Source of the DNA: Pelagibacteraceae bacterium AG-313-A04
Lineage (GTDB): Bacteria > Pseudomonadota > Alphaproteobacteria > Pelagibacterales > Pelagibacteraceae
Assembly: GCA_003284275.1 (NCBI GenBank)
Contig: QBVU01000002.1
Span: 1-64,000, forward strand
Direction of reading: 5' to 3'
DNA length: 64,000 nt
Shown: piece by piece, positions 1-64,000 of the stretch
Layout of the letters: each line of letters starts with the position of its first letter
Position numbering within the stretch: position 1 is the stretch's first letter
Notes under the pieces: model-generated
Told to the model about the DNA's origin: nothing
Database searches by the model: none
Seen by the model: only the letters and a program-made list of their open reading frames with translations
Position numbers and translations under genes: made by a program

Positions 1-1233
1 TCCCAAAATAGAACCAATAAAAATACCTTTAGAGCTTTCGAAGCCTAGATTTTCAGAGATAAAATCGCTTACATTTGAAAAAAAAGTTATGAAAGCGACT
101 GCAAGAATTACACCTGGTATTGCGTATCCAGAAACTGAAAAGTTTGTTAGATAAGTTAAAATTTTACTTTTTGAGATACGGCTTCCATAATTGATAAAAA
201 GAGAAATGATAACTATAGATATGCTTGCTAACAATACTAAAAGTAAAGTATTCATATTCATTTTTATTATATTTATATCCTGAAAATATTTAGGAAATTT
301 TATTGTCCAATAAATCATTTGAGATACCGGAAATACAAAGCTTACGAATAATATTAATGCACAGACGATAAATGGTAAAAAGGCTTTTTTCCCATTTAAT
401 TTGATTTTAGTAATAGGCTTAAACCCTCTTCCGGGTTGATGGTATCTTGCTTCCTTTCTTGAATAAATTTCTACAGATAATAAAAAAAGAATAAATATTA
501 ACAATATGAATGATATTTGATTTGCTGTATTTAAATCATCAAAAGAAAGCCAAGAATTATAAATTCCTGTAGTTAAAGTGTTTACACTAAAAAAAGATAC
601 TGTACCGAAATCTGATAAACACTCCATCGATACGAGTGCAAGTCCTGCAAATATTGCTGGTCTAGCTGATGGTAGAATAATTTTAAAGAACGACTCTTTT
701 GATGAGAGTCCTAAATTTTTTCCAACTTCAATATAATTATTAGATTGATAATGAAATGAAGCCCGAGTTAAAACATATACATAGGGGAATAGTGAGAAAG
801 AAATTGCTAAAATTGCTCCAAGAGTTCCATCAATTTTAGGTATAATTATGTTATAATTACTCTCACCAAAAAAGTGAGTTAATATTGAAAATGCTGTTCC
901 GTAATTTTCAAAAAAAGCAATTATTGAAAACGCATAAATATATCCTGGTACTGCAAAAGCTAAAATTAATGACCAGCTAAAAAAATTAGAAAAAGGAAAT
1001 TCATAAAATGAAACAAAGTATGCAGATAATACACCTAAAAAAAAAGTAATTAATAAGACGAAAAATAATATGACTAATGAGTTGTAAACATATTCAAAAA
1101 GGAAAGTATCTTTTAGTAAAATATAATAATCACTAGTTTCACTAAAAAAACTCAAAAAAACTGTAATTATGGGAAAGGCTACTATAGTCGCTATTAATAA
1201 TGAACTAAAGAACCATATATTATATTTAGTCAT
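1..1233 (-). CDS. fbpB: Iron(III) ABC transporter permease, FbpB-like (3' end outside window)
   Basis: The minus-strand frame is open from the ATG at 1233 to the window edge (411 codons, no stop), so the C-terminus is missing and the ORF track omitted it. The protein starts MTKYNIWFFSSLL and is a chain of hydrophobic helices. It shows the two-part layout of Fe3+ permeases: a first permease half containing an EAA-like loop (EVGKNLGLSSKESFFKIILP), a linker with a basic patch (SRKEARYHQPGRGFKP), then a second half. The family forms the inner-membrane channel for iron delivered by a periplasmic FbpA. It lies downstream of fbpA and a small CxxC gene in the same direction. No ATPase (FbpC) gene is visible, so it must lie outside the window. 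Confidence is high for the family and moderate for the substrate. Confidence 0.85.
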   Translation of the reverse strand, partial: MTKYNIWFFSSLLIATIVAFPIITVFLSFFSETSDYYILLKDTFLFEYVYNSLVILFFVLLITFFLGVLSAYFVSFYEFPFSNFFSWSLILAFAVPGYIYAFSIIAFFENYGTAFSILTHFFGESNYNIIIPKIDGTLGAILAISFSLFPYVYVLTRASFHYQSNNYIEVGKNLGLSSKESFFKIILPSARPAIFAGLALVSMECLSDFGTVSFFSVNTLTTGIYNSWLSFDDLNTANQISFILLIFILFLLSVEIYSRKEARYHQPGRGFKPITKIKLNGKKAFLPFIVCALILFVSFVFPVSQMIYWTIKFPKYFQDINIIKMNMNTLLLVLLASISIVIISLFINYGSRISKSKILTYLTNFSVSGYAIPGVILAVAFITFFSNVSDFISENLGFESSKGIFIGSILG

Positions 1234-1245
1234 TTAAATTTTTAA

Positions 1246-1302
1246 TTCCCTGGTTAAAGCGGCTTGAGTGTAGAATTCAGCTAGCATTTATAAACCAGGG
1301 AA
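1246..1302 (-). other. Stem-loop between the small CxxC gene and fbpB
   Basis: A perfect 10-bp inverted repeat, TTCCCTGGTT at 1246-1255 and AACCAGGGAA at 1293-1302, encloses a 37-nt loop. On the minus-strand transcript it lies just before the fbpB start and is followed by AATTAAAAATTT rather than a U run, so it is not a standard intrinsic terminator. By inference it could be a processing or stability element that lets fbpA exceed fbpB in expression. The function is unproven. Confidence 0.5.
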
Positions 1303-1317
1303 ATTGACGTCAAACTC

Positions 1318-1488
1318 TCAATTATTTTTAAACATTGAAGACACAATCATTTTCACTTCTTCAATTTTAATTTCCGAGATTTTTCTATTTGAAATTTTTT
1401 GTTCCATTTTTTTTGCCTCTGACATACAAGGCGAACAACCAGTTTTTAATTTATTTAAATTAATTTCTTTTTTTGTTGTTCGCCTCAT
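1318..1488 (-). CDS. Small 56-aa CxxC protein in the iron-uptake operon
   Basis: This minus-strand ORF is too short for the supplied track. It starts at ATG 1488, ten bases after the fbpA stop codon, and ends TGA at 1318. The product is Lys/Glu-rich (MRRTTKKEINLNKLKTGCSP...) with a central GCSPCMSEA motif giving a C18-x2-C21 pair, no signal peptide and no membrane segment. The plus-strand ORF 1304..1495 covering the same DNA is hydrophobic, as expected of an antisense shadow, so the minus-strand frame is preferred. Its position between fbpA and fbpB suggests co-transcription with iron uptake. A CxxC pair could bind a metal or act in thiol chemistry, but I do not recognise the family. Confidence 0.6.
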   Translation of the reverse strand: MRRTTKKEINLNKLKTGCSPCMSEAKKMEQKISNRKISEIKIEEVKMIVSSMFKNN

Positions 1489-1498
1489 AAATTAACAA

Positions 1499-2518
1499 CT
1501 ACTTCCAACCTGCTGCTGTCATTACTTCTAAAGCATCTGCTTGTCTTTTTCCGTAATTAACAACTTTTGTTTTTAGATCTTGTTTAAAATCTAATCCCAT
1601 ATTTACAACAAGTGGATGTGGAGACACACCTTTAATCATTGGATACTCAAAAGTATTATTTACAATATGATTTTGGGCTTCCTCACTTAATAAGAACTCA
1701 ACTAATTTTATCGCATTAGCTTTATTTGGAGCTCCCTTTACTAGTCCGGCACCACTAATGTTCATATGAGTTCCTCTTCCATCTTGATTAGGAAAGAATG
1801 GTTTTACTTTTTTTGCAGCTGCTTGTTGCTCTGGACCTTTTTTTCCAGATAACATTAAAGCCAAATAATAAGTATTTGCTACTGCAATGTCAGCTTCTCC
1901 TGCAGCTACAGCTAGTATTTGTGCTCTATCGTTACCTTTAGGAGATCTGGCCATATTAGCTACCATACCTTTAGACCAATCTGCAACTTTTCCTTTTCCA
2001 TTATTTTTAATTAATGAAGCCACAAGTGATTGGTTATAGATATTATTCGATGCTCTAATTACTAATCTACCTTTCCATTTTGGATCAGCTAAACTTTCAT
2101 AAGTTAACCCTGATAGTTCTGAACCACTAACTCTCTCTGGAGCAAAATATACAATTCTCGCTCTCTTTGCTATTCCAGTCCATTTTGATGTTCTAAAGTT
2201 ACTTGGCACTGCTGATTTAATAGCTCCACTTGTTAGTCCACCTTGAAGATTAGCTTCAAAGGCTCCTAGTCTTCCAGCGTCTGCAGTTATATAAAGATCT
2301 GCTTTGCTATCAGCTCCTTCTTCAATTATTCTTTTTTCTAAAGCACCAGATTTTCCTGATACAACATTTACTTTAATCCCCGTTTTTGCGGTAAACTTCT
2401 CATAAAGTTGAACATCAGAGTCGTAATGCCTTGCGCTAAATATATTTACTTCATTCGCTAACAGACTGCTTGTGAATGCAACTAAAAATAGATAGCTGAT
2501 AATTATTGTTTTTTTCAT
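1499..2518 (-). CDS. fbpA: Periplasmic iron(III)-binding protein, FbpA/FutA/IdiA family
   Basis: The 339-aa product has a Sec signal peptide (MKKTIIISYLFLVAFTSSLLANE) followed by EVNIFSARHYDSDVQLYEKF, the usual start of mature Fe3+-binding proteins. The tandem tyrosines in ANTYYLALMLSG match the iron-coordinating pair of this family, and GRGTHMNISGAGLVKGAPN and the late FLLSEEAQ segment also match. It captures ferric iron in the periplasm and hands it to the FbpB permease. The start is supported by an AAGAGGG ribosome-binding site. Two Fur-box-like sequences lie directly upstream, so iron-dependent repression is expected. A small CxxC gene and fbpB follow in the same direction. Confidence 0.92.
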   Translation of the reverse strand: MKKTIIISYLFLVAFTSSLLANEVNIFSARHYDSDVQLYEKFTAKTGIKVNVVSGKSGALEKRIIEEGADSKADLYITADAGRLGAFEANLQGGLTSGAIKSAVPSNFRTSKWTGIAKRARIVYFAPERVSGSELSGLTYESLADPKWKGRLVIRASNNIYNQSLVASLIKNNGKGKVADWSKGMVANMARSPKGNDRAQILAVAAGEADIAVANTYYLALMLSGKKGPEQQAAAKKVKPFFPNQDGRGTHMNISGAGLVKGAPNKANAIKLVEFLLSEEAQNHIVNNTFEYPMIKGVSPHPLVVNMGLDFKQDLKTKVVNYGKRQADALEVMTAAGWK

Positions 2519-2535
2519 TTTTACCCTCTTTGTTT

Positions 2536-2554
2536 GATAATGATAATCACTTAC
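2536..2554 (-). promoter_or_regulatory. Fur-box-like operator, proximal copy
   Basis: GATAATGATAATCACTTAC agrees with the classical 19-bp Fur box GATAATGATAATCATTATC at 16 of 19 positions by eye. It lies about 20 bases upstream of the fbpA start, where a bound repressor would block transcription or initiation. Confidence 0.7.
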
Positions 2555-2556
2555 AA

Positions 2557-2575
2557 GATAATGATAATGATTATC
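2557..2575 (-). promoter_or_regulatory. Fur-box-like operator, distal copy
   Basis: GATAATGATAATGATTATC matches the classical Fur box at 18 of 19 positions. It is two bases from the proximal copy, so the two sites form a tandem array between fbpA and the divergent small membrane gene. Which Fur-family protein binds here cannot be told from this window. Confidence 0.85.
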
Positions 2576-2585
2576 ATTTGCATAA

Positions 2586-2615
2586 TTGACGCACTTAATT
2601 TCATAAATCTAAAAT
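2586..2615 (+). promoter_or_regulatory. Putative sigma-70 promoter for the divergent 71-aa gene
   Basis: TTGACG at 2586-2591 and TAAAAT at 2610-2615 are separated by 18 bases, close to the consensus -35/-10 spacing, and point toward the gene at 2666. The promoter begins 11 bases from the distal Fur-like site, so the small gene may share the iron control. Predicted by eye only. Confidence 0.45.
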
Positions 2616-2665
2616 GTCATACATCTAAGAGTTGATTAAAAAGCTAATTACAAGTTAAATGCGTC

Positions 2666-2881
2666 ATGCTTCAAATAAACCCAAAAAAATTCAAGGCCAT
2701 TAAAAATAAGACTATACCAAATCCCTTAAGACCCAAATTTAGGAACAAAGACCAAGCTAACATTTATTTTCTCTCTCAAAGAAAAGTTCAAGGTGAAAGA
2801 AAAGACCAATTCAAACAAAAGTTAAGAGTGATTGCATTATTGACGTTGCTTCTTGTTGGTGGATATTTGTTATCTAATTAA
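2666..2881 (+). CDS. Small basic membrane protein, unknown function
   Basis: The 71-aa product has a basic, soluble N-terminal half (MLQINPKKFKAIKNK..., many Lys/Arg/Gln) and one hydrophobic segment at the very end (VIALLTLLLVGGYLL), suggesting a tail-anchored inner-membrane protein with the N-terminus in the cytoplasm. No ribosome-binding site is obvious. The gene is divergent from fbpA across the Fur-like sites, with its own plausible promoter, and its last 8 bases overlap the end of the convergent hydratase gene. I do not recognise a family. Confidence 0.6.
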   Translation: MLQINPKKFKAIKNKTIPNPLRPKFRNKDQANIYFLSQRKVQGERKDQFKQKLRVIALLTLLLVGGYLLSN

Positions 2882-3647
2882 TCTTTGTTGTTACAGAACC
2901 CAATTTATCAATTAAACCTTTATAAATTCCTTTTCCTAAAATTGGAACAACACCAACTGAAGATCCAGTAAAAACGTAGAAATCTTTATCTAAAATAATC
3001 TTATCTTTTTGAAGTTTGCTTAAAACAAATCTTAAGGAGTTAAATGGATCAATATAAACTGTGTTTGTGTTTCCATTAACAGATTGATTAATTTTTCTAT
3101 TTGATATTTTTGTTTTTAAGTTCTTAACATTTTGATTTTTATATTTTTTTTTGGGGCCTAAGATAAATTTAACATTTGCGCCAAAGTCAGAACAAAGATC
3201 ACCTAAACTTTTAATTCCTTTTTTCTTTTGCCTATAACCAACTACCTCAATACACGGTGCTATATGTGTAATAAATTTTCTAATATTATTTTTTTTTACT
3301 TTCTGATTTAAATTAAAAAAAGTTTTTTTTATTAAATAACAAACTTCTAATTCAATTCCCATAGTAAATTTATTAATTTTGACACCTTTTTTATTTTTTA
3401 AAACGTTGTGATTATAAACAGTTGCATAAAAAGGTTCTTTTTCTTTTAATTTTTTTAATACTGGAATTCCAGTTCCAGCTGCCTTAAAGCCAATAACAGG
3501 TTTATTAATTTTACTTTCACAAAGCTTTCTGAAATTTTGTGCATTTGATATTTTTTTTGTATATTTTGAAGGTAAAGGAGAAATTATTTTATTTTTAAGA
3601 AATGCATTTACAATTTTAGTTGCATATTTATTGTCATTTTTATTCAT
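2874..3647 (-). CDS. 2-keto-4-pentenoate hydratase-like protein (FAH-fold family)
   Basis: The 257-aa product resembles the hydratase/decarboxylase branch of the fumarylacetoacetate hydrolase superfamily (MhpD, HpcG). Evidence is the stretch VIGFKAAGTGI near residue 52, the acidic motif MGIELEVCYLI (family form GxExEx, metal-binding glutamates), IAPCIEVVGYR, and a length matching the family's usual 260 residues. Known members add water to 2-keto-4-pentenoate-type substrates using Mg2+. No aromatic-degradation genes are nearby, so the substrate is unknown. The start overlaps the pfkA stop as TAATG, so it is probably translated with pfkA. Confidence 0.7.
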   Translation of the reverse strand: MNKNDNKYATKIVNAFLKNKIISPLPSKYTKKISNAQNFRKLCESKINKPVIGFKAAGTGIPVLKKLKEKEPFYATVYNHNVLKNKKGVKINKFTMGIELEVCYLIKKTFFNLNQKVKKNNIRKFITHIAPCIEVVGYRQKKKGIKSLGDLCSDFGANVKFILGPKKKYKNQNVKNLKTKISNRKINQSVNGNTNTVYIDPFNSLRFVLSKLQKDKIILDKDFYVFTGSSVGVVPILGKGIYKGLIDKLGSVTTKIN

Positions 3648-4735
3648 TAAATTTCGTCTCCTAAATAAATACCTAATGATAAAGCTGTTTCAACGAGAGA
3701 GTCTTTTCTTTCAACGTTTTTGTAAGTATTTATTCCCTCATCGATAGGAACATCGACTACTCGTCTGTCTTTCCAGGCTACCATACGGTCAAATTTTTTC
3801 TGATCTAATAAATCTACAGCATAAACACCAAAAGCACTAGCTAAAATTCTATCACTCGCTGTCGGTGGCGCTCCTCTTTGAACATGACCTAAGGCTGTTA
3901 CTCTACATTCTGTTTCAGTTTTTTTCATAAGTTCTGATGCAATGTAGTCTCCTATTCCACCTAATCTTTTTTCACCATCCATATATTTATGCATTACCGT
4001 TGATCCATCTTCTTTTTTTACAGCCTCTGCAACTACAATAAGAGAATGTTGTATGTCATGTTTTTTCATTTCATTTAATTTTTTTATAATTCCATCAATT
4101 GAATATTTAATTTCTGGAATTAAAATAATATCAGCACCTCCAGCTATACCTGCATTTAATGCTATATGGCCCGCATCTCGTCCCATTACCTCTAAAATCA
4201 TAGCTCTTCTATGGCTGGCCGCTGTTGATTGAAGGTTATCTAAAGCTTGGGTTGCTACATCCACTGCTGTGTGAAATCCAATTGAACTTTCTGTGGCTCC
4301 TACATCGTTATCAATTGTCTTTGGTATGGCTACAATTTTCATATTACCTTCTTTTGCAAGTTTTTTTAGGATTTGCATGCTTCCGTCTCCACCAATAATG
4401 ATAAGACCATCAAGTTTCATTTGCTGATATCCTTCGATTATTTCTTTTGATGTATCGATATATTTTCCATCTTTAGTCGGAAATTTAAATGGGTTTCCTT
4501 TATTGGTAGAGCCCAAAAAAGTACCACCTTGTCTTAATAAATAACCTTCGAAGGTTTTATGTGTTAATTGAACTGCTGCTACTGGTCTTTGGATTAAACC
4601 AGCTGTTCCATCCTTAATTCCAAAAACATCCATATTATATTTATTTTTTGCCCTATAAAAAATAGATCTAATCGCTGCGTTCAAGCCACCACAGTCTCCG
4701 CCGCTAGTCAGTATTCCAATTTTTTTATTACTCAT
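3647..4735 (-). CDS. pfkA: 6-phosphofructokinase
   Basis: The 362-aa protein carries PfkA-family signatures: GILTSGGDCGGLNA at the N-terminus (phosphoryl-donor loop), GGDGS at residues 115-119, PKTIDND at 138-144 (catalytic Asp), EVMGRDAGHIAL and LGHVQRGAPPTASDR. It phosphorylates fructose-6-phosphate, the committed step of Embden-Meyerhof glycolysis. The glycine in GGDGS suggests ATP as donor, while the Lys in PKTIDND is shared with PPi-using enzymes and with a mixed ATP-dependent clade, so the donor is probably ATP but not certain. It is divergent from pyk across 62 bases, and the hydratase gene follows in an overlapping operon. Confidence 0.92.
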   Translation of the reverse strand: MSNKKIGILTSGGDCGGLNAAIRSIFYRAKNKYNMDVFGIKDGTAGLIQRPVAAVQLTHKTFEGYLLRQGGTFLGSTNKGNPFKFPTKDGKYIDTSKEIIEGYQQMKLDGLIIIGGDGSMQILKKLAKEGNMKIVAIPKTIDNDVGATESSIGFHTAVDVATQALDNLQSTAASHRRAMILEVMGRDAGHIALNAGIAGGADIILIPEIKYSIDGIIKKLNEMKKHDIQHSLIVVAEAVKKEDGSTVMHKYMDGEKRLGGIGDYIASELMKKTETECRVTALGHVQRGAPPTASDRILASAFGVYAVDLLDQKKFDRMVAWKDRRVVDVPIDEGINTYKNVERKDSLVETALSLGIYLGDEI

Positions 4736-4797
4736 ATTTTATTAGTGTTAAATATTTTTATTTGGGGCAAGTAATGTTATAACACAATAATTTCATA

Positions 4798-6210
4798 ATG
4801 GAAAAAAAAGCAAAAATTATAGCAACATTAGGACCAGCAATTTATAATGAAACTAAGCTAAAACAGCTTGTCAAATTAGGAGTTGATGCTTTTAGAATTA
4901 ATTTTAGCCATGAAACAAAAAATGTTTCTTCTATTGTTAAAAAAATAAGAAAAATTGAGAGAAGCACTGATAAAAAAATTGCTCTTATAGCTGATTTACA
5001 AGGCGTAAAACTTAGAATTGGTAAAATCAAAGATAATGTTAAAAAAATTAAGTTTAATCAAAAATTTACTTTTGATGCTAAGAAAGATTTAGGTGATAAA
5101 AATAGAATAAGCTTCCCTTATCCCAAAATTCTTAAGAAATTAAAAAAAGGTAATAAAATTTTAATCGATGATGGTAAATATACTTTTGTCGTAATTGGTA
5201 AAACAGGAACTTCAGTCAAAACATTATGTAAAAGTCAAAATTGTTTAATAAGGAATAATAAAAGCATTCACATTCCAAATTTTGACATCACATTCAACAA
5301 ATTAACATTAAAAGATAAAAAAGATATTAAAACTGCTGTTAAGCTTGGATGTAATTGGGTTGCTCTATCTTACTTACAAAATGAAAAATTAATACTTGAA
5401 GCTAGAAAGTTAATCAAGAAAGACATGGGAATTATTTCTAAAATTGAAAACAAACATGCTCTTCGCAATATAAATAAGATTATACAAGCAACAGACTCGA
5501 TTATGATAGCTAGAGGAGATCTTGCTATAGATATTGGTCATAGCGAAGTTCCAAAAGTTCAATTAAGTTTAATTAAGAAATGCTCTCAATTTTCTAAATC
5601 TGTAATTGTAGCAACACAAATGCTCGAAAGTATGATTGAAAATAATACTGCAACTCGAGCTGAGATTAATGATATAGCAACAGCTATCTTCCAAGGTGCA
5701 GATACAGTTATGCTATCAGCTGAAGCTGCTATTGGTAAATTTCCAACTCAAGCTGTCTCAACAATGGCTGAAACTATTCTTTCAACAGAAAAATATAAAA
5801 GAGAACATATTGAAGATTTTAAAAATTCTATTTTTTCAGATAATGATCCAGTTAAATCAATATTAAGATCAGTAAAAAATATTGCTTACAATAAAAATGT
5901 AAAAGCAATAATTGTTTTTTCTAATTCAGGGAAATCTGCAAAACTAGTTTCTGCTATGAGACCTGCTGCAAAAATTGTAACAATCTCACCAAATATAAAT
6001 ATTTGTAGACAAGTTTCTTTATTATGGGGTGTACAATCTAAAAATAGTAGAGATGCAAATGGTTGGAAAGACATGATGTCTATTTCTAGAGAAATTATTA
6101 GAAAGTTAAAATTTATAAAGAAGAGTGATTTCGTCATAATTACTGCTGGCTTACCATTTGGTAAAGCTGGTATGACGAATATGATTAGACTTTATAAAGT
6201 TGGAACTTAA
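4798..6210 (+). CDS. pyk: Pyruvate kinase
   Basis: The 470-aa protein begins KAKIIATLGPA and has the family's substrate-binding and catalytic segments: FRINFSHE, ALIADLQGVKLRIG, IISKIENKHALRNI (catalytic Lys in SKIE), IMIARGDLAIDIG and VATQMLESMI. A C-terminal alpha/beta regulatory domain contains TAGLPFGKAGMTNMI. It converts phosphoenolpyruvate and ADP to pyruvate and ATP. The B domain begins with ADLQGVKLRIG instead of the usual ADxxGPKIR, a small departure. The stop codon directly abuts the stop of the convergent gap gene with no spacer. Pfk, Pyk and Gap together imply functional lower glycolysis. Confidence 0.95.
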   Translation: MEKKAKIIATLGPAIYNETKLKQLVKLGVDAFRINFSHETKNVSSIVKKIRKIERSTDKKIALIADLQGVKLRIGKIKDNVKKIKFNQKFTFDAKKDLGDKNRISFPYPKILKKLKKGNKILIDDGKYTFVVIGKTGTSVKTLCKSQNCLIRNNKSIHIPNFDITFNKLTLKDKKDIKTAVKLGCNWVALSYLQNEKLILEARKLIKKDMGIISKIENKHALRNINKIIQATDSIMIARGDLAIDIGHSEVPKVQLSLIKKCSQFSKSVIVATQMLESMIENNTATRAEINDIATAIFQGADTVMLSAEAAIGKFPTQAVSTMAETILSTEKYKREHIEDFKNSIFSDNDPVKSILRSVKNIAYNKNVKAIIVFSNSGKSAKLVSAMRPAAKIVTISPNINICRQVSLLWGVQSKNSRDANGWKDMMSISREIIRKLKFIKKSDFVIITAGLPFGKAGMTNMIRLYKVGT

Positions 6211-7215
6211 TTAAATTAGACCAGCAATTTGAATTGCCGTATCACACATTCTGTTTGAGAATCCCCACTCGTTATCATACCAAGAAAGCACTCTACTAAA
6301 TTTCCCTTTAATAACTTGAGTCTGAGTTAAATCAAAAATTGAACTGTGCGGATTATGATTAAAATCTTTTGATACTAATGGGGATGAATTTGTTGCTAAA
6401 ATACCTTTAAGAGGACCACTAGCAGCTTTACTCATTGCATCATTAATACTTTCAACTGTAACTTCTTTGTTAGGTACAAAAGTAAGATCTATTAAAGAAA
6501 CATTAGGCGTTGGAACTCTTATTGCAGTACCATCTAATTTTCCTTTTAAACTTGGTAAAACTAAGCTCATCGCTTTTGCTGCGCCAGTGGATGTTGGTAT
6601 CATTGCATCTCCTGAAGCTCTTGCTCTTCTAAGATCTTTGTGAAGAGTATCTAATAATTTTTGATCACCAGTATAGCTGTGAATAGTAGTCATATATCCA
6701 TATTGAATTCCAAAACTATTCTCTAAAACCAAAGCTACTGGGGCCAAACAGTTTGTAGTGCATGATCCGTTTGAAATTATATTATGTTCTTTTTTGAGTG
6801 CTTTGCTGTTTACTCCTTGAACAACTGTAAAATCTACCTCTTTAGCAGGAGCAGAAATAATTACTTTTTTAGCCCCGGCTTCGATATGCTTACCTGCTGA
6901 AGCTTTGTCTAAAAAGAAGCCTGTACACTCTAAAACAACATCAGCGCCAATTTTACCCCATGGAAGTTTAGCAGGATCTTTTTCTGCAAAAACTTTTATG
7001 TTTTGATCTCCTATTTGAAATCCTTCAGATGAAGTTTTAACTTCCTGAATTAAAGTTCCATGAGTACTATCGAATTTTATTAAATGTGCATTGGCTTCGA
7101 TTGAGCCAAGATCATTTATACCTACAACTTGAATTTTACCTTTATAATTTTCTAGAAAAGCTCTTAAAATTAATCTTCCTATTCTTCCAAATCCATTTAT
7201 TCCGACTTTGATCAT
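6211..7215 (-). CDS. gap: Glyceraldehyde-3-phosphate dehydrogenase, type I
   Basis: The 334-aa protein opens with the NAD-binding VGINGFGRIGRLILRAF and contains the active-site SNGSCTTNCLAP (nucleophilic cysteine), SYTGDQKLLD, RRARASGDAMIPTSTGAAKA and the C-terminal SWYDNEWGFSNRM. It oxidises glyceraldehyde-3-phosphate to 1,3-bisphosphoglycerate in the cytoplasm. It starts 2 bases after the glpU stop in the same direction, so it may be read through from the glycerol transport operon, which makes metabolic sense since glycerol enters glycolysis one step earlier as DHAP. The stop abuts the pyk stop. Confidence 0.96.
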   Translation of the reverse strand: MIKVGINGFGRIGRLILRAFLENYKGKIQVVGINDLGSIEANAHLIKFDSTHGTLIQEVKTSSEGFQIGDQNIKVFAEKDPAKLPWGKIGADVVLECTGFFLDKASAGKHIEAGAKKVIISAPAKEVDFTVVQGVNSKALKKEHNIISNGSCTTNCLAPVALVLENSFGIQYGYMTTIHSYTGDQKLLDTLHKDLRRARASGDAMIPTSTGAAKAMSLVLPSLKGKLDGTAIRVPTPNVSLIDLTFVPNKEVTVESINDAMSKAASGPLKGILATNSSPLVSKDFNHNPHSSIFDLTQTQVIKGKFSRVLSWYDNEWGFSNRMCDTAIQIAGLI

Positions 7216-7217
7216 TT

Positions 7218-7574
7218 TTATACGTATTTAAATACAATCACAAAATATGCAACACAAATAATCGTTGCTATCCACAACATACTACCTACAAGACCAAGCC
7301 ATGCTAAATGAATAAACGCACTTCCTAATAATGAAACAAAAAGTCTGTCTCCTCTTGTGGTATCTAACCCTAAGATACCTCGCCTTGGAGATCCGCCTGG
7401 AACTTTTTTCTCCCAGAAATACATCACTGTTATACAAAACGCTATAAAGATAAAAAAACTAGCTGTAGGCCAAGTCCATGCCATCCATGTTATAAAATCA
7501 AAATCAAAAAGACCTTTTTCTTTTGGTTGACCGACTGTTGACCAGCTAGACGCATAAAGATTTGTAAACATCAT
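7218..7574 (-). CDS. glpU: Small DUF2160-type membrane subunit of the glycerol ABC transporter
   Basis: The 118-aa protein has three hydrophobic helices and the DUF2160 hallmark PRRGILGLDTTRGDRLF followed by GSAFIHLAWLGLVG. In characterised GlpSTPQV-type glycerol transporters a small membrane protein of this family accompanies the permeases; its exact role is not known. The start overlaps the glpQ stop in an ATGA junction; a second ATG lies one codon later. It is the last transporter gene before gap. Confidence 0.82.
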   Translation of the reverse strand: MMFTNLYASSWSTVGQPKEKGLFDFDFITWMAWTWPTASFFIFIAFCITVMYFWEKKVPGGSPRRGILGLDTTRGDRLFVSLLGSAFIHLAWLGLVGSMLWIATIICVAYFVIVFKYV

Positions 7575-8371
7575 ACTCTCCCCATCGCAAATCCTTTGGC
7601 AATATAGTTTCTCACAAAATATATTACCACTGCTCCAGGAATAATAGTCAAACTACCAGCTGCTGCTAATAAACCCAGTTCATATCCTGAAGTACTAGAA
7701 GTTCTTGTCATAATTGCTGCAATTGGTTTTGCTATTGTAGCTGTAAGTGTTTTAGCTAATAATAATTCTACCCAAGAAAACATAAAACAAAAAAACATGG
7801 TAATACCTATTCCGGCAGCAATTGTAGGAATAAATATTTTAAAGAAAAATCTTCCAAAAGAATAACCGTCAACATATGCTGTTTCATCTAATTCTTTAGG
7901 TACAGCGGACATAAATCCTTCAAGTATCCAAACTGCTAATGGAATATTAAATAAACAGTGAGATAAAGCAATGGCTATATGAGTATCAAATAAATTAACA
8001 GAAGAATAAAACTGAAAGAATGGCAAAGCAAAAACAGCTGGTGGCGCCATTCTGTTCGTAAGCAACCAAAAAAATAAATGTTTGTCCCCCAAAAATTTAT
8101 ATCTTGAAAAAGCATAAGCTGCTGGTAGAGCGGCAGATACAGAAATAATTGTGTTAAAAACTGTATAAGTTATAGAGTTAACATAACCCATATACCAAGT
8201 GCTATCTGTAAATATTGTTTTATAGTTAATTAATGTAAAGTCTTTTGGCCACAAAGAATAAACATTTATAATTTCGGTGGTTGTTTTGAACGACATGTTT
8301 AACAACCAATAAATAGGTAGCATTAAAAAAACTATGTAAATTGTTGGCACTAACCATTTTATTTTACTCAT
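7571..8371 (-). CDS. glpQ: Glycerol ABC transporter permease
   Basis: The 266-aa inner-membrane protein is of the MalG/UgpE type: about six hydrophobic helices and the EAA loop ELDETAYVDGYSFGRFFFKIFIPT that docks the ATPase. Its pairing with a MalF-type permease, two ATPases and DUF2160 identifies the GlpSTPQV glycerol system rather than a sugar transporter; substrate assignment rests on this context. The start overlaps the glpP stop by 4 bases (ATGA). Confidence 0.85.
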   Translation of the reverse strand: MSKIKWLVPTIYIVFLMLPIYWLLNMSFKTTTEIINVYSLWPKDFTLINYKTIFTDSTWYMGYVNSITYTVFNTIISVSAALPAAYAFSRYKFLGDKHLFFWLLTNRMAPPAVFALPFFQFYSSVNLFDTHIAIALSHCLFNIPLAVWILEGFMSAVPKELDETAYVDGYSFGRFFFKIFIPTIAAGIGITMFFCFMFSWVELLLAKTLTATIAKPIAAIMTRTSSTSGYELGLLAAAGSLTIIPGAVVIYFVRNYIAKGFAMGRV

Positions 8372-9234
8372 GATCTAGCCTCGTCTCTCATCATTATGCT
8401 GTAAAAAACCCAGCATATTAGAAGTACAATTAAAAAATAAATTAGTGACATGGCAGCTGCTGGTCCAAGATCAAATTGACCTAAAGCCATTTTAACTAGA
8501 TCAAGTGATAAAAAATTCGTTGCATTTCCTGGTCCTCCTCCTGTTAAAACAAAAGGCTCTGTATAAATCATAAAACTATCCATAAATCTTAAAAGAATAG
8601 CCAAAGTTAAAACTTTTTTCATTTTTGGTAATTCTATATATCTAAAAATGTCCCATCTACTAGCTCCATCAATCTCTGCTGCTTGATAATAAGCTGGCTG
8701 TATAGAGTTTAAACCTGCATAAGATAATAAAACAACTAAAGAAGTCCAGTGCCACACGTCCATTAAAATAGTTGTAAACCATGCATCACCGCTCTGTTGG
8801 GTAAAATTATAATCAAAACCTAAAGTATTTAGAGAGTTTCCTAAAAAACCAATATCTGGAAGAGCAAATATATTCCACATTGCCCCAACTACATTCCAAG
8901 GAATCAAAAGAGGCATTGACATTAAAATTAGACAAACAGGAACTCCCCAACCTTTTTTAGGCATTGTAAGAGCTATACCTATTCCTAAAGGTAACTGAAT
9001 TAATAAAATTATAAACGTAAATATTACTTGTCGTCCTAAAGAAGCATGAAATCTTTCAGAGTGTAAAATTTCTTTAAACCATCTAGTTCCTTCCCAAGCG
9101 AAAACATTACTTCCAAAAGTTTCTTGAAAAGAGTAATTAACTACGGTCATCAAAGGGACGGCAGCGTTAAATGCTACAAGAACAAAAACTGGAATTACAA
9201 AGAACCAAGCTTTCTGATTAAATGTTTTATTCAT
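8368..9234 (-). CDS. glpP: Glycerol ABC transporter permease
   Basis: The 288-aa protein is of the MalF/UgpA type. It has an N-terminal helix (AWFFVIPVFVLVAFNAAVPL), further transmembrane segments and the ATPase-docking loop YYQAAEIDGASRWDIFRYIELPKM. The GGGPGNATNFLSLDL segment is typical of CUT1-family permeases. It would form the membrane channel with GlpQ. The start overlaps the glpT stop by one base (TAATG), which indicates coupled translation. Confidence 0.86.
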   Translation of the reverse strand: MNKTFNQKAWFFVIPVFVLVAFNAAVPLMTVVNYSFQETFGSNVFAWEGTRWFKEILHSERFHASLGRQVIFTFIILLIQLPLGIGIALTMPKKGWGVPVCLILMSMPLLIPWNVVGAMWNIFALPDIGFLGNSLNTLGFDYNFTQQSGDAWFTTILMDVWHWTSLVVLLSYAGLNSIQPAYYQAAEIDGASRWDIFRYIELPKMKKVLTLAILLRFMDSFMIYTEPFVLTGGGPGNATNFLSLDLVKMALGQFDLGPAAAMSLIYFLIVLLICWVFYSIMMRDEARS

Positions 9235-10298
9235 TATTCAATTATCCAATTATCTCCATAAGCGTATGTATATTTTTGATCGAACGTGATATGTGCACTT
9301 CCACTTGGTATCTGAGTAGATGAGCTAGCTAAAATTTTGATACTTCCACTCTCACATTCTGTATCGATGACTTTGTGTCTGCCAGTATCACTTACTCTTT
9401 TTACTTTTACAGCTATGCCGTCATCAGAAAAATTAACAAACTCAGGTCTAATTCCAACTTGAGTTTTGTTAAAGTTAGATCTTTTTAAATTAGTATTAGT
9501 TGGTAATATTTTTCCTTCAAAATTAATTTGTCCGTTTTTTATCTCACAAGGAAGGATATTCATTCCAGGTGAACCGATAAAATGACCAACAAAAGTATGT
9601 TTTGGCTTTTCAAATAATTCTACTGGAGTACCTGTCTGTACAATCTGTCCCTCGTGCATTACAACAACTTGATCGGCAAAAGTTAATGCTTCGATTTGAT
9701 CGTGTGTGACATAAATCATTGTACGATTTATTTTTTGGTGTAATTCTTTAAGTTTAGACCTTAAAACCCATTTTAAATGTGGATCAATTACAGTTAAAGG
9801 TTCATCAAACATAATTACGTTTACATCTGATCTCACTAGTCCTCGCCCAAGAGAAATTTTTTGTTTTCCGTCTGCCGTTAAGCCAGATGCTTTGTTGTTT
9901 AAAGTAGAGGTAAGCTCTAACATTTCTCCTATTTCTTTTACTTTGGCGTCAATTTCTGTTTCTGATAACCCTCTATTTTTTAATGGAAATGCTAAATTAT
10001 TGTACACTGTCATAGTGTCATAAATAACTGGAAACTGAAAGATTTGAGCAATATCTCTCTCAACAGGATTTAGTGTTGTAACATCTTTATCATTAAACAA
10101 CACTTCACCTTTTGTTGGTTTTAGTAATCCAGAAATAATATTTAGTAATGTAGTTTTTCCACATCCAGATGGACCAAGTAATGCGTAAGCGCCTCCATCT
10201 TTCCAATCGATATTTACACCTCTTAAAGCCCAGTCTGAATCATTATTTTGTTTAGTTAAATAAGAGTGACTTAAATTATTTAAAGTGATTTTAGCCAT
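9234..10298 (-). CDS. glpT: Glycerol ABC transporter ATPase with degenerate signature motif
   Basis: The ORF track starts at 10346, but the ATG at 10298 (MAKITLNNLSHSY) is preferred: it overlaps the glpS stop by 8 bases and gives a family-typical 354-aa start. Walker A is GPSGCGKTT (42-50), Walker B VIMFDEP (161-167), and the switch histidine is present in YVTHDQ (H199). The ABC signature, normally LSGGQ, reads LTADGKQK (140-147). A C-terminal TOBE-like regulatory domain follows. It would hydrolyse ATP as a heterodimer with GlpS, which has the opposite defect. Confidence 0.87.
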   Translation of the reverse strand: MAKITLNNLSHSYLTKQNNDSDWALRGVNIDWKDGGAYALLGPSGCGKTTLLNIISGLLKPTKGEVLFNDKDVTTLNPVERDIAQIFQFPVIYDTMTVYNNLAFPLKNRGLSETEIDAKVKEIGEMLELTSTLNNKASGLTADGKQKISLGRGLVRSDVNVIMFDEPLTVIDPHLKWVLRSKLKELHQKINRTMIYVTHDQIEALTFADQVVVMHEGQIVQTGTPVELFEKPKHTFVGHFIGSPGMNILPCEIKNGQINFEGKILPTNTNLKRSNFNKTQVGIRPEFVNFSDDGIAVKVKRVSDTGRHKVIDTECESGSIKILASSSTQIPSGSAHITFDQKYTYAYGDNWIIE

Positions 10299-11355
10299 GA
10301 TTAACCAACCTGTTGTTTTGATCAAAATATAAGAATTCATTAACATTCATGTGTAATTTTGTATCTTCTCCAATGTTTTTTTGTTGGATACCATTAGAAA
10401 GAGAAACCCAATTTAAATTTCCATTCGTGAAATGAATTAAACTTTCTGAACCACTAAGTTCAGAAATTAAGACTTTTCCATTAATTTCGACTGAGTTACT
10501 TCCTTCTTTATATGTCGTTATATTGTGAGGTCTTATCCCTATTTTATATTTTCCATCTTTGATTTGTACATTTGATTTCCATTGCACATTATTATCAGCC
10601 AATTTAAAAGTATCACCGGTTTTTATTATTTCAGCTATATTCATTGGTGGATCGCTAAAAACTTTTGCTGAAGTTAAATTATTTGGCTTATTATATACAT
10701 CTAGGGTCTTTCCATATTGAATAACATTACCTTCTAATAATGTTGCAGTATTGCCACCTATCATTAATGCATCTAAAGGTTCTGTTGTTGCATATACAAC
10801 AATGCAATCTCTGTCTTCAAATAGTTTAGGTAATTCCTCTCTTAATTCTTCTCGAAGTTTAAAATCTAAGTTGGCTAAAGGCTCGTCTAATAATATTAAA
10901 TCTGAATCCTTTACCAAAGCTCTGGCCAAAGCTGTTCTTTGTTGCTGACCACCAGATAATTCGTCAGGTTTTTTTTGTAACATTGCAGATAATTTAAGAA
11001 GCTCCGCAACTTTCCCGACTCTTTTTTTAATTTCATCTGTTTTGACTCCAGTAATTTTTAGAGGTGATGCTATGTTTTCAAATACTGTAAAATTTGGGTA
11101 ATTAATAAACTGCTGGTAAACCATTGAGCAATTTCTTTTTTGAACTTCTTTCCCAGTTACATTTTCATCATTAAACCAAATTTCTCCTGAAGTAGGTTTA
11201 TCCAATCCAGCCATGATCTGCATTAAAGTTGTTTTACCTGCAAGCGTTGATCCTAGTAATACGTTGATGGTGTTTTTTTCTAATTTGAGGCTTGTAGAAT
11301 GTATATGAGTTTCTATACCTACTTTTTTCTCAATATTTTTTAATTCTAAACTCAT
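10291..11355 (-). CDS. glpS: Glycerol ABC transporter ATPase with missing switch histidine
   Basis: The 354-aa protein has Walker A GSTLAGKTT (35-43), an intact signature LSGGQQQR (133-140) and Walker B LILLDEP (153-159). In the H-loop the usual VTHDQ is replaced by ATTEP (189-193), so the catalytic histidine is a threonine. A C-terminal TOBE-like domain contains GIRPHNI. The protein complements GlpT so that one composite ATP site keeps every consensus element and the other is doubly degenerate. The gene starts 31 bases after the terminator that follows glpV. Confidence 0.87.
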   Translation of the reverse strand: MSLELKNIEKKVGIETHIHSTSLKLEKNTINVLLGSTLAGKTTLMQIMAGLDKPTSGEIWFNDENVTGKEVQKRNCSMVYQQFINYPNFTVFENIASPLKITGVKTDEIKKRVGKVAELLKLSAMLQKKPDELSGGQQQRTALARALVKDSDLILLDEPLANLDFKLREELREELPKLFEDRDCIVVYATTEPLDALMIGGNTATLLEGNVIQYGKTLDVYNKPNNLTSAKVFSDPPMNIAEIIKTGDTFKLADNNVQWKSNVQIKDGKYKIGIRPHNITTYKEGSNSVEINGKVLISELSGSESLIHFTNGNLNWVSLSNGIQQKNIGEDTKLHMNVNEFLYFDQNNRLVNHG

Positions 11356-11380
11356 ATTTAAAAATTATAATTTAGTTTTA

Positions 11381-11411
11381 AAAAAAGGGGGCATTAAATG
11401 CCCCCTTTTTT
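11381..11411 (-). terminator. Rho-independent terminator between glpV and glpS
   Basis: AAAAAAGGGGGCATT pairs with AATGCCCCCTTTTTT around a tiny loop, giving a GC-rich stem flanked by A and T runs. On the minus transcript it sits 20 bases after the glpV stop and before glpS. It probably attenuates read-through so that the binding protein is made in excess of the membrane components. This is the clearest intrinsic terminator I see in the window. Confidence 0.88.
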
Positions 11412-11430
11412 AAATTAAAATTAACCTAGG

Positions 11431-13161
11431 TTATTTCCAAGCTTTTTCAAAAGCTACAGTTTTTCCTTGAGGTTTTTCATTAACTTTGGCTTTAGGTGAA
11501 CCAGCTTTATCCAACCAATAAGATGCTTCTCTTGGTTTATTAAGTCTAGGTCCACATCCACCGTACGCGTTGCTACCTTTGTCAGCAGCTTCCATACGAG
11601 ACATTACTAAGTCCATCTCATCTGCAAGACGATCCATAGTTTGTTGTGGAGTGAATGTGCCAGAGTTAACTTCTCCGATATGCTGCCACCATAATTGTGC
11701 AAGCTTCGGATAATCTGGAACGTTTACCCCTGTAGGCGACCAAACATTTCTGTTTTTAGATCTGTAGAATTCTACAAGTCCACCTAGCTCAGGAGCTCTC
11801 TTAGTAAAGTGTTTGTGATTAATAGTACTTTTTCTCACAAATGTTATACCAACATCAGCTTTTTTAAGAGATACTGTTTTTGAAACAGCAAACTGAGCAT
11901 ACAACCATGCAGCTTTTCTTCTCTCAACGTCAGTAGACTTAAATAAAGTCCAAGATCCAACGTCTTGATAACCAAGCTTCATACCTTGTTCCCAATATGG
12001 TCCTTTTGGTGAAGGTCCCATTCTCCATAACGGCATACCGTTTGCATCAACAACTTTATTGTTAGGATCTTTTCCTACTAAAGATGCTGTGAAAGCCGTG
12101 TACCAGAAAATTTGCTGAGCAACGTTTCCTGAAGATAGTGATGGTAGAGACTGATAAAAGTCCATTGCCGCAGCACCTGGAGGTGCATACTGTCTTAACC
12201 ACTCATCCCATTTTCTAATTGCGTATACAGCAGCAGGGCCGTTTGTGGCTCCACCTCTTGATACGTTAGCACCTACTGGGTTACAAGATCCAGGTTCCAT
12301 TCGAATTCCCCACTCATCTACCGGAACTCCGTTTGGTAATCCTTTACTTCCTGCACCAGCCATTGATAACCACGCATCAGTCATTCTCCAACCTAAGTCT
12401 GGAGCTCTTTTACCGTAGTCCATGTGACCGTATATTCTTACACCATCAATTTCTTTAACATCTTCTGAAAAGAATTTAGCTATATCTTCATAAGCAGACC
12501 AGTTTACTGGAACACCTAAATCATAACCATATTTTTTCTTAAATGCTTTTTGGATTTCAGGTCTATCAAACCAATCTTTTCTAAACCAATAAAGGTTAGC
12601 AAATTGTTGGTCTGGAAGTTGATAAAGATTTCCATCAGGACCTGTAGTAAATTGAAGTCCTATGAAATCATCTAAATCCAACATTGGATTAGTAACGGCT
12701 TTACCCTCACCTTTCATCCAGTCAGTTAAATTCACAGCCTGTTGCATACGCGCGTGCGTACCAATTAAGTCTGAGTCATTTACATACGCATCGTAAATAC
12801 TTACGTTCGTTTGCATTTGAGTTTGTACTGCCATTACTACATCACCTTCACCTATAATTTGGTGTTGGACTTTGATGCCTGTTATCTCTTCAAACGCTTT
12901 TGTAAGAACCTTAGATTCATACACGTGAGTAGGTATTCCTTCAGATACTACTTTTAAAGACATTCCTTTGAATGGCTTAGCAGCATCATGGAACCATTGT
13001 AGTTCTTTTTCTCTATCTTTTGCAGATAGAACTGAAAGACTAAATTCTCCATTTGACCATTTCTTGATTGCAGCCATATGACCGTCTGCAAAAGCACTAG
13101 AAATAGTTACGATTGAAAATGAAACAGTAACAGCAAAAATAGTTTTTAATGTTTTAATCAT
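11431..13161 (-). CDS. glpV: Periplasmic glycerol-binding protein of the ABC transporter
   Basis: The track start at 13173 puts the ribosome-binding GGGGGA inside the gene; ATG 13161 (MIKTLKTIFAVTVSF) gives a proper signal peptide ending at SSAFADGH and a 576-aa protein. The mature part is a large CUT1-type solute-binding protein with DFYQSLPSLSSGNVAQQIFWYTAF and a conserved CGPRLNKPREASYW C-terminus. Unusually for this proteome it has few lysine runs, as expected of a highly expressed protein. Genomic context (GlpU DUF2160, GlpK) points to glycerol. The terminator just downstream should raise its level relative to the permease genes. Confidence 0.86.
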   Translation of the reverse strand: MIKTLKTIFAVTVSFSIVTISSAFADGHMAAIKKWSNGEFSLSVLSAKDREKELQWFHDAAKPFKGMSLKVVSEGIPTHVYESKVLTKAFEEITGIKVQHQIIGEGDVVMAVQTQMQTNVSIYDAYVNDSDLIGTHARMQQAVNLTDWMKGEGKAVTNPMLDLDDFIGLQFTTGPDGNLYQLPDQQFANLYWFRKDWFDRPEIQKAFKKKYGYDLGVPVNWSAYEDIAKFFSEDVKEIDGVRIYGHMDYGKRAPDLGWRMTDAWLSMAGAGSKGLPNGVPVDEWGIRMEPGSCNPVGANVSRGGATNGPAAVYAIRKWDEWLRQYAPPGAAAMDFYQSLPSLSSGNVAQQIFWYTAFTASLVGKDPNNKVVDANGMPLWRMGPSPKGPYWEQGMKLGYQDVGSWTLFKSTDVERRKAAWLYAQFAVSKTVSLKKADVGITFVRKSTINHKHFTKRAPELGGLVEFYRSKNRNVWSPTGVNVPDYPKLAQLWWQHIGEVNSGTFTPQQTMDRLADEMDLVMSRMEAADKGSNAYGGCGPRLNKPREASYWLDKAGSPKAKVNEKPQGKTVAFEKAWK

Positions 13162-13207
13162 TATTTCCCCCATTTATTGTTATTGTTTTTTTAGAAATTA
13201 ATTGAAC

Positions 13208-13264
13208 CAAAAAAAACCCAAAGTGTATAGGGGTTAATTTAATTAAATATACAACTCTTGGGTG
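13208..13264 (-). terminator. Possible terminator between glpK and glpV
   Basis: On the minus strand ACCCAAGAG pairs partly with CTTTGGGT and is followed by an eight-T run, but the loop is long (about 34 bases). This may separate the gpsA-glpK message from glpV, whose own promoter would then lie in the same 105-base gap. Weak prediction. Confidence 0.35.
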
Positions 13265-13266
13265 TG

Positions 13267-14748
13267 TTAATTGCTTAAAGTTTTTTTAATTGCAGCAGAC
13301 CAACCTTTTAAAAGTTTATTTCTAAAAGAGTTTTTCATTTTCGGTGAAAATTTTTTGTCTAAATGCCAATTTTCTGAAATATCTTTTAATGATTTATAAA
13401 CTCCAATTTGTAACCCTGCCATAAAAGCTGCACCAAGAGCTGTAGTTTCTTGAACTTTAGGTCTAAGAACTTTTACATTTACTATGTCAGATAAAAATTG
13501 TGAAAACCAGTTATTCATTACCATGCCACCATCAACTTTTACAATTTTTGGTCTTAAACCATCATGTTTCATAGCTTCAAATAAATCGTATGTCTGGTAG
13601 GCAACCGCTTCAATTGTAGCTCTAACTATTTCTTTTGGACTTGTGTCTCTAGTAATTCCGCTTAAAACTCCTCTAGCGTTTGCATCCCAGTAAGGAGCTC
13701 CTAGCCCTGTAAAAGCTGGTACTAGATAAATATTATTATTATCTTTTAAAGATTTCACAATTTTTTCTGTTTCTCGGGCTTTCTTAAAAAATTTCATTCT
13801 GTCTCTGAGCCATTGAACGCCTGCACCTGCTATAAAAATCGATCCTTCCATAGCGTATGTTGTCTTACCATTTATTCTATATGCAATTGTAGTTAACAAT
13901 CTATTTTTTGAATAAATCTTTTTACTGCCTGTATTAAGTAAAACAAATGCTCCTGTGCCATACGTGCTTTTAAGAGATCCCGGTTCGAAACAACATTGAC
14001 CAATAGTAGCTGATTGCTGATCCCCAACAACACCGTTTATTGGTATGGACGTACCTGTAATTGATGAATGAGTTTGACCGTAATCATCAGCACAATCTTT
14101 CACCTCAGGAAGAATATGTTTTTTGATTTTTAATAAATTTAAAATCGTATCATCCCATTTATTAGTGCTAATATTATAAATCATTGTTCTACTTGCATTA
14201 GTGGCATCAGTTGCGTGTACTTTTCCTCGAGTTAATCTCCAAATTAGAAAACTATCAATTGTTCCAAACAATAATTGTTTTTTATTCATTAGTTGTTTAG
14301 CTTTAGAAACATTATCTAATATCCATTTAATTTTTGTTCCTGAAAAGTAAGAATCAATTAAAAGACCTGTTTTGTTAAAGATCATTGTATCTTTGTTTTG
14401 TTTTCTTAATTTTTTGCAAAACTCCTCTTGTCTACGGTCTTGCCAGACAATTGCATTGTAAACTGGCTTACCTGTTTTTTTGTCCCACAAAACAGTTGTT
14501 TCTCTTTGATTTGTAATACCTATACTTAAAATTTCACCTCTTAGTCTTTTTGCTTTTCGAATAATATCTTTTAAAGTTTTCAAAGTTGTTCTCCAAATTT
14601 CCTCTGGATTATGTTCCACCCAACCACTTTTTGGGAAATATTGTGTAAACTCTTTTTGTGAAGAAAAAACTGGTTTACCTTTTAAATCAAATAATATTGA
14701 TCGATTAGAAGTAGTCCCAGCATCAATTGAGATTATAAATTTTTTCAT
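13267..14748 (-). CDS. glpK: Glycerol kinase
   Basis: The 493-aa FGGY-family kinase starts IISIDAGTTSNRSILFD (phosphate-binding loop) and contains the N-terminal substrate loop IGITNQRETTVLWDKKTGKP, VWQDRR, a C-terminal ATP-binding segment YGTGAFVLLNTG and KVDGGMVMNNWFSQFLSDI with LGAAFMAGL. It converts glycerol and ATP to sn-glycerol-3-phosphate. It overlaps the gpsA stop by 4 bases (ATGA) and precedes the glpV transporter gene, fitting uptake of free glycerol rather than glycerol-3-phosphate. Confidence 0.94.
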   Translation of the reverse strand: MKKFIISIDAGTTSNRSILFDLKGKPVFSSQKEFTQYFPKSGWVEHNPEEIWRTTLKTLKDIIRKAKRLRGEILSIGITNQRETTVLWDKKTGKPVYNAIVWQDRRQEEFCKKLRKQNKDTMIFNKTGLLIDSYFSGTKIKWILDNVSKAKQLMNKKQLLFGTIDSFLIWRLTRGKVHATDATNASRTMIYNISTNKWDDTILNLLKIKKHILPEVKDCADDYGQTHSSITGTSIPINGVVGDQQSATIGQCCFEPGSLKSTYGTGAFVLLNTGSKKIYSKNRLLTTIAYRINGKTTYAMEGSIFIAGAGVQWLRDRMKFFKKARETEKIVKSLKDNNNIYLVPAFTGLGAPYWDANARGVLSGITRDTSPKEIVRATIEAVAYQTYDLFEAMKHDGLRPKIVKVDGGMVMNNWFSQFLSDIVNVKVLRPKVQETTALGAAFMAGLQIGVYKSLKDISENWHLDKKFSPKMKNSFRNKLLKGWSAAIKKTLSN

Positions 14749-15791
14749 CTAAATGACTCCCAATCTAATTCGAGCTTCTTATCATCTACAATAGCATTGA
14801 TCATGCCAAGCATTAAAGGTAATTTTTTTTGATCAAAATCTTCGTTTACTTTTTTTGCGATTTCTTTTGCTAGATCTGCCCCTTCAACTGTTACTTTTTC
14901 CATCTTTGTTTTTTTAGCCTTAGAAAAAGTTAACCCCTCTCCGATGTAAGATCCCATTTTTGCATTTCTTCCACCGCCTGAACTTACATAAAGATCCCCT
15001 AAACCTGCTAGACCTTTAACAGTTTCTTTTTTACCTTTAAGATGTTCAACAAAAATTTCCATTTCATGAATGGACTGTTTGATTAGTGCAGATGCTGTAT
15101 TTAAATAATTTTTTTCTCTTACTTCGTTAGAAATATTTTTACTACACAAACCTCTTGCAGCTCCAACTGCCATTGAAAAAATATTCTTAATTGCTGCTGA
15201 AACTTCAACACCATTTAAATCATCTGAGTGTGATGTATGGTAATAATTTGTATTTAGCATATCTGCTATTTTTTTTGCAATTTGAATATCTTTATTAGCT
15301 ATCACAACACTACTATGAACTCTGTTAGCTAATCCAGCAGCTAAGCAAGGTCCTCCTACAGCTGAAATATCAGCTTTCTTATTTCCTCTATCAGCTAACA
15401 ATCTCTCAAGTTTGTCTACTAATAATTCGTATTGATTTTTATATATGCTCAAACCTTTTGTAAGCATCAATAATTTTGGAATTTTATTCTCTTTATATAT
15501 TCTACTTAATTGATCAGCTACCCATTCTATACCTTTGGAACTTATGCCAAGAACAATTAAGTCTACATTAGATTTTAATAGCTCATCAAATTTTTCAAAT
15601 TTAAATATTTTAATTTTTTTAGGTATTTGAGTGTTTAACCCTGGATGTAAATTATTATTTTTTTTTAGTTGTTCAATAAAATCATTCTCTAAATGGGTTC
15701 CAACAATGTTTATATCATGATTATTATCTAAACATGGTAAAGCAAAAGCTGACCCCATTGCGCCTGCTCCTATGACTACTATTTTTGACAT
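14745..15791 (-). CDS. gpsA: NAD(P)-dependent glycerol-3-phosphate dehydrogenase
   Basis: The 348-aa protein begins with a Rossmann motif IVVIGAGAMGSAFALP and has GGPCLAAGLANR, the catalytic-lysine segment VEVSAAIKNIFSMAVG, GLAGLGDLYVSSGGGRNAKMG and the C-terminal helical domain. The enzyme interconverts glycerol-3-phosphate and DHAP. No FAD-dependent GlpD is seen in this cluster, so GpsA may serve catabolism here as well as its usual lipid-precursor role; that is inference. It overlaps glpK by 4 bases and the trkH stop by 1 base, so it reads as the end of the trk/ntr run and the start of the glycerol run. Confidence 0.9.
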   Translation of the reverse strand: MSKIVVIGAGAMGSAFALPCLDNNHDINIVGTHLENDFIEQLKKNNNLHPGLNTQIPKKIKIFKFEKFDELLKSNVDLIVLGISSKGIEWVADQLSRIYKENKIPKLLMLTKGLSIYKNQYELLVDKLERLLADRGNKKADISAVGGPCLAAGLANRVHSSVVIANKDIQIAKKIADMLNTNYYHTSHSDDLNGVEVSAAIKNIFSMAVGAARGLCSKNISNEVREKNYLNTASALIKQSIHEMEIFVEHLKGKKETVKGLAGLGDLYVSSGGGRNAKMGSYIGEGLTFSKAKKTKMEKVTVEGADLAKEIAKKVNEDFDQKKLPLMLGMINAIVDDKKLELDWESFR

Positions 15792-17203
15792 TAATCCTTA
15801 AATATTACTTTCTTAAAAATTAAAAAAATTGATATTAACTCAATTTTTCCAACTATCATAAAAAATATTAAACTAAGCTTGGAAGATGTTAATAAATTAT
15901 TAAAGTTGATATTTTGCATATTAAACATTTCAGAATTTACAGTATTAGTCAGAGTTAAGATAGATAGTTTAAAAGATTTTTCAAAACCAATGTTATCGAC
16001 AACCAATAAACTTGATAAAATAAAAAGACTCAAAAAAAAGGAAATAAAAATTAAAAAAGATATTCTTATATTATCATCTGAAATTTTTTTATCAGAATTC
16101 AAAATTGTTTTATTTATTACGCTGTTTGGGCTAATTAACTTAATTATTTCTAAAGAAGTTATTTTTAGTAAAATATAAAATCTTATAAGTTTTATTCCAG
16201 ATGTATTAGAAATTATAGAGCCGCCGATTATTGTAATAAGTAAAAAATACAAACTGAGATTTGTATCTGGCTTGAATAATGTTAGGCCAGAGTTAGCTAA
16301 GCAACTTACTAAACTAATAATTACATTTACAGCTGAATAATCATTTAAAGATATTAATATAAAAAGTAAAATTAATATTATAATTAAATAAAAGTCTTCC
16401 TTGTGATCTTTGATCAGGATTTTTTTATTAAATAGATTAAATAATATAAAAATATTGAGCATTGAGATAATTAAAGAAAAAAAGAAAACAATTTTTTGAA
16501 AATTATTAGAAATTATTTTATTAATCTCATTTGTAGGTAAAAAGCCACCTCCTGAAATTAATGTCATTGACATATTAAGGGAGTTAAATAATCTCAGTCC
16601 TGAAAAGCTTAACAAAAGTAAAATTATAAAGCTTAAAACTGAATATATAATTAAGATTTTAATGATATTATCTTTTATATTTACCTCTGATTTTAAATTA
16701 CTATCGCCTGAATAAACAAAGTCTGTCATCTTGTAATTAAAAGATTTATTAGAAAAAATTATTACTAAAAAAAGAAGAAAATATAAACCGCCAATCCACT
16801 GAGATGATGACCTCCACAAAATTAAAGTTGGATCTAAATATTTAATATTTTTAAATGTAGAAAAGCCAGTTCCTGTTAAACCGGATATTGACTCGAAAAT
16901 AGAATTAATGAATGTAACTTGATAGTTACTTAGGTAAAAAGGTACGGCTATAAGAATTGATGCAAGAAAATAAGTGAAAATGATCAGGATTAATTGCTCA
17001 ATAAAATTAATTTTTTTTTGAGAATTTTTTCCGTAGTATAAGAGTGCAGCACCCATTAAAAGTGAAATTAGCAATGTTATAAAATAGGTTTCAATACTTA
17101 AGAAATAATCAAAATAAGACGCATATAAAATATTAATAAAAGCTAAAAAACCTATAGGAAAGCAAAATAAGCTTAAAAAAAAACTTATACTTTTAAAATT
17201 CAT
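15791..17203 (-). CDS. trkH: Potassium uptake protein, TrkH/TrkG family
   Basis: The 470-aa protein is almost wholly hydrophobic and has the repeated pore-loop architecture of Trk/Ktr channels. The first filter region is ESISGLTGTGFSTF and the second ISGGGFLPTNEINK; a third lies near SCLANSGLTLF. It forms the K+-conducting membrane subunit gated by TrkA, whose gene is 5 bases upstream. Trk genes beside ntrYX are a common alphaproteobacterial arrangement. The following gene is gpsA, not hfq. Confidence 0.9.
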   Translation of the reverse strand: MNFKSISFFLSLFCFPIGFLAFINILYASYFDYFLSIETYFITLLISLLMGAALLYYGKNSQKKINFIEQLILIIFTYFLASILIAVPFYLSNYQVTFINSIFESISGLTGTGFSTFKNIKYLDPTLILWRSSSQWIGGLYFLLFLVIIFSNKSFNYKMTDFVYSGDSNLKSEVNIKDNIIKILIIYSVLSFIILLLLSFSGLRLFNSLNMSMTLISGGGFLPTNEINKIISNNFQKIVFFFSLIISMLNIFILFNLFNKKILIKDHKEDFYLIIILILLFILISLNDYSAVNVIISLVSCLANSGLTLFKPDTNLSLYFLLITIIGGSIISNTSGIKLIRFYILLKITSLEIIKLISPNSVINKTILNSDKKISDDNIRISFLIFISFFLSLFILSSLLVVDNIGFEKSFKLSILTLTNTVNSEMFNMQNINFNNLLTSSKLSLIFFMIVGKIELISIFLIFKKVIFKD

Positions 17204-17208
17204 CGAAT

Positions 17209-18582
17209 TTAAATTACACCCACACTAAATATATTCTCTACTGCTTTTAATTCTTCTCTTTTAACAAGAAATACAACTAAGTCATCTTTCTCGAAAGTAA
17301 AGCTAGATTTAGGAATAACGACTTGATCTTTTCTTATAATTGCGCCAACTCTTATATCTTCAGGTAAATTTGAATCACGAATTTTTTTATTTAATAATTC
17401 AGATTTTTCAGTAATTTTAGCTTCTATAAATTCGTATTCTCCATCCAACAAAGAATAAACAGTTCCAATCGTACCTTTATGAACGTGTTCCATAATTCTT
17501 GAAACTGTAGTCATTCTAGGATCAACAAGATCGTCGATATTTAATGAGTCTTGTAAAAGATTGTAGTTTGTTTTGTTGACTATAGCTATTGTTCTTTTTT
17601 TAAGACCAGTTTTTTCAGCAAGAACACAAGCCATCATATTATTTTCATCATCATTTGTTAAAGCTAAAACGGTTTCAGAACCCTCAAGATTTGCTTCTTT
17701 AAGAATTTCTTCATCTAATGCATCACCGTTAATTACAATTGAGGATGATAATTCATTAGCAATTTCCTCTGCTCTTTGTTTATTCTTTTCTATTATTTTA
17801 ATCCTTAAATCCTCAAAGTTTTCCTCAAGCATTTTAGCTAAATGTAAACCAATGTTTCCACCTCCGATAATTAATACATTTTTAGAAATTTTTTCTTCAT
17901 GGCCAAAAGCTTTCAAAATAGGGGTCAATTGGTCACTACTAATAACAACATAAACATTATCGTCCTCTAACATCTGATCATTTTTTTTAAGATAAATAAA
18001 TTTACCTTTTCTCATTGCACCTAATATATTTGCCTTAAAATCTGGAAATTTTTCAGTTAATTTTTTCAAAGGAATATTTTTTATCGGACAATTTTTTTCA
18101 ATAGATATTTCCAACATTTTTACTTTATTTTTGCCAAACGGAACATTATCTAAAGCACCTGGAGCTTCTAACCGTCTATACAATGATTTTGCAACTTCGA
18201 GTTCAGGTGAAATAATTACATCTATTGGAATATTGGATTTATTATATAACTTACCCCATTTGCCTTCTAAAAAATCTTTTGTTCTAATTCGTGCGATTTT
18301 TTTTGAAACGTTAAATAAGGAGCTCGCTAATTGACAAACAATCATGTTTGTTTCATCATTTCTAGTTACAGCGATAACCATATCTGCCTTTTCTGCTCCA
18401 GCATTTTCTAGAACTGAAGGAAGAGTAGCTCTTCCAACTATTCCTTTAGCATCTTGAGTGTCATTAATCTTTTTGATATCCTCTGAAGACTGATCAATCA
18501 CAGTAACTGAATGGCCTTGCGCAGATAATTGTTTACTTATTGAAAAGCCTACTTTTCCGGCTCCACATATGATTATATTCAT
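17209..18582 (-). CDS. trkA: Trk potassium transporter regulatory subunit
   Basis: The 457-aa cytoplasmic protein is two tandem RCK units. The first starts IIICGAGKVGFSISKQL and the second VLIIGGGNIGLHLAKML near residue 235, both glycine-rich NAD(H)-binding Rossmann motifs. Each is followed by a TrkA-C domain; the last ends KSSFTFEKDDLVVFLV. It binds nucleotides and gates TrkH. The length matches E. coli TrkA (458). It sits 3 bases after ntrX and 5 bases before trkH in one operon. Confidence 0.94.
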   Translation of the reverse strand: MNIIICGAGKVGFSISKQLSAQGHSVTVIDQSSEDIKKINDTQDAKGIVGRATLPSVLENAGAEKADMVIAVTRNDETNMIVCQLASSLFNVSKKIARIRTKDFLEGKWGKLYNKSNIPIDVIISPELEVAKSLYRRLEAPGALDNVPFGKNKVKMLEISIEKNCPIKNIPLKKLTEKFPDFKANILGAMRKGKFIYLKKNDQMLEDDNVYVVISSDQLTPILKAFGHEEKISKNVLIIGGGNIGLHLAKMLEENFEDLRIKIIEKNKQRAEEIANELSSSIVINGDALDEEILKEANLEGSETVLALTNDDENNMMACVLAEKTGLKKRTIAIVNKTNYNLLQDSLNIDDLVDPRMTTVSRIMEHVHKGTIGTVYSLLDGEYEFIEAKITEKSELLNKKIRDSNLPEDIRVGAIIRKDQVVIPKSSFTFEKDDLVVFLVKREELKAVENIFSVGVI

Positions 18583-18585
18583 TTT

Positions 18586-19953
18586 TTAATTGATACCCTT
18601 TATTCCTAAAGATTTTAGTTTTCTGTGAAGAGCAGATCTTTCCATGCCTATGAAATCTGCAGTTTTTGAGATATTCCCGTGATGTTTTTTAAGCTGTGTT
18701 GTTAAATATTCTATTTCAAAGTGCTCTCTTGCTTCTTTTAAAGGTGATTGAAAAGATTGTAACAAAGAATTGTTTTCAGTAGAAATGTTAGATGAAGGAT
18801 TTAATATATCGTCTATTAACTGATTGATTTTTTGTTTGCTTTCATTGGATGATAAGATTGTTAATCTTTCAACTAAATTCCTTAATTCTCTAACATTACC
18901 TGGCCAGTTATAGGTATATAGATTATCATTTTTTATATCTATTTCTGGTTTTTGCACACCATTGATTTCTGAAAGCTTCGTTTTAAAGTATTCAATTAAT
19001 AAAGGGATATCCTCAGTTCTTGATGATAATGATGTTAATACCACCGGCATCACATTTAATCTGTGAAATAAATCTTCTCTAAATTTATTTTCTCTGACTA
19101 ATTGATTTAAATCTTTTGAGGTAGAGGAAATAAGCCTTATATTTACATTAATATTTTTTGATCCATTAATTCTTTTAAACTTTTGATCAATTAAAACCCT
19201 TAGTACATTTGCTTGAGTTTCATATGGAATTTCAGAAACCTCATCAATTAATAGTGTTCCTCTATTGGCTCTTTCTAAAGCACCAAATGAAATGTTGCCG
19301 TCTTCAAACTCTTCACCGAATAATTCTTTTTCATAAGTTTTTTCCTTAAGAAGAGCAGCGTTTATTATTATAAAAGGTTCTTTTACTCTAGCTGAATTTT
19401 TATGAATCTTTCTTGCAACTAGTTCTTTACCAGAACCAGTAGGTCCAGAAATTAACACCCTGCTTTCAGAAGTGGATAGTTTCTCAATAATTTTTTTTAC
19501 TTTCATAATATCTGGGCTTTCACCAATTAGGTCAAAAGAGTGAAATAATTTATTTTCAAATATGTCTTTTTCTTTTTTGAGTAACGAAGACTCTAATCCT
19601 CTATTAACATAATTTACAATTTTTTCTTTAGAAAAAGGTTTTTCTATAAACTCATAGGCTCCTAATCTGATTGCCTCAACAGCGACTTTTACTGTTGCAT
19701 GACCTGAAATCATAATTACTGGGGTATTTTTATTTTTTTTTGTGATTAATTTAAGTAAATCAATACCATCTTTATCTGGTTTATCTAATTTAATATCAAC
19801 TATAGCCAGATCAGGAAGTCTTTTATCTATTTCTAGTACTGCTTGGTCATAATTAGCAGCAGTACGAACTTTAAAGTTTTGTTCTTCTAAGATATTACAA
19901 ACTAATAGTCTAATATCTGGGTTATCGTCAATTACTAAAATTTCTTTAAGCAT
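18586..19953 (-). CDS. ntrX: Response regulator NtrX, lacking the GAFTGA motif
   Basis: The 455-aa protein has a receiver domain (residues 1-120, phospho-acceptor D53 in AIVDIKL), an AAA+ central domain with Walker A GPTGSGKELVA and GTLLIDEVSEIP, the arginine-finger region, and a C-terminal Fis-type helix-turn-helix (GNISKTADFIGMERSALHRKL). The loop that carries GAFTGA in sigma-54 activators reads ELFGEEFEDGNISFGALE, so contact with sigma-54 is unlikely. Known alphaproteobacterial NtrX proteins share this loss. It overlaps the ntrY end by 8 bases and is its expected partner. Confidence 0.93.
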   Translation of the reverse strand: MLKEILVIDDNPDIRLLVCNILEEQNFKVRTAANYDQAVLEIDKRLPDLAIVDIKLDKPDKDGIDLLKLITKKNKNTPVIMISGHATVKVAVEAIRLGAYEFIEKPFSKEKIVNYVNRGLESSLLKKEKDIFENKLFHSFDLIGESPDIMKVKKIIEKLSTSESRVLISGPTGSGKELVARKIHKNSARVKEPFIIINAALLKEKTYEKELFGEEFEDGNISFGALERANRGTLLIDEVSEIPYETQANVLRVLIDQKFKRINGSKNINVNIRLISSTSKDLNQLVRENKFREDLFHRLNVMPVVLTSLSSRTEDIPLLIEYFKTKLSEINGVQKPEIDIKNDNLYTYNWPGNVRELRNLVERLTILSSNESKQKINQLIDDILNPSSNISTENNSLLQSFQSPLKEAREHFEIEYLTTQLKKHHGNISKTADFIGMERSALHRKLKSLGIKGIN

Positions 19954-21724
19954 ACTTCGGTAGTGAAATTGTTACTCTTGTGCCTTTACTATCAACTTTG
20001 TTTTTAATTGATAATTTCCCATTATGTTCGTTTATTATTTTTGTTACTATTGGAAGTCCTAATCCCGTTCCGGTTTTTTTAGTGGTAAAATAAGGTGTCA
20101 TTGCTTTTTTAGCGTCTGTAATACCTGTGCCATTATCTATAATTCTTATGACTATATAGTGATTATTGCTATCTATTTCTATGTTAATATTTCCTTTAAA
20201 ATCAGGCTCTTTTTCATTTATTTCTACAAAAGACTCTTCGGAGTTTTTAATAAGGTTAATAAAAACTCTATTAAGTTGATCCTCGTCACCTTTAATAAAT
20301 TTGTCATTCGTATTTTTTGATAAATTAATATCATTTTTAGAATTAAGATTAATAAAATCTAAAGATTTATTTATTAAATTAATTATATCCACCTTTTTGA
20401 ATATTGGTCTAGGCATCCTGGCAAAATTTGAAAATTCATTTACAAGTTTTTCAATATCTTTTATTTGCCTATTGATTGTTTCTAAATATTTTTCAAAATC
20501 GTTATTTTCTTGATTCAGTTTTTTTTTATATTTTTCTCTTAAACTATCTATTGATAATTGAATTGGTGTTAAAGGATTTTTTATTTCATGCGCTAGCTTT
20601 CTTGCAACACTTTCCCAAGCTTCGTATCTTTCAGTGATTAGTAATTTATCTTGCTGCTCTTTTAATCTTTCAATCATTTGATTAAAATTCACATTAAGTT
20701 GTTTTAATTCTTCGTCTGTTTCTAATTCAGGAACTTTAACATCTAAAGCACCTTTGCTAATGGAATCAGAAGCTCCAATTAAATTAACAATTGGCTTTGT
20801 TAATCTTGATGCGAAAGTAATAGCTATTGAAGTTGAAAGAAATAATAGTAGAGTAACCACAATTATATAAATAACGGCAAATGTAACCTTAATTCCAGTT
20901 TGACTATTTTCTACTGAATAATAAAAACTTACTGCTTCTTCTGTTTCATTCAAATATCTCAATATTTCAGGGTCAATGTTTCTAGAAATATACAAATAAG
21001 TATCGACTAATGAAGTTAATTTAGTCATTACTGTTGTTTTATTTTCTAGATTATCAGAAATAAAAACTGGTTTTCCTTCTAAAGCTTGATCATAATTCTC
21101 ATCGGTTGGTACAATAAATTCCTCTGATATATCTCTTACATCAGAAAGCAGTATATTTCCTAAACTATCAATTAAATAAACGTCATCAATTCTTCTTAAA
21201 ATTTTCTCAGATCGCATAATATTTTTAAATCTATTTGGGCTTGAGTAATAAAATCCTGATGCACGATTTAATCCAACACTCATCAATATAACATCAGACA
21301 AAACATTCTCTTTACTTTCTTCCAAATAATTTTTTGCTAAATCAAAAGAATTATTTACAGCTTTTGTAATTTGTTTATCAAAATAATTCTGAACACCAAA
21401 ATTAAAAATAAATAATGAAAAAATTGCTACAATTAAGGATGGTATTACTGTAAATAAAGAAAAAATAGAAATATACCTTAAATTGGTTTGTGATCCTTTT
21501 TTGTTTTTTTTTCCAGTGTAATAAAACCTATAAAAATTTTTAAATATTAATGTAAAAAAAACTAATAATAGAAAAATATCAATAATTAATAAATTTTGTA
21601 AGTTTTTATCAGTTAGTGGTATAAATCCTTCGTTAATAAAAGTTAGAAAAGTAACAATCCCCATGAAAATGCATAGAAATGAAGATAAAATTATCCAATT
21701 AAAATTTTTAATTATCTTAAACAT
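19946..21724 (-). CDS. ntrY: Sensor histidine kinase NtrY, without a recognisable PAS domain
   Basis: The 592-aa membrane kinase has about three N-terminal hydrophobic segments, a periplasmic sensor region, another transmembrane segment, a HAMP domain (RLTKPIVNLIGASDSISKG), then almost at once the HisKA box KLAHEIKNPLTPIQLS and the ATPase boxes NLIKNSEESF, DNGTGI and GTGLGLPIV. Family members usually carry a PAS domain between HAMP and HisKA and are longer; here only a short coiled linker (EQQDKLLITERYEAW) remains. It would phosphorylate NtrX, governing nitrogen or redox-related responses in other alphaproteobacteria. It is divergent from ispDF across 48 bases. Confidence 0.92.
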   Translation of the reverse strand: MFKIIKNFNWIILSSFLCIFMGIVTFLTFINEGFIPLTDKNLQNLLIIDIFLLLVFFTLIFKNFYRFYYTGKKNKKGSQTNLRYISIFSLFTVIPSLIVAIFSLFIFNFGVQNYFDKQITKAVNNSFDLAKNYLEESKENVLSDVILMSVGLNRASGFYYSSPNRFKNIMRSEKILRRIDDVYLIDSLGNILLSDVRDISEEFIVPTDENYDQALEGKPVFISDNLENKTTVMTKLTSLVDTYLYISRNIDPEILRYLNETEEAVSFYYSVENSQTGIKVTFAVIYIIVVTLLLFLSTSIAITFASRLTKPIVNLIGASDSISKGALDVKVPELETDEELKQLNVNFNQMIERLKEQQDKLLITERYEAWESVARKLAHEIKNPLTPIQLSIDSLREKYKKKLNQENNDFEKYLETINRQIKDIEKLVNEFSNFARMPRPIFKKVDIINLINKSLDFINLNSKNDINLSKNTNDKFIKGDEDQLNRVFINLIKNSEESFVEINEKEPDFKGNINIEIDSNNHYIVIRIIDNGTGITDAKKAMTPYFTTKKTGTGLGLPIVTKIINEHNGKLSIKNKVDSKGTRVTISLPKYA

Positions 21725-21772
21725 CTTAAATAACCATTAAATATCTATATAAATATTATATAATTTTATACC

Positions 21773-22918
21773 ATGAGTTTTTGTTTAATCATTCTTGCAG
21801 GGGGTAATAGCCATAGATTTGGTTCTAATATAGGCAAACCATATCAAAAATTAGCTGGCAAATCATTAATTGAAATTATCGTTAGTAAAGCTCGTCAATT
21901 TAAGCAAATTAAAAAGATAGTACTTGTTTATAACAAAAAAGATGCGAAACGAGTCAAAACATTAAAACTAAAAAATATGAAATTAATAATTGGAGGAAGT
22001 AATAGACAACAATCTACATTTAACGCTCTACGGTATTTAATTAATAATAAAGGAACTTCTAAAGTTTTAATTCATGATGCGGCTAGACCTAATTTTTCAA
22101 AAAAACTTTTGGGTCTTATATTGAAAAATATGCGAAATGCTAGGGCTGTTGTGCCTAAAATAAAAATTCAAGATGCAATTAAACAAATATTAGACTCTAG
22201 TAAAGAAGAATACATAGTGGGAAAAAAAAGAGATAACTTATTTTTAACCCAAACTCCTCAAGCGTTTAATTTAAAAGAAATATATCATTTGCATAAAACC
22301 AACTCTGGCAAATATAAGGATGATGATATTTCCCTATACATAGATTTGAACGATGTTAAATTTATTGAAGGAGAAAAAAATAATTTTAAAATTACGGATA
22401 AATCAGATTTTGATAATCTTAAGAATATTTATAAATCTAAACAGAGTGTTGGAATAGGATTTGATGTTCACAGATTAGTACCAAAAAGAAAATTTTATTT
22501 AGCTGGTTTAAGAATTAAATCAAAGTTAGGGACACTAGGTCATTCAGACGGAGACCCTGTTCTCCATTCAGTGACTGATGCTATTTTAGGTGCTTGTAAA
22601 ATGGGTGATATTGGTCAAATGTTTTCAGATAAAAATAAAAAATTTAAAAACATAAGATCCACAATTTTACTTCAAAGAGTAGTAGAACAAGTTAAATTTA
22701 AAGGTTATTTTATTAATAATATTGATATCAATATTATTACTCAAACACCTAAAATCAAAAATTATAAAAATAGAATGATCAATAATATTGCTAAGCTATG
22801 TGAAATTTCGAAAGATCAAATTAATATTAAAGGGAAAACTACTGAAAAACTAGGTTTGATAGGTAAAGAAAAGGCAATAGCATGTGAAGTTATATGTTCA
22901 GTTATAAAATATGATTAA
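21773..22918 (+). CDS. ispDF: Bifunctional MEP-pathway enzyme IspDF
   Basis: The 381-aa protein fuses two enzymes. Residues 1 to about 222 are IspD (CTP:MEP cytidylyltransferase) with LAGGNSHRFGSNIGKPYQ, IHDAARPNF and TQTPQAF. Residues from about 226 are IspF (MEcPP synthase) with GIGFDVHRLVPKR (zinc ligands DxH), LGHSDGDPVLHS, MGDIGQMFSDK and GKTTEKLGLIGKEKAIA. The fusion is common in alphaproteobacteria. It works in the isoprenoid pathway with dxr, which lies at 60.2 kb. The stop overlaps the pgpA start by 8 bases. Confidence 0.94.
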   Translation: MSFCLIILAGGNSHRFGSNIGKPYQKLAGKSLIEIIVSKARQFKQIKKIVLVYNKKDAKRVKTLKLKNMKLIIGGSNRQQSTFNALRYLINNKGTSKVLIHDAARPNFSKKLLGLILKNMRNARAVVPKIKIQDAIKQILDSSKEEYIVGKKRDNLFLTQTPQAFNLKEIYHLHKTNSGKYKDDDISLYIDLNDVKFIEGEKNNFKITDKSDFDNLKNIYKSKQSVGIGFDVHRLVPKRKFYLAGLRIKSKLGTLGHSDGDPVLHSVTDAILGACKMGDIGQMFSDKNKKFKNIRSTILLQRVVEQVKFKGYFINNIDINIITQTPKIKNYKNRMINNIAKLCEISKDQINIKGKTTEKLGLIGKEKAIACEVICSVIKYD

Positions 22919-23414
22919 AACTTTCAATTATTTACTTGTTACTTGTTTTGGTATTGGATCAATTAGATTTGCTCCGGGAACAATAACGTCTCTTATAACA
23001 ACTGTTTTTCTATACAGCTTATTTCATATAATTAATTTACCAAACAACACTATTTTAATAATTTTATTAATAGTTTTTATTTATTCTTTTTATGCTGTGT
23101 CTGAATATATAAAATATGATGAAAACAAAGATCCTAAAGAAGTTGTTATAGATGAATTCATCGGTCAATCTATTCCAATTTATTTATATGAAATTGCTCA
23201 TGGAAGTGCGAAAGACTCAAATGAAGCGGTTTTATTTTATTTATATATTTTCATTTTATTTAGATATTTTGATATTAAAAAACCTTTTCCGGTTAGTTTT
23301 TTCGATAAAAAATTTAAAAATAGTTTTGGAGTAATAATGGATGATGTAGTTGCTGGCTTATATGTGGTCCTTACGTTGATAATTTTTATGGTAATTAAAT
23401 CAAAATTTTTCTAA
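22911..23414 (+). CDS. pgpA: Phosphatidylglycerophosphatase A
   Basis: The 167-aa inner-membrane protein has FGIGSIRFAPGTITS, the acidic motif DPKEVVIDEFIGQ, FRYFDIKKPFPVSFFD and GVIMDDVVAGLY, all characteristic of PgpA, with several hydrophobic helices. It dephosphorylates phosphatidylglycerophosphate to phosphatidylglycerol. It overlaps ispDF by 8 bases and the pncC start by 1 base, forming a three-gene operon. Confidence 0.92.
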   Translation: MIKTFNYLLVTCFGIGSIRFAPGTITSLITTVFLYSLFHIINLPNNTILIILLIVFIYSFYAVSEYIKYDENKDPKEVVIDEFIGQSIPIYLYEIAHGSAKDSNEAVLFYLYIFILFRYFDIKKPFPVSFFDKKFKNSFGVIMDDVVAGLYVVLTLIIFMVIKSKFF

Positions 23415-23890
23415 TGAGTTTAAATAAAAAGATAATTTCACTAATCAAAAGAAAAAAGATGAAACTTGCGATTGCTGAGTCATGTACAGGGGGAATGCTG
23501 TCTAGCACTATTACCTCTGTAAGTGGCTCATCAAAAGTATTTACGATGGGCTTAGTTACTTACTCAAATCAAGCCAAAACAGGTATGTTAAAAGTTCCTC
23601 AAAAAATAATTAAAAAACATGGTGCTGTGAGTGTTCAATGTTGTTTAGCTATGGTTAATAACTTAAGTAAAATTAGTAAGTCTAAAGTCTGTGTTTCAAT
23701 TACAGGAATAGCTGGTCCTAAGGGCGGCTCCAAACAAAAACCGGTTGGTTTGGTTTACATTGGAATTAAAGTTAGAAAAAAGGTTATTGTTAATAAATGT
23801 AATTTTAAAAATAAAGGCAGGACATATATTCAAAGACAAACGGTAAAAAAATCTCTTAATTTATTGTTAAATTTAATTAGTTCTAACTAA
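23414..23890 (+). CDS. pncC: Nicotinamide-nucleotide amidase, stand-alone CinA C-terminal domain
   Basis: The 158-aa protein is a single CinA C-terminal domain: AIAESCTGGMLSSTITSVSGSS at the N-terminus (with the catalytic Ser and Lys region), LVTYSNQAKTGML and SITGIAGPKGGSKQKPVGLVYIG. It deamidates NMN to nicotinate mononucleotide in NAD recycling. The competence-type CinA N-terminal domain is absent, as in many small genomes. It follows pgpA directly (TAATG). Confidence 0.9.
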   Translation: MSLNKKIISLIKRKKMKLAIAESCTGGMLSSTITSVSGSSKVFTMGLVTYSNQAKTGMLKVPQKIIKKHGAVSVQCCLAMVNNLSKISKSKVCVSITGIAGPKGGSKQKPVGLVYIGIKVRKKVIVNKCNFKNKGRTYIQRQTVKKSLNLLLNLISSN

Positions 23891-23967
23891 AAACTTACAA
23901 CCCAGGGTGTATCCAAAAATTGAAAAAAGTTCAAATCGGGTTTATAAGATTTTAACTCAAAAACATT

Positions 23968-26118
23968 ATGAAAAAAAAAATTATCAGTTTTTTAAAGAAA
24001 ATAATTATTATTTTTAAAATTAATATTTTAATTTTTGCTTCTTATACTTCTTCAGTAAATGCAGCTGTTCCAGTTTTCGTTGATACTTTTGATGTATCAA
24101 ATGAAACCACTACGCCTGGTCAGTTAGTTTTTAACAGCGATGGAACAAAAATGTTTCTGACCGGATATAATGACAAAGAAGTTCATGAGTATGCATTATC
24201 AACGGCGTATGATGTTTCAACAGCTTCGATTACCACGAGTTTCAGCGTAGCGGCAAAGGAGATAGCTCTTAATGCTGTTAACTTTAACCCTGATGGAACA
24301 AAAATGTTTATAGTAGGTTCACACAATGACAAAATTCACCAATACAGTCTTTCAACAGGTTTCGATTTAACATCAACAGTAACCTTTGTTAAATCTAGCG
24401 CAGCGGTAACCACTCAAGAAGGAAATCCCGAAGTAATTTTGTTTAATGATGATGGTACAAAAATTTATATAACTGGAAGAGTTTCTGATGCTGTTCATGA
24501 GTACGATTTAGGATCTGCGTACGATGTAGGATCGTTAACACTGGTGACGAGTTTTTCAATGAGTAGTGAGACAGACATTACTGAAGGAATGTCTTTTAAT
24601 GATGACGGAACGAAATTATTTATGAATGATTTACAATTTGATAAAGTTTTCCAATATTCTTTATCAACAGCTTATTCATTTCAATCTACAGTAACGCTAG
24701 AAGGTAGTTTTAGTATAGCGGCTCAAGAAAGTCATTCACAGTACGTAGCGTTCAACAATGATGGAACTAAGATGTATATTGTTGGGAATAACGGAGATGA
24801 TATTACTGAATATTCGCTGAGTTGTGCTTTTCATATATTAACTACGGCATGTAGTTCTTCTAGTTCTTCCTCATCAAGTTCATCAACTTCTGATCCTACA
24901 TCTGATAGTGATGTAATCGGATCTATAAAAACTAGCGCTAAATTATCAAAGAATGTCATTACTCATTCTATTAATTCAATTTCTAATCGACTTAATTTTA
25001 TTAAAAATAATAGATCTAATAAAAATTTATCTAATCAAAATATTAATTTAGATTTTGGAAATCCTATATTTACATCTATGTATGAAGCATCATCAATCTC
25101 AAAAAAATTAAATCAATCTCCTTTAAAAAATAAGTTACCAGAAGGTTGGTCAATGTGGAATGAAGGAACAATTAGTCTAAGTAAAATATTAGATGATAGT
25201 ACAAAAAAAGATATTTTATCAAATAACCTTACTATTGGGTTTGATAAAAAGATAAACGAGAACGAGATAAAAGGATTTGCTTTTCAAGTGGGTTATAGCG
25301 ATATAGAAGTTGGAAAAAACGGCACTGGATCTGACAGTTTAAATTACAACTTTTCAATTTATAGAACTAGACCATTAGAGAACAATAACTATATTGAGAG
25401 TCTTTTTGGTATTGGATTAATTAAAAATGATCTAACAAGAGTAGATGGAAGCAATGTTCTTTCGGGAAATAGAAATGATAAGCAATTATTTGGATCATTT
25501 AAATTAAATAAACCAATTAAAAAAAATAAGTTTACTATCACACCTTCAGCTAAAATAGACTTTGGTTATACATTTTTGGATAGCTTTACTGAGCAAGGCA
25601 CTGATGCTTTGAAGTATTCTAGCCAAGAAATAGAAACTGGTATAGCTTCATTAGGCTTAAAATTTGATGGGTTGACTAATTTCAGCAATAGCAAAATCAA
25701 ACCTTTTGGATCTTTAGCGTATGGATATGATTTTACAGATATATCATCAGCAAGATTGAGTTACATTAACGATACAGGTAATACTTATTCCTATAATCAA
25801 AATGATAATAAAAATCATGTATTAACTTCTAAATTAGGTTTTGACTATACTTTTAAAGATAACCTAAATATTTTTAGTAATTATAATAGAACGCAAAGAA
25901 GTTCTTCAAATCATACAGACTCCATTGATCTTTCGCTTAACTTTAAGTCAAAACGAGAGACAGAATACGCAATGTCACTTGGTGGATCTGAAGACCTGTC
26001 TGCTGGATTTAATCTTACAAAAGATTTAAACGGATTTGATCTCAAATTTGATGTAAATCAATCTTTTCAAGATACTTCTGATAAAAACGCCCAAGTTTCT
26101 TTATCTACTAAATTTTAA
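23968..26118 (+). CDS. Secreted beta-propeller-like repeat protein with C-terminal outer-membrane beta-barrel
   Basis: The 716-aa protein has a signal peptide (cut near TSSVNAAVPVF), then five repeats of about 52 residues whose core is F-x2-DGTKM-F-x-G...EYSLSTAYD (DGT at residues 58, 109, 162, 213, 265). A poly-serine linker (296-306) follows, then about 400 residues ending in alternating hydrophobic/polar strands and a terminal phenylalanine (SLSTKF), as in outer-membrane barrels. The layout is that of an autotransporter-like surface protein with a propeller passenger. The passenger DNA looks less A/T-biased than the barrel DNA, which hints at a separate origin. Function unknown; adhesion or surface variation are possibilities. 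Confidence 0.75.
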   Translation: MKKKIISFLKKIIIIFKINILIFASYTSSVNAAVPVFVDTFDVSNETTTPGQLVFNSDGTKMFLTGYNDKEVHEYALSTAYDVSTASITTSFSVAAKEIALNAVNFNPDGTKMFIVGSHNDKIHQYSLSTGFDLTSTVTFVKSSAAVTTQEGNPEVILFNDDGTKIYITGRVSDAVHEYDLGSAYDVGSLTLVTSFSMSSETDITEGMSFNDDGTKLFMNDLQFDKVFQYSLSTAYSFQSTVTLEGSFSIAAQESHSQYVAFNNDGTKMYIVGNNGDDITEYSLSCAFHILTTACSSSSSSSSSSSTSDPTSDSDVIGSIKTSAKLSKNVITHSINSISNRLNFIKNNRSNKNLSNQNINLDFGNPIFTSMYEASSISKKLNQSPLKNKLPEGWSMWNEGTISLSKILDDSTKKDILSNNLTIGFDKKINENEIKGFAFQVGYSDIEVGKNGTGSDSLNYNFSIYRTRPLENNNYIESLFGIGLIKNDLTRVDGSNVLSGNRNDKQLFGSFKLNKPIKKNKFTITPSAKIDFGYTFLDSFTEQGTDALKYSSQEIETGIASLGLKFDGLTNFSNSKIKPFGSLAYGYDFTDISSARLSYINDTGNTYSYNQNDNKNHVLTSKLGFDYTFKDNLNIFSNYNRTQRSSSNHTDSIDLSLNFKSKRETEYAMSLGGSEDLSAGFNLTKDLNGFDLKFDVNQSFQDTSDKNAQVSLSTKF

Positions 26119-26426
26119 ACCGGGTAACTAAATTCTGGATTTACTATAAAATTCAATAAATGAGCCGTAAAACTATTTAATAATAAGAATATACCAAACG
26201 CGTTAAGGTAAAGGATAAAAACTAAGAAATTTCTTGCTCTTTTTTTAGCTAAAAGATTTTTATTTTCGGGCACCCAATCTTTGTTTGGAGATTTAAAATC
26301 ATATGAAAACATCCAATAAGTTATATCGCTTTCATTAGGGTCACCGGTTCTAATTTTTTTAATATATGAAGCTAGGCTTTTAAATGTAAAAAGAAAAACT
26401 ATTAATAAGACTGAAATAATTAACAT
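26115..26426 (-). CDS. Small two-helix membrane protein, unknown function
   Basis: The 103-aa product has a hydrophobic segment at each end (LIISVLLIVFLFTF and FLVFILYLNAFGIFLLL) around a polar loop containing DITYWMFSYDFKSPNKDW and a basic KNLLAKKRARN. It starts immediately at the ratA stop (one shared base) and so belongs to the lipA-ratA operon. The stop overlaps the end of the convergent repeat-protein gene by 4 bases. I do not recognise the family. Confidence 0.65.
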   Translation of the reverse strand: MLIISVLLIVFLFTFKSLASYIKKIRTGDPNESDITYWMFSYDFKSPNKDWVPENKNLLAKKRARNFLVFILYLNAFGIFLLLNSFTAHLLNFIVNPEFSYPV

Positions 26427-26869
26427 TATTTATATAATTTTATCGCTCGTTCTTCGAAAGCTTTAGCAATTTTATTTAAACCAAGCTCAAAAGACTTTTT
26501 CATAATACCATTTAATATTGGATTTTTTAATTCAAAATCAATAAAAAATTCTAATTGTGTATTGTTATTTATTTCTTTGAAATGCCATTCGTTTTTTAAG
26601 TGTTTTAAAGGACCATCTAAATTTGTGACAATAATTTTATCAGTTCCCTTGTGGTAAGAGACATGGCTTGAAAAAGTTTCATTTAAAATACTTTTACCAA
26701 CTTTTAAATCTCCATTAAAAGTAATTAAATCTGAACTTTCATTCTTATCTAAAATCTTACCTTCTATGCACCAAGGAACAAATTCAGGATATTTTTCAAT
26801 ATCAAGAACCATTTCAATAAGTTGATCTTTTTTACAAGGAATAATTTTTTTTAATGTTGCGGATGACAT
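26426..26869 (-). CDS. ratA: RatA/Coq10-like START-domain protein
   Basis: The 147-aa protein matches the polyketide-cyclase/START-like RatA and Coq10 family: the N-terminal [28 protein letters not shown] and the C-terminal amphipathic helix [14 protein letters not shown]. Alphaproteobacterial members are thought to bind ubiquinone or lipid and help respiration; the E. coli homologue was described as a ribosome-association toxin. The start overlaps the lipA end by 19 bases, a pairing common in alphaproteobacteria. Confidence 0.85.
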
Positions 26870-27795
26870 TCAAGCTTTTTATTTCTTGCGTCCTGCAATT
26901 TTTTAAAATCTTCATCAGCATGATAAGATGATCTTGTTAAAGGCGATGAAGAAACAAGTAAGAAACCTTTTGTTTTTGCGAGAGTCTCGAATTCTTTGAA
27001 TTCATCTGGATGATAGTATCGATTAAGAGGATAATGTTTTGCTGATGGTTGAAGATATTGTCCTATTGTTATAAAATCAACATCAGCTGATCTTAGGTCG
27101 TCCATAACTTGCGTCACTTCATCTTTTGTTTCCCCTAAGCCAACCATTATTCCTGACTTTGTAAAAACTTTTTTGTTAAATTTTTTTGCGTTTTTAAGTA
27201 ACTCCAAAGAAGCAAAATATCGTGCGCCGGGCCTTACCTTTACATAAAGTCTTGGAACTGTTTCGATGTTATGGTTGAAAACATCTAAATCTGCTTTTAA
27301 AACTTTTTTATATGCTTCTCCTTTTCTAAGAAAATCCGGTGTTAAAACTTCTATTGAAGTATTTGGATTTTTTTCTCTTGTCGCTTTAACCACCTTATAA
27401 AAATGTTCAGATCCGCCGTCATCAAGATCATCTCTATCTACCGAGGTGATAACAACATGTTTTAAATTCAAATTTTTTACTGCATTAGAAATTTTTACAG
27501 GCTCGAAAATATCTAATGCTGATGGTTTGCCGGTCTTGACATCACAGAATGCACAAGCTCTAGTACAAGTATCTCCCATTATCATGAAAGTTGCATGTTT
27601 TTTACTCCAGCATTCAGTAATATTTGGACAATTGGCCTCCTGGCAAACAGTTACTAAATTGTTTTGATTTACCACTTGTTTAGTTTGGAAGAATACTTGT
27701 GAGTCTACAATTTTAGATCTTATCCACTCAGGTTTTTTTTTTATTGGATTAATAGGTTTATTAACTTTTTCTGGATGTCTTACTTTTTCGTTCAT
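26851..27795 (-). CDS. lipA: Lipoyl synthase
   Basis: The 314-aa radical-SAM enzyme has the auxiliary-cluster cysteines in [12 protein letters not shown] and the SAM-cluster motif [24 protein letters not shown] and [14 protein letters not shown] are further family hallmarks, and the C-terminal serine that ligates the auxiliary cluster is in [12 protein letters not shown]. It inserts sulfur into octanoyl groups to make the lipoyl cofactor of 2-oxoacid dehydrogenases. It overlaps the ftsB stop by 4 bases and ratA by 19. Confidence 0.96.
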
Positions 27796-28085
27796 CTTAA
27801 TCTTATTATTATCTCATCTTGTTTAACGAAATTAAATTTTTCTCTATAAAGAATTTCTAAATAATCTGGATCATTATTTTTAATAAGTGAAATTTTATGA
27901 TCTAAGTTTTTTAAATCTTTTGTCAATCTTTCGTCTTTTTCTAATAATTCTCTATAAGTTTTTTTTTTGTCAATGTAAGAGATTAATCCTCTATCTCCTC
28001 CAACAAGATTAATTGCAATATACAGAGTAAAAAAAATATTAAACAGTAAAAATTTTTTATTTTTTAAACCTTCAAATAACTTCAT
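27792..28085 (-). CDS. ftsB: Cell-division protein FtsB/DivIC family
   Basis: The 97-aa protein has one N-terminal transmembrane helix ([19 protein letters not shown]) and a coiled coil rich in leucine and charged residues ([23 protein letters not shown]), ending with [13 protein letters not shown]. This is the FtsB/DivIC layout, and the place directly after eno is where the gene sits in most proteobacteria. It would bridge FtsL and FtsQ in the divisome. Confidence 0.85.
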
Positions 28086-28088
28086 TAA

Positions 28089-29345
28089 TTAGACTTTAGC
28101 CATTTTGGCTTGATTGCCAAGTTCTTCTTCGACGCGCAATAATCTATTGTATTTTGCTACTCTTTCAGACCTTGCCAGCGACCCAGTTTTAATTTGAGAA
28201 GACATTGTAGCTACAGCCAAATCAGCAATAAATGTATCTTCGGTATCCCCTGATCTGTGAGAAATAATTGTGTTGAAATTCGCTTTTTTTGCCATTGAAA
28301 TTACTTCAAGTGTCTCTGTTAAAGTTCCAATTTGATTAGGTTTAACTAAAATACTGTTGGCTGATTGTTGTTCAATGCCTTTTTTTAAGCGCTTTGTGTT
28401 GGTAACAAATAAATCATCACCCACTAATTGAATATTTTTACCAATCGCATCTGTGATTTTTTTCCAAGAGCTCCAATCTTCTTCCGCAAAGGGATCCTCG
28501 ATAGATTTAATGGGATAATTTGAAGTTAATTTTTGGTAATATTTGATAACATCGTTAACAGAAGTATAATTTTTTGATTGTATTGAATATTCTCCTTTAT
28601 CATTCATTAATTCATTTGCAGCTACATCTAAGCAAATTACAACATCGCTTTCTGGTTTTAATTTAGATTTTTCAATCGCTTCAACAATTAAATCCAAAGC
28701 CTCTTCATTAGTATTTATTGACGGAGCAAATCCTCCTTCATCACCAACATTGGTGAACATTTTTTTTGATTTTAATATTTTTTTTAAATTATTAATTACC
28801 AAAAAACATTTTTCTACAGCATCCATAAAATTCTTAGCCGAATCTGGTCTAATCATAAATTCTTGGATATTTAAATCATTGTCCGCGTGCGCTCCTCCAT
28901 TGATAATATTCATTAAAGGTAAAGGTAAAGAATAAGATTTTCCTAAATGTTTAAATAAAGATTTTTTATTTGATAGTGCAGAACATTTTGCATTAGCTAA
29001 AGAAACTGCTAGCGTAGCATTAGCACCGAGATTAGTTTTATTTTCACTTCCGTCTAGATCTAATAAAGTTTTATCGATTGATTCTTGTTGATCCGCATCA
29101 AGTCCAATAAGTTTTGAGGAGATCTTATTATTTATATTTTCTACTGCAATATTCACACTTTTTCCTAAGAATTTATTATTATCTTTATCTCTCAATTCGT
29201 GAGCTTCGAATGAACCTGTTGAGGCGCCCGAAGGAGAAATAGAGGTGGCAGAAATGTTATTTTCCAAAAAAACTTCTGCTTCAACAGTTGGATTTCCTCG
29301 GCTATCAAAAACTTGACGACCTTTAACATTTATAATTTTCGCCAT
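28089..29345 (-). CDS. eno: Enolase
   Basis: The 418-aa protein has INVKGRQVFDSRGNPTVEAEV, SPSGASTGSFEAHELRD, NIINGGAHADNDLNIQEFMI, VGDEGGFAPSI (catalytic Glu), IEDPFAEEDW and ILVKPNQIGTLTE with SHRSGDTEDTFIADLAV. It converts 2-phosphoglycerate to phosphoenolpyruvate, feeding the pyk product encoded at 4.8 kb. It lies 3 bases after kdsA and 3 bases before ftsB. Confidence 0.97.
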   Translation of the reverse strand: MAKIINVKGRQVFDSRGNPTVEAEVFLENNISATSISPSGASTGSFEAHELRDKDNNKFLGKSVNIAVENINNKISSKLIGLDADQQESIDKTLLDLDGSENKTNLGANATLAVSLANAKCSALSNKKSLFKHLGKSYSLPLPLMNIINGGAHADNDLNIQEFMIRPDSAKNFMDAVEKCFLVINNLKKILKSKKMFTNVGDEGGFAPSINTNEEALDLIVEAIEKSKLKPESDVVICLDVAANELMNDKGEYSIQSKNYTSVNDVIKYYQKLTSNYPIKSIEDPFAEEDWSSWKKITDAIGKNIQLVGDDLFVTNTKRLKKGIEQQSANSILVKPNQIGTLTETLEVISMAKKANFNTIISHRSGDTEDTFIADLAVATMSSQIKTGSLARSERVAKYNRLLRVEEELGNQAKMAKV

Positions 29346-29348
29346 TTT

Positions 29349-31798
<2,450 letters not shown>

Positions 31799-31833
31799 TT
31801 ATACTTTATATTATCTCAAATACAAAGTCTTAA

Positions 31834-32133
31834 TTACTTAGATTGAGGTATTTGTGGAAGGTTTGAATTTTCTTCCTCCTCTTTTTCGAGAACTGATTGT
31901 GTTTCACGAAACTCATCTCGTGAAATAGCAACTATAGCAATACTACAAATTATAAATAGTGCCGCTACAATTGAGGTTAATTTTGTTAAAAATGTTCCAA
32001 CTGATCTTGTTGACGTGAAATTATCCTGTGAAACACCTAAACCTAAAGCGCCTCCTTCAGATCTTTGAAGTAAAATTATTATCACTAAAATTACAGCTAG
32101 GACAATGTTAACAAAGATGAGTAAACTTTCCAT
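31834..32133 (-). CDS. secG: Preprotein translocase subunit SecG
   Basis: The 99-aa protein has two transmembrane helices (FVNIVLAVILVIIILLQ and LTSIVAALFIICSIAIVAI) joined by the family loop QRSEGGALGLGVSQDN. The tail is polar and acidic. It belongs to the SecYEG channel. It lies 5 bases after tpiA, the usual proteobacterial neighbour. Confidence 0.92.
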   Translation of the reverse strand: MESLLIFVNIVLAVILVIIILLQRSEGGALGLGVSQDNFTSTRSVGTFLTKLTSIVAALFIICSIAIVAISRDEFRETQSVLEKEEEENSNLPQIPQSK

Positions 32134-32138
32134 GATGT

Positions 32139-32882
32139 TTATCTATAGTAATTCTTTATTATATCAATAAATTTTTTAGAAGATTTTGAGGCCCCTCCTA
32201 TTAAAAAACCATCTATTTCTCTTATTTCTTTAAACATTTCAACATTGGTGCCGTCTACTGAACCGCCATAGAGCACTGCTGGACTATTTTTTTTAAATAT
32301 TCCTTTTAAAACTTTTTTAATATGAATTGTAATTTTTTTTAATTCATTTGCAGATGGAATTTTTCCTGTTCCAATCGACCAGATAGGCTCATAAGCAATA
32401 ATTATATCATTTTTTTTAAATTTTTTTTCCATTGCCTTTGTCAATTGCCTTTTTAAAACACTTAATGTTTTTTTATTTTTTTTTTCTGTTTTATTTTCAC
32501 CAATACAAAAAACTACCTTCAAATTATTTTTTAGAGCGTATCTAACTTTATCTTTCAGCATTTCATCTGTATCGCCCTCGCCTCTATTATCTGAGTGTCC
32601 TACTAAAGTGTATTTAGCGCCCACACTTTTAAGCATATAAGAGCTAATAGCTGCAGTATTTGATGAGAATTGATCTTTCTGAAAACAATTTTGAGCACCT
32701 ATCGAAATTTTCTTATTTTTGAAGTGGTTAGAATAACTCTCAATTAGAGTATACGGAGGGGTAATTACTACTTTGTATTTATTTCTATTTTTGTCCTTAG
32801 AATAGTACGAATTAATTTTATTGAGAATACTGACCGATTTTGGCACACCAAACATTTTCCAATTACCAATAAAATATCTCAT
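32139..32882 (-). CDS. tpiA: Triosephosphate isomerase
   Basis: The 247-aa barrel enzyme starts FIGNWKMFG and has ISIGAQNC, VGHSDNRGEGDT (catalytic His; the usual GHSERR reads GHSDNR), AYEPIWSIGTGKIPS (catalytic Glu) and VLYGGSVDGTNV with FLIGGAS. It interconverts DHAP and glyceraldehyde-3-phosphate, linking the glycerol pathway at 7-16 kb to gap. It is divergent from the PpiD-like gene across 63 bases. Confidence 0.95.
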   Translation of the reverse strand: MRYFIGNWKMFGVPKSVSILNKINSYYSKDKNRNKYKVVITPPYTLIESYSNHFKNKKISIGAQNCFQKDQFSSNTAAISSYMLKSVGAKYTLVGHSDNRGEGDTDEMLKDKVRYALKNNLKVVFCIGENKTEKKNKKTLSVLKRQLTKAMEKKFKKNDIIIAYEPIWSIGTGKIPSANELKKITIHIKKVLKGIFKKNSPAVLYGGSVDGTNVEMFKEIREIDGFLIGGASKSSKKFIDIIKNYYR

Positions 32883-32945
32883 AATTTGCCTTAATTTAAA
32901 ATTTAATCTATAGGTGTATAATTTTGAACTTAATAAATTAATATA

Positions 32946-34400
32946 ATGACAACATCAATAGGTAAATTATCAAAATCCTTTTTTCTTAAACTCCTAGTAG
33001 GAATAATCATACTGCCTTTCGTATTCTGGGGAATGGGAGATGTTTTTAGAGGTGGAAATCAAAACGTTGTTGCAACTGTGGACTCTAATAAAATTAGTAC
33101 ACAGGAATTTGTGAATTATATCAATCGACTTAATTTGAATGAACAACAGAGGAAAAATTTATCTAAAACTGATCTTGTTGAACAAATTTTGTCTGATTAT
33201 ATTGGGAAGAAGGTGATGTCATTAGAAATAGAAAAACTTGGCATCGTAGTAAACGATAATGCTTTAAGGGATATAATTAAAAATGATAAATCTTTTTTTA
33301 AAGATAATAAATTTTCAAGAACTGAGTATGAAAAATTTTTAATCAAAAGTGGAATAACGGCTCCTCAATTTGAGTCAAATGTAATTGAGCAAGAAAAAAG
33401 GAAACAATTTTTAAGTTCTTTAGCAGGTGGAATAGTTATCCCTGAAATTTTAATTGAAAAGGAGTTTAGAAAAGAAAATCAAACAAAAACAGTACAATAT
33501 ATAGATTTAGAAAAATATCACTCAAAAAATAAACCTTCGCAAGAAAGTATAAAGGAGCTTTACGAAAAAAATAAAGAAGTTTTTTTTACCGAAGTTAAAT
33601 CAATAAGGTATGCAGAAATTAAGCCTGAATTTATAAGTGGAGGTACAGAGTATAATGAAAATTTTTTTAAACAATTAGATATGATAGAAAATAAAGTTTT
33701 AGACGGACAATCTTTCGAAGAGACAGTAAAAGCAAATAATTTAAAAACTTTAGAATTTAGTAAAATAAATCGTAAAAAAGAAAATGAAGCAAAGAGTAAG
33801 ATAAATTTACCTGATAATCTTTTTAAGAAGATATACAATTTAAAAGCACCTCTGTCTCCTGAGATTATTAATATTGAGAGCAAATATTATTTAGCAGAAG
33901 TTATAGAAGAAGAAAAAAAGAATAGGCCGATAAGTGATCCTGAAGTTTTAGAGGCACTTAACGCTCAATTAAATTTTAAAAAAAAAATTGAAAACAACAC
34001 ATCTTTAGCTAAAGATATAAGCTTAGGTGCTTTTGACGGTGATAATTTTAAAAAATTTGCTGACAAAAATGGCTTATTAGTAAAAGATTATAAAATCTCA
34101 AATTTAAAACAAAATGATGTTTTTGATGAAGGTCTAATAAAAAGAATTTTTTTAACTAAAGATGGAAATATTAATCTAATTACAAATAGCACGTTCACAA
34201 AAAGTTTTTTATTATCAACTAAAAAAACTGAATATAAAAAACTAGATAAAAAAAGTAATGAATTTGAGAAATACGAAGCTAAGGCACGTTTAAACTTAAT
34301 TAACAAAATCTATCAATCATATGATGAAAATGCTAATCAAAAGTATAAAGTTGAGATTAATCAAAGAACTATAGATCGTGTCAAGAATTCATTTCAATGA
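32946..34400 (+). CDS. PpiD/SurA-type periplasmic peptidyl-prolyl isomerase-like chaperone
   Basis: The 484-aa protein has a single N-terminal transmembrane anchor (FLKLLVGIIILPFVFWGMGDVF) followed by VVATVDSNKISTQEFVNYIN, the start of the SurA-N chaperone domain, and long amphipathic helices. A parvulin-like region would fall around residues 240-330, but I cannot see a convincing catalytic motif, so it may act only as a chaperone. This gene before trpE and after tpiA/secG is a typical alphaproteobacterial arrangement. The stop overlaps trpE by 4 bases. Confidence 0.82.
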   Translation: MTTSIGKLSKSFFLKLLVGIIILPFVFWGMGDVFRGGNQNVVATVDSNKISTQEFVNYINRLNLNEQQRKNLSKTDLVEQILSDYIGKKVMSLEIEKLGIVVNDNALRDIIKNDKSFFKDNKFSRTEYEKFLIKSGITAPQFESNVIEQEKRKQFLSSLAGGIVIPEILIEKEFRKENQTKTVQYIDLEKYHSKNKPSQESIKELYEKNKEVFFTEVKSIRYAEIKPEFISGGTEYNENFFKQLDMIENKVLDGQSFEETVKANNLKTLEFSKINRKKENEAKSKINLPDNLFKKIYNLKAPLSPEIINIESKYYLAEVIEEEKKNRPISDPEVLEALNAQLNFKKKIENNTSLAKDISLGAFDGDNFKKFADKNGLLVKDYKISNLKQNDVFDEGLIKRIFLTKDGNINLITNSTFTKSFLLSTKKTEYKKLDKKSNEFEKYEAKARLNLINKIYQSYDENANQKYKVEINQRTIDRVKNSFQ

Positions 34401-35854
34401 AGTTGAACTTAAATTTTAAAGAATTTAAAAATATTCATTCTAAAAAAAAACATCAAATTTTATTTAGAGTGAAACCATGCAACCAATATTATAAAGTAGA
34501 AAACTTATTTAGATTTCTTTTAGCTGAAAAAAACAGCTTTATTTTTGAGTCTGTTGAAAAAGGAACCATTAAAGGTCGTTATACAATAATTGGTCTAAAT
34601 CCTGATAAAATATGGGATATTAATAAAAATGTAATTACACTTAATAGTTCGGGTAAAAAAACTAAAATAAAATCTGATCCATTAAAATATATTAATAAAC
34701 TTATTAAAGAATTTAAGATTAAAATTCCAAATCAATTACCTTCGATGTCTTCGATGCTTGTGGGATATTTTTCTTATGATGTTATTCGTTATATAGAGAA
34801 AATTCCTAATAATTGTAAAGATGATCTTAAAATTCCTGACGTTAGGCTATCTAGACCAAAAAATTTAATTATTTACGATAACGTTAAAAAAAAGATTTTT
34901 TATTTAGAAAATGTTTATGGAGATACAAAAATTAAAAATTATGAAGAGGAATACCATGCGATAAATAAGAGATTTAACTTGTATGAAGATTTTGAAAATA
35001 TTAAGCTTCCTGAACAATTTTCATTTAGACCTAACAAAAATTTAGTTAAATCAAATACTTCTAAAGAAAAATTTAAATCTCTTGTTAAAAAAGCAAAAAC
35101 TTACATTGAAAAAGGAGATATTTTTCAAGTTGTTTTAAGTCAACGTTTTGAAAGAAAAATAAATAAAACACCGATAGAGATTTATAATTATTTAAGAAAA
35201 TCTAACCCTTCACCTTTTATGTTCTACTTTAACTATAAGGATTTTAACATACTCGGTAGTAGCCCAGAAATATTGGTAAGACTTAGAAGAGGAGAAATAA
35301 CAATAAGGCCTATCGCTGGAACCAGACCAAGAGGAAAAAATAGCAAAGAAGATAAAAAATATGAATTAGATCTTATAAAAGATAAAAAAGAATTAGCAGA
35401 ACATTTGATGCTTTTAGATCTTGGAAGAAATGACGTTGGAAAAGTTTCTAAAGTAAATACGGTTAAAGTAACTGAAAAATTTAAAGTAGAGAGATACTCA
35501 CATGTAATGCATATTGTCTCAAATGTTATAGGTAAATTTAATAATAAATTCTCATTATTTGAAACTTTATTATCAGGATTTCCAGCAGGAACGGTCAGCG
35601 GTGCTCCAAAAATAAGGGCCATGGAAATCATTGATGAATTAGAGAAAACTAAAAGAAAACTGTATGCAGGAGGCATTGGTTATTTCACTCCAAACGGTGA
35701 ATTTGATACCTGCATTGCTTTAAGAACAGCTTTAATAAAAAATAAAAAATTTTATGTACAAGCTGGCGCAGGTGTAGTTGCGGATAGTAAACCTGAGAAA
35801 GAATATGCTGAAACAGTAAATAAAGCCAAAGCCTTAATGAGAGCGGTAGATTAA
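34397..35854 (+). CDS. trpE: Anthranilate synthase component I
   Basis: The 485-aa protein has an N-terminal regulatory part with FIFESVEKGTIKGRYTIIG, the position where tryptophan feedback (ESVE/S) acts, and the chorismate-binding domain with IFQVVLSQRFERK, FNILGSSPEILVR, RPIAGTRPRGK, LDLGRNDVGKVS, FPAGTVSGAPKIRAM and AGAGVVADSKPEKEY. It makes anthranilate from chorismate with TrpG. It shares one base with the trpG start. Confidence 0.96.
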   Translation: MKLNLNFKEFKNIHSKKKHQILFRVKPCNQYYKVENLFRFLLAEKNSFIFESVEKGTIKGRYTIIGLNPDKIWDINKNVITLNSSGKKTKIKSDPLKYINKLIKEFKIKIPNQLPSMSSMLVGYFSYDVIRYIEKIPNNCKDDLKIPDVRLSRPKNLIIYDNVKKKIFYLENVYGDTKIKNYEEEYHAINKRFNLYEDFENIKLPEQFSFRPNKNLVKSNTSKEKFKSLVKKAKTYIEKGDIFQVVLSQRFERKINKTPIEIYNYLRKSNPSPFMFYFNYKDFNILGSSPEILVRLRRGEITIRPIAGTRPRGKNSKEDKKYELDLIKDKKELAEHLMLLDLGRNDVGKVSKVNTVKVTEKFKVERYSHVMHIVSNVIGKFNNKFSLFETLLSGFPAGTVSGAPKIRAMEIIDELEKTKRKLYAGGIGYFTPNGEFDTCIALRTALIKNKKFYVQAGAGVVADSKPEKEYAETVNKAKALMRAVD

Positions 35855-36420
35855 TGAAAATATTACTAATAGATAACTACGATAGTTTTACTTACAACTT
35901 GTTTCACTACATCTCTAATTTTAAAAAAAATGTTGAAGTAGTTAGAAATGATAAGATTAATGGAAAAATAATATTAAGAAAAAAATATGATAAAATTGTT
36001 ATTTCACCTGGTCCAGGTAATCCTGATCAAGCTGGAAATTGTCTAAAGATAGTTAAAGAAGTTCATAAAAAAATACCTATTCTCGGAGTTTGTTTGGGTC
36101 ATCAGATTATTGGTCAGGTTTTTGGTGGGAAAATAATAAGAGCTAAAAATTTAATGCACGGAAAAACAAGTAAAATTAAACATCAAAAAATAGGTTTATT
36201 CAAAAATATTCAAAATAACTTTGAAGCAACAAGATATCATAGTTTAGTAGTTGACCGTAAAAAGTTCCCAAAAGACTTGATAATTACTGCTGAAACAAAG
36301 AATAAAACGGTTATGGGTTTAATGCATAAAAACTATAATATTCATGGGTTTCAGTTTCATCCTGAGAGCATAAGTACTAAAATGGGTATGAAATTAATTA
36401 AAAATTTCATTAATAATTAA
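35854..36420 (+). CDS. trpG: Anthranilate synthase component II (glutamine amidotransferase)
   Basis: The 188-aa class I amidotransferase begins ILLIDNYDSFTYNLFHY and has ISPGPGNPDQAG, the nucleophile motif ILGVCLGHQIIGQVFGG, TRYHSLVVD and GFQFHPESIST (catalytic His-Glu). It supplies ammonia to TrpE. The protein is not fused to TrpD, unlike in some bacteria. It lies between trpE (1-base overlap) and trpD (2-base gap). Confidence 0.95.
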   Translation: MKILLIDNYDSFTYNLFHYISNFKKNVEVVRNDKINGKIILRKKYDKIVISPGPGNPDQAGNCLKIVKEVHKKIPILGVCLGHQIIGQVFGGKIIRAKNLMHGKTSKIKHQKIGLFKNIQNNFEATRYHSLVVDRKKFPKDLIITAETKNKTVMGLMHKNYNIHGFQFHPESISTKMGMKLIKNFINN

Positions 36421-36422
36421 AT

Positions 36423-37418
36423 ATGTCTGATGTAATAAATAAATTAAAGCAAGGTCAAAACCTTTCGTTTGAGGAAAGCAAGTCCCTATTTTCAAACCTA
36501 ATGGAGGGCAAACATGAAGAGAGTCAAATTATTGAAATTCTAGAAGCTTTAATAAAGAAAGGTGAAACAAAAGATGAATTAGCTGGAGGCATCTTTGTTC
36601 TAAGAGATAAAGCAACAAAAGTTTCAGCAGATTTAAATACTATTGATACATGTGGAACTGGAGGAGATGGTCAAAACTCTTTAAATATTTCAACTGCAGC
36701 TGCAATAGTTTTAGCGAGCATGGGTGTCAAGGTTGCTAAACATGGAAATAAAGCCGTTTCATCTAATTGTGGTTCAGCCGATGTATTAGAGGCATTAAAA
36801 ATTAATATAAATCTTAAACCAAATGAGGCGGAAGAAAGTATTAAAAATTTAAATTTTGCTTTTATGTTTGCGCCAAATTACCACTCAGCAATGAAACATG
36901 TTGGTCCTGCTAGAAAAAAAATGGGTAAGAAAACTATTTTTAATTTGATTGGTCCTTTAAGCAGTCCAGCTCAAGTTAAAAGACAAGTTATTGGTGTTTT
37001 TGATAAAAAATGGATGAAACCATTTGCTGAAGCTTTAAAAGAAAATAATGTTGTTCACGCCTATATTGTTCATAGCGATGATGGAATGGATGAGATTTCA
37101 CCTTTTGCAAAAACTAGTGTTGTAGAATTAAAAGATGGTAAAATTAATGAATTTACAATTGATCCTAAAGATTTTGGTATAAGTTCAGGTAATAAAGAAA
37201 ACTTAAAAGGAAAAAGTGCAGAGTACAATTCTGAAAAAATTATAGAAATATACAAAGGAACTTCTAACGAATTTTCACAGTCTGTTGCTTTAAATGCTGC
37301 TTCTGGATTAATTGTTGCAGGAAAAGAGAGTGATTTTAAAAATGCTTTTAAGAAAGCTTCTGAGCATCTAAACTCTGGTAAAGTATTTGAGCATTTGACA
37401 AAATTGCAATCAAAATAA
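36423..37418 (+). CDS. trpD: Anthranilate phosphoribosyltransferase
   Basis: The 331-aa enzyme has DTCGTGGDGQNSLNIST (phosphoribosyl-pyrophosphate binding), VAKHGNKAVSSNCGSADVLEAL, FMFAPNYHSAMKHVGPARKKMG, FNLIGPLSSPAQ and VVHSDDGMDEISP-like VHSDDGMDEISPF. It transfers the phosphoribosyl group onto anthranilate. It overlaps the trpC start by one base. Confidence 0.96.
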   Translation: MSDVINKLKQGQNLSFEESKSLFSNLMEGKHEESQIIEILEALIKKGETKDELAGGIFVLRDKATKVSADLNTIDTCGTGGDGQNSLNISTAAAIVLASMGVKVAKHGNKAVSSNCGSADVLEALKININLKPNEAEESIKNLNFAFMFAPNYHSAMKHVGPARKKMGKKTIFNLIGPLSSPAQVKRQVIGVFDKKWMKPFAEALKENNVVHAYIVHSDDGMDEISPFAKTSVVELKDGKINEFTIDPKDFGISSGNKENLKGKSAEYNSEKIIEIYKGTSNEFSQSVALNAASGLIVAGKESDFKNAFKKASEHLNSGKVFEHLTKLQSK

Positions 37419-38212
37419 TGGCTAATGTTTTAGATAAGATAATCGAAGACAAAAAAGAGTCTTTGAAAAATATTAAAAAAATAAATTCTTTAGATTCTCT
37501 TGAGAATACCATCAAATCTTTAAATAATTTTTTAAATTTTAAAGATACCATATCCAATAATAAAGGTATTTCCCTTATCACAGAGATAAAAAAAGCAAGT
37601 CCATCTGCTGGAGAATTAGTTAAAGATTTTAATCATTTAAATATTGCAAAAATGTATTTAGATAACGGTGCTACTTGTCTTTCAGTTTTAACTGAGGAAA
37701 AACATTTCTTAGGTAAACTTGATTATATAAAGGATATTAAAAATAAGTTTAAAATACCTATTCTGGCAAAAGATTTCTTCATAGATCCTTACCAAATTGC
37801 ATTATCTAAAAGTTTTGGCAGTGATTGTATTTTAATCATTGTTGCTGCACTAGATGAGAAGTTAGCAGATGAAATTTATGCTGAAGCAAAAAGACATAAA
37901 CTTTCTGTAATAGTAGAGGTTCATAATAATAAAGAGGCTAAGACTGCTTTAAAGTATGAGGATGCTTTAATTGGAATTAATAATAGAAATCTTAAAACAT
38001 TAGACATATCTATAAACAATACGATTTCTATTTTTGAAACTTTAAAAGAACATAAAGGCCCTATCATTTCAGAAAGTGGAATTAAAAATGAAGCTGATGC
38101 TAAATATATTTATGAAAAGACAGGAATTAAAAATTTTTTAATCGGTGAATCACTTCTAAAATCTGACAATCCAGCAGAATTATTAAAAAAATTTACTCAA
38201 ATAGGTCAATAA
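37418..38212 (+). CDS. trpC: Indole-3-glycerol phosphate synthase
   Basis: The 264-aa TIM-barrel enzyme has ISLITEIKKASPSAGELV, LSVLTEEKHFLGKLDYI, PILAKDFFIDPYQI, VIVEVHNNKEAKTAL, IGINNRNLKTLDI and ISESGIKNEADAKYI. It closes the indole ring of tryptophan precursors. No trpF fusion is present. It is the last trp gene here; trpA and trpB are not in the window. Confidence 0.96.
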   Translation: MANVLDKIIEDKKESLKNIKKINSLDSLENTIKSLNNFLNFKDTISNNKGISLITEIKKASPSAGELVKDFNHLNIAKMYLDNGATCLSVLTEEKHFLGKLDYIKDIKNKFKIPILAKDFFIDPYQIALSKSFGSDCILIIVAALDEKLADEIYAEAKRHKLSVIVEVHNNKEAKTALKYEDALIGINNRNLKTLDISINNTISIFETLKEHKGPIISESGIKNEADAKYIYEKTGIKNFLIGESLLKSDNPAELLKKFTQIGQ

Positions 38213-38245
38213 AATAAGGGCTTATTTCAAGTTGTAATTTAAGTA

Positions 38246-38260
38246 GAACTTTTATAGAAC
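38246..38260 (+). promoter_or_regulatory. LexA operator (SOS box) of the alphaproteobacterial type
   Basis: GAAC, seven bases (TTTTATA), GAAC: an exact match to the GAAC-N7-GAAC direct-repeat SOS box known from alphaproteobacteria. It ends 22 bases before the lexA start, so LexA is expected to repress its own gene. Confidence 0.85.
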
Positions 38261-38282
38261 ATAGATGTACGAGGTTTGTTCT

Positions 38283-38957
38283 ATGCTTACAAAAAAACAA
38301 AAAAACTTACTAATATTCATAAATAAGAAGATTAGATCTTCTGGAATTTCTCCATCATATGAGGAGATGAAAAATTCACTCAACCTTAAGTCGAAATCAG
38401 GAATTCATAGATTAATATCAGCTTTAGAAGAACGAGGATTTGTTAAAAGATTAGCTCACAAAGCAAGAGCTTTAGAAGTTGTTAAATTGCCAGAAAATGC
38501 AAGTGCTAATGATATTTTTAATACTTTTACACCTAGTGTTATCAAAGGTGGATTAGATAAAGAAAACACAAAATCAACTGATGTATCTGTTTTAGGAAGT
38601 ATTGCAGCTGGAACTCCTATTGAGGCAATTCAACAAGAAGTTGATCGAGTGGCTTTACCTGAAGATTTACAGAATAATGGTGAACATTATGGATTAAAAG
38701 TTAAAGGTGACTCAATGATTGAAGCCGGTATCAACGATGGTGATACGGTAATCGTTAAGAAAACCTCAAATGTAGATAGTGGTCAGATTGCGGTTGTTTT
38801 AATTGATGACCAAGAAGCAACTTTAAAAAGAGTTAGAAAAAAAGGAAACACTATTGCTCTAGAAGCTGCAAATAGAAACTACGGTACAAAAATCTACGCC
38901 GCAAACAGAATTAAAATTCAAGGTAAACTTGTTTCTTTATATAGAAACTTTCACTAA
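38283..38957 (+). CDS. lexA: LexA repressor (SOS regulator)
   Basis: The track begins at 38265, but ATG 38283 ([13 protein letters not shown]) has a GAGG ribosome-binding site 8 bases upstream and matches the family start, giving 224 aa. The N-terminal winged helix recognises DNA. The self-cleavage site is A109-G110 ([10 protein letters not shown]), and the catalytic pair is S144 ([10 protein letters not shown]) and K182 (QEATLKRVR). The linker (about residues 70-100) is long, as usual in alphaproteobacteria. Autoregulation is indicated by the upstream SOS box. It lies between trpC and gltX. Confidence 0.95.
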
Positions 38958-38976
38958 AATAGTCTAATTAATAGAA

Positions 38977-40371
38977 ATGTCTTTTAATTGTAGGTTTGCG
39001 CCCTCTCCTACTGGGCCTCTTCATATTGGTGGTGTTCGAACAGCTTTATTTAATTGGTTATTAGCTAAGAAAAATAAAGGTAAATATTTTTTAAGAATTG
39101 AAGATACAGATAAAGAAAGATCAAAAGACGAATTTAAAAAACAAATTATTACATCATTATCATGGCTAGGGATTGTTCATGATGGTGAAGAATATATTCA
39201 ATCTAAAAATATTAATAAACACGTTGCAGTAGCTGAAGAATTAATAAAAAAAGGCTTTGCTTATGAATGTTATTGTTCTGAGGAAGAGATAAATGAGCAA
39301 AAAGATAAGTGTAAAAAACAAGGTATACCGTATGTTTACAATAGAAAGTGGAGAGATGCTAAAGACCTTAAAATTCCAGAAGGTGTAAAGCCTGTAATTA
39401 GATTTAAGAGTAAAATTTCAGGAAATACAATCATAAAAGATTTAGTTCAAGGAGAAAGAAACATCTCAAATTCTACAATTGAAGATTTTGTAATTTTGAG
39501 AAAAGATAAATCACCAACATATCAATTATCAGCAACAGTGGATGACCATGAGATGAAAATAACTCACGTAATAAGAGGTGATGATCATATGATTAATTCT
39601 TTTAAACAAAAGCAAATTTATGATGCCATGGGTTGGGAAGTTCCAAATTTTGCTCACATTCCATTAATTCATAGTGAACAAGGGAAAAAATTATCAAAAA
39701 GAGATAACGCCTCTACTCTTGAAGATTATGTTAAAATTGGAGTCATTTCAGATGCACTAAGAAATTATTTATTAAGATTAGGATGGTCTTATAAAGATAA
39801 AGAGATTTTTACTAAGCAAGAAAGTATTGATTTATTTGATCTAAGTGGAGTTGGAAAATCACCCTCAAAGCTAGATATGAATAGAATTTATTCAATAAAT
39901 GAAACTTACATAAAAACAATAGATGAAAAAGATCTTTTTAATTTCTTCAAAGAATACGTCTCGAAATACAAAAAACCTATAGAGCAAGCAAAAGAGGATA
40001 TACTTTTAAAATCAATGGGTTTCTTAAAAAATAAAGCGAAAACTTTAGAAGATATTTGGAATAATGCTCAATATATAATTAATGATAAAATTGAAATTAG
40101 TGCAGATGATAAAAAATTAATTGATGATTTATCTAAGAAAGTAATTAGTGATTTTACCTCTGACTATGAAAAACTTCCCTCTTTATCGAGAGAAACATTA
40201 GAACCTGTAATTAAATCTCTAATTGATAAACATAAGACCAACTTTAAGGGTGTAGGTCAGCCTCTAAGAATAGCACTAGTGGGTTCAAGATTTGGGCCGG
40301 GTCTATATGATGTGATTTTATCTTTAGATAAATCAGAAGTTACAAAAAGATTAAAAAAAATTTTACAATAA
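38977..40371 (+). CDS. gltX: Glutamate-tRNA ligase
   Basis: The 464-aa class I synthetase starts RFAPSPTGPLHIGGVRTALFNWL (HIGH motif), has LRIEDTDKERSK, a cysteine cluster CYCSEEEINEQKDKC resembling the zinc-binding site, HVIRGDDHMINS and the KMSKS equivalent KLSKRDNAST. It charges tRNA-Glu (and possibly tRNA-Gln if the cell uses transamidation). It is 19 bases after lexA and 13 bases before the methyltransferase gene. Confidence 0.95.
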   Translation: MSFNCRFAPSPTGPLHIGGVRTALFNWLLAKKNKGKYFLRIEDTDKERSKDEFKKQIITSLSWLGIVHDGEEYIQSKNINKHVAVAEELIKKGFAYECYCSEEEINEQKDKCKKQGIPYVYNRKWRDAKDLKIPEGVKPVIRFKSKISGNTIIKDLVQGERNISNSTIEDFVILRKDKSPTYQLSATVDDHEMKITHVIRGDDHMINSFKQKQIYDAMGWEVPNFAHIPLIHSEQGKKLSKRDNASTLEDYVKIGVISDALRNYLLRLGWSYKDKEIFTKQESIDLFDLSGVGKSPSKLDMNRIYSINETYIKTIDEKDLFNFFKEYVSKYKKPIEQAKEDILLKSMGFLKNKAKTLEDIWNNAQYIINDKIEISADDKKLIDDLSKKVISDFTSDYEKLPSLSRETLEPVIKSLIDKHKTNFKGVGQPLRIALVGSRFGPGLYDVILSLDKSEVTKRLKKILQ

Positions 40372-40384
40372 AATATAATTAAAT

Positions 40385-41671
40385 ATGCGATTCTCTTTTT
40401 TAGATCTTTTCTCGGGGATAGGTGGATTTAGAATACCATTAGAAAAAAACGGAGGAATTTGTAAAGGTCACTCAGAGATAGATAAAAATTGTTTAAAAAT
40501 TTACGATGAAAATTTTAAAACAAATGGATCTTACCTTGGAGATATAACAAAGCTCAAAGAACCCCCAAAAGTAGATTTGGTGGTAGGTGGAGTTCCTTGT
40601 CAAGCTTGGTCTGTTGCAGGGTCTAAAAAAGGTTTTGATGATCCACGTGGTAAACTTTGGATGGATTGTTTCAAAGTAATTAAAAAATCTAAACCAAAAG
40701 CTTTTATGTTTGAGAATGTAAAAGGTCTCTATGATAATAGAAATAAAAGTTCTCTTAATCTAATTTTAGATGAATTTAAAAAATGTGGTTATGACGTTTT
40801 CCATAAACTTTTAAACTCATATGACTTTGGTTTGCCACAAAACAGAGACCGATTATTTATAGTAGGAATTCAAAAAAAATTTAATGCAAATTTTTATTTT
40901 CCGTCTCCGGTAAAAGACGTAACTCCGCTATACAAAATATTTCATGATATAAAATATAAAGAGAGTTTTTTTAATAAGAAAAAATTTTTACCAAGAGATT
41001 TATTTGGTGAGAGAATTCCAGTTTCTAGAAATAGATTTCAAAGACCAGATGAATTAAATGATTTTTTTATATTTTGTGATACAAGAAACGGGCATTCAAC
41101 TATTCACTCTTGGGAGTTACTCAAAACATCGAAAAGAGAAAAAGAGATTTGTTTAAAAATATTAAAAAATAGAAGAAAAAAAGAATTTGGTGAATGGGAT
41201 GGAAATCCAATATCTTATAAAAATTTGAAAAAACTTATTCCAAAACTTAAAGAAACTGAATTAAAAAAATTAGTTAAAAAAAACATTCTTCTTCAGGAAG
41301 AAGATAAAAGATATGAACTTGCTCACACTAAAAACTCTGCCGGAATTTTTGGAGTGTATCGAGTTTTTTTACCTCAATCAGAGGTGTTCGCTACGATAAC
41401 TGCAACGGAAAACAGAGACTTTATCGCTACTGAATATATAAACGGAAAAAATAAGGATAAATATAAAGAAAATTTTATTAATAATATTTATGCAAAAAAG
41501 AAATTCAGAATGATTTCTGGGAGAGAGTCAGCAAGATTACAAGGTTTTCCAGAGAATTTTAAAATACATGAGAATGATAAGGTAGCTAAACGTCAGTTTG
41601 GTAATGCTGTGCCAACAAATGTAGTAGGTGCAGTGATAAAAGAAATCTTAAAAACTAATATTTTAAACTAA
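40385..41671 (+). CDS. DNA (cytosine-5) methyltransferase
   Basis: The 428-aa protein has the ordered C5-methyltransferase motifs: I FLDLFSGIGGFRIPLE, IV VVGGVPCQAWSVAG (catalytic Cys), VI FMFENVKGL, VIII LPQNRDRLFIVG, IX RESARLQGFPENF and X FGNAVPTNVVGA, with a target-recognition region between about residues 190 and 330. It would methylate a specific sequence at C5 of cytosine and protect it from the facing TdeIII-like endonuclease. The two genes converge and overlap by 4 bases, so they form one restriction-modification system. It follows gltX in the same direction but is not functionally related to it. Confidence 0.94.
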   Translation: MRFSFLDLFSGIGGFRIPLEKNGGICKGHSEIDKNCLKIYDENFKTNGSYLGDITKLKEPPKVDLVVGGVPCQAWSVAGSKKGFDDPRGKLWMDCFKVIKKSKPKAFMFENVKGLYDNRNKSSLNLILDEFKKCGYDVFHKLLNSYDFGLPQNRDRLFIVGIQKKFNANFYFPSPVKDVTPLYKIFHDIKYKESFFNKKKFLPRDLFGERIPVSRNRFQRPDELNDFFIFCDTRNGHSTIHSWELLKTSKREKEICLKILKNRRKKEFGEWDGNPISYKNLKKLIPKLKETELKKLVKKNILLQEEDKRYELAHTKNSAGIFGVYRVFLPQSEVFATITATENRDFIATEYINGKNKDKYKENFINNIYAKKKFRMISGRESARLQGFPENFKIHENDKVAKRQFGNAVPTNVVGAVIKEILKTNILN

Positions 41672-42486
41672 TTTTTAAAATTGTTTATTAATGTATCAAG
41701 CTCACTGTACATTGAACCATCTTCTTTAATTTCGTTTATTACCTCTTTAAAAATCTTCATAGCATTTGGATTTCCGGTTATAAATTTCCAATAATCGTTG
41801 TCCACAAGATAGTCTTGATTTTTGATTAAAGGGGATATTCTGCCTTTTTCAGCTTTTTCATAAGGTATATCAAAAGGGTTATAAGGAATGCAAACAAGCG
41901 CTTTGACTTTAGACTTATAATTCCAAAAGAGATGGTGTTGATATTGTCTCATTAATTTTTTGCTAAAATCATTACCATTCCCTGCATTTATATGGGGTGA
42001 TTTAAGCTCTAAAAGATAATTTTTGGTTTTCTTTTTTAGCCAAATGTCTACTCCATCACCCTTACGAACTTTTGCTTTTTGAACTTTTTTAAACTCTTTT
42101 TGTTTTTTTTTAATTTCTTTTTTTAACTCCCTAATATACCCATTCATAGATACTCTTATTCCATCGGCTCTTTTAGAATGCCATTTGTCAATTAGGAAGT
42201 CTAAATCTTTTGTCTTAGGTCTTGAGTTTTGAAATATCTTTTTATCACAAATCTCGAATGAATTTTGTTTTGCAAGATCTACCGTTAATTTTTCCCATAA
42301 TTTTTGTCCTAAACTAGTTTGTAATGATTGGATAATTGTAGCTATTAATCTTTCATTCGGAGCAATTTGATCCAAAAGGATATGAGAGGTATCAATTCCT
42401 TTTTTTAATTTATTTTCTTTCCATGAATTGAATGAGTCTATAAAGATATTTTTGACTATTTTTTTTATTTTTTCGTCGGAAACCAT
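41668..42486 (-). CDS. Type II restriction endonuclease, TdeIII/MjaII-like
   Basis: The 272-aa protein has a PD-(D/E)xK core: D147 in KGDGVDIWLKKK, then E160-x-K162 in YLLELKSPHINAG. The stretch VCIPYNPFDIPYE, followed by YLVDNDYWKFITGN, resembles the PYNP...W-x-F-x-x-G C-terminal pattern I associate with TdeIII-type enzymes, which are linked to GGNCC-like sites; the specificity here is a guess. Convergence with the C5 methyltransferase supports a working type II system. On the other side it follows a 100-aa gene by 19 bases and so is the last gene of the helicase-nuclease operon. Confidence 0.75.
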   Translation of the reverse strand: MVSDEKIKKIVKNIFIDSFNSWKENKLKKGIDTSHILLDQIAPNERLIATIIQSLQTSLGQKLWEKLTVDLAKQNSFEICDKKIFQNSRPKTKDLDFLIDKWHSKRADGIRVSMNGYIRELKKEIKKKQKEFKKVQKAKVRKGDGVDIWLKKKTKNYLLELKSPHINAGNGNDFSKKLMRQYQHHLFWNYKSKVKALVCIPYNPFDIPYEKAEKGRISPLIKNQDYLVDNDYWKFITGNPNAMKIFKEVINEIKEDGSMYSELDTLINNFKN

Positions 42487-42505
42487 AAATCTATTCTATA
42501 AAACA

Positions 42506-42808
42506 TTACTGGATTGTGAAATATTTCATTAGTTCTTTTTTGTGATCTTTATAAATTCTGAGGATAATTCTATTATAGTATTTAATTGAATTATTTTCCC
42601 ATAATGCCAAATCTTTTGTAGCTTCTCCATGAATCTCCTGAACTCTATCTTGCAAAAACTGATCTTTGTAATACCAGTCCCCTCCTAAACCTAATATTAA
42701 AAGACGCTTATTATCTTCCTCCCACTTTTCCCATTTTTTTTCATTTTGTTTAATTAAAGTTTCAGTCTCATTTTCACTGATAAATTGTTCAATTTCTCTT
42801 TTTTTCAT
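42506..42808 (-). CDS. Hypothetical 100-aa acidic/basic helical protein
   Basis: The product is rich in Glu, Lys and Trp (WEKWEEDNKRLL, GGDWYYKDQFLQDRVQEIHG) with no membrane segment or cysteine. It starts within the helicase stop (TAATG) and lies 19 bases before the restriction enzyme gene. I do not recognise a family. Its place between a helicase and a restriction enzyme suggests an accessory role in one of the two, for example a controller or structural partner, but nothing in the sequence shows DNA binding. Confidence 0.65.
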   Translation of the reverse strand: MKKREIEQFISENETETLIKQNEKKWEKWEEDNKRLLILGLGGDWYYKDQFLQDRVQEIHGEATKDLALWENNSIKYYNRIILRIYKDHKKELMKYFTIQ

Positions 42809-44334
42809 TATATAAACGTAGATATTCTACTTCTTATTTCTTTAATTGTTGTTTTAAAAATTCTAGCAAGTGCTGCTTCTGGAAGATTTTTTTTAAACAG
42901 CATTTTTAATTTTTTGTCTTTATCATCAGTCCAATCAATTTTCTTATTAATTAAAATCGGTTTTTTTTCAATTTTAATAGGTGCTAAATTCTCTTTAACA
43001 TACTTATTTCTTTTAATAATTTCTTTAATATATTTTTTTTCAAGTTTTTTTCCTAAAAAATCAAAAACCTTCTTATTAAAGATTAAATCTTTTTGCTGAA
43101 TCGGTTGAAATAAAGTAATCCCCTCTATAGATTTAGCTCTACTTAAAGCTACATATGTCTGACCATGTGCAAATGACCCTGTGTCTAGGTCAATAGCTAC
43201 CTTGTCAAACGTTTGTCCTTGGCATTTATGAATTGTTGCAGCCCAAGCTAATTTCAACGGGTACTGAATAAATGTTGCTACTGGTATGGGATTTATCTTA
43301 TTTCCTTTTAATCTATAATTTACCTTTTCCCATTTAACTTTACCTAAATAATAAACTCGATTATTAATCTTGATTTTAATTTTTTCACCTTCTAAAGACT
43401 CTATAATTCCTAAAGTTCCATTTACCCATTTTTGAGGAGTAGAAGTATCGTTTTTTGTTATCATGACCTGAGCACCTACTTTCAAATATAAGATTTTAGC
43501 CACTGGGTATTCATTTTCTTGGAAAGATCCTGAAATTGAAGCATTAAATTCGTATACTTCTCCGGGTAACTCATTTAAACGTTCATTATTAATTGAGTCA
43601 ACTTTTTTATTTCTTGGCGCAAGTATAATTGTTCCTTTCTCCAACTCTTCTTTATTTGTGATAATCCTTTTATTCAAAAAAGATAATTCTTTGTCGTTTA
43701 TTTTTGCAATCCTGATTTTATTTAGCAAATCAATAAAATTTTTTTCTTTCTGTCTAAATATTTTACTTAATTCATGTGTTACGAATTCACCAAGAGGAAA
43801 GCTTTTTGAATTAAAGAAAAATTCTCCCTTAGGATAAAATTTTTCCATCACTTCTTCATCAATTGAGGAAACAACAGGTGGAAGTTGTAATAAATCACCA
43901 AAAAGAATTATTTGAACACCTCCAAAGGGCTTTTTATTTCCTCTATTTTTCTTCAATGATAAGTCTATTGCGTCAAATATATCAGCTCTTAACATTGAGC
44001 TTTCATCAATTAAGAGCGTTTCTAATCTTTGAATATGTTCTCTCTCTCTTAAAACTTTTACATCATCCTTAGAAATAAACCTTGGAGGAAATTTAAAAAA
44101 AGAGTGAACAGTCTGACCTCTCGCTTTGATAGCTGTAATACCGGTAGGAGCTAAAATAGCTATATTTTTTTTTGTATTCTTTCTTATATATTCAATTAGT
44201 GTTGATTTTCCTGAGCCTGCTTTACCTGTTATAAATAAATTTTTTTTAGATTTTTCAACCAAATCAAATAAATCTTTAAATTCAGAAGTAAACTCAAAAT
44301 TTTCTGGTAAATTTGTTCCAGTATCTAATTTCAT
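42808..44334 (-). CDS. Pif1/RecD-like superfamily 1B DNA helicase with C-terminal Myb/SANT-like tail
   Basis: The 508-aa protein has Walker A FITGKAGSGKSTLIEYI, the Pif1-like APTGITAIKARGQTVHSFF, DESSMLRADIFDAID (Walker B), FGDLLQLPPV, and helicase motifs WAATIHKCQGQTFDKVAIDL and YVALSRAKSIEGI. After the helicase core comes a lysine-rich linker and DWTDDKDKKLKMLFKKNLPEAALARIF...IRSRIS, which resembles a Myb/SANT-like helix-turn-helix. It would unwind DNA 5' to 3'. Four bases separate it from the upstream Cas4-like nuclease gene, which suggests a joint helicase-nuclease activity in repair or defence. Confidence 0.88.
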   Translation of the reverse strand: MKLDTGTNLPENFEFTSEFKDLFDLVEKSKKNLFITGKAGSGKSTLIEYIRKNTKKNIAILAPTGITAIKARGQTVHSFFKFPPRFISKDDVKVLREREHIQRLETLLIDESSMLRADIFDAIDLSLKKNRGNKKPFGGVQIILFGDLLQLPPVVSSIDEEVMEKFYPKGEFFFNSKSFPLGEFVTHELSKIFRQKEKNFIDLLNKIRIAKINDKELSFLNKRIITNKEELEKGTIILAPRNKKVDSINNERLNELPGEVYEFNASISGSFQENEYPVAKILYLKVGAQVMITKNDTSTPQKWVNGTLGIIESLEGEKIKIKINNRVYYLGKVKWEKVNYRLKGNKINPIPVATFIQYPLKLAWAATIHKCQGQTFDKVAIDLDTGSFAHGQTYVALSRAKSIEGITLFQPIQQKDLIFNKKVFDFLGKKLEKKYIKEIIKRNKYVKENLAPIKIEKKPILINKKIDWTDDKDKKLKMLFKKNLPEAALARIFKTTIKEIRSRISTFI

Positions 44335-44337
44335 TAT

Positions 44338-45018
44338 TTAAAGATTGCTATTAACCTCTGTAAATTGACAGGAATTACAATCATCCGAAAAAGGTGGAAT
44401 TTTTGGATTTTCTAAAAGATCAATCAAATTCGTTATGTGGTTTTTAAAATCCTTTTCATTTCTTTGCAATTCAACAAAAGCGACATTGAATTTCATGTTG
44501 TGATCTTTTTTGGTATGATTTGTAATTTCAGAAGGTGAAAATTGTATAATGCCCATTTGTTTAATAGGAGTTAATTTTGGTGTTGGTTTAGATAATTTAC
44601 CAGGGCTAGATAAAATTTGAGCATAGCTTTCTAGTTGATATTTGTAATTTTCTGCTTTTTTTGCACTATAATTTGTTGTTTTAAAATCATAGATAGCATA
44701 TCCACCATCTTTAAGTCTAATAACAATATCGGGATTACCTGTTAATTTAAATTTTCTTTTTTTATTATCTACTAAACCTTCTGAAGTAATTTTACCAGGC
44801 AGCTCTTTACTCGTTACAAAAGACCCATCAGGAAGTCCTTCACACCAATCTTTAGTATTAATTTCTTTGTAGTATGGTTTTTGTTTAGAGTCTAAACTTG
44901 AAAAAACTCTTGGAGGGCCTTTATCACTCTTGATTGAAAATTTTTTGTTTACATAAAAGCATCTTTTACATTTTGTTTGAAAGTCTAGCTCAGATGGTGA
45001 AAACTGATATTCGGTCAT
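44338..45018 (-). CDS. Cas4/AddB-like PD-(D/E)xK nuclease with four-cysteine iron-sulfur pattern
   Basis: The 226-aa protein shows SPSELDFQTKCKRCFY (C17, C20), a nuclease core with D97 in LTGNPDIVIRL, D111-x-K113 in YAIYDFKTTN and Q128-x3-Y132 in YQLESYAQ, and a C-terminal CNSCQF (C214, C217). The CxxC...PD-DxK...QxxxY...CxxC order is that of Cas4 and AddB-type nucleases, which hold a 4Fe-4S cluster. No CRISPR array or other cas gene is visible. It abuts the upstream 57-aa gene (TAAATG) and precedes the Pif1-like helicase. Confidence 0.82.
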   Translation of the reverse strand: MTEYQFSPSELDFQTKCKRCFYVNKKFSIKSDKGPPRVFSSLDSKQKPYYKEINTKDWCEGLPDGSFVTSKELPGKITSEGLVDNKKRKFKLTGNPDIVIRLKDGGYAIYDFKTTNYSAKKAENYKYQLESYAQILSSPGKLSKPTPKLTPIKQMGIIQFSPSEITNHTKKDHNMKFNVAFVELQRNEKDFKNHITNLIDLLENPKIPPFSDDCNSCQFTEVNSNL

Positions 45019-45192
45019 TTAGTATATTTTAGAAACGTATCTTGCCAAGATAGGTTTGGTTAAACTTTCAGACATAATATCTATTTTACCGTTTTCGTGA
45101 TAAAAATATACCCTATAGAAATGATGACCATGCTCATGATCATGAACTTCTTCAACTCTAATTTCTTTGATTTTATCTAATTTATTCTTCAT
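45019..45192 (-). CDS. Small 57-aa histidine-rich protein
   Basis: This ORF is below the track's size limit. It starts at ATG 45192, overlapping the end of the 61-aa gene by 11 bases, and its TAA directly abuts the nuclease ATG. The product reads MKNKLDKIKEIRVEEVHDHE... with a cluster of five histidines (17, 19, 21, 23, 24) followed by FYRVYFYHENGKIDIMSES. The histidine run could bind a transition metal. The exact overlaps on both sides make it a convincing coding gene, but I do not recognise a family. Confidence 0.72.
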   Translation of the reverse strand: MKNKLDKIKEIRVEEVHDHEHGHHFYRVYFYHENGKIDIMSESLTKPILARYVSKIY

Positions 45193-45367
45193 CGAATAAT
45201 TTAACTACTTTCTGTTTGTTTTTTAATGCATCTATTTGAAGTTGCATTAACTCTAATTGATTTTCTAATCTTACAAGTTTTTGCTTGGTTTTGATATAGT
45301 CTGTAACGAAAAGATCGCCTTCAGATATAGATTTTTGTTTAAGTAGGTAAAAGTCTGTGGTTTTCAT
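45182..45367 (-). CDS. Small coiled-coil protein heading the nuclease-helicase operon
   Basis: The 61-aa product (MKTTDFYLLKQKSISEGDLF...) ends in a leucine-heptad helix (LVRLENQLELMQLQIDALKNKQ), probably a dimerising coiled coil. A strong AAGGAGG ribosome-binding site lies 7 bases upstream of the ATG, unusual in this window where most starts have weak ones. It is the first gene of a tight minus-strand run that continues with the His-rich, nuclease, helicase, 100-aa and restriction enzyme genes. Confidence 0.7.
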   Translation of the reverse strand: MKTTDFYLLKQKSISEGDLFVTDYIKTKQKLVRLENQLELMQLQIDALKNKQKVVKLFDEE

Positions 45368-45379
45368 AAGTTAGCCTCC

Positions 45380-45396
45380 TTGTTGGGTTTCAACAA
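45380..45396 (-). promoter_or_regulatory. Short hairpin/palindrome ahead of the operon's first ribosome-binding site
   Basis: TTGTTG-GGTTT-CAACAA is a 6-bp inverted repeat with a 5-base spacer, immediately upstream of the AAGGAGG site. It could be an operator half-site pair or an RNA hairpin that influences ribosome loading. The rest of the 138-base divergent gap to the DUF1476 gene is A/T-rich and shows no other clear element. Confidence 0.35.
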
Positions 45397-45505
45397 ACTA
45401 ATATAACTTAAGCCTAATATAAGTATTAATTTTAAATTTTCAAGATATCAATTATTTTTTATCTTCATAATTGCGTTTAATCGAATTGTTAATTATATTA
45501 TTTTT

Positions 45506-45820
45506 ATGAGTTCTTTTGATGATAGAAAAAAATCATTTGAAAAAAAATTCGCAAACGACCAAGAGTTACAATTTAAGATAACAAGTAGAAGAAATAAGTA
45601 TTTTGGCGAATGGGCGGCCGAAAAACTCAGCAAAAAAGATGAGGAAGTTGAGAACTATATTAATGAAGTTATAAGGGCTGATCTAAAAGAACCTGGCGAT
45701 ATGGATCTTATTGAAAAAGTCCAGAAAGATTTAGATAGCTTAAGTGATAAAATTTCTATAGACGAAATTAAATCCAAACTAGATGAATGCTTTGAAAAAG
45801 CTAAAAAAGATTTCTTGTAA
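45506..45820 (+). CDS. DUF1476 protein, F1-ATPase zeta-subunit-type inhibitor
   Basis: The 104-aa protein closely follows the alphaproteobacterial zeta subunit pattern: MSSFDDRKKSFEKKFANDQELQFKI...RNKYFGEWAAEKL, EVIRADLKEPGDMDLIEKVQKDL. The N-terminal helix is the part that blocks rotation of F1-ATPase in characterised members, preventing ATP hydrolysis when energy is low. It is divergent from the nuclease operon and convergent with the next membrane gene, with a 2-base gap between stop codons. Confidence 0.88.
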   Translation: MSSFDDRKKSFEKKFANDQELQFKITSRRNKYFGEWAAEKLSKKDEEVENYINEVIRADLKEPGDMDLIEKVQKDLDSLSDKISIDEIKSKLDECFEKAKKDFL

Positions 45821-45822
45821 GG

Positions 45823-46716
45823 CTAGTTTGGCTTAACTAAAAAAGTTCTAAATAACAGTAACAAAAATAAAAGTGATAAAATTTGAGATAGAATACTCGT
45901 AAGAATAAAATAATTTTTTCTTATACTTTGAGTTTTCATTTCTTCAAAAATTAAAGTAAGTTCATCTTCTATTTCAACTATTTCATCATCAATTTTTTCC
46001 ATGATTTCTTCAATGATCAGTGTGTCTTCATGAATTAGCTTTAACAAAAGCATTTTATATCTATAAACATCATACCAATCTCTTGCCTCAAAATTTTTTA
46101 ATGCTTTTTGTCTATAATCAGCTAATTCGTTACTCTTATTTTTCCAATGCCTATTGTAACCAATTAATTTTTCATAAACTAATATGTTATCATTAAAAAA
46201 TAAATTATTTCCTTTATCAATTTTAATATCACTACTAAATAAATTATCTAAATTTCTAATTTCTTTGTTGTTTACTTTTTCAATTATATCTTTGTAATCT
46301 AAATAAAAATCATAATATTGGCTTCTAATTTCATCATTTAATCTAGCAACTTTGTTTAAATCTTTTAACATCATCCATTCTAGATCATCTTGATTATTTT
46401 TAATGTTTGTCCCAGAAAAAAAATCATAACCTTTGAGTTTAGCATCTGTTAGTAAACGTGTTTTGATTAAAAGATTTCTCCGAAGAAGAGTTGGTAATAC
46501 ATTTGAATAATTTGCTTGCGAGATATTTAGTAGTGAGTCTGAGAGTGCTTCATATTTAGACAAATTGTTCTCTATATTTTGAAATTTAATTTTTAAATTT
46601 CTCAATTTATCTTCAGTCCTAATTACTAATTGGTCAAAGCCGTATGAAAAGATTGTAAATATTGCAACAATAAAAATCAGAATTATAGATTTTTTATTTA
46701 ATCTTCCTCTCCTCAT
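45823..46716 (-). CDS. Membrane-anchored helical protein without output domain, unknown function
   Basis: The 297-aa protein has an N-terminal transmembrane helix (SIILIFIVAIFTIFSYGF), about 230 residues of helical, charged extracytoplasmic sequence (DKLRNLKIKFQNIENNLSKYEALSDSL...) and a C-terminal transmembrane helix (FILTSILSQILSLLFLLLLF) with only a short tail (RTFLVKPN). This is the shape of a periplasmic sensor module of a chemoreceptor or kinase with no cytoplasmic output. It overlaps the preceding 304-aa gene by 4 bases (ATGA), so the two are probably made together. Confidence 0.7.
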   Translation of the reverse strand: MRRGRLNKKSIILIFIVAIFTIFSYGFDQLVIRTEDKLRNLKIKFQNIENNLSKYEALSDSLLNISQANYSNVLPTLLRRNLLIKTRLLTDAKLKGYDFFSGTNIKNNQDDLEWMMLKDLNKVARLNDEIRSQYYDFYLDYKDIIEKVNNKEIRNLDNLFSSDIKIDKGNNLFFNDNILVYEKLIGYNRHWKNKSNELADYRQKALKNFEARDWYDVYRYKMLLLKLIHEDTLIIEEIMEKIDDEIVEIEDELTLIFEEMKTQSIRKNYFILTSILSQILSLLFLLLLFRTFLVKPN

Positions 46717-47627
46717 TTAATTTTCTTTCTAATTCTTTTTAAATTAAAATTTACTGATGAAATTTCAAAAAACTGAATAATAATGAATATCGATAGCTGT
46801 AATACAAAAGCTGATAATATTAAGTTTTTTTCTAATTTAGAAAAATATTTAATTTCATTATTTATATCTTTAAGGGCAATGTCACTATAAGTAATACTGC
46901 TACTAGTAATCAATAAAGTATATTCTATTAATTCGTAAAATTGATCTACAATTTTTTCTGCTAGTAAGAATTCTTTACTATATTCGCCTATAAATTTAAG
47001 ATTTTGTTTTTTTTTGGTTGACTCTTTTAAAGATACTAAAAGTTCATCAAATAAATCATCGTATGACCTGTTGTATAAAATATTCTCAAAAATTTTCTCT
47101 TTATCTTCAAGTTTACGTAAAATATTAAGATTTTTTTTTGTTTCCTTTACTAATTTTTTAAATTCCTCATGGTACACTGGTAAAACTTCTTTGAGATATT
47201 CTTCATCTTTTACATAAAGATCAAAAATTTCCATATATTCATCAAAGTCTTTAATTGTGTATGTAATTTCATAAAGACCAGAAGCTTGAATATCATTAGA
47301 TGATATAATTAGTTTTCCAAAATTATTAAATCTCATTAATTCTGAAAATTCTTGATTTGTTTCCTCTATATTTATCACTTGTCTTAATTCTCCAGTAACT
47401 GCGGGTATTAGCTGAATTGTTCTCTCCATTTCTCGTTTGTATTTGGACTCTTCTAAATGTAGAAATTCAAACTGACTTACTTTATTTTCTATATAAAGAG
47501 AGATAAATGCTGCACTACATGCAAATAGTGATAGAAATATTCCCACATTAATTATCAATAAGGCTCTTTTAGAATTTTTTTCCAATGCAAAATAGGTCAT
47601 TAGCATTGAAAATTTTAAAAATTTCAT
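46713..47627 (-). CDS. Membrane-anchored helical protein without output domain, partner of the 297-aa protein
   Basis: The 304-aa protein has an N-terminal transmembrane segment (ALLIINVGIFLSLFACSAAFISLYI), a long acidic helical domain (YKREMERTIQLIPAVTGELRQVINIEETNQEF...) and a C-terminal transmembrane helix (LILSAFVLQLSIFIIIQFF) with a short basic tail (LKRIRKKIK). Its shape mirrors its downstream neighbour though the sequences do not align well by eye. It follows the PrsW-like protease by 4 bases. I do not recognise a family. Confidence 0.7.
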   Translation of the reverse strand: MKFLKFSMLMTYFALEKNSKRALLIINVGIFLSLFACSAAFISLYIENKVSQFEFLHLEESKYKREMERTIQLIPAVTGELRQVINIEETNQEFSELMRFNNFGKLIISSNDIQASGLYEITYTIKDFDEYMEIFDLYVKDEEYLKEVLPVYHEEFKKLVKETKKNLNILRKLEDKEKIFENILYNRSYDDLFDELLVSLKESTKKKQNLKFIGEYSKEFLLAEKIVDQFYELIEYTLLITSSSITYSDIALKDINNEIKYFSKLEKNLILSAFVLQLSIFIIIQFFEISSVNFNLKRIRKKIK

Positions 47628-47631
47628 AAAA

Positions 47632-48420
47632 TCAATTTATTAAATTTATGAGATAATTTAAAACTAAATATATTATTAATGTACTAGTTGAAATATTAAT
47701 AAAGCTAGTTATTGAAATATTGTAATATCTTTTATTAAATATAATACTTTGCCTTTGTCTAATTTTGAGATTCTTAAAAATTAAATAAGCTCTTATCGAA
47801 AATATAAGTAGTATAAAATAAGCCACTTGATAACTTATTAGTGTGCTAGCAAAACTGAAATTATACAAGCCGTGCATACCCACAGGAATAAAAAGTGCTA
47901 AAAACAAGTTTAAATAGTTGTATTTTTTTTCAAAAATACTCTGAGAAATTAAAAATCCCATAATAATTCCGCATAACGCGTGCATTGGTATTGCTGTAAA
48001 AGCTCTCACTAATGCAATATCAAATGAAGGATTTTTCTCAAAATATAAAACGTAATCAATATTTTCATACGCTGCAAATCCTAGAGATGCTGCTATTCCA
48101 TAAATCACTCCATCCATTGGTTCGTCAAAGGCTGTTTTACGTGTACAATAAAAAATAATTACACAAGCTTTAAAAAACTCTTCAACAAAAGCTGCTCTAA
48201 TAAAATTTTGAAAAAATAAGTAAGTCTCACCTTTAAAATATTCTTTACTATAATCATCCAACAATGGAATTATTAAATCTATAGCTAAAACAGTAGCACA
48301 ACCAAAAAGAAATGTTTTAAAAACTATTCTAGGCGGCTCTGGAAATTGGTCTTGTTTGTAAGCATATAAAACTAAAACTACGGCAGGCAATATCGCAGCC
48401 AATAAGTACAAAAAGTACAT
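47632..48420 (-). CDS. prsW: PrsW-family intramembrane metalloprotease
   Basis: The 262-aa polytopic protein has the conserved PrsW elements: EE at 80-81 in FVEEFFKACV, FDEPMDGVIYGIAASLGFAAYENIDYVL (EN at 119-120), AIPMHALCGIIMGF (H147) and GMHGLYNF (H183). These residues form the presumed metal-binding active site inside the membrane. PrsW in Bacillus cleaves an anti-sigma factor, and other members are mostly uncharacterised. It lies one base after the DUF2167 gene and 4 bases before the 304-aa gene. Confidence 0.85.
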   Translation of the reverse strand: MYFLYLLAAILPAVVLVLYAYKQDQFPEPPRIVFKTFLFGCATVLAIDLIIPLLDDYSKEYFKGETYLFFQNFIRAAFVEEFFKACVIIFYCTRKTAFDEPMDGVIYGIAASLGFAAYENIDYVLYFEKNPSFDIALVRAFTAIPMHALCGIIMGFLISQSIFEKKYNYLNLFLALFIPVGMHGLYNFSFASTLISYQVAYFILLIFSIRAYLIFKNLKIRQRQSIIFNKRYYNISITSFINISTSTLIIYLVLNYLINLIN

Positions 48421-48421
48421 T

Positions 48422-49333
48422 TTATTTTTTTCTTCTACGTCTTTTTATTGATGGTGAGGAAGTATTCGATGAACTTTCTTTTCCACTTAAGAATTTTCCT
48501 AAAAAAGCTAATGGAGCTAATAATATCCACCAAAATTTGGCTAATTTAACAAGTATTCCAGTTTTAGCTAAAGCTTTGACACCTAATGAACCCGCAACTA
48601 AACTTCCTATTCCAACTGCCGCAATTTTGTCTCCTGGTTTATAATCAGAATGTCTAAAGCCATCTTCAAAAATAACACCATTGACAAAATCTTTTGAAAA
48701 ATCTGATTGATATTTTAAATCCATATCTTTTTGATAGCTTACAACGAATGCACTTTCTAAATAACCTTTTTTACCTAAAATTAAATTCTTAGACTCCATA
48801 GACTGTTGACCGCTATTCCAATCTACTTTGTAAGAGTAACTAACTGATTTATTTTTTTCATTTAAAGTTGGCTTAAAAATCCAATCAATTTTATTTACGT
48901 AATCTAAATTTTTATCTTTGAGATAAGTTGCATTAGATTTTGCAATTTCTCTTAATTGAGATAACAAATTCTTTGAGTCAACACTTTTCCAATCATCTAA
49001 CTTGACATAACCATCATCAATATAATCTAGGTACACATCATAACCTGTGCCTCTTATATGCATTACTACATCTTTTTCTGCTGGGAGGCCGAAAGTCCAC
49101 CAACTATACTGATTTATATCATTGAAATTATCTAAATATATTTCATCACCTAAAATAAGAACTTTAACATTTGCTTTTTTTACAAAAACATTATGTTCTT
49201 TATTATCAAGATTTTTCCAATTAAGAGTTTCAACCTTCTTAATCCACTCATCATCACTTAAAAGTTTTTTTTCTAAAGCTTGTACGTGAGTAAAAATTAA
49301 TAAAAAAAATATTATTGAAAATATTTTTTTCAG
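48422..49333 (-). CDS. DUF2167 membrane protein with a non-ATG start
   Basis: The track starts at 49063, but the frame stays open 90 codons further and encodes a signal peptide (KKIFSIIFFLLIFTHVQA) and typical DUF2167 sequence (WIKKVETLNWKNLDNKE, NQYSWWTFGLPAE, VVMHIRGTGY). No ATG, GTG or TTG lies at its beginning; the likely start is CTG at 49333 (giving MKKIFS...) or ATT at 49336, within five bases of the previous gene's stop. The C-terminus has GDKIAAVGIGSLVAGSLGVKALAKTG and a basic tail (IKRRRRKK). DUF2167 proteins are membrane-anchored with unknown function. About 303 aa. Confidence 0.78.
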   Translation of the reverse strand: MKKIFSIIFFLLIFTHVQALEKKLLSDDEWIKKVETLNWKNLDNKEHNVFVKKANVKVLILGDEIYLDNFNDINQYSWWTFGLPAEKDVVMHIRGTGYDVYLDYIDDGYVKLDDWKSVDSKNLLSQLREIAKSNATYLKDKNLDYVNKIDWIFKPTLNEKNKSVSYSYKVDWNSGQQSMESKNLILGKKGYLESAFVVSYQKDMDLKYQSDFSKDFVNGVIFEDGFRHSDYKPGDKIAAVGIGSLVAGSLGVKALAKTGILVKLAKFWWILLAPLAFLGKFLSGKESSSNTSSPSIKRRRRKK

Positions 49334-49337
49334 AATT

Positions 49338-49514
49338 TTATTTCCAATCAGCCTTGACTAAAGCTCCGCCTATCAATCCTATAATTATTGGACTAAATCT
49401 TGATATACCATCTGGTAAAAATGGAGTTAAATTATATCCCATATATGATAAACCAAAATCGGCTAAAGCAAATATTATAAGTAAAAATCCTATGCCTTGC
49501 ATTATTTTTTTCAT
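49338..49514 (-). CDS. Small membrane protein, unknown function
   Basis: The track starts at 49529; ATG 49514 (MKKIMQGIGFLLII) is the better start and gives 58 aa. It has two short hydrophobic segments (GIGFLLIIFALADFGLSYMG and PIIIGLIGGALVKA). Its stop is followed almost at once by the DUF2167 start, so it heads the membrane operon 49.5 to 45.8 kb. I do not recognise the family. Confidence 0.6.
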   Translation of the reverse strand: MKKIMQGIGFLLIIFALADFGLSYMGYNLTPFLPDGISRFSPIIIGLIGGALVKADWK

Positions 49515-49606
49515 AATTAAAACTCTCAAATTCCTATATTAAATTCAAGTTAATTATTCTCTTTTTTTAGTTGTATTTTATTAAATAATTATCCATATAT
49601 TTGACG

Positions 49607-49930
49607 ATGAAAAAATTAAAAAAACAAAATTTCATAGTAAATTTATGGAACGGTAATGAGTCATTAGGAACAAGTTTTTGGGCTGTTTATATTATTGGAG
49701 GAACAATAGTAAGCCTTCCTGCGTTTATACTTCCAGAAACTAGTTATGCAATTCTCTTTTTTGTTCCTTTTCAATTTGTTTACATAGTATGGGCAATAGT
49801 TGGTACATGGAGATCTGCATCAAAGTTTAAACCTAAAAAAAAACAATGGGCTTGGGGAACTATTGCTCAAGTGTATATTGTGCTTTCTGTTTTGAGAATA
49901 TTAATCAGAGTCGCTACAAATCTTAATTAA
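49607..49930 (+). CDS. Small three-helix membrane protein with GTWRSA motif
   Basis: The track uses TTG 49601; ATG 49607 is preferred (MKKLKKQNFIVNLWNGNE, 107 aa). The protein has WNGNESLGTSFWAVYIIGG, two further hydrophobic stretches and VGTWRSASKFK before a last helix. A layout with a WNG start and a G-x-W-R-S-A motif occurs in many unnamed proteobacterial inner-membrane proteins. It stands alone on the plus strand between two minus-strand units and overlaps the convergent gene's end by 4 bases. Confidence 0.65.
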   Translation: MKKLKKQNFIVNLWNGNESLGTSFWAVYIIGGTIVSLPAFILPETSYAILFFVPFQFVYIVWAIVGTWRSASKFKPKKKQWAWGTIAQVYIVLSVLRILIRVATNLN

Positions 49931-50643
49931 TTTTTATTTTCATCATCGTTATTAGATGATTGATCATTATTTTCTGATTGAGGATCTTCTTCAGTAGTTT
50001 CTGTCGGAGTTTCCTCTTGAACTGGTTGCTCTGGTTCTGGCTGAGGTTCTAGCTCTGAATACGTCTCATCTTGAGTTGGTTCCTCTTGAGGTTCGGGAGT
50101 TGGATCTTGTTGGGATTGCTGAGCTCTAGCAATATCTGCTGCACTTTTCGGCGTTGGCTCTCTTCTCATAAAGAAATATATTCCAGCAGCGATTACAGCA
50201 ATCGCTCCTAATATATAAAGAATAATATTTAGCGCACTAATTCCTTTTTCTTCGGTTGCTTCCTCAGTTTCTTCCACAATTGGCTGAACTTCTTCTTCCT
50301 CGGGTTTGGCGTCTTGTTCTTGAACTGGTTCATTATTAACTTCTTCTTCGGGTTTAGCATCTTGTTCTTGAACTGGTTGAGCACTTACTTCTTCTTTTGG
50401 CTCTTCTTGTACCGGTTCAGGTTCTTTTGCCGGCTCAGGTTCAGGCTCAGGTTCTTTAGCCGGCTCTGGTTGTGTTTCTGGTTCTGGTTCGGCTTCGGGT
50501 TCTGGTTTTGTCTCTTGAACAACTGGAGTTGTCACCTGTGATTCTGGAGCTTTAGCTTCTTCTTTTTGACTACTAGGTTTAGGATCAATTACACCCGTAG
50601 CTACAAATACAACGCTAAAAAAAATAACAGTAATAAGATCCAT
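49927..50643 (-). CDS. Pro/Glu-repeat membrane protein, unknown function
   Basis: The 238-aa protein has an N-terminal hydrophobic segment (MDLITVIFFSVVFVATGV), a long Glu/Pro-rich region with repeats (EPEPEPAKEPEP and two copies of PVQEQDAKPEEE), a central transmembrane helix (ALNIILYILGAIAVIAAGIYFFM) and a second acidic Gln/Pro/Glu tail. Such Pro-Glu stretches are extended, rod-like spacers in TonB and similar envelope proteins, but there is no TonB C-terminal domain. Its DNA is visibly more repetitive than its neighbours. Function unknown. Confidence 0.7.
   Translation of the reverse strand: MDLITVIFFSVVFVATGVIDPKPSSQKEEAKAPESQVTTPVVQETKPEPEAEPEPETQPEPAKEPEPEPEPAKEPEPVQEEPKEEVSAQPVQEQDAKPEEEVNNEPVQEQDAKPEEEEVQPIVEETEEATEEKGISALNIILYILGAIAVIAAGIYFFMRREPTPKSAADIARAQQSQQDPTPEPQEEPTQDETYSELEPQPEPEQPVQEETPTETTEEDPQSENNDQSSNNDDENKN
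50291..50386. repeat. Tandem 48-bp repeat inside the Pro/Glu gene
   Basis: Two units 48 bases apart share CTTGTTCTTGAACTGGTT and encode PVQEQDAKPEEE twice in a 16-residue period. The neighbouring PEPEP coding stretch is also internally repetitive. Repeats of this kind readily expand or contract by slippage, so length may vary between strains. Confidence 0.75.
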
Positions 50644-50757
50644 AACTCTAATCTAGTGTTTTATAATTAAAATTCACTCACAAATATGAACACTTTGAGT
50701 TTAGTATGTGTACAAAAAGTAGTGGAATTTGTCGATTTTTTGAAAATAAATAAATTA
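50644..50757. other. 114-base intergenic gap with no clear element
   Basis: This A/T-rich gap lies between the Pro/Glu gene start and the msrB stop. It should contain the promoter for the Pro/Glu gene, but I see no clear hairpin, operator or RNA gene. Confidence 0.4.
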
Positions 50758-51216
50758 TTACTCGGGTTTAAAAATTAAACATAGGCCATTATTACAAAAT
50801 CTTTTACCTGATTCTCTAGGTCCATCATTAAAAACATGTCCGTGATGTGCTCCACATTTAGCACAATGATACTCAATTCTTTCCATTCCAAAAGAACGAT
50901 CTATTTTTGTTTTAAATGCGCCTGGTAAAGCCTCAGAAAATGACGGCCAGCCTGTGCCACTGTTAAATTTTGAGTTAGAGGCAAAAAGCTTATTCCCACA
51001 ATTAGCACAATGATAAAAACCTTTTCTTTTTTCATTTAATAAGTCACTTGTAAAAGGTCTTTCTGTCCCCTCATTAAACATGATATTTTTTTGTTCTTTA
51101 GATAAGTTAGGATTTATGATTTTTTTAGTGGCAGCAAAAATAGTTTTGAAGGGGAAAATAATCGCTATGATTGAAAGTCCTAAGATTTTGCTGAATATTC
51201 TTTTACTTAACTTCAT
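50758..51216 (-). CDS. msrB: Peptide-methionine (R)-S-oxide reductase, exported
   Basis: The 152-aa protein has an N-terminal signal/anchor (RIFSKILGLSIIAIIFPFKTIFAA) and an MsrB domain with zinc-binding CANCG and CAKCG pairs, SGTGWPSF, HCAKCGAHHGHVFNDGP and the catalytic cysteine in KRFCNNGLCLIF. It reduces oxidised methionine-R-sulfoxide in proteins, here outside the cytoplasm. The N-terminal export segment sets it apart from the usual cytosolic MsrB. It is divergent from the 40-aa membrane peptide gene. Confidence 0.92.
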   Translation of the reverse strand: MKLSKRIFSKILGLSIIAIIFPFKTIFAATKKIINPNLSKEQKNIMFNEGTERPFTSDLLNEKRKGFYHCANCGNKLFASNSKFNSGTGWPSFSEALPGAFKTKIDRSFGMERIEYHCAKCGAHHGHVFNDGPRESGKRFCNNGLCLIFKPE

Positions 51217-51241
51217 AATATTAATTTAATATATATATGAT

Positions 51242-51364
51242 ATGAAAACAATTTTCTTGTTTTTTTTAACAATTTATATTGCTTATTATCTTTTTAGACC
51301 TGTAACAAAAAAAGAGATTAAAAAATTTAACGATCCTGACAATTGGTCAAATATGGGGTTTTAA
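51242..51364 (+). CDS. Small 40-aa membrane peptide
   Basis: This plus-strand ORF is below the track's limit: ATG 51242, TAA 51362-51364. The product is one hydrophobic helix (MKTIFLFFLTIYIAYYLF) followed by a polar tail (RPVTKKEIKKFNDPDNWSNMGF). Its last 18 bases overlap the end of the convergent HDAC-family gene. It has a natural start beside msrB's divergent promoter region, but no visible ribosome-binding site, so coding status is probable rather than certain. Confidence 0.5.
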   Translation: MKTIFLFFLTIYIAYYLFRPVTKKEIKKFNDPDNWSNMGF

Positions 51365-52276
51365 AGCTTTAAGGTGCTCTATGATACTCTCAGATAAAGC
51401 TTGTAAATCATAACCACCTTCTAGAAAAGAAATCACTCTTCCGTTAGAATGAGTGTTTGCTACATCCACAATATTTTTTGTTATTTTAAAAAAATCTTCT
51501 GACTCTAGATTAATATTGGCTAAGGGATCTCTTTTATGAGCATCAAAACCTGCTGAAATTAAAATCACCTCAGGTTTGAATTTATCTATGGGTTTTAGAA
51601 CTTTTTGGTCGAATATTTTTATAAATTCATTACTTCCAATACCAGCTTTTAAAGTTGCATTAAAAATATTTCCAACTCCTGTTTCATTTTCTGCCCCAGT
51701 CCCTGGAAATAAAGGAAATTCATGACATGAGCCATACGCTACAGATTGATCCTTATAAAAAATCTCTTGAGTTCCATTACCATGATGTACATCAAAATCT
51801 ATTATTGCTATTTTATTGAGACTATATTGTTTTTGTAAATATTTTGCTGCTACTGCCACATTATTAATAAAACAAAATCCATTAGCTCTTATAGTTTCTG
51901 CATGGTGACCAGGAGGTCTTACTGCACAAAATGCGATTTCATTGTTTTTCATAAGATCATTTACTGCAGCAATGCCAGCACCGCATGATCTGAGTATCGC
52001 ATTTTCACTATTTGGGCAAAGCATAGTATCAGCATAGGGTTCTTTTTCTACGCCTATAATTCCTTTTTTAGGAATATTAGAAAAAATATTTTTAATATGC
52101 TCTTTTGGATGAACTAAGGAAACAATTTCTAAGTCAACTAAAGGAGCTTCTCTAAAATTAGCTTTTAAATTAGATGATTTTATTGAATTAATAATACTAT
52201 CTAATCTTTCTTTTTTTTCGGGATGACCATTACCGTTAAATTTTTTTAAACAGTCCTCATGAGTGTAAATAATCAT
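51347..52276 (-). CDS. Histone deacetylase-family amidohydrolase
   Basis: The 309-aa protein has HPEKKERLDSI, RPPGHHAETIRANGFCF (catalytic His pair), IIDFDVHHGNGTQEIF (zinc-binding Asp/His), FPLFPGTGAEN, FDAHKRDPLANINL and FLEGGYDLQAL. Bacterial members hydrolyse acetylated amines, polyamines or acetyl-lysine and are often filed as acetoin-utilisation or acetylpolyamine amidohydrolases; the substrate cannot be set from the sequence. It overlaps the lpxB stop by 4 bases, so it is co-transcribed with the lipid A block. Confidence 0.9.
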   Translation of the reverse strand: MIIYTHEDCLKKFNGNGHPEKKERLDSIINSIKSSNLKANFREAPLVDLEIVSLVHPKEHIKNIFSNIPKKGIIGVEKEPYADTMLCPNSENAILRSCGAGIAAVNDLMKNNEIAFCAVRPPGHHAETIRANGFCFINNVAVAAKYLQKQYSLNKIAIIDFDVHHGNGTQEIFYKDQSVAYGSCHEFPLFPGTGAENETGVGNIFNATLKAGIGSNEFIKIFDQKVLKPIDKFKPEVILISAGFDAHKRDPLANINLESEDFFKITKNIVDVANTHSNGRVISFLEGGYDLQALSESIIEHLKALKPHI

Positions 52277-53403
52277 AAAAAATTATTTAAGGATTCTGCT
52301 GCTAATCTTGAAGGTGAATTTTTTGTTTTGAAACCTTTTAAAATTAATTGAACACTCTTAACTTGCTCATCCATTTTTTCAGGATTATCAAGATACTGTG
52401 AAGTGCATTCAAATATTCTTTTTGGATTACAATCAGATTGTAGTAACTCTGGTATAATTTCTTTTTTTGCTGCTATATTTATAATATTTGCAAATTTTGT
52501 ATTAACCAACATTTTAACAATTAAAAAATTTATTAATCCCATTTTATATAAAATTATAGATGGTATTTTTGCATTACAAATCTCTAATGAAACTGTACCA
52601 GATTTAGCTACCGCAAAAACTGATTTTTGTAAAATATGTTTTTTTATTTTATTATCACTTATCACTTCACAATTTTTAAGATTATTTTGTTTTAGATATG
52701 ATTGAATTAAATTTGAATATTCATTTGTTGCATGAAAAACAAAAGTAAAATCATTATATTTTTTATTCATTAGTTTGATAAAATCTATTATAATCGGAGT
52801 TAGTACTATGATTTCTGATTGACGACTTCCTGCAAAAATTGAAATCAAGGCTTTATTTTTTCCTAGAATTTCATTTATATCAATTCCGCTCTCTTGCTTT
52901 TGTTCTAATAAAGGATGACCTACAAATTCATTGCTAATATTCTCTTTGTCAAAATAAGGTTTTTCAAAATCAAATAATAACAAGACATGATCTATGAATT
53001 CTTTTATCTTTTTAACTCTTTTCTCTCTCCATGCCCAAACTTGAGGCGCTACGTAATGAACAGTTTTAATTGCTTGATTATTTTTTTTTACCTTTTCTGC
53101 AACTCTTAAAGTGAAATCAGGACTATCAACTGTAAACAGTATATCGGGTTGAAAATCATTAATAGCTTTCACTGTTTCATCAATTTTTTTTTTAATCTTA
53201 AAAATATTAAATAAAACTTTCGTAAATCCCAAATAAGTTACTTCTTTAAGATCGTATATTGTTTTTATTCCTAATTTTTCTAAATTTTCTCCACCAACAG
53301 AAAGATAATTAATGTTAGGATTAATTTTTTTTAAGTTTGATATTACTTCTGAAGCCAGCTTATCTCCTGAGGCTTCTCCTGTTAGTATAAATATCTTTTT
53401 CAT
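52273..53403 (-). CDS. lpxB: Lipid-A-disaccharide synthase
   Basis: The track start at 53418 adds five residues; ATG 53403 is chosen because it overlaps the upstream stop in ATGA and gives MKKIFILTGEASGDKLASEV, 376 aa. Other hallmarks are DFTLRVAEKVKK, HYVAPQVWAWREKRVKKI, LLFDFEKPYFDKENI, FVGHPLLE and SIFAGSRQSEI. It joins lipid X and UDP-2,3-diacylglucosamine into the lipid A disaccharide. It belongs to the lpx block at 52-58 kb, though the sugar dehydrogenase lies between it and lpxI. Confidence 0.94.
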   Translation of the reverse strand: MKKIFILTGEASGDKLASEVISNLKKINPNINYLSVGGENLEKLGIKTIYDLKEVTYLGFTKVLFNIFKIKKKIDETVKAINDFQPDILFTVDSPDFTLRVAEKVKKNNQAIKTVHYVAPQVWAWREKRVKKIKEFIDHVLLLFDFEKPYFDKENISNEFVGHPLLEQKQESGIDINEILGKNKALISIFAGSRQSEIIVLTPIIIDFIKLMNKKYNDFTFVFHATNEYSNLIQSYLKQNNLKNCEVISDNKIKKHILQKSVFAVAKSGTVSLEICNAKIPSIILYKMGLINFLIVKMLVNTKFANIINIAAKKEIIPELLQSDCNPKRIFECTSQYLDNPEKMDEQVKSVQLILKGFKTKNSPSRLAAESLNNFL

Positions 53404-54467
53404 TTTGAAAGTGTCCAAACAGAACCCTGGTCATTAATTAAAAAAATTCTTCCTGTATTTTCTTGAATTTCAATATCTCTTATTCTTCCAATTTTTTCTT
53501 TAAAAATTATTTCTTCATTTATAAATTTATTATTTTTAAACCTAATTTTTCTAAGAGATTGATCTCGAAGCGAAGTAATCAAAGCGTCACCGTTCCATTC
53601 TTTAAATTCCATACCTTTATATATAATCATTGAGCTGACAGCTATAGACGGCACCCAATATTTTATTGCTTTAGTAAAACCTTTTTTCCATTTTCGACCA
53701 ATCTTTGTTCCCGTATAATTTGTCCCTCCCCAACCAAGAATTTTCCAACCATAGTTTTCGGCGTACTTGGCTTCACCAAACCAATCACCGCCTTTAGCTC
53801 CGTGGTTAGTTAAATATATTTTGTTATCATATGGAGATACATCCATTCCTTGAGGATTTCTTACTCCGATTTGATAAATTTCTGGCAACCAATCTTCTTT
53901 ACCGTTAAATTTCGGGTTATCTATAGGAATACTGCCGTCTAAATGAATTTTAATTATGCTTCCAGGATGTTTTGATGGATCTTGGGCAATCATACCTTGT
54001 CCCCTCTCTCCGGCAGTTATAAAAAGAAATTTATCCTTAATAACAAGTCTAGATCCAAAATGGTAACCAGAGTTTATTGGTGGCTCAGCTCTAAAAATAT
54101 TTTTAAAATTAAGACTGTTATTATCAAAATTAGCTACGGCAACTGAAGTACTTGATTTGCCGCCTCCTCTATTTTCAGAATAAGAGACGAAAACCATTTC
54201 ATTATAAAAAAGAATTTCAAGCAATCCTCCCTGACCATCTTCCAATATATTTAAATTATGTTTTATTTTTTTAATTTTGTTTTTTTTTAAATCAACTAGT
54301 AAAATTTGACCAGATTTCTCTGTTACTAAAATTTTATTTTCTTCTGTAAAAGTTAAGCTCCAAGGGCTATTTAGTCCTGATATTATTTCTTTTAATGCAA
54401 AATCTTCTGACCTTAAATTAAAGGTTTGAATAAAAATAAGCATAAAAATAAAAAAAATCTTTTTCAT
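53400..54467 (-). CDS. PQQ-dependent sugar dehydrogenase-like beta-propeller, exported
   Basis: The 355-aa protein has a signal peptide (MKKIFFIFMLIFIQTFNLRS) and the soluble glucose dehydrogenase/YliI pattern: LKEIISGLNSPWSLTFTEENKILVTEKSGQI, EDGQGGLLEILFYNEMVFVSYSE, FLFITAGERG, YQIGVRNPQGMDVSPYDNKIYLTNHGAKGGD and ENYGWKILGWG. It would oxidise aldose sugars in the periplasm using PQQ and calcium, but whether this cell makes PQQ cannot be told here. It overlaps lpxI and lpxB by 4 bases each, an unusual guest in the lipid A operon. Confidence 0.85.
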   Translation of the reverse strand: MKKIFFIFMLIFIQTFNLRSEDFALKEIISGLNSPWSLTFTEENKILVTEKSGQILLVDLKKNKIKKIKHNLNILEDGQGGLLEILFYNEMVFVSYSENRGGGKSSTSVAVANFDNNSLNFKNIFRAEPPINSGYHFGSRLVIKDKFLFITAGERGQGMIAQDPSKHPGSIIKIHLDGSIPIDNPKFNGKEDWLPEIYQIGVRNPQGMDVSPYDNKIYLTNHGAKGGDWFGEAKYAENYGWKILGWGGTNYTGTKIGRKWKKGFTKAIKYWVPSIAVSSMIIYKGMEFKEWNGDALITSLRDQSLRKIRFKNNKFINEEIIFKEKIGRIRDIEIQENTGRIFLINDQGSVWTLSK

Positions 54468-55252
54468 TGTACTAAAATAAACATACTATTTTTGTTGGCA
54501 AATTTGATTGCCTCAGATTTATCTAAAAAGATATTATTTTTATGTTTTAAGACTACTCCCTTCAAGCCAGCAGATTTGCATTGTCTTAAGGTTTTCAAGC
54601 CAACTGTAGGTAGGTCTATTCTGTTATCTTGTTTTTTTTTAGGAAATTTGACTAAAACCCCATTATTTATATTTTTTTGTTTTTTAATATTTTTTAATAA
54701 ATATTTAGTTCCTTTTCTTTTTTCTAAAACTACTGAATTATTTCTTCCTACAGCAGCTTGGATATGACTGTAAGGTTTTGATTTATTAAGATATTTAATT
54801 GCATTTTTTATATCTCTTCTATCAATGGCATCAGGTTTATATCTTGAATAATTTCCTCTTTTTAAATTTAATTCTGGCGTAAATAAAGTTGAACTTATTG
54901 TTTTTATACCTTCTTTTTTTAAAATATTTATTATTTCCTTTAAAATTGCTGCGTCTCCGGTTTTCGATTTTTTAATTAATCTTGATATGTAGTAGATGCC
55001 TTTTAAGTCTAATTTAAGTTTTGAAAAATTGGGTTTATTTACTTTACCAGCAAATAATACTTTTTTGCAATTATTTTTTTTTAAAATAGATATTATTTTT
55101 CCAAATTGTCCGATTGATGCTTTATGTGAACTTTTATCTTTTTTAAATAAATTTTTGTTAGTCAAATCGATTATTGTATATTTTTTTTTATTTCTAATTT
55201 TTCTATATATATATTTTGGAAAATCAGTTTCTCCAAAAATTAGACCAATCAT
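54464..55252 (-). CDS. lpxI: UDP-2,3-diacylglucosamine diphosphatase, LpxI type
   Basis: The 262-aa protein is of the LpxI (DUF1009) family: GLIFGETDFPKYIYRKI, VLFAGKVNKPNFSKLKLD, GDAAILKEIINILKKEG, AIDRRDIKNAI, the AAVGRNNSVVLEKRKGTKYLLK segment and a C-terminal VGLKTLRQCKSAGLKGVVL. It cleaves UDP-2,3-diacylglucosamine to lipid X, replacing LpxH as in most alphaproteobacteria. It lies 4 bases after lpxA and overlaps the sugar dehydrogenase gene. Confidence 0.92.
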   Translation of the reverse strand: MIGLIFGETDFPKYIYRKIRNKKKYTIIDLTNKNLFKKDKSSHKASIGQFGKIISILKKNNCKKVLFAGKVNKPNFSKLKLDLKGIYYISRLIKKSKTGDAAILKEIINILKKEGIKTISSTLFTPELNLKRGNYSRYKPDAIDRRDIKNAIKYLNKSKPYSHIQAAVGRNNSVVLEKRKGTKYLLKNIKKQKNINNGVLVKFPKKKQDNRIDLPTVGLKTLRQCKSAGLKGVVLKHKNNIFLDKSEAIKFANKNSMFILVQ

Positions 55253-55256
55253 AATT

Positions 55257-56036
55257 CTATTTTTGTGGGGTGCAGATAGGACGTTTTTTATCTTTTTCTA
55301 TAAAATTTATCACCTCTGAAACTAACTCATTATCTTTATATTCTCCGTTGATTCTGCTGAGGTTTTCATGAAAATTTTCTGAAGCAAATATTTCTTTGTA
55401 AGCTTTATCTAATCCCATTATTTTCTTATTATCATATTTTTTTCTTCTTAGCCCAATTAAATTTATTCCTTGCAAATAATTTCTATTACCAATCGATAAG
55501 CCAAAAGGAATGACGTCTTTTAAAACTCCAGTCATACCCCCAATCATGGCAAGCCTACCTATTCTTGTAAATTGTTGCACAGCTGAATTTCCTCCAATAA
55601 TTACATTATCTTCAATAGTAACATGTCCGCCTAATGGAACATTGTTAGCAATAATTACATTGTCTCCAATTTTACAATCATGAGCAACGTGGGAAGATAT
55701 CATTAATAAACAGTTGTTACCTATAATAGTTTTAGAACCACCACCTTCTGTGCCTGGATTTATTGTAACATATTCTCTGATAAGATTATTTTCACCAATT
55801 GATAAACTATTTTTTTCATTTTTAAATTTAAGATCTTGTGGTTGTGTGCCTATACTTGCAAAAGGGAAAATCTTAGTCCCTTTTCCAATTTTTGTATAAC
55901 CTTCAATATGAACATGAGAAACAAGTTCTACATTATCAGCTAATTCTACGTTTGGACCAACATAACAAAATGGACCAATTACAACTTTTTTTGAAATTTT
56001 AGCTTTTTTGTCTACTACACTTGAATTATGAATCAT
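55257..56036 (-). CDS. lpxA: UDP-N-acetylglucosamine acyltransferase
   Basis: The ATG at 56036 (MIHNSSVVDKKAKISKK) overlaps the fabZ stop in ATGA and gives 259 aa; the track start at 56066 is 10 residues too long. The protein is a left-handed beta-helix of hexapeptide repeats (KKVVIGPFCYVGPNVELADNVELVSHVHIEG) with the catalytic-histidine segment LMISSHVAHDCKIGDNVIIANNVPLGGHV. It adds the first 3-hydroxyacyl chain in lipid A synthesis. Confidence 0.95.
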   Translation of the reverse strand: MIHNSSVVDKKAKISKKVVIGPFCYVGPNVELADNVELVSHVHIEGYTKIGKGTKIFPFASIGTQPQDLKFKNEKNSLSIGENNLIREYVTINPGTEGGGSKTIIGNNCLLMISSHVAHDCKIGDNVIIANNVPLGGHVTIEDNVIIGGNSAVQQFTRIGRLAMIGGMTGVLKDVIPFGLSIGNRNYLQGINLIGLRRKKYDNKKIMGLDKAYKEIFASENFHENLSRINGEYKDNELVSEVINFIEKDKKRPICTPQK

Positions 56037-56488
56037 TTTTTTCTGTCTACTATAGTTGCAGACCATTCGGCATCTGCCATTCTTTTACCTTCGACTTTTG
56101 CTGTTCCTTTATATTTCCAAACTCTACCATGTGATCTAATCGCTTCTATTTCCAAGTGAAGTTCGCAATCTGGTATTACGGGATTTCTAAATCTAGCCTT
56201 GTCTACTCCCATTAGATAAACTAATTTATTTTCATATTCTTTAGGATCAATGCCGTATGCAGTTAATGCAGCGGCAGCTTGACCAAAAGCCTCAACAATT
56301 AGTACACCCGGCATCACTGGTTGATTTGGAAAATGTCCTTGTACGTAAAATCCATTTTTCTTTACGTGCATAATTGCTGTTGCAGATTTTAAGTGGACAA
56401 TTTTGGTTAATTTATCAATCAAAAGCATCGGCTCTCTATGAGGTAATAGTGTCTCAATAGCTTTTTTATCTAACTCTTTTTCGCTCAT
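56033..56488 (-). CDS. fabZ: 3-hydroxyacyl-ACP dehydratase FabZ
   Basis: The 151-aa hot-dog-fold enzyme has LLPHREPMLLIDKLTKI and the active-site helix GHFPNQPVMPGVLIVEAFGQAAAAL, with MGVDKARFRNPVIPDCEL. It dehydrates 3-hydroxyacyl-ACP in fatty-acid synthesis and competes with LpxA/LpxD for the same substrate pool, which explains its conserved place between them. It overlaps lpxD and lpxA by 4 bases each. Confidence 0.96.
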   Translation of the reverse strand: MSEKELDKKAIETLLPHREPMLLIDKLTKIVHLKSATAIMHVKKNGFYVQGHFPNQPVMPGVLIVEAFGQAAAALTAYGIDPKEYENKLVYLMGVDKARFRNPVIPDCELHLEIEAIRSHGRVWKYKGTAKVEGKRMADAEWSATIVDRKK

Positions 56489-57447
56489 ACTTTCTTTTTT
56501 AAAAAATCTTTTAATGGAACAGCAGGATAACCCATTATTATTTGATTATCTTGAATATTTTTAACCACTCCACTGCCTCCGCCTATCTTAACGTTATTCC
56601 CAATATTCAAATGACCAGAAATACCAGCTTGTCCACCTATAGAAACATTATTTCCAATTTGAGAACTTCCAGCAAATCCAACTTGGCCAGCTATCATGCA
56701 ATTTGATCCAATCTTTACATTGTGAGCAATATGGACCTGATTATCAATATAAGTATTATCCCCTATCGTAGTGTCATCAATTGATCCTCTGTCTATTGTA
56801 CAGCCAGAGGCAATTTCAACATTATCTGATATGATGACTTTGCCAATATGTGGAAATTTTATATTTTTCCCTTTTATTGGAATAAATCCAAAGCCTTTTT
56901 GACCAATTTTACAATTATCCTGTATCACAACGTTATTCCCAATTATTGTGTTTTTAATTATTACTCCTGAATTTATTGTACAATCACTACCAATTTGAAC
57001 ATTGCTTTCTAAAATTGTATTAGATCCTACGATTGAATTTTTACCAATTTTTACATTTTTGCCAATTAAAACATTATTACCAAATTTAACCTTACTAAAA
57101 TTATCCTTTTTCACAATTTTTAAATTTAAGTCTGGATAATCAATATCTGCATTCGGATAAATAATCTTAAGTGATTTAGCCAATTCTAATAATACGTTAC
57201 TGACTATTATTGCTTCAGTATTTTTTGGCAAATAAACACTTAATTTTTCTGTAGTAATACAAGCTCCAGCTTGTGTTTTAGCGGCTTCAGATTTGTATTT
57301 AACTGTGTCTAAAAATGTAAGATCGTTCTTTTTTGACTTCAATAAAGGTTTTACGTCATTAATAATAAAATTTTTTTTAAATTTATAATTCTTAAAAATA
57401 CTATTTAAAGTAACTTTTTCTTTTTCAAAAAATATATTTAATGACAT
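56485..57447 (-). CDS. lpxD: UDP-3-O-acyl-glucosamine N-acyltransferase
   Basis: The 320-aa protein has a small N-terminal uridine-binding domain (residues 1 to about 100) and a long hexapeptide-repeat left-handed helix (FGNNVLIGKNVKIGKNSIVGSNTIL, NTYIDNQVHIAHNVKIGSNCMIAGQVGFAGSSQIG) with the catalytic histidine in VHIAHNV. The C-terminal helix ends MGYPAVPLKDFLKKK. It attaches the second acyl chain during lipid A synthesis. It lies 6 bases after skp and overlaps fabZ. Confidence 0.95.
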   Translation of the reverse strand: MSLNIFFEKEKVTLNSIFKNYKFKKNFIINDVKPLLKSKKNDLTFLDTVKYKSEAAKTQAGACITTEKLSVYLPKNTEAIIVSNVLLELAKSLKIIYPNADIDYPDLNLKIVKKDNFSKVKFGNNVLIGKNVKIGKNSIVGSNTILESNVQIGSDCTINSGVIIKNTIIGNNVVIQDNCKIGQKGFGFIPIKGKNIKFPHIGKVIISDNVEIASGCTIDRGSIDDTTIGDNTYIDNQVHIAHNVKIGSNCMIAGQVGFAGSSQIGNNVSIGGQAGISGHLNIGNNVKIGGGSGVVKNIQDNQIIMGYPAVPLKDFLKKKV

Positions 57448-57453
57448 TCAAAT

Positions 57454-57975
57454 TTAATTGAATTTAATTGATTTCAACTTTTTGTTTAACAAAGTTATTA
57501 TATCCTTCGTAATATCAAGATTATCATCTGCTAATAAGAGGTTTTTTTTATCAATTACCATTCTAATTTTTTTCTCTAACATATAATCTTTAATAATTGG
57601 ATTTAAGTTTTTTAATAGCTCTTTCCTTGCATTACTTCTTTGCTTGGCAACATCATTTAAAAGATTATTTCTCTCTTTTTGTAAATTAGAAACCTTATTT
57701 CTTAACTCATTTACTTTTTTTTTATACTCCTCAGCTGAAATAATTTTTTTTTGAGCTACTATCTTTTTTTCTTCCTCTTGAAGATTTTTTTCCTTTACTT
57801 TAAGTTTTTTTATACCATTATCTAATTTGCTTTTTAATGTTTGCTGTGCTTTTTTTCCAGCATCACTTTGATTTAATATATATTTAAAATCTAAATAGTG
57901 TGGTACTTCTGCATAAAGTAAAGATTGAAAATTTAGCACAAAAATTAATATTGCTAATTTTATTATATTTTTCAT
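57454..57975 (-). CDS. skp: Periplasmic chaperone Skp/OmpH family
   Basis: ATG 57975 (MKNIIKLAILIFVLNFQSLLYAE) starts a signal peptide one base after the bamA stop, so the track start at 58056, inside bamA, is rejected. The mature 150 residues are a charged coiled coil (QQTLKSKLDNGIKKLKVKEKNLQEEEKKIV), the tentacle arms of Skp, ending in a short beta segment (RMVIDKKNLLLADDNLDIT). It keeps outer-membrane proteins soluble before BamA inserts them. Its order bamA-skp-lpxD is conserved in proteobacteria. Confidence 0.9.
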   Translation of the reverse strand: MKNIIKLAILIFVLNFQSLLYAEVPHYLDFKYILNQSDAGKKAQQTLKSKLDNGIKKLKVKEKNLQEEEKKIVAQKKIISAEEYKKKVNELRNKVSNLQKERNNLLNDVAKQRSNARKELLKNLNPIIKDYMLEKKIRMVIDKKNLLLADDNLDITKDIITLLNKKLKSIKFN

Positions 57976-57976
57976 A

Positions 57977-60208
57977 TTAAAAAGTTGTTCCAAGGTTAAA
58001 GTTGAAGCTTTCCGTTTTATCCGAACTTGTTTTTTGCAATACTGTAGAGAAGACAAAAGACATTGGCCCGATTGGTGAGTTCCAATTAGCCGCCACTCCT
58101 GTAGAAGACCTTACTTTATTACTATTATCTAAAGAACTATCATAATCAACGCCCCAAACATTTCCAAAATCTAAAAACAAACTTAAATCAGTGTTTGAAT
58201 CCTCTGGTAAAAAGTTTGGTAGATTTGCCTCCAAATTCAATGCTGCTGCATAGTTACCCCCGATATGATCGCTTCCATCAACAGGACCAACCTTGCCTCT
58301 TTCGAACCCACGAAGTCTGTTAGAACTTAATGATTTTCTTTTACTAAGTCTTACATCATCATCTATACCATTTACGCTTGACAGAAAAAGTTTTGTTGCC
58401 GTAACAACATCCTCTGAAAAAGAAAAATATTTACTAGCAGATAAGGTGTTTCCTATAAAAGCTTTATCTGCATATAAGGGTAAAGTTTGATTAAATGATA
58501 TAATTGAGCCATCAGTTGGCATAAACTTTCTATCACGCTTATCGAAAGAAAGTCCATAGTTAGCAGAAATTTCTGAAAACTCTCCACTTTGTTTTTTTAA
58601 AGAATCTGAAGCGGAGTCTAAGGTTTGTAAATCATCATAAGAAGTTGCTAAACCTAAACTTAAATTTATATCTTTATATTGTTCGAAGCTTGTTAGAACT
58701 TCAGCTGTAATAATCGAATTTTCATAACCTCTAGTAGGCACATCATTTTTCTCACTTCGAAGCGAGTAATAAATAGAATTACCAAGAAAATCATAGTTAG
58801 GATTTAGATAACTAAATGTACCAGATAAGGACTCTTTATCTACTTCCAAATCAAAACCCAACTGTTTACCTTCACCAAGGTAATTATTTTCTTTAATTCC
58901 AATAGCGAAACTTCCTCCATTAGTGCCAATGCCTGCACCAGCAGATATCTCACCTGTTGGTTTTTCCTCAATATTTATCTTAATATTTTTTAAATTATCT
59001 TTACTTCCTTCTTCGACTTCGTAATTAACATCTTTAAAAATATTTCTAGCTTTCAATTCAGATACAGATTTATCTAATCCTATTTTTGTGAAGGGATCGC
59101 CCTCATCTATAATTAACTCACCTCTTATTACACTCTCATCAGTGACATTATTTCCTAAAATATCAATTCTCTCGACTAAATTTTTTTCTCCTTCAAAAAT
59201 ATTAAAAACTATAGAAATTGTATTTTTACCTAAATTTTCTTGAACATTATGTTCAACAAATTGTAAATTATTATCCTCTATTAAATTATCAATATTATCC
59301 AAAAGTTTTTTTATCTTAAAAGGGGAATGATATGTTCCGATATATTCTTTGTAAAAATCTTCTAAAGGAAAGAAAATATCTTTATCAAAAACTGAGTCTA
59401 CATTAGTCGATATTTGATTTATTACAAACCTTTCTCCTTCATTAATTGAATAAGTAATTTCGGCGTCCCCCGCTTCATTTATTTTTGCTGTTTTAGAGTT
59501 TATCTCTACGTTATAAAATCCATTTGACCTGTAATAATTTCTTAACAACCTTTCATCTAATTGAATCAAATTTTCACTTAAACTTGTATTCTTAGAAATA
59601 ACTTTCCAAAATTTATCTTCCTCGGAAGCAATAATTTCTCTTAATCTATTTGATCTTACTGATTTATTCCCTAAAAAATTAATTTTTTTAATTTTTGTCT
59701 TATTGCCTCTTTCAATTTCTATTATTAAATCAAAATTGTCACTATCAATTTCTTTTACTCTAGCATTAACTTTTGCAAAATTATAACCCAAATATGAATA
59801 AACGTTTTTAATATTTTCAACATCTTTAGCTAGATAAGATTTTATAAAAGATCTTTTTTCCTTTAGTTGCATCGACTTTTTAATTTCATCTTTAAATTTA
59901 TTACTTTTCTCACCAATAAGTATTAATTGATTTAAAACTGGATGCTCTTTTAGATTTATTATTAAATTATCTTTATTTAATGTAATTTGAACATCTTCAA
60001 AAAAATTCGTAGAGTATAAATTTCTAATAACCTTGTTAATGTCTGCTTCTGAGTAATCTTTTTTTAGTTTTATATCGCCATACAAAATAATTGTTTCATC
60101 AGAAATTCTTTTATTGCCATTAATAATAGTATTGTTTACGATTTCGGCTTTAACAAAAGAAAATTGCAGCGATAAAGTTATTAATATTGTCGTAAAAAAT
60201 TTTTTCAT
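57977..60208 (-). CDS. bamA: Outer membrane protein assembly factor BamA
   Basis: ATG 60208 overlaps the dxr stop in ATGA (the track start at 60211 is a TTG), giving 743 aa with signal peptide MKKFFTTILITLSLQFSFVKAE. Five POTRA-like repeats follow (VNNTIINGNKRISDETII, KIKKINFLGNKSVRSNRLREII, VERIDILGNNVTDESVIRGEL), then a C-terminal beta-barrel with the VRGF-type loop as RLRGFERGKVGP and a final phenylalanine (FNFNLGTTF). It folds beta-barrel proteins into the outer membrane, including the barrel encoded at 24 kb. RseP, often encoded just upstream, is absent. Confidence 0.95.
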   Translation of the reverse strand: MKKFFTTILITLSLQFSFVKAEIVNNTIINGNKRISDETIILYGDIKLKKDYSEADINKVIRNLYSTNFFEDVQITLNKDNLIINLKEHPVLNQLILIGEKSNKFKDEIKKSMQLKEKRSFIKSYLAKDVENIKNVYSYLGYNFAKVNARVKEIDSDNFDLIIEIERGNKTKIKKINFLGNKSVRSNRLREIIASEEDKFWKVISKNTSLSENLIQLDERLLRNYYRSNGFYNVEINSKTAKINEAGDAEITYSINEGERFVINQISTNVDSVFDKDIFFPLEDFYKEYIGTYHSPFKIKKLLDNIDNLIEDNNLQFVEHNVQENLGKNTISIVFNIFEGEKNLVERIDILGNNVTDESVIRGELIIDEGDPFTKIGLDKSVSELKARNIFKDVNYEVEEGSKDNLKNIKINIEEKPTGEISAGAGIGTNGGSFAIGIKENNYLGEGKQLGFDLEVDKESLSGTFSYLNPNYDFLGNSIYYSLRSEKNDVPTRGYENSIITAEVLTSFEQYKDINLSLGLATSYDDLQTLDSASDSLKKQSGEFSEISANYGLSFDKRDRKFMPTDGSIISFNQTLPLYADKAFIGNTLSASKYFSFSEDVVTATKLFLSSVNGIDDDVRLSKRKSLSSNRLRGFERGKVGPVDGSDHIGGNYAAALNLEANLPNFLPEDSNTDLSLFLDFGNVWGVDYDSSLDNSNKVRSSTGVAANWNSPIGPMSFVFSTVLQKTSSDKTESFNFNLGTTF

Positions 60209-61371
60209 CAATTATTTATTTTTTCTAAAGTAGTTTTTTTTGCCCAGTCATTAATAGCGTATATTTGATTTATGTTTTTAGGTTTTCTTATAGCATAATT
60301 TCTATAATTTTTATCTTTAAGGACGACCATTATGTATTTAAAAATGTCATAAAAAGCAATCTTTTTAGCCAAAAATTGATCGACCAAAACTTCATTAGAT
60401 GCATTAATGATAATCGGCGAAGAAGGTCCTGAATTTATCAATTTTTTCAGTTTAATAGTTGGAAATATATTGTGATTAACGACGTCAAAAGTTAAATTTT
60501 TTTTAAATTTTCTTTTTAACTTAGATTTATAAAAATTCTCTATATTAAAATCATTATCAAAAATTGCATTAGCTATTGGAATAATCATAGAATTTTCATG
60601 ATAGATGAATTTATATAAGCCATTATTAAATTGAATAATCGCATGAACAAAGGAGTCAGGATGAATTAAAATATCAAGTTTATTGTAAGGAATTTTAAAA
60701 AGTTTGTGAGCTTCTACTAATTCTAAAATTTTATTCATTAGAGTAGCTGAGTCAATTGAGATTTTTTTTCCCATATTCCATTTCGGATGTTTAAGAGCCT
60801 CTTTAGGGCTAATACTTTTAATTTTTTTTCTGCTTGATTTTAAAAAAGGACCTCCAGATGCTGTCAAATATATTCTTTTAATTTCAGCAATTTGATGATT
60901 TTGAATTAATTTAAATATTGAAAAGTGTTCTGAATCAATTGGAATAATTTTTGTTTTATTTTCTTGTGCTAATTTTTCTATAAGGTCCCAACCACAGATA
61001 ATAGACTCTTTGTTTGCAATTAGTAGTTTTCTGCTTTTCTTTAAAAGTAAAAGAGTTGGGTTTAGTCCTGATATTCCTGGTATAGCTGAAATTGAAATAT
61101 CAATTTTTTTTTTAAATTTTATATCGAGAATATTATTTATTATTTTAGTTTTTTTATTTTTGAATTTTTTTTTAATTTTATTGAAAATAGTATCGTCAGA
61201 GATAAAAAAATATTTCGGTTTAAACCTCAGAATTTGCCTATTAATTTCATTAAAATTTTTATTTGCGGAAAGAAAATAAATCTCAAATTTATTTTTTTTT
61301 TTATTTATAATTTCTAATGTTTGAACACCTATTGAACCTGTTGAACCTAATATAGATATAGTTTTTTTCAT
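60208..61371 (-). CDS. dxr: 1-deoxy-D-xylulose 5-phosphate reductoisomerase
   Basis: The 387-aa enzyme has the NADPH-binding ISILGSTGSIGVQTLEII, ANKESIICGW, IPIDSEHFSIF, LTASGGPFLKSS, HPKWNMGKKISIDSATLMNK and a C-terminal helical domain. It makes MEP, the substrate of IspD encoded at 21.8 kb. It follows cdsA directly with no gap and overlaps bamA by one base. Confidence 0.96.
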   Translation of the reverse strand: MKKTISILGSTGSIGVQTLEIINKKKNKFEIYFLSANKNFNEINRQILRFKPKYFFISDDTIFNKIKKKFKNKKTKIINNILDIKFKKKIDISISAIPGISGLNPTLLLLKKSRKLLIANKESIICGWDLIEKLAQENKTKIIPIDSEHFSIFKLIQNHQIAEIKRIYLTASGGPFLKSSRKKIKSISPKEALKHPKWNMGKKISIDSATLMNKILELVEAHKLFKIPYNKLDILIHPDSFVHAIIQFNNGLYKFIYHENSMIIPIANAIFDNDFNIENFYKSKLKRKFKKNLTFDVVNHNIFPTIKLKKLINSGPSSPIIINASNEVLVDQFLAKKIAFYDIFKYIMVVLKDKNYRNYAIRKPKNINQIYAINDWAKKTTLEKINN

Positions 61372-62022
61372 TTAATTCAATATTACAAATATGACAAATC
61401 CTAAAGGGATTCCCAAAAGTATTCCATCTACTCTATCAAGAATACCCCCGTGACCGGGTAATATGTTTCCTGTGTCATTTAGTTTTGCTTTTCTTTTCAA
61501 GAATGAGAAAAGCAAATCTCCAACTTGACAGAAAATTGAAGTTAAAGTTGCAAATATTATTAGTTTTAAATTTATAGATATTTGAAAATATACGGATAAA
61601 AAGAAAACTACTATAACAGACAAAATTATAGAACCAAAAGATCCTGAGTAAGTTTTGTTTGGACTAATTTTTGTAAGTTTTGGACCTTTAAATATTTTTC
61701 CAAATATAAAACCGCCAATGTCCGACGCAACACAAGCAAATAATAAAATAATTAAGATTATCTTTAAACCCGAAATATTTGAAAAAAAAAGGAAATAAAT
61801 ACAAAAAAGGAATATGTAAATTGAAAAAAAAATATTTATAAAATAATTTACAAATAAATTTAATTTTAATTTTTTTATAATGTTTGCAAACTCTATAATA
61901 GCTAGCACGCCGCAAACTAAGAGACAATAAATCATAATAAAATTAAAATTAAAAATTAAAAAGATTAATAAAAATAAAATTAAAGTTGTAAAAAGTCTTT
62001 TATATAGGTTTGTCAAAATCAT
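61372..62022 (-). CDS. cdsA: Phosphatidate cytidylyltransferase
   Basis: The 216-aa polytopic protein has the C-terminal CdsA signature SFLKRKAKLNDTGNILPGHGGILDRVDGIL, preceded by DIGGFIFGKIFKGPKLTKISPNKTYSGSFGS. It activates phosphatidic acid to CDP-diacylglycerol for phospholipid synthesis, upstream of the PgpA step encoded at 22.9 kb. It is on the short side for the family, with fewer N-terminal helices. It overlaps the uppS stop by 4 bases. Confidence 0.93.
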   Translation of the reverse strand: MILTNLYKRLFTTLILFLLIFLIFNFNFIMIYCLLVCGVLAIIEFANIIKKLKLNLFVNYFINIFFSIYIFLFCIYFLFFSNISGLKIILIILLFACVASDIGGFIFGKIFKGPKLTKISPNKTYSGSFGSIILSVIVVFFLSVYFQISINLKLIIFATLTSIFCQVGDLLFSFLKRKAKLNDTGNILPGHGGILDRVDGILLGIPLGFVIFVILN

Positions 62023-62687
62023 ATGTTTCCGAAATTCCTTTGAATTTTGTTATATCTTCTAATAATTTTTCGTAAATCTCTAGAGTTGAAATCAGGCCAC
62101 AATTTTTTTAGAAAAAAAAGCTCTGTATAAGCTAATTGCCAAAGTAAGAAGTTACTTAATCTTTGATACCCACCAGTTCTAATTAAGATATCTGGATTAG
62201 GTATACTTTTAGTATATAAATTTTTTTCTATTTTTTTTATTGTTAGATTCCCTCTTGTTTTTTTTAAAGCGTTTAGAATTTCTATTTTTGAACCATAGTT
62301 TAATGCTAAATTAATTATAATTTTTTTATTTTTATTTGTAAGATCTTTAGTTTTTCTCAGTATTAGTTTTAATTCTTTGGAAAACTTCTTTACGTCGCCT
62401 AGAATATTAATTTTAATATCTTGTTTTACAATATTATTTAATTCATTAAAAAAATATTCCTTTAAAAGCTTAAATAAAAATGTTTTTTCCTTTTTTGGTC
62501 TTTTCCAATTCTCAGATGAAAAAACATAAAAAGTTAATACGGGTATGTTAAGTTTCAATGATTCTTTGACAATTTTTTTAACTGTTTCTACCCCTTTTAG
62601 ATGGCCAAAATTCCTACCTTTACCTTTTTTTTTACCCCACCTCCCATTGCCATCCATAATAAATGCAATATGGTTTAGGTTGTTCAT
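62019..62687 (-). CDS. uppS: Undecaprenyl diphosphate synthase
   Basis: The 222-aa cis-prenyltransferase has HIAFIMDGNGRWGKKKGKGRNFGHLKGVE (catalytic Asp), FYVFSSENWKRPKKE, INLALNYGSKIEI and PDILIRTGGYQRLSNFLLWQLAYTELFFLKKLWPDF. It builds the lipid carrier for peptidoglycan and LPS sugars. It overlaps frr and cdsA by 4 bases each. Confidence 0.95.
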   Translation of the reverse strand: MNNLNHIAFIMDGNGRWGKKKGKGRNFGHLKGVETVKKIVKESLKLNIPVLTFYVFSSENWKRPKKEKTFLFKLLKEYFFNELNNIVKQDIKINILGDVKKFSKELKLILRKTKDLTNKNKKIIINLALNYGSKIEILNALKKTRGNLTIKKIEKNLYTKSIPNPDILIRTGGYQRLSNFLLWQLAYTELFFLKKLWPDFNSRDLRKIIRRYNKIQRNFGNI

Positions 62688-63244
62688 ATTAAACTTATCT
62701 CTTTTTCTTTTTCAGTTAATGTTTTCTCTATTATATCTATGTATTTGTCAGTCAACTTTTGAATATTTTTTTCAAAATTTTTATTACTATCCTCTGAAAT
62801 TATTTTTTCTTTAAGTTTTTTTTTAAGATCTTCATTAGCTTCACGTCTTATATTTCTAATAGCAACTTTACCTTTTTCGCCCATATTCTTTAAAATTTTT
62901 ATAAGATCTTTTCTTCTTTCTTCTGTCAAATCTGGTATTCTAATTCTAATAATTTGACCATCCAATTGCGGGTTAACACCTAAATCAGATTTTTGTATCG
63001 CGCTCTCAATTAGAGTAGTGTTAGTTTTATCCCAAACTTGTATAGAAATTAGTCTTGCCTCAGGAACGCTAATTGTTGCTAATTGTTCAATAGGCATAAG
63101 TTGACCATAAACATCGACTTTAATTGTATCTAACATATTTATATTAGCTCTTCCTGTTCTTAGTGTTGAAATATCTTTTTTCAATGAAAGAATACTTTTA
63201 TCCATTTTTGAGGAATAATCTGACTCTTTAAATTCGCTACTCAT
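62684..63244 (-). CDS. frr: Ribosome recycling factor
   Basis: The 186-aa protein has the RRF three-helix pattern: SILSLKKDISTLRTGRANINMLDTIKVDVYG, PIEQLATISVPEARLISIQVWD, IRIRIPDLTEERRKDLIKILKNMGEKGKVAIRNIRREAN. It frees ribosomes from mRNA after termination with EF-G. The usual neighbour pyrH (UMP kinase) is missing from the space between tsf and frr, where only 3 bases remain. Confidence 0.96.
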   Translation of the reverse strand: MSSEFKESDYSSKMDKSILSLKKDISTLRTGRANINMLDTIKVDVYGQLMPIEQLATISVPEARLISIQVWDKTNTTLIESAIQKSDLGVNPQLDGQIIRIRIPDLTEERRKDLIKILKNMGEKGKVAIRNIRREANEDLKKKLKEKIISEDSNKNFEKNIQKLTDKYIDIIEKTLTEKEKEISLI

Positions 63245-63247
63245 TGA

Positions 63248-64000
63248 TTACACACCTTCTCCAACTTTATATCTAATAAAATCCAATATTTTCATCTCTT
63301 TGTCTACAGAGTTTTCCTTTAAAATTTCAGAGACCTTTTTTTTTGGATCCATTATCCATAGCTGGCTCAAAAGTGAATTATCATTCAAAAATTTGGTTAA
63401 TTTTCCTTTTGAAATTTTTTCTGCCATAGGAGCTGGTTTACCTGAATTACTAATCTCTGCTTTTATTATTTCTAATTCTTTATCAATTATATCCTGATTA
63501 ATACCTTCATTATTTATCGCTAAAGGACTTGATGCCGCGATATGCATCGCAATCTTGTTGCCTATGTCATCGTTTTTTCCTTTTGATATACCGTCTATTT
63601 TTACAACAGAAATTATCTTACCTATACCTTTTTCAATTGCTGAGTGAACATAAAAAAAATTAGTTCCTTGAGAGTTTTCGAAAAAATCTGATCTTCTAAT
63701 TGTAATTTTTTCTCCAATTTTTGAAATTAAATTAACTAAGTTGTCTTTTACAGTAATTCCATTTAACATTTTTACTTGATTAAGTTTATCCAAATCACCT
63801 TTTGTATTAAAGTTTATTTCTGATAGCTCTTTACAAAATTTGATAAAATCTTGGTTCTTTGCGACAAAATCTGTTTCGCTGTTTATTTCAATCAAAGAAA
63901 TATTTCCCTTGCTCTCTTTTACTAAGGCTAAGCCTTCCGAGGCAGTCCTGCTCATTTTTTTGGAGGCTTTTGCTATTCCTTTTTTACGTAAAAACTCGAC
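63248..64000 (-). CDS. tsf: Elongation factor Ts (5' end outside window)
   Basis: The track starts at 63955 (MSRTASEG), but the frame continues to the window edge as VEFLRKKGIAKASKKMSRTASEGLALV, standard EF-Ts sequence, so the true start lies beyond base 64000 (about 35-40 residues missing). The EF-Tu contact motif is present in INSETDFVAKNQDF; HIAASSPLAIN and FIRYKVGEGV also match. It exchanges GDP for GTP on EF-Tu. It is followed by frr after 3 bases. Confidence 0.94.
   Translation of the reverse strand, partial: VEFLRKKGIAKASKKMSRTASEGLALVKESKGNISLIEINSETDFVAKNQDFIKFCKELSEINFNTKGDLDKLNQVKMLNGITVKDNLVNLISKIGEKITIRRSDFFENSQGTNFFYVHSAIEKGIGKIISVVKIDGISKGKNDDIGNKIAMHIAASSPLAINNEGINQDIIDKELEIIKAEISNSGKPAPMAEKISKGKLTKFLNDNSLLSQLWIMDPKKKVSEILKENSVDKEMKILDFIRYKVGEGV

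Follow-up and report, generated by a model that had tools for sequence, protein, structure and literature searches.

In ABC transporters, each composite ATP site combines the A-loop, H-loop and Walker motifs of one nucleotide-binding domain (NBD) with the signature of the other, and in TAP, CFTR and TM287/288-type exporters the altered H-loop and signature belong to one and the same site (PMC7756269). The degenerate site of exporters is usually defined by a missing catalytic glutamate (PMC7544095), and a degenerate ATP site has also been published for the importers RbsA and NupO (PMC11466899). What leads many ABC transporters to retain one ATP site that is inactive, and what each substrate molecule costs in ATP, are open questions that have been studied mostly in exporters, and importers offer another setting in which to study why many transporters work with only one active site. 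The closest described relative of the locus analysed here is the glycerol importer GlpVSTPQ, which is reportedly needed for glycerol use in Rhizobium leguminosarum (according to the title of a 2012 study by Ding, cited in PMC11962113). An orthologous system in Ruegeria pomeroyi (SPO0608-0612) has been verified for glycerol import by mutants (PMC10130141). From these two systems, lineages with such ATPase pairs probably do transport. In a literature search that covered mainly openly accessible papers, we found no paper mentioning an asymmetry between GlpS and GlpT.

The window (the whole stretch of 64,000 nucleotides that was analysed, from a SAR11 (Pelagibacterales) assembly of 0.96 Mb) carries a glycerol-importer cluster on its minus strand in the order glpK-glpV-glpS-glpT-glpP-glpQ-DUF2160, with a G3P dehydrogenase-like gene beside the glpK end and GAPDH after DUF2160. 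The importer gene set is complete: near the glycerol kinase gene glpK (13267-14748) lie glpV, encoding a solute-binding protein (SBP_bac_1, 11431-13173), the two ATPase genes glpS (10291-11355) and glpT (9234-10298), the two BPD_transp_1 permease genes glpP (8368-9234) and glpQ (7571-8371), and the gene for a small DUF2160 membrane protein (7218-7574). The same GlpS-GlpT-GlpP-GlpQ-DUF2160 arrangement, close to a solute-binding protein gene and glpK and with the same motif defects in the ATPases, is found in GlpVSTPQ on plasmid pRL9 of R. johnstonii 3841; the window differs in having glpV upstream of glpS, and GAPDH after DUF2160. By analogy with R. pomeroyi, the window's system would be a GlpVSTPQ-type importer with glycerol as its substrate. 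The closest loci are from Pelagibacteraceae, with 92-96% identity for the DUF2160 protein. In almost every complete locus that was inspected this protein is encoded beside the glp genes (next to an importer permease in SAR11 and in other Alpha- and Gammaproteobacteria), and it may be an extra transporter subunit. Beside the cluster, at 4798-7215, lie a pyruvate kinase gene (plus strand) and GAPDH (minus strand), which brings genes for glycerol uptake and lower glycolysis together.

Both ATPases find their best NCBIfam matches in UgpC/GlcV, below the equivalog cut-offs, and their best PDB matches in MalK-like chains; judging from these similarities, GlpS and GlpT are MalK/UgpC-type (CUT1) importer ATPases, the group to which their ABC NBDs lie nearest. 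An OB_MalK domain is detected in GlpT (2.8e-6), while GlpS gives no match at the 1e-3 threshold, and GlpT is 57% identical to the R. johnstonii 3841 protein. In phylogenetic trees GlpS and GlpT each form one clade with a support of 100, and the trees neither resolve nor reject a sister grouping of the two, or a clade of GlpT with ABC2 (from a second importer described below). Low-scoring GlpS matches in S. meliloti and Burkholderia plasmids proved to be ordinary UgpC-like ATPases and were discarded. AlphaFold models of GlpS and GlpT, built from shallow alignments of 30-34 SAR11 sequences, had pLDDT values of 57 and 43, too poor for use. The glpT reading frame opens at 10346, and the conserved ATG (MAKITL) at 10298 is probably the true start; from there GlpT, like GlpS, is 354 residues long, and its gene overlaps glpS by 8 nt (ATGGCTAA), an overlap of stop and start that supports paired synthesis of the two subunits.

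The preliminary description had GlpS lacking the H-loop histidine (ATTEP) but keeping LSGGQ, and GlpT keeping the histidine with LTADGKQK in place of LSGGQ; both open reading frames are present on the minus strand and their motifs are exactly as described. The GlpS H-loop reads YATTEP (10777-10794), with threonine (codon 10783-10785) at the position of the histidine, and the A-loop has valine instead of an aromatic residue (11320-11322). The subunit further has a Walker A motif that keeps its lysine (GSTLAGKTT, 11227-11253), the signature LSGGQQQR (10936-10959), a Walker B motif with the catalytic Glu158 (LILLDEP, 10879-10899) and a D-loop of the usual NLD form (ANLD). GlpT has a canonical Walker A (GPSGCGKTT, 10149-10175), a tyrosine in the A-loop, a Walker B with the catalytic Glu166 (VIMFDEP, 9798-9818) and an H-loop with its histidine (YVTHDQ, 9696-9713); the departures are in the signature, LTADGKQK (9858-9881), and in the D-loop, which reads TVIDP (9780-9794), unlike (S)NLDA.

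To see how far these features extend, which the preliminary description had proposed to settle by aligning homologues, loci were collected with DUF2160 as the anchor, yielding 172 aligned adjacent GlpS/GlpT pairs (74 from SAR11, the window and 97 others); three more pairs, left out by an overlap filter, were checked apart and bring the total to 175. The homologues sampled are from Pseudomonadota (Alpha- and Gammaproteobacteria), and the DUF2160 family is absent from 14 named control genomes. No GlpS among the 172 has the H-loop histidine (threonine in 161, serine in 11), and no GlpT has both signature glycines together (Gly3 is Ala in 161 and Pro in 11; Gly4 is Asp in 170, Glu in one and Ala in one); the three extra pairs agree on both counts. 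All 175 pairs therefore carry both defects, and homologues canonical in both subunits, which would have pointed to local mutations, do not occur among them. The counterpart motifs are equally constant: LSGGQ is present in every GlpS (172/172), the GlpT histidine in all 171 readable aligned sequences (174/174 with the extra pairs) and the A-loop tyrosine in every GlpT (172/172), while the GlpS A-loop position is V/I in 165 and aromatic in only 2 of 172. The Walker A lysine, the Q-loop glutamine and the catalytic glutamate are kept in both subunits (the glutamate 172/172 in each), and TVIDP is invariant in GlpT (172/172).

Compared in pairs, the GlpS sequences have a median identity of 50% and the GlpT sequences one of 56%, and the uniformity holds across this divergence. 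The codons behind the unusual residues vary freely: the GlpS H-loop threonine is encoded by ACA (66), ACC (64), ACT (16) and ACG (15), with serine in the other 11, and the GlpT signature aspartate by GAT (95) and GAC (75), and in the codon comparison the GlpT D-loop residues are invariant at the amino-acid level. Because all synonymous codons are used while the residue is nearly fixed, the degenerate positions are selected rather than decayed; they are under clear purifying selection, and natural selection has left the predicted lopsided ATP-site design essentially unchanged across the sampled Proteobacteria. Streamlined, AT-rich SAR11 genomes might have been expected to harbour local mutation or decay, and two loci could be read that way: L017, a SAR11 single-cell genome with an in-frame stop within glpT (L017:3829-3831) that makes its H-loop unreadable and represents either a pseudogene or a sequencing error, and L053, which is without glpS and glpT. 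With 175 of 175 alpha- and gammaproteobacterial pairs sharing both defects under purifying selection, this explanation retains practically no probability and was rejected.

For reference, 54 distinct MalK/UgpC-type ATPases were taken from the loci examined, 53 of them readable at the H-loop. The histidine is missing in one of these (L234), one has the strongly altered signature LGEGE (L233) and L222 reads LSSGD; the rarity of both defects in this background, together with their conservation in 172 pairs, indicates that the GlpS/GlpT pattern is not due to chance. L234 and L233 are partners in a single operon (L242) that also encodes a binding protein and two permeases. We refer to this pair as ABC1/ABC2; it belongs to a second and rare MalK-type importer present at L242:4050-9663 and L252:6723-12500 (in L251, where the contig ends, ABC1 is seen without ABC2). 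The notion that a tandem of ATPase genes within an operon is always a sign of degeneracy was rejected, as the tandem ATPases L222, L224, L225, L226 and L204 all keep the histidine and a glycine at the second signature-glycine position. A divergent sister pair of GlpS/GlpT is encoded on an Ensifer adhaerens plasmid (L246:1234-3720), with YNTTEP and LTAGEKQ; it retains the second glycine of the signature and is a possible intermediate. Tandem canonical MalK-type ATPases are found at L254:6520-8612, in an importer operon beside dhaKL (dihydroxyacetone kinase-like); two ATPases can thus coexist with full sites, and this pair is possibly a symmetric relative of GlpS/GlpT.

When the motifs are placed on the NBD architecture, the changes in the A-loop, H-loop, signature and D-loop (the last contributed by the signature-donating side of a composite site) all fall on the site made of the GlpS Walker motifs and the GlpT signature. 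On this predicted pairing, the site made of the GlpT Walker motifs and the GlpS LSGGQ would be complete, while the other would lose several conserved motifs, so the division into a full site and a degenerate one put forward in the preliminary description fits established NBD geometry (PMC7756269). Overall, we consider it likely that GlpS and GlpT form an obligate heterodimer, as predicted from their motifs, with one hydrolytic site and one conserved non-canonical site.

This assignment presumes that the two subunits are partners. MalK-type ATPases can be common to several transporters, and the genome also encodes a UgpC-type ATPase (G000:C3) with which either subunit could pair, if they did not form homodimers. 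However, glpS and glpT overlap by those 8 nt, L053 is the only complete locus of the operon in which they do not lie side by side, and their defects are complementary, so that homodimers would carry two impaired sites; separate pairing is accordingly very improbable. At L053:4425-6001 (AG-325-D03), purE/purK-like genes adjoin a truncated glpP, and glpV, glpS and glpT are missing, through either a deletion or a chimeric single-cell assembly; the other pairless loci are short and probably truncated where their contigs end. A more serious alternative, although still an unlikely one, is that the second site is non-canonical yet hydrolysing, with the GlpS TTEP and the GlpT LTADxKQK serving as alternative working motifs in a functionally symmetric ATPase. 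The retention of the Walker A lysine, Q-loop glutamine and catalytic glutamate in both subunits speaks for it, as do the tight conservation of the replacement residues themselves and the contrast with exporter degenerate sites, which usually are without the glutamate (PMC7544095) that this site keeps. Against it, one side has lost the histidine, the A-loop aromatic and the two signature glycines while the other site is intact, and such one-sided losses make equal work by both sites hard to explain.

The heterodimer with a single hydrolytic site suggests the following working model. GlpS and GlpT would be co-translated, both being obligate as ATPase subunits, and would serve a glycerol importer of the GlpVSTPQ type (CUT1/MalK-type), arranged head to tail, with the complete hydrolytic site formed by the A-loop, Walker A, Walker B and histidine of GlpT and the LSGGQ of GlpS. 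The non-canonical site, assembled from the GlpS Walker A and B motifs and the LTADxKQK and TVIDP of GlpT, would keep the Walker lysine and the catalytic glutamate and be without the A-loop aromatic, the H-loop histidine and both signature glycines. Because the losses concern mainly elements that clamp the nucleotide and sense the gamma-phosphate, we predict that ATP is held only loosely at this site, or is not properly sandwiched there, instead of being bound tightly without hydrolysis, and that the site may act as a conserved interface for structure, timing or regulation. Most likely, each cycle would cost one ATP, hydrolysed at the site with the GlpT Walker motifs. In the histidine permease, transport can reportedly be supported by one intact ATP-binding subunit (by the title of a 1999 paper by Nikaido and Ames, cited in PMC7756269), which makes import driven from a single site plausible. 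As an importer of a soluble substrate with an accessible growth phenotype (glycerol), present in bacteria that are easy to handle and comparable with a MalK-type system that has two full sites (L254), it makes both the stoichiometry and what the weak site does directly testable, and a one-ATP importer could affect the cost of small C3 uptake in SAR11 and roseobacters.

How does this design compare with other asymmetric transporters? The preliminary description had likened it to TAP and CFTR, and the likeness stands in so far as these and TM287/288-type exporters combine a full composite site with a degenerate one; the usual exporter hallmark, loss of the catalytic glutamate, does not apply to GlpS/GlpT, which is thus no copy of TAP or CFTR. 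As read from the motifs, the degeneracy pattern is different from the usual exporter type. The accompanying remark that asymmetry has been little discussed for importers is fair, but needs qualifying, since importers with unequal sites are an already known kind. RbsA/NupO also have one degenerate site (PMC11466899), in fused NBDs where the Walker A lysine and, in NupO, Walker B residues are lost, all of which GlpS keeps. LivF/LivG, the ATPases of a large family of branched-chain amino acid importers, share the complementary layout in the window's genome and in the 31 LivF and 30 LivG sequences read: LivF keeps SGGE and has glutamine for the histidine, and LivG keeps the histidine with an [APS][YH]G signature. 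In that SAR11 genome (L005:1453-2963), VEQN occurs with LSGGEQ and IEHD with LPYGDQ. Compared with GlpS/GlpT, LivF/LivG are not MalK-type and their changes are milder (histidine to glutamine, second signature glycine kept). A further parallel is ABC1/ABC2, in which ABC1, grouping with GlpS (support 89/93), keeps SGGEQ and is without the histidine (ATPD), while ABC2 keeps THD and has an L[GA]EGE signature; this importer differs in operon order, in its sugar-catabolism-like neighbours, in that no DUF2160 gene was seen beside it, and in keeping the A-loop aromatic. Tentatively, and with rather more doubt than for the heterodimer itself, we suggest that importers repeatedly evolved or kept a complementary design (LivF/LivG, GlpS/GlpT, ABC1/ABC2), in which the GlpS/GlpT site would be of a new sort, with the glutamate kept and the clamping elements lost, a conserved non-hydrolytic and perhaps nucleotide-poor interface, and the transporter would spend one ATP per glycerol. 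What is new relative to the known systems is a MalK-type asymmetric case with an unusual degeneracy pattern, accompanied by a second, rarer pair (L242, L252).
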